A DNA stretch of 64,000 bases from Liolophura sinensis (taxonomy: Eukaryota; Mollusca; Polyplacophora; Chitonida; Chitonidae): NCBI RefSeq assembly GCF_032854445.1, contig NC_088304.1:1986001-2050000 (forward strand). Direction: 5' to 3'. The position numbers and the translations under genes are program-made. Of the stretch, positions 1-64,000 are shown piece after piece (the stretch's first letter is position 1; each line of letters begins with the position of its first letter). The notes beneath the pieces are model-generated. The model searched no databases and had not been told where the DNA came from. It saw nothing but the letters and a program-made list of their open reading frames with translations.

Positions 1-75
1 CTGGACTTGAACTCACAGCGATCGTATTGACGAGAGTCTTTTTAGCCATTGTGTTGCGCTAGCCAGCTAACTCCG
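1..75 (-). mobile_element. tRNA-like head of the mollusc-type SINE, cut by the window edge
   Basis: The text around 5-20 (TTGAACTCACAGCG) and the following bases match the head of the SINE at 8361-8612. It reads as a box B-like motif on the - strand. Only the head is visible; whatever lies left of base 1 is outside the window. The 23-bp array starts immediately to its right. Confidence 0.6.
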
Positions 76-1232
76 GTAATGGTGCAGTAAGTGATGTGAT
101 AATGGTACAGTAGGTAATGTAGTAATGGTAGAGTAAGTGATGTGGTGATGATACAGTAGGTGATGAGATAATGGTACATAAGTGATGTGGTGGTGGTACA
201 GTAAGAGATGCGGAAATGGTAGAGTAAGTGATGCGGTAATGGTACAGTAAGTAATGTGGTAATGGCACAGTAAGTGATGCCATAATGGTGCCGTAGGTCA
301 TGTGGTGATGGTACAGTATGTGATGAGGTAATGATCAAAAAGTGATGTGGTAATGGTACACTAAGTGATGTGGTGATGGTGCCGTAAGTGATATGGTAAT
401 GGTACACTAAGTGATGTGGTGATGGTACAGTAAGTGATGTGGTAATGGTGCAGTAAGTGATGTGGTAATGGTGCAGTAATTGATGTGGTGATGGTACAGT
501 AAGTGATGTGGTAATGGTGCAGTAAGTGGTGTGGTAATGGTACAGTAAGTGATGTGATAATGGTACAGTAAGTGATGTGGTGATGGTACAGTAAGTGATG
601 TGGTGATGGTGCCGTAAGTGATGTGGTAATGGTACAGTAAGTGATGTGGTGATGGTACAGTAAGTGATGTGGTGATGGTACAGTAAGTGATGTGATAATG
701 GTACAGTAAGTGATGTGGTGATGGTACAGTAAGTGATGTGGTAATGGTGCAGTAAGTGATGTGGTAATGGTGCAGTAAGTGATGTGGTGATGGTACAGTA
801 AGTGATGTGGTAATGGTGCAGTAAGTGATGTGGTAATGGTACAGTAAGTGATGTGGTAATGGTACAGTAAGTGATGTGGTGATGGTGCAGTAGATGATGT
901 GATAATGGTATAGTAAGTGATGTGGTAATGGTGCAGTAAGTGATGTGGTAATGGTATAGTAAGTGATGTGGTGATGGTGCCGTAAGTGATGTGGTAATGG
1001 TACACTAAGTGATGTGGTGATGGTACAGTAAGTGATGTGGTAATGGTACAGTAGGTGATGTGATAATGGTATAGTAAGTGATGTGGTAATGGTGCAGTAA
1101 GTGATGTGGTAATGGTACAGTAAGTGGTGTGGTGATGGTACAGTAAGTGATGTGATAATGGTACAGTAAGTGATGTGGTAATGGTGCAGTAAGTAATGGT
1201 ACAATAAGTGATGTGGTAATGGTGAATACCTG
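76..1232. repeat. 23-bp minisatellite, about 50 copies
   Basis: Tandem units of 23 bp built around AGTAAGTGATGTGGT plus AATGGTAC or GATGGTGC variants. Three units give a 69-bp, 23-codon period, which explains the long - strand frames rich in His, Leu, Tyr and Thr. These frames are not genes. Units are variable, with several subtypes (ACAG, GCAG, GCCG) intermixed. Confidence 0.95.
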
Positions 1233-2194
1233 ATGAAAGCGACCTACTTTGTACTGTCCATCAAGCAAATGACCGATCATTGCATTGGGCGTTTTGATCA
1301 GAGAGTACCTGCTTTAGGTATGAGGCTCTTTTCTCTGAGGTATATCCAAGATTCAACACATTGTTTTTGATGTTTCCGTTGAAAGCAGCAGCTTCCCGTG
1401 ACTTATACCAATAAACCCTGGCTTCAAACACCGCCATTGGCCCTGCTTTATTACACCACTCTCAGTATGTTTTTCTAAGAAAGTCTGAAAAAAATGAAGC
1501 TGAGACCCATTCTAAAACATCCGCGTTTCCGGTAAAACACATGCCTAATTTAAGCTAGTAATAACTCTGGTATAATCATTAACCAAAATTTGGTGAGTAA
1601 GGCAGGTGCATAAACATCATACACTATTAGTCAACAAAATATTGTACAGGGTAGCTGATATTCGTATTAACTCATGGTAATTTGCTAGCTTATGAATCTG
1701 TTGTTGTTGTTTATGCATCACGAATCATTCAAATCAATCAACATATGTTTATCAATTTATATATATGAACCATTTAAAATACGGTTTGAGCCTTTGTGGC
1801 ATTCATAAATGTTACTGGACAATAGAGCTTACCTATGGAAGCTGGGTAAGGCCATCATGGTACCATTGTTCCATCGCCCGCTGCCTTATTCGGCTTCCAC
1901 ACATAGCCTATATATAGACTCAAACCATGTTTCAAACGTGCCTATCCCCAAAATAATGCCGAAAAACTGTCAGCTATATACATGAGCATTTATGATGTAA
2001 TTTACAAATATGAACCATTTATGAACAACACAAAGATAATGTTATAATCTAACACTGTCTTGATGTCAAATTAACCAATTTAGATGTTGTGTTCTTCAAC
2101 TTTACGATGTTTTTCACATTATAGCAATCAAGGTTTACAGCATTTAATGTGTGGTTCAATTAGAAAACACTCTGAAACTGATCACACTGTCATG
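1233..2194. other. Unassigned AT-rich DNA
   Basis: No coding exon, RNA gene or recognisable repeat seen. Short scattered ORFs only. Confidence 0.5.
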
Positions 2195-2315
2195 TATGCG
2201 TTTTAAACTGGTAAACTGACAACAGACCGTGTTTCACCGGTTAAATGTGACCATTTGCCAGCTATCACACTGTCGTCGCTGCTCTGGTTTTTCTCTACAT
2301 TCTACTCACGAGCAT
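2195..2315 (+). repeat. Interspersed repeat family A, copy 1
   Basis: Shares the core TTTCACCGGTTA...GTGACCATTTGCCAGCTAT and CACTGTCGTCGCTGCTCTGG with copies at about 17515-17650, 27415-27560 and, inverted, 26345-26480. No protein coding, box A/B or clear terminal repeats seen; possibly a MITE or SINE piece. Confidence 0.75.
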
Positions 2316-2489
2316 ATCTGAGGGTACTTAGGTAAATCTGAACAGAGCGCCCAGCATCCCTGGCGCTCTGCTTCACGATTATGTTTAATTCCGCTAACCC
2401 CGGGGCTTGGGGTTTTGTATTCATTCGTGGTGCACGATTTGAATTCTAAATTTCACTCTGCCGCAACATTACTGATAACTCCTGAGTGC

Positions 2490-2640
2490 TTCTCCTGGCG
2501 TGATTCAGTCCTAATTTCGTACTTTATATACTTTCTTAGTTCTTTGGTTGTTTGGTCATTTGGGGAATTGGCCTTGTGATTTTTGTTCTACAACGCTCAT
2601 TTTTGTTGACGGCTGGTATACGAATGTCTGTTTCCGTGCA
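2490..2640 (+). repeat. Interspersed repeat family B, copy 1
   Basis: Shares GTATACGAATGTCTGTTTCC at its right end and TGATTC(A/C)(A/G)TCCTA at its left with copies near 29.1 kb and 31.9 kb, and in inverse at 9.7, 27.0 and 29.9 kb. Diverged copy; class unknown. Confidence 0.75.
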
Positions 2641-5379
2641 TAAATTTCACAGAAAATTTGCGGTAACAGTACTTTTCGAAAGGGGCCTTGAGGCTATTGT
2701 CAATGTGTATACCATCACGAACGTTGCACAAACAAATAACGAAGAAAAACAGATAACCATTTGGTCTCGCCAGTGAACAAAAGGTACCCATAAACAGCTT
2801 TTGTCTACGACTACGTCCAATTCTCTATGCGAGACACATGAGATTATAATGTGGGTGGCATTGTGGCTGAGGGAAAATAGCTCAGTTTGCAGCGGATATG
2901 ATAGGGGTTTATTCCCCTTCTACCTTACCGCGCACTTCCGCTAACCTCAATTATTGCACAGTGTTGGTTTTCCTACTATCTCATACGATATTCGATAGAA
3001 GCTGGACCGCCATGTGGACTGGACGCCTCAGTAGGTAAGGCATTTGCAACGCGGTGCAAGAAATGCCTTGATTTTTTAAAGCAAAAGTGAACAATTATAT
3101 AGAAATGCTGACACGAGCTTATATTATAAAGAAATCTTTCTACGGATGATTATCCTTCGATTTTCTCCACAAATATTCATCCGATCGACTTGCCACATGC
3201 CACATTTCCTTTTGGTATTTTCGAGCATCCAATAAACCGACGATCAGACCAAAATACTACGAGAATGAAAACCTGGCGAAATAACATTTAGTCTAGTTCG
3301 TTCAGTGACATCGGTTATAAGCCAGTGAGTGTTCTGGGTGTGACAGTTTGAAATGACTGTGAATCAAGGTCGCGTTGAGGGACAAGATTATCACTGAGGA
3401 AACATTGGTCTATTGAATAATCTGTCCCAGAGTTAACAGAAATTTCGCGTGCGCTGTGGAGGTTGTCTCATTTCTGTGTTCAACTCTTTCAGGTCGCAAG
3501 TTTACAATACGATTTACGACGAGGCAACGAACTGATACTCGGGCCAAGCCTCCAAGAAAATGCGAATATTCGAAAAATTGCCTGTAACGTATGCAAATTA
3601 AGCAATGGTGACGTCACAAGTCTTTCGTTTTTACATGCATATTTTCCTTAGCTTTCTTCGCCATTGTTAGATCAGTTTTGCTGTCTTTAAAATGGCGTTG
3701 AAGCATACATCTTGTCTGAAGAGCGTTGCGTACGCACGTTATATCATGAACAAATTTTTCCCATCGGGAAAATAAACGTTGTGATAATTGGTCATGAACT
3801 ATACTCTATAGTACAAAAGAGCGAAACAAAACATTTATCTTACGAATTACAGGCCCCAAAATAATTCAATTACTCCTATCCATGATATTATATTTGTTTC
3901 CATTTGCCTCTGATGCATTTCGCGAACATTCAGTCACGGGTTTTGAATGGTCTTCACGTTTAAAACTTTCCGTTCATCACGAGTTATAATTAGACAATTC
4001 GGGGAGAAGCTGCACCGCTCTTTAGGCGTGGAGGTAATTCATCTTCATTATTCATATAACCTTGACCTCTGGGATTTCCGCAGGAGTCATGGCTAATCTA
4101 TGTCTGGGAGTTTACAGACTGCGTGGCATCTGCATGAGACTGCTGTCTGTTCTGACAACAATATTCGTCTGTGTAATTTGTAAGAAAAAAAGTTTTCTTG
4201 AAGTCATGCATTGCACTTAGATTTTGTAATTAACCTAGCAGATGCAATTACCTTTCTTGCGTATAAGTCAGCCTCAGTTTATTACGTAATAGGCTTCCTT
4301 GAATTCCCCTCTCGCTCTACAAAAAAAAAAACAAAAAAACAAACTTCGGTCATGAGGCAGTGCAATTAATACAGATGAATATAGTTCTTCATGTGAACTT
4401 TAAAATTTGAAATCTTTTTTGGGCCTAGACTACATATCCTCTCTGCCTTTCATAACTTTATTCCAGGGCTACAGTGTATAGTATTATGGCATCATTTTAC
4501 TGACACAGATTCTGTAAAACTATATAAATGTTATAATTCCAAGCCACCAAATACGAAAAGTTATTCTGTGCATATGTTTAGTCAATGACGTCTCTAGATC
4601 AAGGGTTTAAATAATGTGTGAACCGCTTTTTCTCACTTTTCCTTTTTTCGACTTTTTACTTAATACAAGTACTCATCCACACACTCTTTTGACTAAGGTA
4701 AATCTTGAAGTCGTTAGCGGAATCACTTTGCACTTGTAAATGTGATAGAGGGCGCTGCTGTGAGATTCCCCAGGCTGTTTACCTTACCTCTTCAAGGACA
4801 TGTCATGCGGGCACATGGCTCTCGTTCAGGTCCGAAATTGGCTGGGTATTGATTCTAAGCTCTTTGGAGTACCTAAGCCTTTAGCCTACACCCCCACATA
4901 GTCACTCTATCACCCCACCCTCCAAACGACTGATGTCTAATACACTGTCAGATGAAAAAACAGTCGAGGAGATATTGCACAGCTCTGATGCTTAGCATTG
5001 GTATATGAAGAACGGCTGGAAATCATCATGGCCTTCAGGAGCTGTAGTAGATTTGCAAAGTTGGAACGCCATATGTTTAGCATATGTCTCTATGTATATA
5101 TACGCTAAGAAATGCACCATATACTGGAATGGTCTAGACGAAAAGATAAGATCGATTGCGACTGATATAACACAAAGGTCGAAATGTTTTACATAATGTG
5201 ACGTACTATTCCGTGGACTTCATGCAGACGCTTTTGCAATTCGAATTGCAAGTCATTTAACTCCACTGTATTCCAAACAATGATGTCTGAGAATGCTATT
5301 TTTTGCGGCATATGGAAGCCATCGTTTCTCATTTGTACGGGAGCAGTGTACCTGCTCTAACATTGTCATTTAGCTACCA
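2641..5379. other. Unassigned DNA left of the retrotransposon
   Basis: No supported gene. A short frame at 4089-4180 (a Met start, hydrophobic stretch, then GTAAG) is preceded by an acceptor-like CCGCAG. It could be a first exon of a membrane-anchored protein, but nothing ties it to another exon. A poly(A)-rich run lies at 4320-4342. Confidence 0.4.
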
Positions 5380-7695
5380 AAACATAGAACATGTTTCGTG
5401 CAATGCTGATAATAAATCACCGAAGATTCATGACTGGTTGTGAAGCTTTGTCGACACTGATGAACCCTAACCACCATACCCTCATGCCAGGCAAACACAA
5501 CCACCCCCATCTTGCCCAATAGCTGTGGCCGGACCTTTCCACTGAGAGCTTTCTTGGCCGTTTGCGTAGATTTTATCACCTGTGGTGAAAGGACCTCAAA
5601 AGGTCGAATTTGTTTTCTCAAAGCTCGTCTCAGTCTCTCAGAGCTTTCCGCTTGAGTAAATGCCCGTCTCTCAGAATAGAGTGCAGAAATGTTGATACCT
5701 ACTACTCTACGCATTGTAACGCCTTCAAGGCCTAGGGGTTTGTTAACCAGGACAGAGGGCATGTTAGGATTTTCCCCATAAACAAGCTGCCAAGAACTAT
5801 ACCCATGTACATTACAAAAACAATACTTTGCCATGAGTGCCCAAGCTAAAGTAGTGTCCTAGTCAGAAGACTGCTCAGTTTTAAGCTTACTCAAGATATC
5901 TGTCAGAGTCTGGTAATGACGTTCTAATAGCCTATTACTCCACGGGCACATTCCTGGAGTAGTTTTTACTTCAGTATTAAAATTCTCGCACATGTCGTGA
6001 ACTAACTTGTTGTTAAACTCTTCCCCATTAACACTATACAATTTCTTTGGCTCCCCATGAATGGCAAACCAATGCTGAATAAATTTCTCTACTACTACAC
6101 TTGCCCGCTTACTTATCACTATGGAACCAGCGCTGAAGCGAGCAAACTCGTCAGTCATATGGACCTATCACAAGTGTGTATCTAGCTGGCGCAGATCAAC
6201 TGCCACAGTCTCATTAAACTCTGTTGCCAGAGGGAAACAAACAGCAGGCTTTGGAGACTGCCTTCTAAAGTTTAGGCAAACATCACAGTTTTCCACCATA
6301 CTATATAGTATGGAATCAAGCTCCAAATCATTAATACCCGCATTATGGATTAAAATCTTTAATGTCAACAGAAGGATGACCAAATTGTTTGTGGAGTTTT
6401 ATAAGGATATTTTTCTTCTCTTCTGGGTTCACGTCAGCATCCATTAAGAGGACTTCTGACTGAGATATAGCTGCAGGGTCGTATGGCCCAAATGTCAATA
6501 CAAAAATATAGTGCCCTGGGATTGGCTGATTGAACATGATAGCCTGATAATTATACCCGCTCTCTTCAGTGAGATTTTACTCAGCAAAAAAAGGTAATTT
6601 CCCTCGACCCAGCTTCAACATCAATATTGCATCTGGAATCACCAATCTGTGCTGGTATGATGGCATTGTGAAACGATGTCACTTGAGCACCATCACCGAA
6701 TCCAGTTGAATGGCCGACAACTAGGCTTAATTATGATGGAATCTGTGTCTGTCACACACAGAGAGTAAGCCATGTAGTTATCCAACCAGTTCCTACCGCA
6801 AACAGTCCGAGAACAAGCCGTATCTATCACAGCACACACAAAGGACTCCATCATGAGAATAGTATTTGCTGAAAGCTCATGGTGGAGTACTGCGCTGCTC
6901 TTCCGGGATACAGTTTTCACTTGGGTTGTCAGAAAGTTAGACGGTCGCAGGGTTTGTACGATGTGGACAATCTTTCGCCCTGTGGAAGACAGCATATTGC
7001 ACATTTGGTTTGTTTTCCAAAACGATCGAAAGGATTGGTTCTTCTAGAGTTGGCAAAACTACTGCTAGAAGTCTTGGCTGGGTTCGCTTGATTTTTGTCG
7101 GAAATACCGTCTAGTGAGGAAGATTTCTTGTTGAATAGCAATGACTTCACCCACGGTATAAGGAAGCCGTCTGTTGATCAGCAAAAATTCATTTTAGCGC
7201 TGACTTCATGGATGTGAATTTTAAATCCGATGACGCAGTAAGAGTGAACTGTCTCTCCTGTGCGGTCCAACTTGCAGAGTCAAGGAGTTTAAAGGCGAAG
7301 ACCGCATCGGGCAAGTTCATTTTGTGCTTTTTACACTGAGTGTAACGATGCTTAAATTCAAGAACGAAGTCTGTCATTTTGATTCCGGAATGTTTCTGGA
7401 ATTATTCAAAATTTGTGTAAGCCTCGTAAGCCAGGTCTACAGTTTCTTTCAAAAACAACTCATCAAGCGAGAGCAAAAAATGTCCATACCATCATCTTGG
7501 TTTAAAACTGTCACGTCTATCTTCAGAGCTAGTGGGTCTAAAGTGGGTCTGGCAGGTCAGCGTCAGGGTAACAACCAATGCTTGGCGCTTCTTTTCTAAG
7601 TCTGTGACGAGCCGCTAGATCTGTATTTCGTTTTTGCAGGTCTCATAAACAACGTCGTGGACAAGCACGGGCGGATTCTTGTAGTTTTGTGCCAT
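5380..7695 (-). mobile_element. Decayed LTR retrotransposon, copia-type order (gag, protease, integrase); reverse transcriptase not seen
   Basis: Read on the - strand from 7695 downwards. The Gag-like start is at 7693-7695, broken by an in-frame stop soon after. A second Gag piece lies around 7377-7189, and a Cys-containing nucleocapsid-like stretch around 7050. A retropepsin-like segment (VIDTACSRTVCG) lies near 6840. An integrase zinc-binding region (HKQFGH... then CDVC) spans about 6420-6270. The integrase core (TDEFARFSAG, PWSN, LLERH) spans about 6157-5860, and an integrase C-terminal part 5834-5430. Several frameshifts and stops separate the pieces, so it is a dead copy. Protease directly before integrase is the Ty1/copia gene order. 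In that order reverse transcriptase and RNase H should follow at coordinates below 5380, where I see nothing, so the copy looks 3'-truncated. No LTRs were identified. Confidence 0.82.
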
Positions 7696-8289
7696 CTTGT
7701 ACGCTCTGCTACCACCAATACAACACGAACGCATTTAGTAATTGTCTTTCAGCTGTCACGTTTTTATTCGCCATCTTTTCCTCCGTGACGCAAGGCATCT
7801 CTGCATCACCTTAAATACATGCATTCAATACACCTTAACAATAGCCATTGGGGACATCTTATCCAGTTTATACAGTACAATAGCACCTAGCTCACCTTTC
7901 CTTGACGGTTTTCACTTTACGTCTATAAGTGAACTACTTTTGGCTGTGGCTTTACGATGAAATAAACAATTTCGTTCAAACTAGACCTACCCCAACGAGT
8001 AATCAAAATAGGCCTACAACTGACTTGCTATGGTCTATAACTTCCTGCTGGCATGATGGCAACCTGACATCTTACTTTATTTAACTCATTTCCATAAGGG
8101 ATTTGTTCATCTGGAAGTTGGTCTCACACATCACTTCGTAATCGGTACACTCTTATCTACAAACATGAATTGGTCTATTTGGAATTTTGCTCTGTTACGA
8201 TTGTTTCTTTAATTTTCGCCAGTAAGATGTATAACTACATCAGCTCAGTTAAATATCTTGTAACATTGCTACTCGTCTTGTCACGCACA
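7696..8289. other. Unassigned DNA
   Basis: Nothing recognised; only short random ORFs. Confidence 0.5.
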
Positions 8290-9075
8290 ACGGGTTACTG
8301 CACAGAATCGCCGATGTATACGTTGCCAAAGTCATGACCTTTTTTGATCCATGTCTTCAGGTGTTATTTATTTATTTATTTGATTGGTGTTTTACGCCAT
8401 ACTCAGCAGTATTCCACTTATACGACGGCGGTCAGTATTATGGTGGGAAGAAACCAGACAGAGCGCGGGTTAAACCCACAACCATCCGCAGGTTACTAAC
8501 AGACCTTCAAACGGACCACTGCAGAAGAAGCCCGCATGAGCAGGAATTGAACTCACAGCGACCGCATTGAGAAGAGCCTCCTGGGTCATTTCGCAGCGCT
8601 GGTAGTCTTCATCTGTTGTTATAAACAATAGTTTCTTGCACAGAATGGTACAAGTACGTCTTGCTAAAGTCGACACCTTCTTTTGTGGTCCATCTCTTCA
8701 GTTTTTGTTTTAAACGATGGCTTCCTGTACAAAATTACTGATGTACGTTTTGCTGAAGTCAGCATGGTGCATGTACGTCTTGCTAAAGTCAGCACCTTCT
8801 TTTGTGGTCCATCTCTTCAGTTTTTGTTTTAAACGATGGCTTCTTGTACAAAATTACTGATGTACGTTTTGCTGAAGTCAGCATGGTGCATGTACGTCTT
8901 GCTAAAGTCAGCACCTTCTTTTGTGATCCATTTCTTCAGTTATTATTGTAAACAATGGCTTCTTGTACAGAGTCTTGCTAAAGTCAGCAGCCTTTTTTTC
9001 TTGTCCACGTCTTCAGCTGTTGCTATAAACAATGATTTCTTGCACAGAATTGCTGATGTCCGTCAAGCGCCTTCT
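8290..9075. repeat. 119-bp tandem repeat, about 4-5 copies, one split by a SINE
   Basis: Units share TGTACGTCTTGCTAAAGTCA, ...TTGTGGTCCATCTCTTCAG and ...AAACGATGGCTTCTTG. The best copies start near 8654, 8773 and 8892, a spacing of 119 bp. A left unit is interrupted after ...CATGTCTTCAG (8360) and resumes at about 8606 after the SINE; a more diverged right unit ends near 9060. Confidence 0.85.
8361..8612 (-). mobile_element. Full-length mollusc-type SINE
   Basis: On the - strand: tRNA-like head at about 8610-8530 (box B-like complement of GAATTGAACTCACAGCG), conserved central domain at about 8500-8385 (complement of GGTGTTTTACGCCATACTC and CGGCGGTCAGTATTATGGTG) and an (AAAT)n tail at about 8385-8365. 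It sits inside a unit of the 119-bp array. Confidence 0.88.
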
Positions 9076-9644
9076 TCTGCCGCATCCACTTTTAAAGATC
9101 TCGGTGGGGTAACATCAACAACAACAGAAGCTTTTCCATTTTATATGCCACTGCGATCTGACTCATGATTTACGCACTGCGTGCATTTCTACCTCACTCG
9201 GATAGCAAACAGACGCTTGTTGCATGCGCTTTTTATCTTTATAGACATGCAGACGTTGCATTAGACCACTATGGCATAAAACACACTGGCAGTCTCCGCG
9301 CATATGCTGTTCCTGGTGTTCCCCTATCTAATGATACGGAGAGCATTTCCCGTTATTTAGACAGTACAGATGTGAGGGAGGCAAACAGAGCCGCCATAAA
9401 GTCACCCCAGGGCTATTCATAATTGCCGGTCGGCCATGTTTGTTGATGTGGTAACGGCAACTACCGCCTTCTGTTGAGTTATCCTATGTCATAATCTCTC
9501 CAATGACTACAAGGGTATAACAGATGGGAGAATGAGGAACTGGGGAGTGGCTTAGGGACAAGAGAAGGTCACGTAAACAAGGACGAATTTACCGATGACG
9601 TAAATGATGTACAATGTCTATACGTTGTGGTGTTGTGACATTTG
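9076..9644. other. Unassigned DNA
   Basis: Contains a short open frame at 9165-9422 with no recognised family and no splice context. No other signal. Confidence 0.45.
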
Positions 9645-9800
9645 GAAACAGACATCCGTATATCAGCCGATTACCAATATGGACGTTCCAGATCAATCAT
9701 CGCAAGGCCAGTTCCCAAAAGAACGTTTAACACACACCACCACAGAACTAAGAAAGTATATAAAGTACGAAATCAGAAAGGAATCATCCTTGCTGCTATG
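9645..9800 (-). repeat. Interspersed repeat family B, copy 2 (inverted)
   Basis: Reverse complement of the family B core: GACATCCGTATA at the left, CAAGGCCAGTTCCCAAAA in the middle, AAGTACGAAATCAGAAAGGA at the right. Matches the 29880-30045 copy closely. Confidence 0.75.
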
Positions 9801-12129
9801 TGCTGGCACTTCTAGACGTATTTGTACTATACTCCTATTATCTATTGACATATTATGTTTATATCTCTTACTGTTACCCGAGGAAGACATTGTTCTTTCC
9901 TCAGAAATATCTGAAATCCTAGTGCTTCCGGATCAGCAAGCAAATGAAACTAATTAAGTGCGTTTTCGTAATATGCCTTGTGGATTAACTCATGCCTTGA
10001 CTTACAATACACACTGTTAACCTTTACAAGATAATGTTGGATACAAGAAGGCCATGTGTCGCCACCAGCAGTTGTCCAGGTCATTTGATACTATACTAAC
10101 CATACAAACAGCCCTTCACCTCCGGCGATTCCGTGCGCCTCAGACGACCTTTCATCTTCAGTGTATACAGGAGTTTATTTTCTTGAAATTGCAACCAATC
10201 GAAATACCGTGTATTTATCTTTAAAATGTAATACTGTCACGCATGCATGTTTATCATGTTCTGGGGACATTGTTTTTTAGTTTGGAATATTGTGAGTCTT
10301 GACAAATCCACAATGTAGCACTGAATAACAGAAAAAAAAAACGAATTGGTAGACCTTTTTTAGAGGAGACACAATCGCCTGTTGTCGGGTTCGTCGTATT
10401 TTAGGTCAATAGGGCTGCCTATATAAACCCATCCAGGTTCACTTTAAAAGATCTGAAGGGGAAAGATAGAAGATAATCTTTATACATTTTGTGGTGAAGG
10501 CTACCATAAAGCCCCTCTACCTCATGACAGTCTTGCTTTACATCTGCTATATTTTTCTTCAAAACTGTGTCTGCGTGCAAGATACCTCTTAGCTGCATTT
10601 AAACACTACATGCATCACCTAGAGCAAAAATAAAGTTGAGTGGCCTTACTTGAACGGTAGAATGTAACAAGTAGGCCTACATTACAACTATGCCAACTTC
10701 CCCGCTGTGTGTGGCATGCCTGTTTGATTCTGTTTTTGCTGACTGCAGTTTCTGACAGCCCTCACACTGTCAGGACATTGAACAGTGCATGGAGATTCAT
10801 TTGCCGTTACTATAGTCAAGTAGACTTAAATCAGCGGTTGAATGAAACAAGTCCGTTACGACTGTGTCTACCCTACTTAATCCTGTTTTTTGCTTATTCT
10901 ACCTTCTGACAGCCCCAAGAAACCGTCGATGGTTTTGGGCAGGAAGCTATTTGCGTTTACCGCAGAGTAAGAACATTCCAAAGTGGAAATGTTTGAATGA
11001 ATATATTTATACTGGGCTGCCAGATTTGTTCTGAGCCAATTTTCTGTCCATGAGTGCATATACGGATATGACTTGTGGAACTATGGAGATTCGGTTTATC
11101 ATGGATATAAGATCATATTCTACGAAGGTGGTAAAGAAACTTTCAAATATCAGTTAATTAACAACTAACTTTTATCTGAGGAACTACCGTTTGTATCAAG
11201 AGAATCTATGCGTCCAAACAGATATTTGCTTGCCCGCCGTCAATCAAAATGGGCTTTCCGGGCCAATAATGGTCTTCAGTCACTAACTGAAGATACCTGT
11301 CCTGATACAAGGCTTAAAATTGTCTAAAATGAAGTTGTTTATTTTACACACCAGGTGACAGCAATACGATATCTATTTTTTTATATTTACCAAATCTCGA
11401 AGCATGTAAATCCGACATTCGTCTATCACTCATAAAAATATGAAAGGACGTTCCAAGTCGAATGTTACAAGACCCATTTCCATAGCAACCTAAAACGAAT
11501 TCTATATATAGCAAGTAAAGCTGGTAACGTGTAAAACTGAAGCAACCATCAGTGTCTAATGATATAGGGCAGCAAGTGGATATACTATGTAAATTCAAAC
11601 TCGTAGTCTATTCGGTCACTTGTTTATCGAATGTGGACATAGACATCTCAGTCTCGCTTTGATTGCAGTTGCCTATAGAAGCACCTGTCGCTGTCACATT
11701 CGGTGAGAGTCAGCGAGTTGTCATGCTTTTTCTGTTTGTCAGCAATTAAATGCGTCCCAAGTTGCGTTTAAAGCTCGCAGGACACGTGTTGCAGAGGTTG
11801 TTCTGTGTGAGAGGATGTATCAGTGTGTTACACCCCTACGCTAGAGGGAAAACCGCCCCTCCCCTTCCCACCTCTTCTCCCCACTTCTCCTCATCACCAG
11901 TCCACCGTACCCCCAGCTGTGGTAGTTAGTTCTCTATCAGTAGGCAGGGGAAGCTGTGCGGAGTGTTTACATTGGGCATAAACTGATAGGCTGTGTCGTT
12001 TTCCAGCTCGTCTTCTGCAAGGCGAAAGATAGTGGCGATAAAACCAATTATTTAGAGAGTAAATTACCCGTCCGTATTGTACCAAACAGTCATTTAGATG
12101 AATGGGCACTAAACGGCTACAGGAAAACA
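9801..12129. other. Unassigned DNA
   Basis: No gene, RNA or clear repeat recognised in 2.3 kb; short ORFs in several frames only. Confidence 0.45.
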
Positions 12130-12139
12130 CGTGCTTATA

Positions 12140-12350
12140 CAGTCAGGTAGATCGATACACAACACGTATTGAACACGTGCCAGTACACTTAGATACACGT
12201 GTTTAGTGAAGTAGATCGATACACAACAGCTATCAAAAACGTGTCGGTACACATAGATACACGGGTTTAGTGAAGTAGATCGATACACAACAGCTATTAA
12301 ACCCGTGTCGGTACACACAGATACATGTGTTTAGTCAGGTAGATACACCA
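12140..12350. repeat. 64-bp tandem repeat, about 3.3 copies
   Basis: Units contain GTAGATCGATACACAACA, ...GTGTCGGTACACA and TAGATACACG(T/G)GTTTAGT with a 64-bp spacing (about 12147, 12210, 12274, 12338). Confidence 0.85.
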
Positions 12351-12357
12351 CTAGTAG

Positions 12358-12600
12358 TATAGTATACATGCAGGTACACATGCAGATACACATGCAGGTA
12401 TAGATGCATGTACACATACAGATTCAAATCCAGGTACACATGCAGGTAAACAAGCAGATACACATGCAGGTATAGATGCAGATACACATGCAGATACACA
12501 TGCAGGTATAGATGCAGGACACATGCAGATACACATGCAGGTATAGATGCAGGACACATGCTGATAGTCATGCAGATACACATGCATGTACTTACAGAGA
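12358..12600. repeat. 12-bp minisatellite
   Basis: Degenerate 12-bp units of the form ATGCAG(G/A)TA(C/T)A(C/G). The open frames across it are repeat artefacts. It directly follows the 64-bp array, and both share a TACACA theme. Confidence 0.85.
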
Positions 12601-12844
12601 GGTAGATCGAGACACATCGGGTATAAGATACAGACATATACACTTACGGGCATCCGGCAGGTACACACATAAATGCTGAGTGTATCTTTATTTAAACTTG
12701 TGACCCATGGCAGCTTACTCTTTACAGCAACTGTGGATATGTGGCACTGAATTATTTTTTCCTTTATTAAGTCTTTTATTTACGGCTTTAAACAGAAATG
12801 GCGTTTGTCAACTTGTTTGTCAACGTGTCGATTCAACAAGATTT

Positions 12845-12995
12845 AGTAACGTTCTTGATTTATTTATTTAATTACTTGAGGGGTGTTTACGCCGTTCTCG
12901 GGGATATTTCACTTATAGGATGGCGGCCAAAATTATTGTGGAGAAAACCGGGTAATCCACGACCATCCGCAGGAGGCAACACGCCTTAGTGGAAA
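12845..12995 (-). mobile_element. Mollusc-type SINE, diverged and head-truncated
   Basis: Complement of the (AAAT)n tail (ATTTATTTA at 12857), then GGTGTTTACGCCGTTCTCGG, ATGGCGGCCA and ACGACCATCCGCAGG. The order is the same as in the other - strand copies; no tRNA-like head seen. Confidence 0.8.
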
Positions 12996-13124
12996 TGTCC
13001 CACTGCCAGTATGGGAGTACCAATACCTTCATTAAGTTAATAAAACAAATAAACATGTTACAGTGGCACTCTACATTAAATAAATCTATCCTCGATTTGA
13101 TCCATCATGCAAACAATCAGTTGA

Positions 13125-13560
13125 ATTCAGGATAAATTAGTGAGTCAGTTGAAGACGGGATTGATCAATCAGTCAGTTGAATGCGGGATTAATCAATCAG
13201 TCAATTGGATACAAGACTGATCGATCAGTCACTTGAATAAAGGATTGATCAATCAATAAGTTGAATACAGGACTGATCAATCAATCAGTTGAAGACAGGA
13301 TTGATCAGTCAGTCACGTGAATACAGGATTGATCCATCAGTCAGTCGAATACAGGACTGACCCATCAGTCAGTCGAATACAGTATCCATCAGCCAGTCAG
13401 TTGAATGCAGAATTGATCAGCCAGTCAGTTGAATACAGAATTGATCAATCAGTCAATTGAATACAGCATTGATCAATCAGTCAGTTGAATACAGAATTGA
13501 TCAATCAGTCACTTGAGTACAAGATTGATTAATCAATCAGTCAATTGATTTATCAATAAG
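13125..13560. repeat. 28-bp minisatellite, about 15 copies
   Basis: Units are built from TTGATCAATCAGTCAGTTGA and ATACAGGA, 28 bp apart, with substitutions and small length changes. No coding. Confidence 0.92.
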
Positions 13561-13924
13561 CTCAAGATATTCTTGGAGTGATTTTCTCTCTGCTTCTTGA
13601 GGCACCTAACGTCGTGAACGTTTTAACTGTAGATCTGTAATTTCCTACGCTATGGTAGTGTATAGGCCTACATCTGTTGCAGACTGGGCTAAATATGTAG
13701 ACGAGCTAAGTCGACAGTTGTGGGTAATGGTCATGTAATTGTACCCCGATGACGGAGAGGCTTGCTGAGGAAGTGCAGGTTATTGGCAGGGAGGTACTGG
13801 AGATAGTGGTTAAAAGCCCGAGAGCTGCCCCTACTGACAGAGAGAATCCAGAGGGTGCATTCCTTAAGTTAATAACCGGAGACTCGACAATTAATGTTAT
13901 ATAGAACGCAGACCGATGTATGCG
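13561..13924. other. Unassigned DNA between two arrays
   Basis: Nothing recognised. Confidence 0.5.
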
Positions 13925-15530
13925 GCTTTTTAACCAGCCACAAGCCCATACGTGCACCAAAGAATGCGGCATTTAGACAACCACAAGCCAATACGTACAC
14001 CATAAAATGCGACTTTTAGCTAAACACAAACCGATACGTACATTAAACAGTGCGACATTTCGCTAACCAGAAACCGATATGTACACCAAAGGATGCGACA
14101 TTTGGCTAACCACAAACCGATGCGTACACCATAAAATGCGACTTTCAGCTAACCACAAGGCGATAGTACACCAAAGTATGTGACTTTTAGTTAAACCACA
14201 AATCGATACGTACACCATAAAATGCGACTTTTAGCTGACTACAAGCCGATAGTACACCAAAGTATGCGACATTTAGCTAACAATAAACCTGTACGTACAC
14301 CATAAAATGCGACTATTAGCTAACCACAACCCGATAGTACACCAAAGTGTGCGACTTTCAACTAACCACAAGCCGATAATACACCAAAGTATGCGACATT
14401 TAGCTAACCACAGACCGATACGTACACCAAAGGATGTGACATTTAGTTAACCACAGACCGATACGTCACCAAAGGATGTGACATTTAATTAACCACAGGC
14501 CGATACGTACACCAAAGGATGCGATATTTAGCCAACCACAAGCCCATGCACAGGTACACCAAAATGTATGTGACTTTTAACCAACCACAAGTCGATACAT
14601 AGACTAAAGTATCGGGTGGGTATAAAAAATGGACCGTACTTTGACACTCAGTATCTCCGAAACCCTATTACGTCATCATCAAAGTACGGCCCATTTTTTT
14701 TTATGCCCACCCGATATATGCGACATTTTAGCTTACCACACGCCGATAGTACAACAAAGAATGCGACATTTAGCTTACCACAGAACCGTACGTACACCAA
14801 ACGATGTGACATTTAGCTAACCACAAACCCATGCATGCATAGGAACATCAAAGTATACGGGACTTTTATCCAAACATAAACCGATATGTACACCAAAGTA
14901 TATGCCACTTTAACAAAACACAAGTCAATACATACACCAAAGTATATGTGACTTTTAACCAACCACAAGCCAATACGTACACCAAAGTATACGCGACTTT
15001 TAACCAACCACAATTCGATACGTACACCAAAGTATACGTGACTTTTAACCAACCACAAGCCGATACGTACACCAAAGTATACGTGACTTTTAACCAACCA
15101 CAAGCCGATACGTACACCAAAGTATACGTGACTTTTAACCAACCACAATCCGATACGTACACCAAAGTATACGCGACTTTTAACCAACCACAATCCGATA
15201 CGTACACCAAAGTATACGTGACTTTTAACCAACCACAAGCCGATACGTACACCAAAGTATACGCGACTTTTAACCAACCACAATCCGATACGTACACCAA
15301 AGTATACGTGACTTTTAACCAACCACAATCCGATACGTACACCAAAGTATACGTGACTTTTAACCAACCACAAGCCCATACGTACATCAAAGTACACGTG
15401 ACTTTTAACCAACCACAAGCCCATACGTACATCAAAGTATATGCAACTTTCAGCTAATCACAGACTCATACTAATACTAAAGTTTGTGGGCGACTTTTAC
15501 AACCAATCACTGGCCCATGCGTACACTGTA
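13925..15530. repeat. 45-bp minisatellite, about 33 copies, homogeneous only at its right end
   Basis: Units contain CGATACGTACACCAAAGTAT and GACTTTTAACCAACCACAA. From about 14940 to 15460 the units are nearly identical at exactly 45 bp (15 codons), so both strands stay open; those frames are not genes. From 13925 to 14930 units are diverged in sequence and length. A hairpin element interrupts the array at 14610-14716. Confidence 0.95.
14610..14716. mobile_element. Short terminal-inverted-repeat element (MITE-like hairpin) inside the 45-bp array
   Basis: The left arm 14610-14642 begins TATCGGGTGGGTATAAAAAA and ends CCGTACTTT. The right arm 14681-14716 is its near-perfect reverse complement, starting AAAGTACGGCCC and ending CCCACCCGATA. 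About 38 bp separate the arms. Array sequence flanks both sides. Too short to encode a transposase. Confidence 0.8.
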
Positions 15531-17159
15531 ACAAATTTCACTGTAATTTTACAATGAAAAGTGCTGGCAATTTTTGTGACCAGTTCATTCCACTGTGATT
15601 TACACGATATGCTGTTTAATATTTACACCCAAAATAGTAGTATATTTCCACATATATCATTGTAAATAATTTATTAACTCCGTTGCAAATTAACAAAATC
15701 TACATATCTACCAAGAAAACCAGTGTATATTTATAGCAAAGGGCATTGTAAATGGTCAAACCACTACAGTTTTACAGACAATGCTGTAAATACACATCGA
15801 CTAGAATATAATTACACCATATAGGTGCAGAAATGCGCCTATATGGAAAATGGAAAATGGTGTAAAATATTTACAACATGATTTACTGTAACAATCTACA
15901 GTTCTTCAGGCTGTAAGTTTGCATTCAATTCTTACGCTGTACACCATATTCAGGGCATAAGTTAGAAATCACACATAATTAGAGCTGAAAAGTTCAACGA
16001 CATAATTCAAAAGTAAAAATCCTAAGTTAATATTGTCAAAATTTCTAGACCCTTAAATGGAAACCCAATGGGACACATTTTTCTGCGTAATTTCTACCCC
16101 GGTCAAATCTGGACTGGCCTTTGGTCTTGCAGTATATGTGTGATTCATAACCCTGTTTTTCCTATAAAACCTTTCGGGGCGTGAAATACAAGTTATTACG
16201 TGAAAACGGCTCTACGGGACGACTGGCAAGAAAATTCACTGAGAAATGTGGGATTTCCCAAAACATGGAATGTGTCCCTGTCAAGCTAAAGACAGGCATG
16301 AACAATACAAAAGACAGCTGAAGTCTGAATTACTTTCGTATATGTTAAATAAAAAAGCTCTGAAGAACCGACATGATACGGTGAAAGTAGTAAGCTAAAT
16401 CAACAAGTTCAGTTTGTCATTTTTCTCTATAGTATACACAGACATATACATATACCGCGTTTGTTGCAATATTCACAAAACAGAGAAATTTAGAACAATT
16501 GCGAACGAAAATTGTCCCAAGAGCGTGCAAGATGATCGAAGAGCGGCGCGGTAAACTCACCTTCTTAGGTTGAGCATATGGATAACGCGCGGATTTCCGC
16601 CAGGTGGCAGAGTAATAAAACGCCTGTATATACCGCTGGCAAGGGCAAAGCCTGCGGGTTTGTACAAGGAAACAGAGGCCAGTGAACCCTCGGTTAACCA
16701 TAGGTGCTGTATTTACAAAGGGGGTAATTGTTTTCTCGGAGCGTGTTTGGTATTGTGAAGCCCTCTAGACCGAAGGTTGGGTACACATGTTGCCAAAACA
16801 GACATGACTTGCGCGCCTGTTTCTGGGCCTACTGCTCATGTCATGGTATACGCGTTTATTGGTAACATGGAAAATGTATTCGAGTTCGGATACGAAATGA
16901 AATGTCGCAAGCAAAAATTTGGATAGTTCCGATACAACGTATATTGGCTATTGCAAATGGCTTCATTGTACAATATATACGTGAACCGAAATTTTGGATA
17001 TTTCACAAGTAAAGACTAGTGCATATTGCTTTGTAAGTATAGGTAGCGTGGAAAATATAGGCCTATACAAATACAGTGATCAGATATAAAATAAAGTGTC
17101 CAAACCACAAATTTTTACATTTCAAATACGAAATAACAAGTTATGTATTTCAAATAATC
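15531..17159. other. AT-rich unassigned DNA with recurrent TGTAAA/TTTACA
   Basis: The part at 15531-15930 is rich in CTGTAA, TGTAAAT and TTTACA in both directions, which suggests an old decayed non-autonomous DNA element, but ends cannot be placed. From 15930 to 17159 nothing is recognised. Confidence 0.4.
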
Positions 17160-17162
17160 CAG

Positions 17163-17512
17163 AATGACACCCGACATAGCATCCTACATGACACCCAACA
17201 AAGCATCCGACATGATACCCGACATAGCATCCAGCAAGACACCCGACATAGCATTTCACATGACACCAGACATATCATTCTACTTGACGCCTGATATAGC
17301 ATTCAACATGACACCCGACATACCATCCAACATGACACCTAACATAACATCCAATGTGACACCCAACATAGCATCCAACATGACACTGGACATAGCACCC
17401 AACATGATACCGGACATAGCATACAACATGACACCTGGAACAACATCCAACATGACACCAAACATAGTGTCCAACATGACACCCGACATACCATCCGGCA
17501 AGACACCTGACT
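17163..17512. repeat. 24-bp minisatellite, about 14 copies
   Basis: Units of the form GACATAGCATCCAACATGAC plus ACCC. 24 bp is eight codons, giving an open + strand frame that repeats MTPDIASN-like octapeptides. It has no start context, splice sites or homology, so it is treated as a repeat artefact. Confidence 0.93.
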
Positions 17513-17514
17513 GT

Positions 17515-17650
17515 TAATGTTTAAGCATTTACATGAACAGTTAGTATAAACAGTGACTGAGGTATATTGACAAGAGGCCGTATTTCAGCGGTTATGTGTG
17601 ACCATTTGCCAGCTATTACACTGTCGTCGCTGTTTTGTTTTTTGACACTC
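17515..17650 (+). repeat. Interspersed repeat family A, copy 2
   Basis: Contains GCATTTACATGAACAGTTAG, TGACTGAGGTATATTGACAA, GTGACCATTTGCCAGCTAT and CACTGTCGTCGCTG, in the order seen in the 27.4-kb copy. It starts directly at the end of the 24-bp array. Confidence 0.8.
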
Positions 17651-17884
17651 TGTGCTGTAGTCTTACTGAAACTGACCAGTGAGCTTACATGCTCGAATCT
17701 AGACGATTTTCGATCACCAAAGTGTGGAATTACTTCAAAGAAAAATCATATTCCTGAGCTATATGTAACAGATGGAACCAATATGTTTAAAGAAAAAAAG
17801 TTTTGCATACAATCGTCAGGCATAATACGTAAAAGCAAATACCAGTCAGTATATATATATTTCCTGAATTCATAAATGAGGATA

Positions 17885-19835
17885 TAACATAACAAACAAA
17901 TTCCTCAGTGTGGACATAAAGAACATGCACATAACACATTCCTCAGTGTGGACATAAAGAACAAGCACATAACAAATTCCTCAGTGTGGACATAAAGAAC
18001 AAGCACATAACAAATTCCTCAGTGTGGACATAAAGAACAAGCACATAACACATTCCTCGGTGTGGACATAAAGAACAAGCACATAACACATTCCTCAGTG
18101 TGGACATAAAGAATAAGCACATAACAAATTCCTCAGTGTGGACATAAAGAACAAGCACATAACACATTCCTCAATGTGGACATAAAGAACAAGCACATAA
18201 CAAATTCCTCAGTGTGGACATAAAGAACAAGCACATAACACATTCCTCAGTGTGGACATAAAGAACAAGCACATAACACATTCCTCGGTGTGGACATAAA
18301 GAACAAGCACATAACACATTCCTCAGTGTGGACATAAAGAACAAGCACATAACACATTCCTCAGTGTGGACATAAAGACCAAGCACATAACACATTCCTC
18401 AGTGTGGACATAAAGAACAAGCACATAACACATTCCTCAGTGTGGACATAAAGAACATGCACATAACACATTCCTCAGTGTGGACATAAAGAACAAGCAT
18501 ATAACACATTCCTCGGTGTGGACATAAAGAACAAGCACATAACACATTCCTCAGTGTGGACATAAAGAACAAGCACATAACAAATTGCTCAGTGTGGACA
18601 TAAGGAACAAACACACACCACGTTCCTCAGTGTGGACATAAAGAACAAGCACATAACACATTCCTCAGTGTGGACATAAAGAACAAGTACATAACAAATT
18701 CCTCGGTGTGAACATAAAGAACAAGCACATAACACATTCCTCAGTGTGGACATAAAGAACAAGCACATAACACATTCCTCAATGTGGACATAAAGAACAA
18801 GCACATAACAAATTCCTCAGTGTGGACATAAAGACCAAGCATATAACACATTCCTCAGTGTGGACATAAAGAACTAGCACATAACACATTCCTCAGTGTG
18901 GGCATAAAGAACAAGCACATAACACATTCCTCGGTGTGGACATAAAGAACAAGCACATAACACATTCCTCAGTGTGGACATAAAGAACAAGCACATAACA
19001 CATTCCTCAGTGTGGACATAAAGACCAAGCACATAACACATTCCTCAGTGTGGACATAAAGAACAAGCACATAACACATTCCTCAGTGTGGACATAAAGA
19101 ACATGCACATAACACATTCCTCAGTGTGGACATAAAGAACAAGCATATAACACATTCCTCGGTGTGGACATAAAGAACAAGCACATAACACATTCCTCAG
19201 TGTGGACATAAAGAACAAGCACATAACAAATTGCTCAGTGTGGACATAAGGAACAAACACACACCACGTTCCTCAGTGTGGACATAAAGAACAAGCACAT
19301 AACACATTCCTCAGTGTGGACATAAAGAACAAGCACATAACACATTCCTCGGTGTGAACATAAAGAACAAGCACATAACACATTCCTCAGTGTGGACATA
19401 AAGAACTAGCACATAACAAATTCCTCAGTGTGGACATAAAGAACAAGCACATAACAAATTCCTCAGTGTGGACATAAAGAACAAGCACATAACACATTCC
19501 TCAGTGTGGACATAAAGACCAAGCATATAACACATTCCTCAGTGTGGACATAAAGACCAAGCATATAACACATTCCTCAGTGTGGACATAAAGAACTAGC
19601 ACATAACACATTCCTCAGTGTGGACATAAAGAACAAGCACATAACAAATTCCTCAGTGTGGACATAAAGAACAAGCACATAACACATTCCTCAGTGTGGA
19701 CATAAAGACCAAGCATATAACACATTCCTCAGTGTGGACATAAAGAACTAGCACACAACACATTCCTCAGTGTGGACATAAAGAACAAGCACATAACATA
19801 TTCCTCAGTGTGGACATAAAGAACAAGCACATGAA
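17885..19835. repeat. 38-bp minisatellite, about 51 copies, with 646-bp higher-order periodicity
   Basis: Units of 38 bp contain CATTCCTCAGTGTGGACATA and AAGAACAAGCACATAACA. Variant units recur in the same order 646 bp (17 units) apart. For example, the block with GGAACAAACACACACCACG occurs at 18602 and 19248, and the - strand frames 18399-18614 and 19045-19260 are identical. The array ends about 130 bp before the SDR exon at 19965. Confidence 0.95.
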
Positions 19836-19964
19836 ATTTAAACCATATATAATTGCTCTGAATTAATGTATTCGTGCATGCAATAAAGTTTCAGTTAGAA
19901 AGTTCAATATAAGTTTTCACAATATTAAATCGGTCTATATCCATTTCCCGCACATGTCTTTCAG

Positions 19965-22900
19965 GTTCCAACACAGGATTAGGAAAAGCGACGGCCCTGG
20001 AGTTAGCCAGGCGGGGTGCCCGGGTTATTCTGGCCTGTCGAGACGACAAAAAAGGCGACGCTGTGGCGCGAAACATAAAGAAAAAAACGAAAAGCTCCAC
20101 TGTATATTCGATGAGACTGGATCTGGCCTCGCTGAATTCCATCCGACAGTTTGTGGAGTATTTCAACGAGAAAGAATCTCACTTGCATATACTCATTAAC
20201 AACGCCGGTAAGTTCATAACATTATCTTTTTTGTACTTTCCTTTTTTCAAAAAGTCAAAAGAAGCTAAAGATGTTTGAACCATACATAAGCTTTTATCAG
20301 CATGTTTTACATACGTGTGTAGGGTATCCAGAACTCAACCGCTGTAACCATCAGACTTCTAATCATGTACATATGACATAATTTTTAATATTAATCGATA
20401 ATACATTTGAAGGAAAGATTAAATCACATAACATCCCCTAGTTCCCCTAGTTTACAAACATATTTACAACAACCCTTTTTTCCTGCGTACTTTATAACAG
20501 TTTATAGCTTATAAAAATGGCTAACACAAAATAAGAACAATTGCATTTATGCTATACGTCATATAGGGCGTACCTCTCCCACCTCATCTACCATCACGTA
20601 AATACGGTATTTTTTTCTACAAGTTCTAGGATTGTTCAAGTACAAATTATTTTTTTACGTTCCAGGTGGATAGACATTTTCTGATATCCTACAGGGTACT
20701 ATTTTGGAACAATCTTAACATATAACACACCATTTCAGATATTAGTTTATCACTATATAGCTAGTCTTGGACAGTTCTGTTTTTAGTGTGGCATTCCGGG
20801 CGTACATGGTAGATATTCTCTGAGTGACTTGACTCTACTTTATATATTTCAAATCAGGTAGTGTAATAATTGTTCATGAAATTTTGACAAATGGGCCACA
20901 GGTTCGAATCCATCTCCAGTTAGTCAGATTTTTTTTCCCATGAACATGGCTAGGTGTTGTGGTTTTGCCTATTCGGTTTCCTATCCGTATGGTCTCCTCT
21001 CTGTCCGATTTCCTCGCAGCTCGGATTCCTCTCTGTATGGTTTCCTCTATATTCGGTTTCCTCTACACAATGTTTCCCCCTCTGCAAGGTTTCTGCTCTG
21101 AAAGTTTTCCTCTCTGAACGGTTTCCTCTATGTAAGGCTTCCTCTCTCTAAAGCTTCCTCTCTGTACGTTTTCCTCTCTTTAAGATTTCCTCCAAGCATT
21201 AACCTAAACACCGTTGTATAACACAAGTCAAATTAATACGTAATAAATCTATACAAAAACCGAAGTTGAAACACTCAGTATGTTCCTGTTGTGCAGCCGT
21301 CGTTAGTTAGTAACCTCGTTTTGTTTCTGAAGCCACTTGTGGAGAATGGTGTAAACCATTTGGAAAACAAGAAAACAAGAAATGTAAAATCGTACGCTTA
21401 ATATGCGATGTTACATACATTTGAGGCGAGAGATAAACCAAGCGTTTAGGGGAGGTGGTTAACGATAGAGAGATATGAGTGGATAACGGTAAACTGTGGA
21501 GAGATGAGCATTGATAAAGCATTAAACATATACACCTGCTGACGTAAATAAACAGGGAATAGCGAAGCATTAGGGATATGTACCTCGAAGCACTTGTGAA
21601 CCTTTGGTTAAAGCGGATAATGGTAAACTGTGCATGATCAGGAATCCAACATTGGCATAAACAATCTCACAGGCGGCGAGTGTTCATTTTTGGCGAATTA
21701 AACAATGCTAAAATGTTTACTACATAGGCGGTAGTAAAGTTCTTTTCATGTAGGTGGGAGGACCTGTAATTAGGAAAATGCGTCATTTTTGAGGATCAAC
21801 TATACACTATTATGTGGATAGCAATAGTAGCAGGTTGAAGAGGTATGGGCAACGGAAAAGGATTTCCTAATACAAAGGTAAACAGTGCCGAGTATGTATG
21901 TTTATTTATAATGGCTAACCGCTGTTAAGACAGATATGGATTTACATATGGCATTTTCGGGCGAAATGAGGCGTAAATCATTCTGGTGAAAACGAATATT
22001 TGTAAACTTTCAGGCATATGAGCAATGGTTATCTGTTGTGGATATTCATTTGTCAAAACGCGTGTTCAGATTAACAACAAAACTTTTTGGAATACACCAT
22101 TTTACGTATCTTTCCTAACCTGTTTGATGCAAATGAGGGAAATTCGCGAAATGGTCATACAGTCATATACGTGTGTATGAACATGAAGTACACACAAATT
22201 CATAAGAGCTATAATCATATACATCACATGAGTGTTTATTTATATACGAGCACCTCTTTTTACCTCAATGACTGGAGAGGGACTGCTTAATCTCTAACTG
22301 CCGGGGTTTTATTTGTGTATTTGGTTGGTGCTAAACGCTGTCAAGAACTTTTTACTTATATGAAGGCAGTCATGTTGCCCCGAGTAAACCACCGGCCTTT
22401 GCCAGCTATAGGCCTACCTGAGATTCCTGATGGTACACATCCCGCTAGCAAAGTGCGTCTCCGGCCGTACGTGGGAAGGTCTGCCAGCAACCTGCGGATG
22501 GTCGTGGGTTTCCCCCGGGCTCTGCCCGGTTTCCACCCACCATAATGCTGGCCGCCGTCGTATAAGTGAAATATTCTTGAGTACGGCGTAAAACACCAAT
22601 CAAAAAAAAAAAAAAAAAAAAAAAATCAAAGTGCGAGTAAATCACCGGCCCTTGCCAGCTATAGGCCTACCTGAGTAAATCACCGGCCTTTGCCAGCGAT
22701 AGGCCTACCTGAGATTCCTGATGGTACACATCCCGCTAGCAAAGTGCTAGTAAATCACCGGCCCTTGCCAGCTATAGGCCTACCTGAGTAAATCACTGGC
22801 CTTTTCCATGTATAGGCCTACCTGACTTCCTCATGGTACACATCTCGCTAGCAAAGCGCGTCTGGTGGGGAATTGTAAGGTCAAATTGAGTTCATATACA

Positions 22901-25900
22901 AACAAAATATCTGTTATTTTTATAGTTCGGTATTGGAAACTGAAGAAAATTAATTTGACTTTGTAAATAACTCCCTTAATAAATAACCGCACTTTGCCCG
23001 ATAGCTGATTGAATTTATCAATTGATTAACAATTGAATTTATCAACATTGAGCTATAGGATTATCGTCCTGGATAGCCCTTGCCATGGAATAGCTTACAG
23101 TATGGAAATGTAACTCAGGCACGGAAAAGAGTTGTATGAAAGTAGACTTATTTAACAGGTGCCTTTTTTGCCAACACTTCTACAGACTCGCCCATAAATA
23201 GTCCAAACTGGTACACAACTCTTTAACAACTGTCGCTCATAGATTACATCAGAATTGATATGAGGAATTTCGTGCTAGCTCGAGAAACCATGGTAACGCA
23301 ATTTCTCAAAAAAAAAAAAAGAGTTACATGGTCTAGTGACAGCAATGAATGGTTTCAACTCCACACTCGTGCTGCTTGGTATATATACACATATTATAAC
23401 ATATTGAGGTATAACTTTGGGGTTATGACATAGACTGCTGGTTGCCAAGCAACCGTGAACCATGACATAGCTGTTTTGTGTTCACCAACAGACAAAGGGT
23501 TGGTGTTACTTTGAATCTCTCGAGACCGTTTCAAGATATAATTTACTAAAGTAGACAGTAATTGAGTTTCACTGAAGTAAATGTTTCGAATGAGTCGTGA
23601 AGAAACAGATGAGAACAGCAATATTCGCTGAACCAAAAGATCTCGAGAGGAACGTGGACAATCAACTCGCCATTTACTCCATAACCACGTGACAGCCACG
23701 TAATTTAATCACGCATGCGCATTTCAGGTATCTGGGTCCAAGATTTGCCTTCGAAATGAAGAGTGAAGGAGGACTGCTTGGGTAATACTGCCACATAGAC
23801 ATTTTAGGTTGTCGATGCATTATAAAATTTTGCACTGTTAGTTTACACCTAGTTAATATATCTCAGAATTTTGTCTGTTTTGGATAGAACTTAAAACTTT
23901 TGCCAGAGTTACTTCACCCCCCACCCTCTTCCTGGGGCTTAGCAAGGTAACAAAATGCTTTGACTCCACTTCCAGAAATCACAGCTCAAAAAACAATGGT
24001 GGCTATGCTATGTTGATTTTTTGATATGTTGCAGAGAAAAGTGCCAGCTGCATGTGATGTTATGGCACCGTACCACGCAAAAGTTAGGAGATATACATTT
24101 TTGCGTCGAAGTCTTACAAATTTAGTACATAAATAGTAAGGAAAATCAATGCGCTCGTGTAACCCGAACCTTTTCTCAATTGGCTGTTATACGCAGGTTT
24201 CCAGATATGACCTTACGACAACAAAGTGACCTCCCTTGGTGGCGTGACGTCGCAATCAGTGCAAGGTTGGGTCAATGTGCCAGTTTTGTTTTGAATTGAT
24301 ATATACAATATGTAAAACGAGACCCCGGGAGTCCGGAATGCCCAATTCCATCCTTCATCATTTCCAAGAATCAAAAATAATAATCAGACTGTCAGCTATT
24401 GTTATTAAGCATGTAGATGTTTAGATGATAAAAAAGAAATACACAAAGTTTCAGGGAATTGGTGTAAGACTTTAGCAGGAGTTACATGGACAAAATCTGT
24501 GTACATGAAAATCCATTATTGCACTAAATATACCTGAACAGAAGTAATTAGGAAAATAAGTACCCGCTTGTAATTAAGACACAAATTTAGATGATAACGA
24601 AGATTTACGCTAAGTTTCATGGAAATAGGTTCAGTACTTTAGGAAGATATGCATGGACAAAATTTGAATATGTGGAAAAGTACTGTTACGCCAATTCCTA
24701 TATAAGGGGTAATTATGAAAATAATTATCTGATTGCCCTTAAACTTAAGAACGCATAAGTTCAGATGATAGGCAAGATGTATGACACACGTAAGTTTCAT
24801 CAAAATAGGCGCAGTAGTCTGAGAGAAGATGCGTGGACAAAATCGTGTCTACAGCCAGACAGACAGACGGACGGACAGACGGATAAGACAGGGTGAGTCC
24901 AGTATTCACCCACTAAATTCGTTGATTTAAATGGGATCAAGTTAATCTGCTGAGTTATACTCTTGAAAGAGGTGGTTATCACTTAATACTGTAAATAGAG
25001 TTATATCTTATACACCAAGAGCAGACGAAATCTCACATACTGTTCACATGCTTGGTTGTCGGAAGAATCAGTCTCAAGTTACCTTGGTAACCATGTTTGA
25101 CACGTTCCCGCCATGACGATGAGTATCATGGTATGTACTGAGTTAGTGATAGCTGGGGTAAAAAAAAGGGTGAGAAAGATGAGCAGGCTAGATTCGGTGG
25201 GGCGAATTTAAGCTCACTCATAGGAGTTAATTAGGTTGACTACACGAGTCTTATATGAATGAATAGGAACCTTTTGTATTATAAAACCGTAAACATATGT
25301 GTAGATTGTAATCAGTGAACTGGAATATGTTACCGGTTGTCCAGAAAATACCATATCCCAAGTTCCATTGACTATATATCATATAACGACTATATATCAT
25401 ATAACTAAAGCGTACAGTTTAGAGAGCAAAACCAGAGCAGCGATGACGTAGGCCTACAGTATATCCACTACTATTCGTGACTACACGGAAAATAGAATAA
25501 GTAAATAAAATAAATAAACCTTAATAAATAAATAAATAAATAAATAAATATTCAAATATACATCTTCCTATATCATTTCCAACGATTGTTGTCTCGTAAT
25601 AAATGGAGTATAGAATGGAATACAAGTCAGGTGTTTGTATACTATCTGAGATTAAGATAGACGTCTAGCTTAATCCCAGATACTATGTATGACTCTGCGT
25701 GTTTATTACTAATAGTTCTGAAAATGCCAGGGTTTGTGTGAGGATAGAAGCCACAGGTTCCAGTGGCGTCCTCGATGCGTATTTAACAGTCTAAGAATTG
25801 ATTGCAGTCCCAGTTTTTATGTGTTACAAAAAAAAATGAAATGATTGTGGGATTATAACATGAATTTTGGCCCCTGACAACAGATGCAAGCATCTCTGAC

Positions 25901-28900
25901 TGCACTACCCCTCCACCCCATGTGGCCTCACCCCGCAGATGATAACGCACAATTCCACTCTCTTACCCACATTCCAGACTCAAAGCCATAAAGAGCAGCC
26001 AGGCCATACAGCACCCGGGTGGTGGTGGTGGGGGTGGAGGAACAGACTCGCTCACTCACTATCCGGTTTCCCAGTTATGACGATTCTATTCTTGGCAAAG
26101 TTTTCCAGTGTTATGTACACTAGGTGTACTGTATGATCGGAGGTCAGCTGAGGGTATAGGCTGAAGGTGCACGGGCTGCGTGGGTACACACAGGTCTTGT
26201 GGCGTAAGAGTCTGCGATTAGAAAAAACAACGATTAATGTGAGTTAAGACTGGTATATCTATATCACTCATGAGCGTTCAGTAAAAATGAAGTGGTTATC
26301 ATTAAAGGATGACTGAAAACTTATTACAATAAAAGACTTACAGCGTAAAACCAGAGCAGCCCCGACAGCGTGTCGATTGACATATTGTCACACGTAACCG
26401 GTGAAATACGGTCGCTTGTCAGTTTACCTCTGTTAGGGTTTTTTTCTAACTGTTTATGTAAATGCTTACCTAGTAGCAAATTACTCGCCCTCTAACACCA
26501 TGCTTTCATGAGATTAAGGATGAAACAATGCAAAGATGTTAATAATTGGAATTTATTAGACGTCACCGGTCTAAACACATTGCTATACCTCGATGTATAA
26601 TTTATTTATTTTTAGAGAATAAGGGCCGTTCATCTGTGTCTTTAAGATACTCGTGAATCTTAAAAATACATTATGTGATGAGAAAGACAAGCGATAAGCT
26701 TTCAAGAAAATGACAATGAAAAGGAAGTGAGCAAGTGGTGGACTCAAAACTGTATATGACAGTTATATAACACAATTTTAATTTATTTTTTTTAAAACAG
26801 AATCAAGTGTGCAATTCAAATGTGCAATTCAATAATAGTAACGATTAGTTTTCTTTTCGCCTTTGAGAAACGGTTTCGAGATAGTCGTTTTATATGAATC
26901 TGGGCGTCAAAACAGGCATTTGTACACCAGCCATCAGCTGATAAGGACGAGTCACGTCAATAATCACAAGGCCAAGCCCTACAATAATGTTCAGCAGAGG
27001 AAGTCAGATACATTACACAACAGGAATACCACCGTGAACAGACGAACGTAGGACAGAATGAATCATTCACTCATCAGGAAGAAAAACTGTCAATATGATC
27101 TATACAACCTAACTTAGATGTCACACCTTTGAACGCATGTAATTCTGTTCAAAAGTTAAAAATGGTAGTATGTCTGGTGATGTTCCGTTCGCATTTTTAT
27201 ATACTGACATCAACAGTTGGAGGACTGAGCTTCCTCGCGATCTGGCCCCTTTGCATTGTTTTAATGTGATTGTATGCTGAATGTAACGACAACACTCCAT
27301 TTTGAGTAACTGTAGACTAGTGACGTCAAATAAATTGCAATTAACATCACTACATGTTTTTAAACTTAATTCCGCTTAAACTATGGTGCTAGAGGCGTGT
27401 AAAATGCTGCTATTTATGCATTTACATGTACTGTTAGAATAAACCTCTGACTGAGGTAAATTGACAAAGGGTCCATATTTCACCGGTTACGTCTGACCAT
27501 TTGCCGGCTATCACACTGTCGTCGCTGCTCTGGTTTATTCTCTATACTCTGCGTGTTTATTTATATTCAGCAATGTCGAAAGGACACAGGGAATGGGTTA
27601 GCCTCATAATTTCAATCACTTTCCAAATCGTGTATCGACTTTCCAAGTCGTTATTAATGAAAATATGTACCTCGGTGCGCTTTGGCTGGAAACGGTTCAT
27701 ATACCTAACGCGGGGTTTTATTCAGCACGATGCGTATCCAGCCCCTAGCCCCGGGCTAACTGGGGTGCTTGCGAGTACGGTGAGGTTGGTGGTTCCACGC
27801 GACACAAATGCATTTCAAACTTAAAGGATATCTCTAGAATCAAAGCAAACTTCCTGAGCCATCTTTCTCTTGTTTCCGATTACACAAATTGCATTTTTCA
27901 GCTCGTGGAGTTGAAATTGCGAAAGCCCAGTGGGAGTGATATTAAGACCAGTTTATCACTCTTTAAAATTTTGGCAAATATGAACAATGCATTACTGAAG
28001 CCTCTTAAGTCCCCTCGCACGAACACCCCTGAAAAGGCTTAACAGTGAGAATTAAATACATGTTCGTGATAGACAACGTCTGAAACCTATCTGTTTATCT
28101 ATGTCTGGGAATGATAATTTACAAGCGATGATATATGTACATGACATACCCACAAAATGTTAGTCATTCGTCGACAGCCGTTTGTTTACATACTGGATAT
28201 TAATCCTGCGTGTTTTTGGCATGTTCCTCGCCTAAATAAACGGCATGTGTGTACAGCTATCTACAACGGGGAATTGCATGCTTAGAGAAAAAAAGAAAAA
28301 CCGGCTTATGCGATCCCCATTCTTAATGAGACGGGACAGTGCTAATGCTATATACATGTACCAGTTCATTCGTGTGGATTCTAACATCCAACTTACCCCT
28401 CTGTACACGCACCCATATATTGGCCATCTTTCCTGCTTATGCAGGGCGCAACATTCTGTTTTTCACTCGAAACTCTAGATATAACTCTTCGCGGCAATTC
28501 TTTACCACATTTCCATTTGCTTTTGCAAATAAATGGCTTGTGTCGCTTATTTCGTACGTAAACAGAAACACACACAAGTTCTTCCCAAACCAGGTGTGTG
28601 TGTTCTTACCGTAAAACTGTTACAGCGCTTGTTGTTACATCATGAATAGGTCTCTTGTTTCTCTTGTCTGCTAGAGCTACTCGCTATTGCCTTATTGTTA
28701 AGATTGCAGCCTTTACTGCATTCTTCATGGAATCTTGAGGTCAGCTCGTAAGTTCGAAACCACTTATATTTTTTACTCATGTGAATTGGGATCAATGTAT
28801 TTCATTAGCTCATGGTTAATTCTAGACCAAATAGAAACCTGAACTTGATGCTAGTCGTGTTTTAAGTGAAAGTACCCATCTATAAGCGACATATCCGATG

Positions 28901-31900
28901 TAGGAGTGAGACGTATACGCGCACCTTGCGCCAGGTTAATGGAATATATAGATCGATATAGCTGTGTTTGTAAAATATTTTACCACTTAGAAGGAATTGA
29001 GTGGGAATGTTGGATACAATACCCGGAAATAAAAATAGACTGCTTCTCTTCGCATGATTCCATCCTATTTTCACACTTTATATATTTTCTTAGTGGTTTG
29101 GCATTTTGTGTTATACGTCGTTTTAGGAATTGACCTTGCGGTTATTGACCTGGAACGTCCTTATTGGTTGACAGCTGGTATACGAATGTCTGTTTCCACG
29201 CATAGATATGAAAGCATTTTAAAGTAAAACAAAAGACCAAATTTTTATAGGCTACATGTATTATATTTTACCTGTGTGGATGTGGTTGCCTAATAAGCTT
29301 TTTTGTGTGGGCCGTCCATCGACGGCCTTGATTCATACACGTGGCCCGGGGTGATGAGGTCGCGTGTTCACATCCAACTTTCGCTGGTTTCGCAACGACT
29401 TTTAGCAAAGATATTTTTCGGGTTCGTAAAGTGGTGCGGTAATTTATTCTGAGCTATGTGCGATTTGCACAACCTTAAATTTTGACGCCAACATGTAGGC
29501 CTAACTGTTAACCTTACATATGGCCACAGATTTCGATCAGCACCTTTGGTTTTGTGGTCAAAACCTTTCTCCGAACTTTGTGAATCCAGTTTCCCTTTCA
29601 GAAAACACATTGTCTTGTTGTGTTGGCGTGTACACAACCTTGTATGCATATTTATCCCAGGCCTTAGCCTGTTAGTAGAATACAAGCGATTGTGCAAGGC
29701 CGAAGGACAAATCCTTTCCTCAAAGAGCTGTGTTTCTGTTTTTATTTATTTATTTGATTGGTGTTTTAGGCTGTACTCAAGAATATTTCACTTAAACGGC
29801 CAGCATTATGGTGGGAGGAAACCAGACAGTCCTGGGAAACTCACGATCACCCACAGATAGCTGTCAGACCGTAATACGGTGCGTCTGTATTTATGTGTAC
29901 AAACATTGGTATACCTGTCATTAACCAGTAAGGATGTTCAAAGTCCAAAATCGGAAGGCCAATTTCCGAAACGAAGTACAACACAAACCACCAAAGAACT
30001 AAGAAAGTGTATAAAGTACGAAAATAGGACGGAATCATGCCAAAAGAAGCTGTCAACAATATTCAGTGATGTTGGAAAGACGGAAGGTATATTTTAGGTT
30101 GCTAAGTGACATCAGTAATCGCATATTATGTCAGAATATAATTTCTCGATAAGCAATATGTACCTCAGTTGCACTTTGATTGCGATTGTTCACATCTCCA
30201 ATGTGGCGATCTAATTCAACACGATGAATATACAGCCTCTAGCTCCTTGAAACTTAGTGTAAAGCGAAACTAGACACAACCATAGTATATTCACGCAATA
30301 ATGGAACGTATAGCAAAACTTTATTTATAAATGCTGAGCTTTGTAAAAAGTGTTCCGGTGTAGAAACGAGAATGAGCTGAAAGCTCCAAACAGCCTTTGA
30401 AATCAAACATGTGAACCAATGCCACGGTGGGTTATGTATGGTAACATTGCTTTCTCCCAAAAGTCGACAGCCGACTGCCTCACCATGTATGGTTTATGGA
30501 TGCTCCTTGAAACTTAGTGATAACAAGTTTCACTTTTGCTGGAAGGAAATTCTTGAAGCCAGAAATTTTCACGCAGGCCATTTGTCAGTGACAAGGGCCT
30601 ATTTACACACGGGAATCAGACTAAGATGTTCCTAAAGTTACCTCTCTTGTTATGTGGATTTATGGCCTCCTTTGAATGCCAACTCAATGGCGCGTTCTTA
30701 AGCAGAGTCTTATTTTTCATCACCACGCACTACTTAACGTCATACTTAGTGAGTGGAATCATTACTGAACACTCGGCAAATTATTTACTGCTTTGAAGGA
30801 GACATTCCGTCTGTTTTTTTCTTTCACCTGCTGTTATAAGATGATTTTATTTATTTATTTGTGTAGAGTTTAACACCTGACTCCAGAATTATTATTTGGA
30901 TGGAAAAAACCGCAGATTGTCGGAAATAAACTACGGTTTTCCGATACATACCGGTAAAGGAAAAAAACGAAAGCTGGATTCGAACACGCGACCTCACTGA
31001 ACGTGAACGAGATAGCCACAGCGACCAAGATCTTTAACCTTGTGTGCCATTGAGAACCAAACTGCATATAAGAGCCCTTGCGAATATTTATTTATTTATT
31101 TATTTGGAGTTTGTGCTGCATTCAAGAATATTTCACTTATACGACTGCGGCTAACATTGGGAGGAACCGGAGGTTGAGCCCTGAGAGAAAACTCTTCCTA
31201 CCAAGTCCCGTATTTGACATCGATTGTAGCTATGGACTTTTAATTTAATTTGATTTTGAGTTGGTTTCTGGAATACAGACAGTTCTTTATGGCCACATTG
31301 AATAAAAACTAAGAAAAAAGCTATTATTTTAAATGAAATCATGGATATTTGTCAGTGTTGTATATCTTTCATTAAAATTGGTGATGCTTTTGTATTGGAA
31401 ATAGATTTTTGCAACTTCCCCATTGGAACGTCCCTTTCGGATATCAGATTTAACAATTAAAAATTAGTAATATTATTAATAACATAACAATAATAACAAC
31501 ATAATAATAGTAACAACATAATAATAATAACACAGTTTTAAAATGTAGTTAGATATATTACAGCTTTTGTCTTCAGTGCGCCTAAAGGGTATCTTGCCTA
31601 AAGGATCGCAGCGACGATCGTTCGATAGTTGGTAGCTGGCCACACCAAGCCGATGAAACCAGGGCCTCGTGTCGTTTAACCTCAGTAAAAGGATTTATTC
31701 CAGATGTTTCATGTAAGTGTGGAAATGTGGAAATGTGTAAATACTAGCAACTTAAACACCCCCTATAGCACCTTGGATGAATCAGAATTAGGTGAACAAA
31801 ATGCAGTGATGTTCATTGCAATTTATTAGACGTTACTATTATTAGACTCAAAATGATGTTTTTGTCATCGCATTGATTCTCTTTGCTTGATTCCGTCCTA

Positions 31901-33287
31901 TTTTCGTACTTACTATTAACATGTACTTTCTTACACGTTTGGTGCTTTCCGATAAACGTCGTTTTACCAATTAGCCTTGTGATTATTGACATGGAGCGTC
32001 CATCTTGGTTGAGAGATTGTATACGAATGTCTGTTTCGGCGGACAGATACACTGCAGATGATCTGTTGATCCATTGGTTTGTCTGATGTTTTTACGATTG
32101 GTCTCGTAAACCACGAACAACTTTCAGCGATTCAATCCTCCAAGCGTTCATGCACTAAATCATGCACTCAATCATGCACTCAGTCATGCACTCAGTCATG
32201 CACTCAATCGCATACCGAATCAAATTAATCAGTCAATCATTAAATCAACCATTTCTTTCTTCCAGCTTATATGGGTCCTAAACAGACGACAGAAGACGGG
32301 ATCGAGCGCAACTTCGGGGTCAACTATCTGGGTCACTTCTACCTCACGTATCTGTTGATGGACAAATTGAAGCGGTGCGCCCCATGCCGGGTGATCAACG
32401 TCGTCTCTGACTCGAGTTTGACCACCAAGTTGGACCTAGATGATCTCCCTTTATCCAAGCGTTATGACATATACAACGCCTACAGCCGATCCAAGGTCGC
32501 TCAACTCATTCACACAGTGGAAATGCACAGACGCTTCTTCCGGGATGTTGTCTTGTCGTTTGCTGTCAACCCAGGTTCGTAGTCAGATACAGATTGCACT
32601 CTACTTGCAAAATTATTTCTCTTGGACTTTGGAACAACGTGACGTCACTTTAGTCCTGGTTCATTCATCTGACCTTCAACGTATTCTCAAAATGTGCTTA
32701 ATTGCTTTTAACATACGTCTCACCAGTGAAATCGATGGACATTTTCCGCATAACCTTTATTAGACCTGTATTTGTATTAAATATATTTCATAAATTAAAA
32801 ATACTTCATGTTTTAGCGTACATAAACTTCTCATTGCGTCACCATATGGCTTGTACCATCAGAAAGCCGCTCCCGAGGAAACCAAAATGTATAACATGAC
32901 TGTTTTATCTGTGTGACAAACTCAACTTAAATACAAGTTTCCTTATTTTTTTTATACCTCTATATAGATCTTCCTTGTACATTTTGCATATTTGTCCCCC
33001 CAGGTGCCGCCAACACCGACTTGCTGAGGAACTGGCCCGGGTTTTATGGAAACGTGCTGCGAATGATATCACGCTTCTTCTTCAAGATTCCAGATGACGC
33101 TTGCCAGACGATCGTTTACTGCGCAGTCGCGGACAAGATTAAGCACGATTCCGGTAGAATGTTCCAGAACTGCACCAGGGTGAATTACAAGGACTACATC
33201 CGGGATAAAGATCGTGCCGAAAAGCTCTGGAACATCAGTTTGCACCTGTGTGGTTTGGATAAGGAGATCCCAGCGTCCCAAGAATGA
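19965..33287 (+). CDS. Short-chain dehydrogenase/reductase, retinol dehydrogenase 11-14-like (N-terminal exon not found)
   Basis: Three exons join in phase: 19965-20207 (starts in phase 1), 32266-32574 and 33004-33287 with stop TGA at 33285-33287. Together they encode about 278 residues. The first opens inside the Rossmann glycine motif (GSNTGLGKATALELARRGA), continues to ILACRD and the acidic DLASL stretch, and ends in the NNAG motif. The second holds NFGVNYLGHF, the catalytic Ser in NVVSDSS, the YSRSK catalytic Tyr-Lys and the NPG motif split by intron 2. The third holds NTDLL and a C-terminal tail ending SQE. Family knowledge: NAD(P)-dependent oxidoreductases, often ER- or mitochondria-associated, acting on retinoids or other lipid aldehydes; the substrate here cannot be read from sequence. 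The missing piece is the N-terminal exon ending in ...TG. I found no fitting exon between 4.2 and 19.9 kb, so it may lie upstream of the window. The first intron shown is 12 kb. The exon 2 donor (GTTCGT) is weak. Confidence 0.92.
20208..22382. other. SDR intron 1, left part: box B-like site and a pyrimidine-rich degenerate repeat
   Basis: A perfect pol III box B-like GGTTCGAATCC lies at 20901-20911, without a convincing box A upstream; it may be a SINE relic. From about 20970 to 21190 there is a degenerate TTTCCTCT(C/A)TGTA(C/T)GG repeat of 15-16 bp. The rest shows nothing. Confidence 0.5.
22383..22862. repeat. Tandem copies of a ~75-bp unit, one interrupted by a SINE
   Basis: Units contain ACCGGCC(T/C)TTGCCAGCTAT, AGGCCTACCTGAG and GGTACACATCCCGCTAGCAA. 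Full units end near 22457, 22750 and 22862, with shorter partial units between them. Confidence 0.8.
22458..22626 (+). mobile_element. Mollusc-type SINE with target-site duplication
   Basis: + strand copy without the tRNA head: CCGGCCGTACGTGGGAAGG, ...GGATGGTCGTGGGTTTCCCC, CATAATGCTGGCCGCCGTCG, TAAGTGAAATATTCTTGAG, ACGGCGTAAAACACC, then a poly(A) tail. The 9-bp sequence CAAAGTGCG flanks it at 22449-22457 and 22627-22635. Confidence 0.9.
22863..25424. other. SDR intron 1: unassigned DNA
   Basis: No exon recognised. A short CAGACAGACGGACGG simple repeat lies at about 24855-24882. A diffuse duplication is likely between about 24420-24520, 24590-24670 and 24760-24850, which share AGTTTCA...AAT(A/T)GG, TTAG and CATGGACAAAAT(C/T)T-like phrases at about 170-bp spacing. 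Confidence 0.45.
25425..26344. other. SDR intron 1: family A fragment, (AAAT)n microsatellite, unassigned DNA
   Basis: 25425-25455 carries the inverted family A end (AAAACCAGAGCAGCGATGAC). An (AAAT)n run lies at about 25500-25550. Nothing else recognised. Confidence 0.55.
26345..26480 (-). repeat. Interspersed repeat family A, copy 3 (inverted)
   Basis: Reads AAAACCAGAGCAGC, then ACGTAACCGGTGAAATACGG, then TGTTTATGTAAATGC: the reverse order and complement of copies 1, 2 and 4. Confidence 0.78.
26885..27065 (-). repeat. Interspersed repeat family B, copy 3 (inverted, diverged)
   Basis: Similar phrases in the same order as the 9.7- and 29.9-kb copies: ACAGGCATTTGTACACCAGC, AATCACAAGGCCAAGCCC and ACGTAGGACAGAATGAATCA. 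Confidence 0.55.
27415..27560 (+). repeat. Interspersed repeat family A, copy 4
   Basis: Contains GCATTTACATGTACTGTTAG, CTGACTGAGGTAAATTGACA, TTTCACCGGTTACGTCTGAC and CACACTGTCGTCGCTGCTCT. Closest match to copy 2. Confidence 0.8.
27561..29044. other. SDR intron 1: unassigned DNA
   Basis: No exon or named repeat seen; short ORFs only. Confidence 0.45.
29045..29215 (+). repeat. Interspersed repeat family B, copy 4
   Basis: Contains TTCTCTTCGCATGATTCCAT, ATACGTCGTTTTAGGAATTG, ACCTGGAACGTCCTTATTGG and GGTATACGAATGTCTGTTTC. Confidence 0.8.
29300..29400 (+). mobile_element. Possible SINE head fragment
   Basis: CGTGGCCCGGGGTGATGAGG followed by GGTCGCGTGTTCACATCCAA resembles tRNA box A and box B spacing and the mollusc SINE head. 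The central domain is missing. Low support. Confidence 0.35.
29735..29870 (-). mobile_element. Mollusc-type SINE, head-truncated
   Basis: TTTATTTATTTATTTGATTG (tail complement), GTGTTTTAGGCTGTACTCAA, GAATATTTCACTTA and CCAGCATTATGGTGGGAGG. Ends near ACGATCACCCACAG without the tRNA-like part. Confidence 0.85.
29880..30045 (-). repeat. Interspersed repeat family B, copy 5 (inverted)
   Basis: GCGTCTGTATTTATGTGTAC, AATCGGAAGGCCAATTTCCG, AACCACCAAAGAACTAAGAA and TACGAAAATAGGACGGAATC pair with copy 2 in the same orientation. Confidence 0.8.
30046..30839. other. SDR intron 1: unassigned DNA
   Basis: Short local duplication of CTCCTTGAAACTTAGTG (30240 and 30500); nothing else recognised. Confidence 0.45.
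30840..31065 (-). mobile_element. tRNA-derived SINE, diverged central domain
   Basis: Tail complement TTTATTTATTTATTTGTG at about 30847, a diverged core, then AAGCTGGATTCGAACACGCG, which is a box B complement, and a further tRNA-like stretch to about 31060. Probably an old full-length copy of the same superfamily. Confidence 0.65.
31085..31200 (-). mobile_element. Mollusc-type SINE fragment
   Basis: ATTTATTTATTTATTTGGAG, then GCATTCAAGAATATTTCACT and TATACGACTGCGGCTAACAT. The central domain is partly deleted and there is no head. Confidence 0.8.
31201..31869. other. SDR intron 1: unassigned DNA with an AAT/AAC-rich simple repeat
   Basis: About 31465-31535 is an imperfect (AATAATAAC)n run. 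Nothing else recognised. Confidence 0.5.
31870..32055 (+). repeat. Interspersed repeat family B, copy 6
   Basis: TTCTCTTTGCTTGATTCCGT, GATAAACGTCGTTTTACCAA, GACATGGAGCGTCCATCTTG and TTGTATACGAATGTCTGTTT; same order as copy 4. Confidence 0.8.
32148..32215. repeat. Short CATGCACTCA tandem repeat
   Basis: About five 13-15-bp units of TCATGCACTCA(A/G)T, 50 bp before the SDR exon at 32266. Confidence 0.8.
32575..33003. other. SDR intron 2
   Basis: 429-bp phase-1 intron between the NP and G codons of the NPG motif. The donor is a weak GTTCGT; the acceptor is TTTGTCCCCCCAG. No repeat inside. Confidence 0.85.
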
Positions 33288-34853
33288 TCGCACGATCACA
33301 TAGATGACAAGACAAGAATAGAGGATCTGGATATATAGCCTATGGGCTGTAGTAAAACCTGTTTTATATGGACACTGGATAGATTGACGACGCTTGCAGA
33401 GGTTCTTTGAAGAACAGTTTTCGGTGAAGAATTAGTTAACGTTTTCTCTGATGTCATATTTTTATGGAAGATGTTCGTCTTTAGGAAAGCGTCTGCTAAA
33501 GCCTTGATATAAAGACCGAGAAACGTCAGGTCTTAAAGACGTAATTACGCTATGTTATACTGAATATTTGCCCATTTGCAAAGATGTCCGTTTTGACAGG
33601 TTTTTCTGCGCCCAGAAACCATGTGAAACCGGACAAGAAGGTGTGTGGAATGTTTACATCTACGCCATGATAGCTATCAGAGTAGCTTTGGCGTGGTACC
33701 TGTCTTAGCTAGAGAGATGTCTGTCAACTTCCGCTCTGAAAACCTGACGCCTTGTATGCGGACTGCCTAAGTCTTTTCAAATATTCAAAGAATCCCCAAC
33801 GAATGGTTATAACAGAACTTCATTCTGATTTGTGCAAAAGAGATAGCATGAGTGCATTATTGTGACTCGGTTGATCCAACATAGCAGCTTTTCTTAATCG
33901 TGGTGTTTGTGTTAACTTCCGGAACTGACAGATCAGGTCACGTGAGCGGTTGGTCAGATGAATTAGTCTATAAGACTGATCCTTGATACAAAGGGGACTC
34001 AGTGAAAAAACAGTGAAAAGAAAAACGTCAAGCTGAATCGTAATAATCCCTCTAGTATATCGCTTTTCTGTTTGATTTCCCCTTTAATTTGCAACACGAG
34101 ACGGCCGAATTGCCTCAAGTGTTTCTGTATATGGAAAATCGTTCCTCTAGGTATTCTAGTATACGGAATTCCAGTAGACCTTCTTGGTGTTTTTGTATGC
34201 GGAATCCCAGTAGACCTTCTTGGTGTTTTGGTATGCGGAATTCCAGTAGACCTTGAACTTGACCAAACGGTTTTATCTTGTCGATTCCAACGAAGAGGGA
34301 CACTCGATTACTGTGTTTAGCCTTATATTCAGTAGAAATGGAGTTGGATTTTCTTGCCGAGGAATCGCTTATGAGGTTAATTCAGAATCGTATAGAGGAA
34401 CATCAAACATTTCAACGAAAACCTGCGGTGTGTAACAGGGTTGACATGGTTCTGATGAAGTTTCGAATATAACCATACGGTGTGTGCTATAAGAGTGCTT
34501 TATGTTGTACATTTAATATTTAAGGAACGCAGTAGATTTACAAAATACCATCTTTGTGCAGATGGATTCATAACCTTCGGATATATGTGATGTCAGGTGA
34601 GGTCAAATTTCTATGCAATATAGGACCCGAAATATCCGTAAATAGGGTGCTAGAACAATTGTACGCGATAATCCTTAAATTTTCTCTGAAAATGTTTAAA
34701 GATACAGCAAAATAATTTGGGGAAACTATTATTTTATGTCTGTTTCAACGTAACACAAATCGTTCTATATTTTGTGAGGTGTGGCGTGTGTGTGTTAATT
34801 TCGTATGAAGGGGTTGTTCGGAGAAGTGACTTTTCTGTGCAACATTAAATAAA
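33288..34853 (+). other. Probable 3'-UTR and downstream region of the SDR gene
   Basis: No new coding exon. The first AATAAA I see after the stop on this strand is at 34848-34853, so a long 3'-UTR is possible, but this is not proven. It contains the 36-bp triplet repeat listed separately. Confidence 0.35.
34139..34260. repeat. 36-bp tandem repeat, 3 copies
   Basis: GGAATTCCAGTAGACCTTC and TTGGTGTTTTTGTATGC recur every 36 bp three times. The 12-codon period opens both strands; not a gene. Confidence 0.88.
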
Positions 34854-34859
34854 CGGTAT

Positions 34860-35389
34860 ATAACTTAAATGTTTTATATGATACCACGTGTCCATGCATG
34901 TCTCAAGCACTTTAACAGAGGGATTATTGCAACGTCTTGCATGTTCTACAAGAAAGCCTTCCATGTCTCATCCCATTAAAATGATATAAAAAAACAAACA
35001 AACCAACAAACAAAACGTCTCATTAAATGCTGCATTTGCAACTATATATTATACAGTTTGCACAGAAATGTTTGTCAATGCAATATCCCCAGTATGGCTT
35101 ATTTATATGATAGATCGATCAAATTAAACTACCAATATCATTGACCAATGATTGTGTGAAATATGGCTGTGATGGCGTGAAGCTGGATAGAGGTGACACT
35201 ACTACACTGCTTCAACACTACTACTTGGCCCCACAGCGTCAGCAGTTAGCCATTCATCAATCACATCAAACGGTATTTTCTGTGATACATATTTATAGAT
35301 GACGAAAAGCATTATTGTTTGAAGGTCATAAATGAGCCATATGTGTGTTCTGAAATTTAGAGTGATCGTCCTTGGCTGTCCAACCTGTG
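34860..35389. other. Unassigned DNA
   Basis: Nothing recognised. Confidence 0.5.
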
Positions 35390-35512
35390 CCTTGGGTCCG
35401 ATTCACTTGAATCATTTCTGTTCCGGTTTACTCACACCATAACGCTGGCCTCCCTCATATAAGTGAAATATTCATAGGTACGTCATAAACAATATACAAA
35501 TAAATAAACAGA
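35390..35512 (+). mobile_element. Mollusc-type SINE fragment
   Basis: CCGGTTTACTCACACCATAA, CGCTGGCCTCCCTCATATAA, GTGAAATATTCATAGGTACG, TCATAAAC and an (AAAT)n tail: diverged central domain on the + strand. Confidence 0.78.
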
Positions 35513-37094
35513 ACATTTTCGCTCCGCATTCGTCACATGTATATTACAGCAGCAGCTACACAAGACAGAGTTACTCACTTGTGAAGGAAAAATCGTGGCC
35601 TATACCACATCAAATGTATCATATCTGATAAGTATGTGTGAATGTAATGCTTATACCTACATAAATGTGTCCAAGTGTGGTAGTCACGAAAAAAAACTCA
35701 TAGACCAATGGAGTTTTGTATATTAAACTCAACCCAAAGGAAATGATTTTTTCTATGACAAATGACATCATTTGTGCGCCGCATGTAGCACCTTTACGTG
35801 AATCGCATATATGGGTTATGCTACAACGAGTATGGTCGTCGTTTGTTAGCCTTATGTTCAAGGCCATGCATATGATCATCTTGTTTTCATATTTGCCTTA
35901 TATCGTTATGCAATGCTGTACCGTTTTTCTATTTGGTGTGATATATTCAACTTCATATGATGTGCAACTGATGTTACAAGTGTTTTCGAGCATTGGTTTT
36001 CTCCCATATGAGTAGTTGTGTTTTACTTTTGATTTGCTGTAGACAACTAGAGAAAAAAATTTACTACCAAGTCCCACACAGTGTGATATCCAGTGTGATA
36101 AAATGGCGTTGAAATCGCCATTTTTACTCTACCCATTACATAGGCTTTCAATGTAAGATTTCGTTTATACCTATGCCTTTGTATATTGCTATGAAAATTA
36201 CCAATTTGTTATTTGTCTTTATATGTATATGTATTTCGGTTCTTTCTTGTGCCATATTGTTGTCATATCAATCAACAACAAAACAGGGCAAAAACGTCAC
36301 AAAACATGGAGAAAAGTTTGGAATGATGCAAACGTTTACCATATCAACTGAAAACTAAGCTGAGAAGAAAGGCTGATGTCCATATCGCAAAGTGTCCATG
36401 TATACACTGAGGTCACGAGGAAAAGGAACACCGAGTACCACATCGAGCCTTGAAAAAATAGCTGGAGACTCTCCATTGCGCAATATACGTACGTCATTTG
36501 TGTTTCATACATTTGCGACTGGAAGGGGGTGAACATATGTGGGCACCATGAACAGGTTCATCGCTTATAACCTACAAGAGGAGGGCAACGAAACACAAAT
36601 GTGTCTAAACCCTGTGTCAATAATGTTGTCCTCATGAAACTGTGCCGTTTTGGGCAAGAAAAAAAAACACAAGAAAATAAAAGGTAAAATAAAGAAATGA
36701 TTCAACTCGGGTCAGTGCGACTGTTTGGAATTTCCCATTTTCGACTTGGTTGCCAGAAATATGATCAGAATGAGTGTGACTAAGCCTATTTTTTGTCAGG
36801 TATTTTGTGTCTATAGATGCAATAGACATCTTACCGTGGGGTGACATGAGTGTTGTAGATCTTCGCTAGAGAGTTTGATTTGGAATAAAGGAAAAGTTAC
36901 AAAAGAAGGAAGAAGTTGTTTGTTTTTTGTTATTCGCAATGCGCTAATTGTTGGCCTTCGATTTGACTGTTTATTTCATTGATGTTTATCGTTGATTTCA
37001 ACCTTATTTCAGTCATATCACCGAACTGTCTCCTAATTGTAGAGGGTCGGGCCCAATACCGACATGTCTACAGTGCTGCCTCACCAACAGGCCA
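35513..37094. other. Unassigned AT-rich DNA
   Basis: No gene or repeat family recognised. A 99-codon + frame at 35716-36015 has no known motif and no splice partners. Confidence 0.45.
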
Positions 37095-37268
37095 GTGTTG
37101 ATTTATTTGATTAGTTTTACGGTGTACTCAGGAATATTACACTCAGCTTACGTCCCGGGAGCCGGTATTGTGGTGAGAGGAAAGGAGGCAAAGTTCGGGG
37201 GACACCAACAACCATTCGCAGGTTGCTGCATACTTCCCACATACGACAGGAGAGTGAAGCCAGACATG
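37095..37268 (-). mobile_element. Mollusc-type SINE, diverged
   Basis: TTGATTTATTTGATTAGTTT, ACGGTGTACTCAGGAATATT, CGGTATTGTGGTGAGAGGAA, CCATTCGCAGGTTGCTGCAT in the - strand order. Tail short, no tRNA head. Confidence 0.78.
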
Positions 37269-40200
37269 CCATTATGAAATCCCCTAACAAAAACTTAGGA
37301 GGTGATACTATATGAATCGTTCTATAGACCAATGACCTTGAACTATTTAACACTGTGGAACAAATGAAATAATTGTGAAGTCTAACAGACAGCCTAGATA
37401 TAACTGATGCATTATACATCACCTGAAACAAACAAGAAGTAACATCCCAAGGAAAAAAACCCGGCACATTGAAACAAAATGACACAACGCAACATTTGTA
37501 TAACATAACACTGTTGTATTTATTGTGGTCTTAGAATAAACAACACGAAAATAAGAAACATAGCTGATATCCGGAGATTTAAATAATAAACACATTGATA
37601 TATCTTTTAGAGAAAATTTTATTTACAAAGCTTGTTCAGGGAACGGCCAAAACTTACATGTATCGTAGTGATGTACTTGAAAAGATCATTTGAACGTTAA
37701 GCCTTATACTACATCATGTTTTAGGCCCATCAGGCTGGTTTTGGGTACTTTGCCGGACCGGTACGTTTTCGTCCAATGGGAATAATCAAACTGCATTGTC
37801 CCGGCTTGTAGTTCTCTCCGGATGTGACGTCATCGGTGGTTGTTCCATTAAAAAAATGAATGTGTTAAATTTAATAGCAAATCTGTTATCTGTGTGATAC
37901 TAGAATGTACTGTGCTATTGCAGTAGGTTATTCTGAACATCCATATTCTACTACTTCAACATAACCGTTCTATTCGACTAATACGATTTTATGTTGAATA
38001 TGACACAATATTGTGTTATAATAACAAATATATTCTAGCTTCACTCAGACAACAGACTTTCTGTTAAATTTAAGAGAATAATGTTTTGAGTGTATTTACC
38101 TGGAGGTGTTCACTGTTAAAACTTCAACTAGGGTAAGTATTACACAGGAAACGCGGTTAAAGATAAACGTTAAAAATTATTGAATTTAACACCTTGAAAC
38201 CATTCTTTCCACTTCGTTTTAAGTTCTACTTGAAAGAATTTCTCCTCAAAATTAGCACTCAAACACATCGAAGATAATCTCAACATTTTTATTCAACTAG
38301 TTTGACAAATAATGCTTTGTCAAATCGGTCAAAATTCTTTTGTTTTCATTGTTTTTACATTTTACTGTACAAAAGGCGGCGAGAAAGCCACACGATCCAC
38401 TATTTCTTTACCCTCATCTTGGCTGAGCATACTGCCTTCTTTAATTGCCAAATTTCACATTTCCTTTCTGCTCCTTGTTTTATTTCTAATACGCCACTGA
38501 CACATTCCACGGATAAAACTATACTCAAGCGGATTTCAGTGAGCGAATTTCCACGAGACAAAATTGAAACCTTCAGTTTAATACACAGTGCACTGACCAA
38601 GAAGCTGAAATTCTTATATATTTGTCTTAACATTACATTTTTTGAAGTGTTTCCAATGATAATAAAATATTAAAATTACATTTCAAATTATAATATTTTT
38701 TTTTAATTGGTCACAATATGGATGAATCCAACACGACTGATGTCTAACCACCACTTCTTGGGAAGTTTTTACCTTTCTTTCTATTCTTGAGGAGAAACGT
38801 CAGGGCCCAGTTTCACACAGATGGCGTACATATACGATAATGGCACGGTAATGGTGACGAGCAAAACGCCGTATGACAAATGCACGATACAAAAATGTCC
38901 TACGCCGCTTTGTGATTTTAGCAAATATGTAGGACATCTGCTTGAGCTGTATGTAACAATATTGTTTGTGACTGGTCCAGTGTAAGTCCGTCATTCACGG
39001 AACAACAAAGCCTATGACAGTAAAGGATGTAAAACTTTCGCCCCAACAGGTGCATTTTTACGTACGGACAAAGGCAGTTTTTCTGGTGGAAGGTTACCTT
39101 CTCCAGGACGAAGTATCCTTCTCCAGTAGAAAGTATCATTCTCCAGTACAAGGTATCGTTCTACCCCATCTAAACCAGCTTTAAAAAGACCAACATAACT
39201 CAGTCATGGGCAAAATGTGACGTCATCTACCGTAATGAGGGTTGAGATTGCTCTTTCTCAGCAGAACAGATAATATAAACATTGAAAATGACAGTGAATG
39301 AGCCTATTTAGGTTTTGGGGACCCGAAATGGTCCGTTTTATACCCCAAAGCACAATGCCAAATATAAACAACGTTGTTAATATAATATCTATTTTGTAAA
39401 TGACATCAAGTAATGAATTATACCATACCCGTGTGCCAATTAATATATATAAAACAAAGACAAAAGTCGCATGTATCCAGACAGTGATTCTGCATAAATT
39501 AGCAGACAGCTGTACAACAAGAACACTTTGTTGATAACACTCAGTGCAACAAAAACAAGTAACATAACGAAAAATCCCGTTGCTGTTCAGGGCTCCCACT
39601 CCTTTCGGAATTTTTTTTTAGGACTTTCAAGAATCTAATAAATATCGTAGGCTTTCCAGCGCTTCCAAGGGCCACTCACTTTAAGTAGAAACCTGTGGGG
39701 ACTAATGGATACTATGGTATATTTATCATTTCATTTCAAGAACTTGATACTTGACAACGAAAAATCAAGAACCATTCCAAGGTCTTGAAAAGCTTTCTAC
39801 AAATTCAACGATCAGTGGGAAGCCTGCATGGTACGTATGATATTAGCAGTAAGTACAAACGGTGAATAAACAAAACTTTGCACTATTAATCAAAAAAAAC
39901 TTCCATTCTATTGAGAAAGAAGAAACTTATTTGTTTCCATGACCCTTGATAACTTTAACGACTTAATAATTTTCACTGCATTCAATGTCGGACAAGATGG
40001 TCCAGGCCTCGGTTTCACCAACTTCTTCAGTTCAAACACAAAGTGCAAGTACTTTGCTTAAGGAACATCACACTGTACTTTTGAACTGTCCTACTTAAGT
40101 TCTCTCAAGAAACACACCATGCTGAATTAAATATCAACAGAAAATCAACAAAACATAAAACAGCCTGATTTAGTAGACTCTTTTCGGCACACAAAAGGAA

Positions 40201-41394
40201 GCCAATCTACACATTTTCAGTTATGTGGTTGCAGAAACCAATTAGGGATGTCTTTGCCTCTAATCCTTTGAAAACTTAGTTTAGTTTTTTATTGTTCTCA
40301 TTCCCAGCTTTAGATCTTAAATCCATCTTGTCTGTATGTCCATGATTTCAGCTCATAGAACCAGAATTTCACAGGTCAATGTTGACATGCTCAGCAGGTC
40401 AGAGTTCAAGGTTAACAGTGAGAGGTCAGGGTAAAAACTTCACCGAGTTCAAAGTTTATCATGCTAGGCTACTAGCACATAACATTACAGAGTTTTGAAT
40501 TCCAAGAAGTGAAAGCTGAATACTTCTTCTACTTCTTCCAATTCAACTTGTAAACAGGTCAAGAGCTCATTGTTTAAGATAACAAGTTACACATCCTGAA
40601 GTCACAATGTTAAAGAGTTACCAATGAAATCATGATAGTGTTTCCATTATAGCACAAACAAAATTTTCACCAGCCATTAAGCAAGTCACATCCAATCCTA
40701 GAAGTTTTCACAGTTCACGGTTGCAGATCAAACTTCATGGTTCACACACTTAATACGTCAGCCTTGCGAACATCTCAAGGCTCATTGTCCACTTCCGCAC
40801 AAGGTCATTCAAGGTCAAACTCTTGCTATGTTTGAGTACACATGCAAGAAGAAATCCATTGTCTGGCAAGGTCATTCGAGGTCAAGCTGTTGTTATACTT
40901 GTAAAGAGATGCAAGAAGATGCTCGATTAACTCTCGAGGAACGACGTGTTGATACCATGGTCATCAAACCCTGAAAACAAAAGCGTCATATGAATTATCT
41001 TTTTACCAACATATCTGATGTTTCTGACCATTGCAGATTAGGGCTCAGGGTATAAGGATTTTTATAAAGAAATACAAAGAATACTCATTACTTCACATAA
41101 TATTTGTCTAACTCTGTTTCCTGCTGCACTGAACAGATTTTCACATATAGGCTGGATGTCAGTTTTACAGCTGGAGGAAACGGGAGTGCCGACCACAAAC
41201 CAACGACCCAGTTTGGCAAGTCCCTGAGAAAGTTTCCCCAGTGTGATCCAAAAATATGCACATCATAGTGGTGCAAGACAAGTGGTCTTCATAGGGGTGT
41301 CATCATCCATGTTTTGTCACCAAGGCCTCATCACCAATGTATGTACCTACATGTAGGTATGTAGGTATACTTAGGGTTTTAGTCAATTGTTCAG
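37269..41394. other. Unassigned DNA between SDR and DRG1
   Basis: No supported gene in 4.1 kb. About 39090-39160 carries short repeats of CCTTCTCCAG(G/T)A. On the - strand near 41220-41100 and 40980-40880 there are exon-like open stretches behind AG acceptors (TTTCTCAG and TTTGTTTTCAG), but I recognise no protein family and no partner exons. Confidence 0.4.
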
Positions 41395-41715
41395 TCATAC
41401 GACGACGGGGCATCATTATGTGTGTGTATATAATTTTGTGTCTTTGTTTGGCAGGGCGAGTCCATGCCGCTTAAGTGCTGCCGACACTGAAGTATCATAC
41501 TGAAGACACCGGACATGACACAACCAGTCACCTTATATTGACATCGGGCCAACCAGTCAAGTTCCCTTGCTATAATTTCTCAGTGCTAAGTGCCAAGAGA
41601 GGCAGTAGCAAGTACCATTTTTAAAGTCTTTATGACCCAAGCTGGGTTTGATCTCAAGGTTTCCTAACTTTGAGGCAAACGCTCTACCTATTACCCAAAC
41701 GGTCCCATGACCAGT
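41395..41715 (-). mobile_element. tRNA-derived SINE, second family
   Basis: The tRNA-like head lies at about 41715-41640: on the - strand TAGGTAGAGCGTTTGCCTC is a box A, followed by a box B-like CTTGAGATCAAACCC. The body includes AGTCCATGCCGCTTAAGTGC, GAAGACACCGGACATGACAC and GGGCCAACCAGTCAAGTTCC (given as + strand). I associate this body with SINEs widespread in molluscs; that link is from memory. Confidence 0.75.
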
Positions 41716-42287
41716 GAGAGTGACATTACCCCAACGGTCCCATGACCAGCCAGAGTGACATTACCCAAACGGTCACATGGCCAGTGAGAGTGACATTATC
41801 CAAATGGTCCCATGACCAGTGAAAGTGTCATTACCCAGACAGTCCCATGACCAGTGAGAGTGACATTACCCAGACAACCCCATGACCAGTGAGAGTGACA
41901 TTATCCAAATGGTCCCATGACCAGTGAGAGTGACATTATTCAAATGGTCGCATGGCCAGTGAGAGTGACATTATCCAAATGGTCCCATGACCAGTGAGAG
42001 TGACATTATCCAAATGACCCCATGGCCAGTGAGAGTGACATTATCCAAATGGTCCCATGACCAGTGAGAGTGACATTATCCAAATGATCCCATGACCAGC
42101 GAGAGTGACATTTCCCAGATGGTCCCATGACCAGTGAGAGTGACATTACCCAAACAGTCCCATGACCAGTGAGAGTGACATTACCCAGATGGTCCCATGA
42201 ACAGTGAGAGTGACATTACCCAAACGGTCCCATGACCAGTGAGAGTGACATTACCCAAACAGTCCCATGACCAGTGAGAGTGACATT
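41693..42287. repeat. 35-bp minisatellite, about 17 copies, starting at the SINE head
   Basis: Units contain GGTCCCATGACCAGTGAGAG and TGACATTACCCAAAC, 35 bp apart. The first unit is continuous with the 5' end of the SINE head. The array ends about 100 bp before the DRG1 stop codon side (42386), so it may be within the DRG1 3'-UTR. Confidence 0.93.
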
Positions 42288-42385
42288 GACACCCGTGACA
42301 GAGTATAGAATTTCTTTAGCCAATGAGGGATTGAACCTGTGCCACACGTGTACTTGTCACTGAAAGAATATTTCTCGGAGGTTTC

Positions 42386-45300
42386 TTACTTTTTCACAAT
42401 CTGCACCACATCTTCATCGTTTAGCGTATGATCTTTGCCGACTTTCTGAGGCTGGTGTTTTACAGAGGAACCCCAAACTAGTGCGCTGAAAAGGAAGTCA
42501 AGTGTATGTCACTTATGCCAGTATCTAGATAAATCTTGTACTCACATCTCTGCTGTGGCCAGTTTCACACGAACAACATTTTATCTTGCACTATTTCTGA
42601 CCCAAAAAATGCGTGTATGAAAATATTATCACTTTCGCTTTCAGTTCACCGTTTCGACTCCAGTCAAAAAGGAGCATTTACTGTCATAGTTTCCATGCCT
42701 CCATGGACATAAAATTGCACTTTCGATTACTCGTCCGCTAATTCTCCCAAAAAATCTGAAGACCCAGCACCCCTTCTCGTGACGACGTTACTTTTCATTC
42801 CATTCCCAGTGAAAGCAATTATGACGTCCTGACGTCACAAAAGACTGATCATCTGCAACCAATGTGTGGGACATCCGGTTGACCTATTTGCAACAATACT
42901 GCTTACCATCGGTAGTGTGCTCTTCATGGACAGTTTGGAAAGGTCGCTAGGTTTCGCGTTTGAACTCTTTTGTTGCTAAAGGTAAAAACAGTCCATCTGT
43001 ATCATGTGACTTGTGAAAATGATAGGCACACTTCTTTGACATTAATTTACCGATGACCTGTCTCACCATGTTCTAGAGGCAAAAATGAAGTTTCCTTCCT
43101 GTAGGAACTACTCAAGTTCAGCTCCTCAATTTTCTACGTTGTTATTCTACGATAAATGACCCAAGGTTTCGCCCGCCTGTTTCTGCCATAAACTTTCCCA
43201 GGGGATGAGTTAGCAGCAAGATGAAGTGGATGATTAGTCCCCCAGCCTGTTCCATTACACTGCATGGTAGCTATGGTCTCTAATCTGCGCCACGCAGGGT
43301 CACGTCACATTATTATTTTGTGAACGGTTGTCTATTCAGAGCCCTCGTTACACAACAAATATTTGTACACATGTATTTCAGGTACAAATGGATTTCACTG
43401 AGAAATATCTGTCACCAACCTCCTGTATAATTTCAATGAAGTATGTCACTCAACGTTTTGTTTCCTTACAATCGAGACTGCAGAAGAGTTACCTTTCCGT
43501 TCCTACATTTTAAGATCGGGAACCTCCAATTAAACACAGAAAATCAAGGGACTCAAAGCAAGGTTTGAAACCTTTTCAGTAGCACTGTATGTGAATCTGG
43601 CATATCATCTATCAGACAGGACTTGTCTGTGTTGTTGACATATTAGAAGTTTGCACAACAATGACTGGCTATATATCAAAATAAAGTGCATGTTTTGTGA
43701 TTACCGGTATGCAAATTTGCCCAGGTGTGATACATACATCGCCAGCAACAGGTAAGATTATTTTTTTGCCTTTCGTCAGTAAAAATCATGCTATCGACGG
43801 GTATAACAGACACATGAAGATTTCGAGTCCTGCTGCTTGTAAGTTGTCGCTGTAAACGCAGTTTGACTGGTAGTTTGCAAGTAGGGAGTAGGGGTGCTAA
43901 GTTCTGTTATAGCTCTGTTACTGAAGAGCTCTGCATCTGAACAGATATTTGACATGCCACTCCACACGTGAACCCAGGTACTGGGTGCTTACGATCTCCA
44001 GCCAGTTTTCTCCCGAATTCCCATTCGTCATAAAATGGCGATCATAAAACAATCAAGGTTGTGAAGAAAGCGCACATGCATGTACATGTACTTAATCCAT
44101 GATGACTATTGGTGGTAGGAGCATAGACTGACTGCTCAGTGAAGCGTGAGCTTGTTTATTACATTTGGGGATTGTCCATATAATCCCCTGACCACCGCCG
44201 ATGATCCCCTGCGGCTGCCAGTCAGTAAGAGCCACAGTTAATGCAATGAATCATGGGATACACTTTTCGAGCCTACGGGCGAAAGGTCATTTACCTTAAT
44301 CTAAGTTACTTTCTGTGGATCTTTTTTTTCCCCATGTTAGTCTAAATGTGATCAAAAATAATTGCCTAACAATTTTGACAGGTCACATGATACAGTAGGA
44401 CTTTTTCTATCTTTAGCCCTAAAAGAGTTCAAATTTGAAACTCTCCTATATGTAATGAATGCATTTTCAAGGCATTGGACAAGTATTTATTGCTGGGTAG
44501 CTTGAACAGTCAATACAATCATAAAGGTATATAAAAAGCAGTCAATGAACAGGCCGTGAAAGACCGGATGCGTAAAGATATATCCTGAACTACCCTAGTT
44601 CTTCTAATTTTTGGGACAGATATTAGAAGTGTTGAAAGTAGAATATGACATTTCTTTACCAGCCTTTTAGAAAAGTGAAGATATGATTATATTGTCCATT
44701 AGATGGTCTAACCACGTGAGAAAAAAGAAACTCAATATTCCTGCTACAATTACATATATATATATTGGCTAAAATGAGCAGATTAAGTTTCAGACAAAAA
44801 AGGCAAAAATTAGAATAAATATGGTAACTCAAACATAATAGCAAGTCCATGTTTAGAACACTACTTACTATTTAAATTCCTTGAGGATGCTCCTGTGTAT
44901 TTTATTACAGAAATCCTCCACAGTGCTCCTTCCATCTTTCAGTACCACTGGTGACGTGTAGTCTGGAAGCTGACCTTTGGGTTTTGTGTAACTACCAATA
45001 CAAACAGAGATTACATATTCCTACATGTAACCAAGCCTGTCATTGGTTGATTTGAGTGAAGATAAAACAGCACAGAAAGCATACCTAATTTAACCAAATC
45101 ATGTTTTTATTTATTTATTTGATTGGTCTTTTTCACCATGCTCAAGAATATTTCACTTCTAAGACGGGGGCCAGCATTATGGTGGGAGGAAACCAAGCAG
45201 AATGTGTGAATGAACATCTATTACCAAGCCCTGTGGGTCCTCCTCAAAGTGCTTATAAGCCTAGCTTATACATAAAAAGGTATTATTAAATGAAGTATAG

Positions 45301-48300
45301 ATTTAAGGTGGTTTTTAATGAAATTTTTAAGGAGTATTTCATATTTGTTCACAACCCCCCTATTTCATGCAGATTGTCAAGAATGATCGTTAATGACATC
45401 ATGGAGGAATGAGAGAACAGTTGGTGCCACTACGATGTTGTTTGGACAGCTAGCACCTTAAAACAGTCTTAGGAAATCTCTAGATAAAGCCATTTTTACA
45501 CTCTAAGAAAGCTGTGGAGCTTTTTGGTACATTTCCATGTTAGGTCACATCCCAAACTCCATATTAACAAATAAAAAGCAAGCCTGCCCTGTATGCCTTA
45601 CAGACTGGGCTGGAAATGTTCTACATGTACTTACATTCGCACCAGTAGCAAATATTCCCACATTCTCTCCAGCAAGTCGTCAAAGTTCCACTTGTGATGA
45701 GCAGAAATTGGAACACAGTGAGGTACTTTATAGATTATGTCCAGCTCCTGAATCAAGCAAACCAAACAATATTGTCATTTCTTTTTCACAGAATCAGAAT
45801 TTGCGTTTACATGCAATTCCAAAATTAACTTATTTCAATGTTGTCTTTAGCCATACTGAAAGGTGCTTCACTCAAAACAACAGTTTGGTACATCTGGACA
45901 TAAAAAACTGGGAAAAATTTCTTACAGAATCAAGAGTTTGAAATGAAGCTTCCCAAACACAACAAGAAAAGTCAGTCAGCCATATATTTCATACTGTATG
46001 CAATTCACAATATGTACATATACATACAAGTTTCTTTTTAATACATTTGACTGGACTGGAGTTTTACATCGTACGGAAGAATGTACTCAAGGGCGATGGC
46101 CATTATGGCCAAATATAAAGCCAAACTTACATGTCAATTTAAATTGCTTACTACAGATGAATATTCTTTCTCTGGGTTACAATTTGGGCATCACAATCAG
46201 TGCCTTATTCAGGAAAATTTGATTTAAAAATGCCAGAGATTTGCTCAAGAGGACAGCATGCTATTAAGCTAAAGGGGAGGCTACTTGTGTCCTGAGAGTT
46301 ATCCCCCCTCCACAACTGCCAATATAGCATGTTCCCAGAAAACATTAATTATTATGCATCAAACTTGTGCTTCTGCACGCAGAACATGTACATGCAAAGT
46401 TATCACTGTATTGTACAAAATACCAGTTAAGCCTACCTCTATTGAAATCTGATCGATCTTGTTCAGTATGTATATACATGGTATGTAGATGCGATTCCCT
46501 TCTATCACATCAATGAGGTCTTCTGCAGTTGCGTCGTAACGCAGAGTTATGTCGGCATTGTGAATTTTGTATTCTCCTAGAATTGTCTTCACCAGATCCA
46601 TATCAAGCTCTGACTGTGCACACTGTTAAACAAGGCATGGAGATAAGATTTTAAACCATGTTACGGGTCGTGTGACAGAAATAACAAAGCTCCTGAAAGT
46701 ATTGCTACCACAATAAAATTGTCTCCAACTGGTTTGAGCCATCAGAATATGGTAAAGACCCTAGAATTTCACCCAGAAAACTGCAGTTTTAGAGGCAAAT
46801 AACTGTGATTAAACATTACTTTTGCTGCCGAAACATTTCAACCAAACCAGTTACCTCCAAAAAAGACCAATAAAACTTCCAAAAAGAGGCAAAATATGTA
46901 ACTTTATCACTGGAGAAAATTGATGTGATTTACCTAATAGCAAAGTAATTTTTAACAGTAATAATTTTTTCCAAAAAGAATGAAAAAAAAAATTGATAAA
47001 ATAAAAAAAAAAACCCAATGAACATGATAGACATTTCATTCCACCCAATATCAGAATTTTCAAGGAGTTTCCCAGATTTTTTTTTTCTCCACGATTTTCA
47101 AGTATTTGAAATGGATTTTCAAGGTCTGTGCAAACACTGCAAGAGAATTACAGAAGTGAATGCAGTCTAAGATCTAGTATTAGTGAGCAGAGACACCAGT
47201 CATAATTAGCCGTCCTTCCTCAAATGACAAACTTACCGTAACAACAAATCCCATTGCGACAGATTGGAATACGGGCTTCATGAAGATTAATATGGTTTCT
47301 GAGACAAAGAGCAGAATACTGCAGAGAAAAACGCAAAAACATGTTACCGTAGCTGTCAGATTGATCCCCCCTTTGTCCTTCCGCCGGTAGTTTATCCTCG
47401 GAGGTTCTTTATTCAACCGAATTCCAAAGCCTTCCAGCTCATGCTCAATCAGCTTCTTGTGTTGTAAAGGTTTTAAAACGTCCAGCACAATAAATATTAA
47501 ACTACACGTCCTTGCAACTGAAAAGAGACAGAATAATGAACGATAACAAATGTAGGACTTATTCTGTATTTGTTTACAAGGGACACATGATATAAGGGAC
47601 ACTAATATCTTAGGCATTGTAATTTCTATTCTAAACTGGTAGGCACCTCAATCAGAAAATGAGTTCCAACAAAGGGAGAATACTCTCCATCTGCTAGGCA
47701 CTATTCCAAGGTAGGTCTACTGTGTAATTCTTCAACATTGTCACATTTTCTCAACATGTTTACTCAAGTATGTGCTATGTGCATTATTCTGTTAGGTTGA
47801 TCATTATTCTGTGTAGACTGATCATTATTCTGTGTAGGTTGATCATTATTCTGTGTAGACTGATCATTATTCTGTGTAGGTTGATCATTATTCTGTTTAG
47901 CTTGATCAGATAAAACTTTTTGCCCAGCCTTGAAAGTGACCACACAACAAATGTAGCTTTGTCTTAATCAGAAAAACGTGTTTGTGTCTGCTCTGCCAAT
48001 GAAGATGAATCGCCTAAGAAATTCCCAGTCTTGGTCACACCACAATTTAATTGATTGGTTGTACAAAATTTCATCCAAACCAGTGCATATCTTTTTATTC
48101 AAATTCATCTTCAAATTATTGACTAGATGTATCACTTGATTATTTATGAGAATCAGTTTCAAAGAATTCTGTCATAAATTTCATTTTGACAATTGACCTA
48201 AATAATGTTGACATACCTGCAATGACCTGCTTCCCTCTGCCTTTACCATCCTTAGCACCTTCAATTATACCTGGTAAATCTAGCAACTACAAAGTACAAA

Positions 48301-51300
48301 AAAGGCATGATGACATTTACAATCAAGCATGGTAAATCCAACAACGGTTGGCATCTTCAATCATAAAACCAATCAACATTTCAGAAACTCATGAGTTTAC
48401 ACATATTTATATGAGGCAAGGTGGGGCTCTCCCAAATTCTCGCACGCTTACATAATGAAAGGACAGGATCAAATCATGTCATTAGTCCATGAGAGCCACC
48501 ACCTTGTTTTGCTTAAACATGTGAGATTTCTGAAATGCAGATTCAGCTTTTACCCAGCAAATTCGCCAACTGTGAGGAACAAAATGCGCTGAGGTGAAAA
48601 TGTACATTTAGGGCAAGGCTAATAATAAATCAATAAATGTATGGCAGTAGCAGAATCAGGCTGGCCATGGCCATATCTGGAAAACAAATTGAAGGTTTTG
48701 ATCTCAAACTTTAAAGGTGACATTGTGATTGTGCATAAAGAAATTCTACAAAATGCAACGCAAAATGATGTTTTCTGAGAGTTTTCAACTCAGTGAATCA
48801 GAGAAATTTGCCTGAAGACATAAAGTTTTAAATGTTACGCTATAACATTTTTAATCAATTTACTCATGATGTCCATGGCTCAATTTGAGGTCATCATTTT
48901 TATTTTGAGCTCTTAAAAACGAGTGAATGACCAACCGTTTTGACCCCTGGACAGTCGTACATGCAGATGTCAACAACAACATTATGCTAAATGTTCCACC
49001 ATTTACTTGATTTTTCATTGGTGGTTTACGCCATACTGAAGAATATTACACCTGTACGACAGCGGCCAGAATTATGGTGGGAGCAAACCGGACAGAAGAT
49101 GACCTTCAGGGAGCAAACCGGACAGAAGATGACCTTCAGGGAGCAAACCGGACAGAAGATGACCTTCAGGGAGCAAACCGGACAGAAGATGACCTTCAGT
49201 AGGTTGCTTGTGGACCTTCAATTGAACAACTGCAGAGGAAGCAACTGGAAGTGGTGAGATCGGATCACGTCAGAGCCTCATCATGATGTCATCGTGTCGT
49301 AACTCCCTCATTGGTCAGGTTGGGTAACTCTGAAGTCCTTACCTGGATCTTGGCCCCTTTGTAACGGATGACCCCAGGAACCGTTGTTAGTGTCGTGAAT
49401 TCATACGATGCTACCTCAGAATAAACACCAGCAAGATTACTCAACAGGGTAGACTTCCCCACAGATGGAAAACCTAGAAAATCAATAAAAATTAAAACTG
49501 CAAAGCAGTTTTGGCCGGGGTCCACGTCGTTTGCTGGTTTAGTTATCATTCTACGCCATCAAATAGAAGGTAGCATAGCTATGTGTAATGCCACAACCGT
49601 TTCGGGAAATTATGGACAGCAGAAAGCATTAAGTGAAATACCATAAACCTAGTCCAGTTGCCATCTAACTCCATGTTAAAGCATTAGAATTAACATCTAT
49701 GTATAAAAAAAAATGGTGTTGTCATTAAAATGACTATATCTCAAAAAGTTACAAGGATAAGGAAAAAATAAATGCAGATTCAAGATCAGCAGCTCAAAAT
49801 AAACCAGAATACAATAAAAAAATTGAAATTTCAAAACTATTTGTGACATCACAACTTCAACCAATGGTGAGCTTCCAAAGTTTGTATCAAATTTCAAAAC
49901 AATCGGTTCAGTGGTTCTTGAGAAGAAGATGTTTGAACGATTTCATATAAAATGCAATATGGCTGCCAAACCATGTGACATAACAAAAATCAGGCTCCAT
50001 GGTGCACAACTTCAGCCATCAGGGAATAAGACTGTAAAATTTCAGGTCAATCAGTCAAGCGGTCTAGGCTGTAGGTGGCACACAAAATCGAATAAATAAT
50101 AATAATAGTAATCCAAACGATTTCAACAGGTGTCCCGCAGGACTAACTGCATGGACCCCTAAAACAAAAAAAAAAAAAAACAAAACAAAAAACAAAAACA
50201 ACTTAATTTAAACCCCAATGAAACAAGTAAATAAAATGTGTGCAATTTGGATGGCGGTGACAAATCAATGGATCTTGTAATTGACTGACATTTATTAAAG
50301 CACAAATCTCACCAACGAAACCAATACGAGAATCTCCGGTTTTAGCAACATCAAACCCCTCTCCTGTGGCACCCCCTCCGCCCTTAGGCTCAATTAACTC
50401 TCTCCGAAGTTTGGCCAGACGAGCTTTGAGCAAACCCAAGTGACCCATGGTAGCCTTGTTACGCTGCGTGCGAGCCATCTGAAATCACAAAATCAACTCT
50501 CATGAGCTCAACGCTGACCCCAGTGATATCAGGCACAGACACAAAGGGATGATATGTACATGACGTCAGTACAGGCCTGGAAATGTACAAATCAGTCCCA
50601 GACACAAAGGGATGATATGTACATGACGTCAGTACAGGCCTGGAAATGTACAAATCAGTCCCAGACACAAAGGGATGATATGTACATGACATCAGTACAG
50701 GCCTGGAAATGTGCAAATCAGGCACGGACACAAAGGGATGATGTGTACATGACATCAGAACAGGCCTAGAAATGTACAAATCAGTCCCAGACACAAAGGG
50801 ATGATATGTACATGACGTCAGTACAGGCCTGGAAATGTACAAATCAGTCCCAGACACAAAGGGATGATATGTACATGACATCAGTACAGGCCTAGAAATG
50901 TGCAAATCAGTCCCAGACACAAAGGGATGATATGTACATGACATCAGTACAGGCCTAGAAATGTGCAAATCAGTCCCAGACACAAAGGGATGATGTGTAC
51001 GTGACATCAGTACAGGCCAGGAAATGTACAAATCAGTCCCAGACACAAAGGGATGATATGTACATGACATCAGTACAGGCCTGGAAATGTACAAATCAGG
51101 CACGGACACAAAGGGATGATGTGTACATGACATCAGAACAGGCCTAGAAATGTACAAATCAGTCCCAGACACAAAGGGATGATATGTACATGACGTCAGT
51201 ACAGGCCTGGAAATGTACAAATCAGTCCCAGACACAAAGGGATGATATGTACATGACGTCAGTACAGGCCTGGAAATGTGCAAATCAGGCACGGACACAA

Positions 51301-53880
51301 AGGGATGATGTGTGCATGACGTCAGCACAGGCCTGGAAATGTGCAAATCAGGCACGCACACAAAGGGATAATATGTACATGACATCAGTACAGGCCAGGA
51401 AATGTGCAACAGGACAAGCACAATGTCCTTCATCAAATAGTATTTTGACAGCTGCCAGTTGTTTGGGACAAAAACTACCATGAAAATAACATTTGTAACT
51501 TTTTTTAATTTTGTGAGTAGCTGGACAATTTACTGTTTTGTTCTGCACCAACTTTACAAATTATTTACAGGCTTGGAGTATCACTCACTTGCTAAAAACA
51601 TCAGGGAACCTGATGTACTGATCAACTGGTTCACATTGACGTCATAGCTTTATACAGAGGACAAAATAAACATGGGAGATATAAAAAAAATTGAAACCCT
51701 GACTTCAAATTCTGGCTGAAGCCATAAGAGATGTAGCAGCGTTATCCAATATGACAGGAGTGTCATTCTGATCTGTCAAACGAAAATGAAACTGTCATCA
51801 GATCACCACGAATGTAACTTTGTGTATTTCATAGTGTAAAGTCTTTTACTTTGCTGCCAGTTGGACATTTTTGGCATAATGGTGCTTGCTTGCTATACAA
51901 CTAGTAGAAATTGTCTAAACATTGGGCAGGTCTGAGTTTTATTTCTTGGCCAGAGAGTACAATGTGTCCAATAGTGATAAGGCTTTGCGTGATGCCCCCT
52001 CGATGTTACTACACATGTAGGCTTAGGTGTATGCACGAACTGCTTACGTCACACGCATGGAAGACAATGCCCCAAGGACATCTTGACAAACACAAGCCTC
52101 CCTCACTTCAGCTTTCTTGGCGTTGGTAGTGGTGATGTTTTACGCGTCAATAGTCTGCCTCTATCCATCAGCAGCTTTTTGTCGGCAGCGCTTATGCTTG
52201 TTCGGATGTTTTCGGGGGCAATGTCCGGGGGCAGCCAGCCCGGTAAGCGTGAAAGTGTGAAGGAAGAAGAGGTGCGGGAGACTTTGTTCGTCAAAACTTC
52301 ACTGACAATGGACAAACAAGGGAGAAATATGACTGCAGATGAGGAGAGAAAGACTATACATGCTTGAAGGTAGCTAAAACAAGAGGATAAGATAATTTAG
52401 CATCAGCAACGTTGTATGGAAACTGTTAATTTTTCCAAATGTAGCGACTTCTGACTATAACTGCAGCATGTCGTCAGGCCTATCACAATATCTACTACAG
52501 GTTCCAGTCAGGAAATTCAGACCACCTGCATTCCAGGTTGAACAAGGGCGACATTTCCGACAATTTGTAAGCTCACCCATTGGTCAAAATCAGAGATATA
52601 GTCCATGGGATGACGTGTATCATTGCGACTTTCTCTGGAAACCAGCATGTGGTACTTTTCTTTCACTTTTACTGGCATGCCGACGATAGATCAAACTTCA
52701 GACGAATGAACTCCCACTTTGTTTACTCTTCACTCCTAAATTCCCGAGAGATTGCATGTATTTTTAAAGCCTAATTTTCCCTCCTTGCTGTTAAAATCTA
52801 GCTGGCCTGCCAGGCTTTCTTATGCAACTACTGACAGCTGGGCAAAGTTTTTACTATCTACGGGCAAGCCAGTCAGCGGTTATTTCAACCAGCCAAAGCT
52901 GTTTTACTAACTGACAGTTTAAATTCCAACCAATCAATGACCATATATTATGAAACAATCAAGTCCCCCACGAAGCTGGCTCCCTGCACCGTTGTTGTTG
53001 TTGATCACACTGAAGTCAGTCTTCGGCGAATTCCCTGCGTGGCTACTTACTGCAAATTAAACTCTCTACTTGCCAACACAGTGAAGTAAAAGATGCACGG
53101 CTTGTTACATTAACAGCTGAGCTGTGCATGAAATATTGACCAGTGTTTTCTTAGATCTGACTGTGCAAATCACGGCTGCACGGATAGATAGCTAAATGCA
53201 TGATCCAGGCATCCAGTGGTCCTGAATTAGCAGATGATTTCATCAGTCCTAATCATGCGCTACTTATCGCAACCCAACAACAACAATGCACATCGACCAA
53301 GTCGAAAATTGATGAGCCCTGCCATAAAATATCATACCCACCCTTGCCTTTAGGAATTATTTACTTACATAAATCTCCTAAAACAGCCAAAAATTGCCAA
53401 AATGTAAATGGCCAGATTGAGGCTATGGGATCATAGACATCTTGGGATTTTCACAATCAGGTGCCCTTGGACCATAAGCATTGTAAAGGAGTGGCTGGAT
53501 GGGCGAGGTACGTTAGTAACCGACTGTTTTCCGAAATATTACGATTCCTCCTACCGGGCTAAAGGGCCCAGCCATGACTACGCGAGGTTGTATGAGGGCT
53601 ATCATCCAGTTTGGACCCAAGCTGCTTGTCACAAGTTTTAATTCCTGAATATTCTGTACAGGGAGATAAACAGAACAGCTTTCCAGCCTCAGATGCTATA
53701 TCCTCAACATATGCAACTCTGAGTCTTACGCGCCTTACGGTAATAAAATAAAATTTTTGACCGACAATTTTCTTCAACATTGTGTTGTTGTTGTTTGTAC
53801 ATGCTTGTTCTCTGAGAGATCGCCTCGGACGCTTTGCTTACCTCAGCCTCAATTTCCGCAATCTTTTCGAGAATACCCAT
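42386..53880 (-). CDS. drg1: DRG1, developmentally regulated GTP-binding protein 1 (complete, 9 coding exons)
   Basis: Coding exons on the - strand, all with AG/GT borders and compatible phases: 53880-53842, 50478-50313, 49473-49343, 48286-48217, 47517-47348, 46622-46437, 45747-45635, 44991-44869, 42485-42386. They total 1098 nt, or 365 codons plus TAA; human DRG1 is 367 aa. Visible motifs are the N-terminal helix ending IAEIEAE, the G1 P-loop GFPSVGKST split between exons 2 and 3, the G2 TTLTTVPG, the G3 DLPGIIEGA, the G4 NKID, the G5 region PISAHH, and a C-terminal TGS domain ending [10 protein letters not shown]. From the family: a cytoplasmic TRAFAC-class GTPase (Obg/DRG group) that works with its stabilising partner DFRP1/ZC3H15 on translating ribosomes. 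The start at 53878-53880 is chosen because it aligns with the human N-terminus; an in-frame ATG 12 codons upstream (53914-53916) is less likely. It is head-to-head with 4E-T. SINEs lie in introns 3 and 7, and minisatellites in introns 1 and 4. Confidence 0.98.
42486..44868 (-). other. DRG1 intron 8
   Basis: 2.4-kb intron between the TA and C of a Tyr codon (donor GTAAGTAG, acceptor TTTTCAG on the - strand). No SINE or tandem array recognised inside; a short (TA)n lies at about 44754-44764. Confidence 0.8.
45098..45265 (-). mobile_element. Mollusc-type SINE in DRG1 intron 7
   Basis: TTTATTTATTTATTTGATTG, ACCATGCTCAAGAATATTTC, AGACGGGGGCCAGCATTATG and GTGGGAGGAAACCAAGCAG. Same strand as DRG1; head missing. 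Confidence 0.85.
45748..47347 (-). other. DRG1 introns 6 and 5 with exon 6 between them
   Basis: Intron 6 is 45748-46436 and intron 5 is 46623-47347; both phase 0. Intron 6 has a weak SINE-like phrase at about 46045-46090 (GGAGTTTTACATCGTACGGA). Intron 5 has poly(A)-rich runs at about 46983-47013. Nothing else seen. Confidence 0.7.
47782..47908. repeat. 21-bp tandem repeat, 6 copies, in DRG1 intron 4
   Basis: CATTATTCTGTGTAG followed alternately by ACTGAT and GTTGAT, 21 bp per unit. The alternation gives a 42-bp dimer. Confidence 0.9.
48985..49262 (-). mobile_element. Mollusc-type SINE in DRG1 intron 3 with an internal 30-bp x 4 expansion
   Basis: ATTGGTGGTTTACGCCATAC, TGAAGAATATTACACC, GACAGCGGCCAGAATTATGG mark the central domain. 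GGAGCAAACCGGACAGAAGA plus TGACCTTCAG is then repeated four times (49080-49200), followed by the usual TAGGTTGCTTGTGGACCTTC. Confidence 0.87.
49474..50312 (-). other. DRG1 intron 2
   Basis: Phase-1 intron splitting the Gly codon of the P-loop GFPSVGKST. It contains an A-rich run at about 50165-50200 that may be a retroposon tail; no element body recognised. Confidence 0.75.
50500..51415. repeat. 63-bp minisatellite in DRG1 intron 1, about 14 copies, carrying CRE octamers
   Basis: Units contain GTACAGGCCTGGAAATGTAC, AAATCAGTCCCAGACACAAA and GGGATGATATGTACATGACG followed by TCA, 63 bp (21 codons), which explains a 340-codon - strand frame. That frame is a repeat artefact. The array begins about 20-50 bp from the acceptor of DRG1 exon 2 (exon starts 50478). 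At least six units hold a perfect TGACGTCA; others have TGACATCA. Confidence 0.95.
51416..53841 (-). other. DRG1 intron 1, 5' part
   Basis: No repeat family or exon recognised. Several + strand short frames (e.g. 52083-52367) have no recognised family. Confidence 0.5.
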
Positions 53881-54240
53881 TATTGTCAACTGTTGATTAC
53901 TTGATGATGTAGACAATTGTTTCGAACCGGTAGAGTATTATCTCCGTCGCTTTAATCACCGCGTTTCAATCTGGCCCAAGATAAACACGTTGCTCTCCAC
54001 ATGACAGTCAAAATGGCGGGACATGACCCGGAAGTGATCTGTGCATGCAACTTAAGAACCATAACGTGAGCTTTTTAAAATTTTACGCAAATTAAAATGG
54101 CAATAGCTTGGAGAATGCAATAAAAACAATGCACTTAGACTACAACTGACTCCTTAGCATTTGGGATTGAGCAAAAGCATTCTATTTTAGATCAGCTATA
54201 TGCAAATTAAGCTTGGACGTCTTCTGCGCATGCCCACATC
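53881..54240. promoter_or_regulatory. Divergent promoter region between DRG1 and 4E-T
   Basis: Upstream of the DRG1 start lie a YY1-like CAAAATGGCGGG (54009-54020) and an ETS/GABP-like ACCCGGAAGTGA (54026-54037). Further right are an octamer ATGCAAAT (54200-54207) and an NRF1-like TGCGCATGC (54225-54233). Such sites are typical of TATA-less housekeeping promoters, consistent with DRG1 firing left and 4E-T firing right. Sites are seen; promoter activity is inference. Confidence 0.6.
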
Positions 54241-54467
54241 CGGGACCTTTACGAACATTTCCAATGTTGTGCATCGACAGTTCAAATACCTTCTGATTTT
54301 GTGTTTAAAAATTTTCAGTATGTCTTTCTTACAAGTTGTTTAATATTCTGCTATTGTAAATGTAGTGTTTTGTAGTGTACATAGTTTTCTTTCACCTTCA
54401 TAAAGCCTAACGAAAGCCACTGGTCCTCGTCGGAACATCTTCGGTCTTAAAACCAAAAGTGAACAAG
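54241..54467 (+). other. Candidate first non-coding exon of 4E-T
   Basis: A near-consensus donor AACAAG|GTAAGG lies at 54467/54468, about 230 bp downstream of the NRF1-like site on the 4E-T strand. The start is not defined; 54241 is only the left limit. Confidence 0.3.
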
Positions 54468-57084
54468 GTAAGGTGGGTTTCGAACGGCATGCTTGCGTGG
54501 ACTGGGACGTCAAAAACAAGTCTGAAATTATATCGTCCAAGGCCACTTGTCTGAAAATATTTCATTTTGATGGCTGAAGGACATATTTTAGCTGTATTGG
54601 TCCCACAAGAAATCCTTTCTGATACGTTTTTTTTATGCCGTACGTGTTGTTTAATACGAGAAGTTTGAATAGTGTACAAAGTGTACCATTTCACATTTGT
54701 TTGTGTTTTTGTGAAATGGTGTGTGAATTTAGATTTGCCAGCTCTTTTCTGCACTGAAAGTATTTCAAGGTGGATAGTTCCTATATAGCATATATAATCA
54801 AGTTTTTTGGTGAAGAAAACAGTTTCTAGTTGAGTGTATGACATTGGTATTTGTTATATGTCTTGGCTGAATAACTGAAGAGTATGATACATGTCAAATT
54901 GAGATAACATCTGCTATGTACCTGTCTTAGTGTGGAATGAGGGGGTTATCATCTATGAGAGCCCTCCACTTCAACACTTGGTTTTAGTAACTGTAAGACT
55001 GGTGAGTCAGTCAAGCAGTTGAACATGGATCTGTATCACGATAGTTCGGTACGGCACACCATATACCGTCGTAGCTGTAGCTCAATTACAATATTACTAC
55101 TACTAGAAGTCCATTAACTAGAAGCATTCAACTTCCCTATAGCTAGTCTCAATGGCACTTTACAATTTTCTTTTATCTCTAACACGTTATGAGACATATC
55201 TGCACTGACGTATTGTTTTTCTGTGTTGCACAGCAGAAGTTTGAGAAACGGCTGATGGATGGTGAGAAAAAAAAATGCTCCAGTTGCGGTTGTGTTGAAT
55301 TAGACTTTAAAATGACAACAACATGATTTGTTGCATGGAAATATAAAATTTCGAACAGCCAGCGATGTTCGCAATCTCATTTGTGCTCATGAGCGTGGTG
55401 TGGAGCGGTCTATTTTCCACAAAGTGGTTTTTTGACACAGCTGTGAAGAAAAGTCATTAGCATGGCGATAAGTTGCCGTCACAAAGATTACTATGGAGAG
55501 CTTCGAGAAGCCAAATGTGACAGCCTATTCAGAATTTTGCTGGTTTTTTGTCTACAATGATTGAGCAGAGCAAAAGCCCATTTTGGTCCTTCAGAAGTGT
55601 GATCCGCTCATTTATGGTTGGGTGGGGGGCAATGGGTTGGGGTAGATGTGACCTTGTGGCTGTGGCATGGGCACTTCTTTATGGACCCTAGTTAATCAGC
55701 CATATCTAATTCACTAATGTATACTAAAATAACCTATGGTGGCGATATTAAACTGCATGGGGTAGCTGCAAAGACCACTTCTTAGGTTGAAGCGCCCCAG
55801 TTGGCGGCCTGTAAAAGGGATGATGACTGCATTGTTTAATATTAGGCCTTGTTAATGTTCTTCTTGATTAAGCCAGATTATGAGGGGTATGTCCCTCTAA
55901 TTATGATCCAACTTTCTCGATCCCTCCAGTGTGATTTTCATGAATGTCTTTCAGACAATATGACATTTGGTTTGTACATGTATAAACCAATTCAACACTT
56001 CCGGAGCCTGAGGCCCCCACTAGCCCAAGACCTCAGTCAAAGGCTGGCTTATATATACTAATACAAAGGGACTGCTGACCACACTTAGCCCAAGAGCTTT
56101 GTGGACCCGATTCCTGTATAATGCTTACAAAGAGCTCGTTCAGTTCCGATACATGCGCATTAGATTTATCTTGAGTGCACATGAAGCACGGCAATTCAGA
56201 AAACTGAAATATCTACTTATCTTTTGCCACAATTCCTATTTGCCCTTTAAATCACCATTCTCCTGTAAATTTTAGCGGAAGTCGAGGATAGGCTCATATT
56301 TAGCTGGCCGCCACCTGCTGTCACGTTTTTAAAATCTGGGTCAGCGATGAATGCACAAGCAGCAGTGGTTGACTATTCTGAGATAACACGCCCCCCCCCC
56401 CCCCTCCCTCTTTCGCTGCAAACTTAATTTGACAGTTTGCACAAATCTTCAGTCCAGGGCAAAGTCGTCTCTCTGCAGTCACATGGCTTTCTGTCTGTGA
56501 AAACTGACAGCGAGCTGGTCAAAATGTAGTGGAGTGAAAGGTCAACCACGCATGTGCGGTGAAGAACAACCCGATGTATTAGGTCATGATGTCGGCATGT
56601 GAGCGAAAGTCACAACTGTGAATTATATTGGATTTGCTGGTTGTAAATGCTGCAGAATTTGGAAAAAATTAGCAGATGAACAGAGAATGTCGTGGTGAAC
56701 ATACCATAATATTGGAGCTTTGCCTGGCATGTATTGGTTCATTTTGCACAGATTTTTGTGGCGTGGAGGTTTTATGCACTAAGCTGTTTTTAAGTACCAC
56801 CATTTTAACCTGGAACACTCTTCTGCTGTGATGTATTATAATATCACAGCCAAGAGCCATGGCTAGGGGTTTCGCAAACTAAGGCAGCCAGAAGAGGTGA
56901 TTTTATGCATAATTAAGCAGACTGGCCTGACTATGCGAGCTGCGCAAATAGATTCAGTCTAGCAAATGCTGTAATGTCATACCTTTTACCAGCTTTAGTT
57001 TGTGAGAGCCTCCACCTGTCTCATCCAATCCTGTGTGAGCTTGTGAGACTCGTGAAAATACTGACTGCGCTCATTGTTAGGAAT
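54468..57084. other. Presumed 5' intron of 4E-T, unassigned
   Basis: No coding exon or repeat family recognised. A C-rich run sits at 56391-56405. Confidence 0.45.
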
Positions 57085-57087
57085 CAT

Positions 57088-58012
57088 ACAAGTACATGTG
57101 TATGTATGTGTACATGTACATGTGTATGTATGTGTACATGTACATGTGTATGTATGTGTACAAGTACATGTGTATGTATGTGTACAAGTACATGTGTATG
57201 TATGTGTACATGTGTGTGTATGTGTACAAGTACGTGTGTGTATGTGTACAAGTACATGTGTGTGTATGTGTACAAGTACATGTGTATGTGTGTATAAGTA
57301 CATGTGTATGTATGTGTACAAATATATGTGTATGTATGTGTACAAGTACATGTGTATGTATGTGTACAAGTACATGTGTATGTATGTGTACATGTGTATA
57401 TGTGTGTACTAGTACATGTACATGTGTATGCATGTGTACAAGAACATGTGTATGTATGTGTACATGTGTATGTGTATATGTGTACAAGTACATGTGTATG
57501 TATGTGTACATGTGTATGTATGTGTACAAGACCCTGTGTATGTATGTGTACATGTGTATGTATGCGTACAAGTACATGTGTATGTGTGTACAAGTATGTG
57601 TATGTATGTGTACAAGTACATGTGTATGTATGTGTACAAGTACATGTGTATGTATGTGTACATGTGTATATGTGTACAAGTACATGTGTATGTATGTGTA
57701 TATGTGTGTGTATGTGTACAAGTACATGTGTATGTATGTGTACTAGTACATGTACATGTACATGTGTATGTATGTGTACAAGAACATGTGTATGTATGTG
57801 TACATGTGTATGTATGTGTACAAGTACATGTGTGTGTATGTGTACATTTACATGTGTGCATGTGTACGTGTACATGTGTATGTATGTGTACAAGTACATG
57901 TGTGTGTTTGTGTACATGTACATGTGTGTGTATGTGTACAAGTACATGTGTATGTGTATGTGTACATGTACATGTGTATGTATGTGTACAAGTACATGTG
58001 TATGTATGCTAA
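57088..58012. repeat. TG-rich minisatellite, about 24-bp unit, upstream of 4E-T
   Basis: Units combine TGTGTATGTATGTGTAC with AAGTACA or ATGTACA, 18-30 bp long. Almost the whole array is alternating pyrimidine-purine. It lacks stops in most frames, so both strands show long Cys/Val/Tyr or His/Thr/Tyr frames that are not genes. Confidence 0.95.
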
Positions 58013-58112
58013 GTTGAGGAAATACCTGGCTCATGCAGATGATGATTGTCATTTCTGACCATGACTTTCAGAATATTATAATTAATTCTTGCAACTTTGT
58101 GTCTTTACTCAG

Positions 58113-58154
58113 ATCTTTGGAGACCTCTAAACCTCAACAAAGCTACACAGAGAA
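58113..58154 (+). other. Candidate 42-nt non-coding exon of 4E-T
   Basis: Bounded by GTCTTTACTCAG before 58113 and a strong donor GTAAGTAC after 58154. No long frame crosses it, so a 5'-UTR exon would fit, since the coding exon at 58665 also follows an acceptor-like AG. Confidence 0.35.
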
Positions 58155-58664
58155 GTAAGTACGGAGAAGTGTATGTGCAGTCAGTCAGCATTCTTTATTT
58201 AATTAAAGTTAATAAAACTAAGAAATGTGTCTGGTTTTGCTGTACTTTATTTGTGAGGAAACAGTTTTATTTCCTTTACTAAAGATATATTTTACACTTT
58301 CAAAGTGTGCTGATGTTCAATGAGCAAGGAAAAATATTTGCTTGTCTAAAACAGTTGTCGAAGCCCTTTGAAGAAACCCTTTGTAAGTTTACTGAAAGCA
58401 AAGTATTTTAGGGTTGAGCAGAAAGTTTTGAGGCTAGAACACATGTGCATGTTGACTCCAGCATTGAAATGAAGATTTATTCATAGAAATAGTTATAGTT
58501 ATAAATTGAATTGAAATTAGAGCAGATTTGTTGAGTTCGCTGATTATCTTGGTCATTACTCGGCTTGAATTCAAATAGCGTGTTTAAGATTTTGCAATAA
58601 TTCTACACATGCTTTAGAATCTCTCTTTGACTTCCATCAGCGTTGCTGTTGTTGTAGGTTGAGT
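58155..58664 (+). other. Sequence before the first 4E-T coding exon
   Basis: Nothing recognised except an acceptor-like TTGTTGTAG ending at 58657, eight bases before the ATG. Confidence 0.5.
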
Positions 58665-61600
58665 ATGGAGAAGGACAAGGCTGACGTGGATATGGCTTCA
58701 GAGGAGGGTGGTCGTGACAGTGTGCCTCGGGGCTCCTCAGAGGGGGAGGGAGAGGAGGGTCGTCGAGGTGACACCCCCGGCCCCCTCCCTCAGTACCAGT
58801 ATGACCGGGTGAGTGGAACTGTTGACCAATACACCAGGACAGGCTGTATTCTGCCTCAGGCTATTCAAAAGAGTATTCAGAATTGAGCTTGGTGTTATCT
58901 TTGGTCTGGTTTAAAGTTGAATTAGGTTTGAACAACTGGCCCCAGGGGCTTGTTTCATACATCTGTCTTTTACATATTAAACCATTCGAACATCATTATG
59001 TGTAATTTATTGTGCTAGAAATTAAGACTGCTATATCGTTTTTTTTATTTCAGAATAAACTCACCGAATTATCAAAGAGCCCAGCTGCTAAGATGTGGCC
59101 AGGCTTTTTGGATAAGGAGTATATCAAGTAAGCAGATAGATTTGAAACTTCTCGCCTTTGGATATCTAGTTATCACTGTTTGCTCAGAATCCTGTATTAT
59201 ACGAGCAGCAGGTCTGCAAATAACTTAATAAAGAGTGGCTGACAAATTTCAAAATTCATTCAATCCATTGTTTTGCAGATTTTTTCTGTATGTTATCTAT
59301 TTGAAGTTTGTCAGACACCACTTCGTGCAGTGCAGTGTATATACTGGATGAATCCTCATCATATAAAGCCCAAGCAATTTAAATTCTATAATTTGAAAGA
59401 TGGAGACACTCTTCAAGTAATGAAAAGAAATTCCCATAAATACTTCAGAATTGTACGTGATTGTAAGGAAAATCTTGTCTGCAATCGAGGAAAACTTTCG
59501 GTAGTTTAAAACCTAATTGGTTTTTATGTTTCAGTGAGGATGGTTGTTGGGACCCTGAGAAATGGTTTCGTGGGTGTTCCCCTGTGCAGGGGGAGTTTGC
59601 AGAGAGGAAGAAACCCTCTTCTCTGGACCTGGTACCCATGAGGAAGCGACCTGCAGGTAAGCAGTTAGTGGTCAGGTGATTCATGTGTGCTGATTCAGGA
59701 GCTGATAGAGGCGTGACAAAATCAATCAAAATGGAAAAAGTTTCAGAACCAAAATTAATATTTCTGGTAAATCTGCCTCTAGAAATGCACTTCTTTGAGG
59801 CAAAATATTATGTAAGTTCTAAAGTGTGGGCTGAAAGTCAAATGGTGGAAAAAAGTAACACTAATGAATATGTGTATGTTATAAATATTGGCAGATCCCA
59901 AAGAGAGGCTGAAGGAGGAGCGTGACGGGATTGTGTTGAGTCCTCAGAGACGGAGCTTCGGGACCGGATGTCATGTGACGCAGGCGAGCGTTCTGCGTCA
60001 GCAGAGCTGCCCATCAGACTTCCGTGAAGGAAGTGATCGTGACAGGTACATGCGTTAGTTCTGTGTAGGCTTAGCAATTTGGAGCTGACACAATGGCTCT
60101 CGTATGCTTAGTCCGCTAAGCTCCCTTGTTCCAAAGTGTTTCAGCAGTTAAGCCTGGTATTAACTTTCGTCTGAACTGAAGTCCTGTTGGGTTTGTATTA
60201 GAACAAAACTGGTACATACATTAAAGTCTGGCTTAAATTTGAATACACTGTGGAAAATCCCCAAATTCTCGCTGATCCCAAATTGTCTTTCTCACTTGTC
60301 CTTGTGAATTTCATGTCTTGAACAGTTTTCAACCAATTAGTTTCATACTTTAACTTTAAAAATTGCTTACAGTAAACTTTAAAGAGACAGTTGGAATTCA
60401 TATTCGTCACGCTGTGTAATTCAGTGTGGTGGATTCCCAGTCAATCACGTTTATACTCTAACATGTGCAGTGGCTCGACATGTAGGTGAAAGGGCAGCTG
60501 GGATTAATTTTTGTCATTGAACGTAATCTAGATTGGCTGGTGTCGAGTATTTCGGATTTCCTGCCAGTCACACCTTGCTTTGTGACGTAACTATACACTG
60601 AGAATGGTCATTTGTCTCACAATAACATGCGGGACGTGTCAGTTTCTGTGCCTGTACTGTGAAATAGCTCTGTGCGACCACAACAGATTGGCAGATAACC
60701 AATGAGATGGGAGGCTTGAATTCAGTTATTGCTTGTTCATCTGCGGCTTTCATTCAAATGGTTTGTCAGATACCTGGATTCCACCACTGATAAATGAAAC
60801 ATCCTCCAGTGGAGAAAAGTTTCTGCGTACTGGGTTGAGTACCAATTCCCAAAGCAAACAAACATTTATTGATAAGTTTGTGTTGTATTTCAGGGACAGA
60901 CGGGACCAGAGACGAATTGGGAGTGGGCGGATCCAGATTGATCGCGACCAACCCAGGGATCGTGATCGAGACTTCCACCGAGATCGATTTGATCGTGACC
61001 TGCGTGATAGGGACCGGGACCGTGACCTGCGCGACCGCGACCGTGGTGATAGCCGACGGTATGATGACCGCTACAGTCGAGATAACAGGGATAGTGACAG
61101 ACGGGTAAGTAGATGTGAGAGCTTTAACTGCAGACTAGCAAAACATACCTTCTAAATAAAAACCTCCTTCTCACCAATGCAGTCGCTATGAGCTCAAGTC
61201 CAGCTCATGCTGGCTTCCTCTCCGGCCGTAAGTGGGAAGGTCTTCTGGCAACCTGCGGATGGTCGTGGGTTTCCCCCGGGCTCTGCTCGGTTTCCACCCA
61301 CCATTATGCTGGCCGCCGTGGTATAAGTGAAATATTCTTGAGTACGGCGTAAAACATCAATCAAATAAATAAATAAATAAAAACCTCCTTAACTCGGAAT
61401 ACTGTTTAATTTGAAAGGAATGATTTGGATCTGTATTTGGTCAATTGGAAGAACAGGTTTACAAGATCTTTTCAAATCTTTGCATGTAGATATTATTTAA
61501 TTCTAATGTTATAAAGAAGGTATTACTGATTCATAGGGTGGGGTTTTGAGAAAAGTCTCGAAAGTTAAAGTTCTTTTGTGCATTGATCATGTGAAATGAC

Positions 61601-63932
61601 TGCAGCCTACAAAGATCAAAATTAGAAACGGTTTTCAAACATACCAATAATTTCTTGCATATATTTTTCTTCCGGATTTCAGAGGGATTACCGTGGATAT
61701 TCTTCAGGTGAGTGCGAATGGTAACGAGCTTCAGTTTTTGAAAATGATACAGGTAGCATGTGTATAGCTACTATCTCCTGTTCAGTACATTTGGATCTAC
61801 TGAAGGTTACAGACTTCAGATTGAGGAACAGTTGTAATGGAAAAAAAAAAGGATAAAAGTAACACTGATTTTATGTTATTAGATTGAACCGACACTAAGA
61901 AGTCCAGAAATCAAATAAAAATGAAAATCCACCTTTTTCTTGTGTTAGATCAAGATATTTTATGATTTTCCTGTGTTTAATGTTTCCTGATCGGGTAGAC
62001 AGGTCTTCAGCCAAAAAATTGCTTGGGCAGTTTACATTTCCTTTAGAGTAGATGATTTTTGAATTGTATTTTCAGTTTTATACCCTCCAGTGACATTTGA
62101 AATAGATGAGCTTGAAATTGATTGACCTAATGTAACAGAAAAGGGTTAGTTTGTAATATAAAAAAGGAAATATAAATTTCAGTACGGCGTGGTCGTGACT
62201 ACCGTATGGAGGAAGAGGAGGCACCAGAGTGGTTCACGGAAGGGCCTGTCAGTCAAACAGACACAATTGAGCTGCGAGGGTTTGACCGGGTGGAGGAAGA
62301 GGATGATGCAGAAGTTGAGGAGAGTCCAGCCCCAAAACCAGCAAGGAAAGAGAGCAAGAAACAGTCAGGTAGGTCTGACGAGTCCCAAAACCAGTGAGGA
62401 AAGAGAGCAAGAAAGTCAGGTAGGTTTGAAGAGTCCCAAAACCAGCGAGGAAAGCGAGCAAGAAACAGTCAGGTAGGTCTGACTAGTCCCAAATTCAGGG
62501 AGGAAAGAGAGCAAGAAACAGTCAGGTAGGTCTGACGAGTCCCAAATTCAGCGAGGAAAGAGAGCAAGAAAGTCAGGTAGGTCTGACGAGTCCCAAAACC
62601 AGTGAGGAAAGAGAGCAAGAAACAGTCAGGTAGGTCTGACGAGTCCCAAAACCAGCGAGGAAAGAGAGCAAGAAACAGTCAGGTAGGTCTGACGAGTCCC
62701 AAAACCAGCGAGGAAAGAGAGCAAGAAACAGTCAGGTAGGTCTGACGAGTCCCAAAACCAGCGAGGAAAGAGAGCAAGAAACAGTCAGGTAGGTCTGACA
62801 AATAGCGAAACCATCAGACAAAGAGAGAAAGAAGCAAACGGGTAGGTCTGACGAGTCCCAAAACCAGTGAGGAAAGAGAGCAAGAAACAGTCAGGTAGGT
62901 CTGACGAGTCCCAAAACCAGCGAGGAAAGAGAGCAAGAAACAGTCAGGTAGGTCTGACAAATCCCGAAACCATCAGACAAGGAGAGAAAGAAGCAAATGG
63001 GTAGGTCTGACGAGCCCCAAAACCAGTGAGGAAAGAGAGCAAGAAACAGTCAGGTAGGTCTGACAAATCCCGAAACCATCAGACAAAGAGAGAAAGAAGC
63101 AAATGGGTAGGTCTGACGAGCCCCAAAACCAGCGAGGAAAGAGAGCAAGAAACAGTCAGGTAGGTCTGACAAATCCTGAAACCATCAATCAAAGAGAAAA
63201 GAAGCTAACGGGTAGGTCTGACGAGTCCCAAAACCAGCTAACAAAGAGAGCAACAGACAGTCAGGTAGATCTGACAAGTCATGAAGCCAGCAAAGAGAAC
63301 AAGCCTCGCTTTCAACATCGCTGTTGTAAAAAGTCTGACTCCAAAGTATATTAGAGATGTAATCTCAACAGAGGCAGTAGGCACATCACTATTTTAGAAT
63401 AGTCACGGTTTTATTCCACCAATTCTGAAGGAACGTTAGCCACTTGTGGTACAAAAAAAGTGAATATTTCGAGATCATTTGAGGGATGTCATATGTGATG
63501 ATGAAAATGTTTAAAAAAGAAATGGAGCACACATTTGTTGATTGTGCTGTGCACTTGCCCTTTTTGTGAGGAATTTTCTTTTTGGTTGATATTTTCTGAA
63601 CTAGCCTGTGGAAGGAAAATTAATTAAGCCACTGTGTTGCACTATTGATCCAAATGGCTCCTGATCTATATGCTTAGAAACCTGGTTTTAAATGGTGCAT
63701 GTATTGGATGGTGTGAACAAGTACATATTTTGTGTCCTCAGGTATCTGTGTGACTGACCGTAATGGGAGCCTGGAGACAAATGAGTCCAGTTCTCCTGAG
63801 ACAGAACCACAACCAGTGCCCACTTCCTCCCATGCGGCCATCCATCATCAAAACCGACGTTCACCTGCACACCAGTCCTCCCTATTTGATTTCAATGAGT
63901 TCTTCAACATAGAAAACATTCCAGGCCTTGGT
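58665..63932 (+). CDS. eif4enif1: EIF4ENIF1 / 4E-T, eIF4E transporter (N-terminal part, 8 coding exons; continues beyond window)
   Basis: Exons: 58665-58808, 59054-59127, 59535-59656, 59895-60045, 60894-61104, 61683-61707 (a 25-nt microexon), 62183-62368, 63742-63932. All have AG/GT borders and consistent phases; together they give 368 codons. Recognisable 4E-T landmarks in order: an eIF4E-binding motif YDRNKLT spanning exons 1 and 2; WDPEKWF; the block ERLKEERDGIVLSPQRRSFG; RRIGSGRI followed by a long Arg-Asp-rich stretch; the DDX6-binding Cup-homology region (EAPEWF...TIELRGFD) in exon 7; and FDFNEFFNIENIPGLG in exon 8. From the family: 4E-T shuttles eIF4E, sits in P-bodies and represses and protects deadenylated mRNA through eIF4E, DDX6 and LSM14. 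The ATG at 58665 follows a usable acceptor (AG at 58656-58657), so untranslated exons probably lie upstream. Odd points are the Thr in the hydrophobic position of the eIF4E motif and a minisatellite that copies the exon 7 donor. The human protein is near 985 aa, so most of it lies outside. Confidence 0.96.
60046..60893 (+). other. 4E-T intron 4
   Basis: 848-bp phase-2 intron (donor GTACATG, acceptor TGTATTTCAG). No repeat family recognised. Confidence 0.85.
61170..61374 (+). mobile_element. Mollusc-type SINE in 4E-T intron 5 with perfect target-site duplication
   Basis: Head to tail on the + strand: CAAGTCCAGCTCATGCTGGC, TCCGGCCGTAAGTGGGAAGG, GATGGTCGTGGGTTTCCCCC, ATTATGCTGGCCGCCGTGGT, AAGTGAAATATTCTTGAGTA, CGGCGTAAAACATCAATCAA, then (AAAT)n. 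The 16-bp AAATAAAAACCTCCTT occurs at 61154-61169 and 61375-61390. Part of it could be tail, but AAAACCTCCTT is a clear duplication. Confidence 0.93.
62329..63300 (+). repeat. Minisatellite of ~53-bp units made from the end of 4E-T exon 7 plus its splice donor
   Basis: The last ~40 nt of exon 7 (CCCCAAAACCAGCAAGGAAA, GAGAGCAAGAAACAGTCAG) and the first intron bases GTAGGTCTGACGAGT form the unit. About 17 further copies follow in intron 7. Two subtypes partly alternate (GACGAGTCCCAAAACCAG and GACAAATCCCGAAACCATC). Units are about 50-56 bp, not a multiple of three. Confidence 0.93.
63301..63741 (+). other. 4E-T intron 7, right part
   Basis: Nothing recognised; ends in the acceptor TGTGTCCTCAG of exon 8. 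Confidence 0.7.
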
Positions 63933-64000
63933 GTAAGTTAGAACATTCATCAGATGCTTTGTTAAGGTTCAAAATCTCTCAAAAGATTTTGAAAAATAAA

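Follow-up and report, generated by a model that had tools for sequence, protein, structure and literature searches.

The 3′ end of coding exon 7 of the gene for the eIF4E transporter 4E-T was multiplied, together with its 5′ splice site, in a tandem array of 18 copies within the window, which is the whole 64-kb stretch of DNA that was analysed. The array is probably (at a probability of about 0.7) a minisatellite of the type called mirages, mostly neutral and spliced from its first donor, the use of donor 1 being predicted from the reading frame alone. Comparable arrays were found along contig C1, and the 4E-T array is not a one-off. The features of the locus were as follows.

61683..61707, + strand, coding exon 6, a 25-nt microexon (RDYRGYSS); sole candidate in a microexon scan, which reconciles the phase of exons 5 and 7
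62183..62368, + strand, 4E-T coding exon 7, with the DDX6-binding (CHD) peptide (PF10477, PDB 5anr_C); its last 38 nt are array unit 1
62331..63280, + strand, 18-copy tandem array, unit 53 nt (51, 52 or 53 between donors), from TRF, donor spacing and unit alignment
62366..62374, + strand, authentic 5′ splice site of copy 1 (CAG/GTAGGT), GT at 62369, last exon base 62368; sole in-frame donor of the 18
62395..62397, + strand, in-frame TGA met after splicing from donor 2 or later, from translation of 18 joins
62417..63270, + strand, 17 duplicate donors (12 CAGGTAGGT, 4 GGGTAGGT, 1 CAGGTAGAT), from word counts, donor spacing and joins
62804..63226, + strand, stretch with four B-type units (copies 10, 13, 15 and 17) and A-type units interleaved, from unit alignment and pairwise differences
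63281..63300, + strand, degenerate partial 19th copy at the 3′ edge, seen by eye outside the TRF interval
63742..63932, + strand, exon 8, joined in frame from donor 1 only; its 3′ limit has two possible donors

Exon 7 was bounded by the acceptor TTTCAG (62177–62182) and the donor CAG/GTAGGT. It matched the Pfam family EIF4E-T (PF10477) with an E value of 2.2e-14 and chain C of PDB entry 5anr, named eIF4E transporter, with an E value of 1.1e-6; we take this entry to be a DDX6/CNOT1 complex. The exon 7 locus was the single EIF4E-T match returned by the genome search, and PF10477 covered residues 12–191 of a protein joined by hand from exons 5, 7, and 8 in one stretch. The number 7, given to the exon in a preliminary description of this DNA, holds if the 25-nt microexon is counted as a coding exon. 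The same description had stated that a truncated 4E-T would retain its DDX6-binding part, and the match of exon 7 to the 5anr_C peptide agrees with this. Judged from the translation, the eIF4E-binding motif presumably lies in exons 1–2.

TRF returned one array with a period of 53, 18.0 copies, and 83% matches. Unit 1 was composed of the final 38 nt of exon 7 and the first 15 nt of the intron, and the earlier statement that the exon end and the first intronic bases form one repeat unit was borne out, with 38 of the 53 nt being exonic. About 17 further copies, mostly with an identical donor, had also been described, in agreement with the TRF copy number and with the 12 of 17 later donors that read CAGGTAGGT. 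The pattern GTAG[GA]T occurred 18 times at distances of 51–53 nt, and the GT donor core was present in 18 of 18 copies. The word CAGGTAGGT was found 13 times in the window, every time inside the array, compared with a mean of 0.33 and a maximum of 2 in 100 shuffles. It formed the donor of copies 1–9, 11, 12, 14, and 16, while CGGGTAGGT was found in copies 10 and 17, TGGGTAGGT in copies 13 and 15, and CAGGTAGAT in copy 18. Thirteen donors matched CAGGTAAGT at 8 of 9 positions, and none matched it better. In the unit alignment, GTAGGT was intact in 17 of 18 copies and was one of just 2 six-base stretches, among 48, with this degree of invariance. The two bases before it were AG or GG in 17 of 18 units, and AG/GT was present in 14 of 18. 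The base content of the array was poor in T (only 11%).

The B-type copies differed from the A-type copies at 12–18 positions (12–13 from copy 1). Copies 7 and 8 were identical, as were copies 6 and 11 and copies 9, 12, and 16. At the 3′ edge, copy 18 differed from the A-type copies at 7–12 positions, and at the 5′ edge copy 1 differed at a single position from copies 7 and 8. Interleaved A and B units, identical copies, and a diverged copy 18 form the pattern that minisatellite turnover yields.

When the array was searched for in the genome as a dispersed element, no match was returned except the 4E-T locus, and an Rfam scan of 62000–64000 gave 0 families at the gathering threshold. The predicted folding of 210 nt, about four units, was as stable as that of shuffles (z 0.05). 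In a codon-position test for coding constraint in the B-type copies 10, 13, and 15, 6–7 of 11–12 changes fell at third positions (P 0.06–0.11), which was not significant. At 62364–62379 and at the matching places of A-type copies, the sequence GTCAG-GTAGGT-CTGAC would fold into a hairpin with a perfect 5-bp stem and the donor hexamer as its 6-nt loop; by eye, copy 2 and the B copies lack an intact GTCAG/CTGAC pairing. Since the hairpin is present in A-type copies including the first, it cannot single out donor 1.

Exon 7 was ended at each of the 18 donors, joined to exon 8 by a script, and translated. Donor 1 alone kept the frame into exon 8. All 17 later donors gave one identical truncated frame (...KKQSGRSDESQNQ-stop), and the earlier claim that reading past the first donor meets the TGA, with full-length 4E-T obtained from the first donor only, agrees with all 18 joins. 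Some stop past donor 1 was to be expected, because a single frame of GTAGGTCTGA holds both TAG and TGA and the period of 53 is not divisible by three. Donor 1 and its copies shared the same 9-mer with near-identical flanks; local sequence therefore hardly separates donor 1 from the copies, and position can. As to the interpretation offered in the preliminary description, the choice of the first among equal donors is retained, with only donor 1 in frame and no local mark on it, and the tunable switch proposed beside it has no support here.

Selection on the repeated donors was evaluated across arrays. The units were aligned, the first three consecutive exact copies, of the sort by which an array had been picked up, were excluded, and the exact-match rate of the donor word was compared with that of the other 9-mers of the unit. 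In total, 46 arrays entered (45 and the 4E-T array) and 27 were scored; the other 19, including those of UDPGT, homeodomain, and EGF, were dropped because they had too few copies, no such triple, or no donor in the consensus. The donor percentile had a mean of 0.545 over the 27 arrays (P 0.45). The exact-rate difference between the donor and the other 9-mers was +0.07 (P 0.18), with the donor higher in 14 of 27 arrays, which are not fully independent because L032 and L033 are near-duplicates. The array period was divisible by 3 in 10 of the 27. A percentile near neutral argues against both a maintained switch and purging, and the later donor copies look invisible to selection, like intron sequence. 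The 4E-T array itself had a percentile of 0.75. In the SNF2/Mot1-like array L052, with 38 copies, conservation of the donor GT was 0.82 compared with 0.94 for the rest of the unit, the opposite of 4E-T, which possibly reflects purging in this one gene.

Across the genome, three CAGGTGAGT words at a spacing of 35–65 nt were found 691 times compared with 57 times for the reversed word, and three CAGGTAAGT words at the same spacing 461 times compared with 160 times reversed. Arrays were grouped by eye on C1, which comprises 96.4 of 609 Mb, and the listed CAGGTGAGT matches reached 95.9 Mb. At least 29 CAGGTGAGT arrays were present on C1. The reversed word formed 4 arrays on C1 and 16 genome-wide, and one of the 4 was the homeobox donor array, which contains both words. 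The word CAGGAGAGT, one base from CAGGTGAGT and no donor, formed 4 arrays on C1 and 15 genome-wide. Single CAGGTGAGT sites numbered 10120 compared with 2743 for the reversed word, as a result of real donors; the first 100 single sites listed fell at 58 places, 10 of which were multi-copy clusters that together held 52 of the sites. The excess of donor arrays over the genome-wide control had a P value of 3.5e-8 when the donor sites were de-clustered and 1.6e-4 raw. Against the reversed word on C1 alone, P was 0.008 de-clustered and 0.14 raw, the latter not significant; only the donor word was de-clustered in these tests. A 2- to 5-fold excess of donor arrays per site is thus likely, not proven, and mirage-type repeats look common in this genome. 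Pairs of CAGGTAGGT at short spacing, with a gap shorter than the period of the 4E-T array, showed no excess (169 compared with 195 reversed), which argues against a general donor excess for this word.

By TRF rows, 16.7% of the 64-kb window was tandem repeat. Large arrays were located at 75–1198, 13938–15441, and 17895–19832, the last with 51 copies of 38 nt. The frames at 45089–45289 and 49011–49202 (+), 61194–61388 (−), L040, and L082 were alike by eye, with such frames also beside tandem arrays elsewhere, and look like a dispersed element.

The exons in front of the arrays were identified by reading the longest open frame up to the first donor in 45 arrays, which were all those among the matches listed (16 of CAGGTAAGT and 29 of CAGGTGAGT). 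Frames of at least 20 aa were found for 30 of the 45, and 29 were compared with Pfam, as L033 repeats L032. Recognised coding exons stood at the start of 10 of the 45 sampled arrays. Seven of the 29 frames had Pfam matches with E values of 1e-4 or lower, namely FAA hydrolase (22.5 bits, just under the Pfam cut-off of 23.9), MH2, UDPGT, SNF2 (also supported by a PDB match), RIBIOP_C, homeodomain, and EGF_CA. Three further exons (2-oxoglutarate dehydrogenase, high-affinity choline transporter, and cullin-1) were recognised in the PDB, which was searched for seven array frames chosen by apparent recognition; the controls were compared with Pfam only. The exon calls of L034, L037, and L038 had no PDB match. 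A weak deoC match was obtained for L034 (E 0.0058) and none for the five other proteins searched alongside it, and none of these was counted. Also uncounted were the matches of L040 (TM_ErbB1, E 0.0034) and L045 (Tma16, E 0.0025). The figure of 10 of 45 is probably a lower bound, since 15 frames were too short, the arrays L002, L042, and L046 reached or nearly reached the start of the fetched sequence, and stray first donors occurred (L023). Among 15 CAGGAGAGT control arrays, 11 had frames of at least 20 aa and 0 had Pfam hits compared with 7 of 29 for the donor arrays (Fisher P 0.16), which makes this control weak evidence by itself.

Eight of the 10 exon-verified arrays had no later in-frame donor before a stop; in one of these, BMS1, the chain held the first donor only. 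Later in-frame donors were present in the other two, the homeodomain array (two) and the FAA hydrolase array (one). The homeobox exon end (WYQNRRMKWKKQ) was multiplied with its donor at G000:C1:92961135-92962136 (L041, L057), with 15 donors in the chain, and its two later in-frame donors could lengthen the protein.

The acceptor word TTTTGCAGG occurred at 7700 single sites compared with 3890 reversed. It formed 12 arrays genome-wide, 2 of them on C1, and its reversed form none. Per site, arrays of the donor CAGGTGAGT were 11.6 times as frequent as those of this one acceptor 9-mer in raw counts, and 13.2 times when both were de-clustered from the first 100 listed sites. A single acceptor word is a narrow base for this contrast. 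The roughly 12-fold bias of donors over acceptors may reflect a rule by which the first donor wins. If the 5′-most of equal donors wins, duplications across a donor would grow harmlessly into the intron, and after a duplication across an acceptor, use of the first acceptor would carry copied exon sequence into the mRNA. The asymmetry could alternatively come from a mutational bias of the words or from easier decay of T-rich tracts. We suggest only tentatively, as a reading that may well prove wrong, that mirages extend beyond amphioxus, with about 180 CAGGTGAGT arrays in this possibly non-chordate genome if C1 is typical, and that the roughly 12-fold rarity of acceptor arrays is the footprint of the first-donor rule, acceptor duplications having been removed.

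The anatomy of the 4E-T array and the observed divergence of its units suggest a history that began with a tandem duplication across the 3′ end of exon 7 and the adjoining 5′ splice site, after which slippage or unequal exchange would have expanded the array downstream, within the intron. The spliceosome would commit to the 5′-most donor, which is transcribed first and is nearest to the 3′ splice site of the exon. Copies 2–18 would then be removed as intron and drift neutrally, in line with the result over 27 arrays. Occasional use of a later donor would give the single truncated frame, and nonsense-mediated decay is probably a likelier fate than a stable truncated 4E-T. The many such arrays in the genome would follow from dense minisatellites and from donor duplications that are tolerated when the first donor wins. 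Several observations count against this reading, namely the use of later units in human IFI6, the later in-frame donors of the homeodomain and FAA hydrolase arrays, the 4E-T percentile of 0.75, and the invariance of GTAGGT. According to excerpts of PMC5585400, the intron-proximal (later) of competing donors is favoured in mammals when SRSF1 is bound a short way upstream of them. The purine-rich exonic part of the 4E-T unit could attract SR proteins, which would also count against first-donor use.

A tunable switch is an unlikely alternative to neutral splicing from the first donor. SR-protein or hnRNP levels would shift use to later donors, and the outcome would be either a truncated 4E-T that lacks the C-terminal part and still binds eIF4E and DDX6, or less 4E-T through decay of that transcript, with the array length setting the ratio. 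The one truncated frame from all 17 later donors, the DDX6-binding peptide in exon 7, the near invariance of GTAGGT across the 4E-T copies, and the two downstream units used as donors in human IFI6 (excerpts of PMC4526556) would suit such a switch. The earlier proposal of a truncated 4E-T made in this way nevertheless found no support, as the repeated donors were neither retained nor purged over 27 arrays, arrays of this architecture occurred at unrelated genes, and excerpts of PMC3087553 and PMC3902484 report undisturbed splicing in amphioxus. Quite unlikely, too, is a role of the copies as multiple U1 sites. An array that recruits many U1 snRNPs would strengthen the definition of exon 7 with its GTAGGT donor or guard the intron from premature polyadenylation. 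The 13 identical U1-matching sites and the outnumbering of control 9-mer arrays by arrays with donors are consistent with it, but the donors were conserved no more than other unit positions in the 27 arrays.

The birth of an intron or exon in progress, in which the AG/GT proto-splice sites of the array would become a new exon end or intron, is very unlikely. AG or GG before GTAGGT in all but one unit favours this idea, which was also put forward for amphioxus mirages in excerpts of PMC3087553. These cite the model of Rogers, in which introns are gained when AG/GT proto-splice sites are duplicated in tandem. The 4E-T array shares the AG/GT at the duplicated boundary with that model, which, however, requires a used acceptor in a copy, and the 4E-T units have no pyrimidine tract. 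The T content of 11% and the same stop in each extended exon argue against intron gain of this type. An assembly artefact is likewise highly improbable: tandem arrays are often mis-sized, but the A and B units were interleaved, the 3′ edge copy was diverged, and many comparable arrays were present in the same long-contig assembly.

Amphioxus mirages were reportedly described by Canestro in 2002 (NAR 30:2871). In excerpts of PMC3087553 and PMC3902484, mirages are tandem duplications of exon-intron boundaries that resemble minisatellites, and the amphioxus cases are Adh3, globins, troponin C, and PGBD5. The same excerpts give length differences between haplotypes, somatic instability at Adh3, and no interference with regular splicing; in PMC3087553, RT-PCR suggested undisturbed splicing. 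The 4E-T unit falls within the length range of Adh3 mirages (10–72 bp, excerpts of PMC3087553). In both cases the units span an exon-intron boundary, most with AG/GT signals. A homogenised interior that excludes the edge copies may also be shared: inner copies are identical and the copy at one edge is diverged, but copy 1 of 4E-T is only one difference away from copies 7 and 8. Unlike the amphioxus mirages, the 4E-T array has the donor side multiplied, and its host may not be amphioxus.

The human 6-16/IFI6 minisatellite was reportedly described by Turri, Cuin and Porter in 1995. According to excerpts of PMC4526556, it supplies several splice donors, of which those in two downstream units are used. 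As in 4E-T, a minisatellite at an exon end offers several donors to one transcript; later units are reported as used donors in IFI6, whereas later donors of 4E-T would truncate the protein. Variable internal tandem repeats that lie at exon-intron boundaries of human duplicated genes are reported to make exons longer or to create new introns (excerpts of PMC2812944). These are also minisatellites that alter gene structure at exon edges, but they form introns, and no new intron was seen in the 4E-T array. In the titles and abstract openings of the papers listed, no mirages by that name outside amphioxus and no genome-wide census were found. The 4E-T array belongs to a class of repeat that is known but has received little study. 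The surprise is the scale on which such arrays occur, in a genome that may not be chordate, together with the bias towards donors, and the census is the part worth following beyond this locus. The choice among equal donors has usually been studied with two competitors, and here introns of unrelated genes carry many near-identical donors, where splicing from a wrong one would readily show in the frames and stops. If the first-donor rule is true, these arrays are natural experiments in multi-donor competition. They also bear on minisatellite growth at exon edges and on the seeding of new introns.

Other genes were noted in passing. The frames at 49289–49558 and 50203–50484 (−) look like a gene that we take to be a DRG-type GTPase. 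The genome search, which does not show absence, returned no match for the GFP family. Ten guanidino-kinase matches were found in the genome. The best PDB matches of L048 were taurocyamine and arginine kinases, headed by two-stretch entries, and creatine kinases ranked far below them. Seven other matches were 83–95% identical to L048, and one with two internal stops was 45% identical. The kinases suggest a protostome host; amphioxus, in which creatine kinases would be expected, is doubtful. At G000:C4:1549274-1550965, two arginine kinase domain matches were contained in one 747-aa open frame, which apparently encodes a two-domain kinase that is intronless there.
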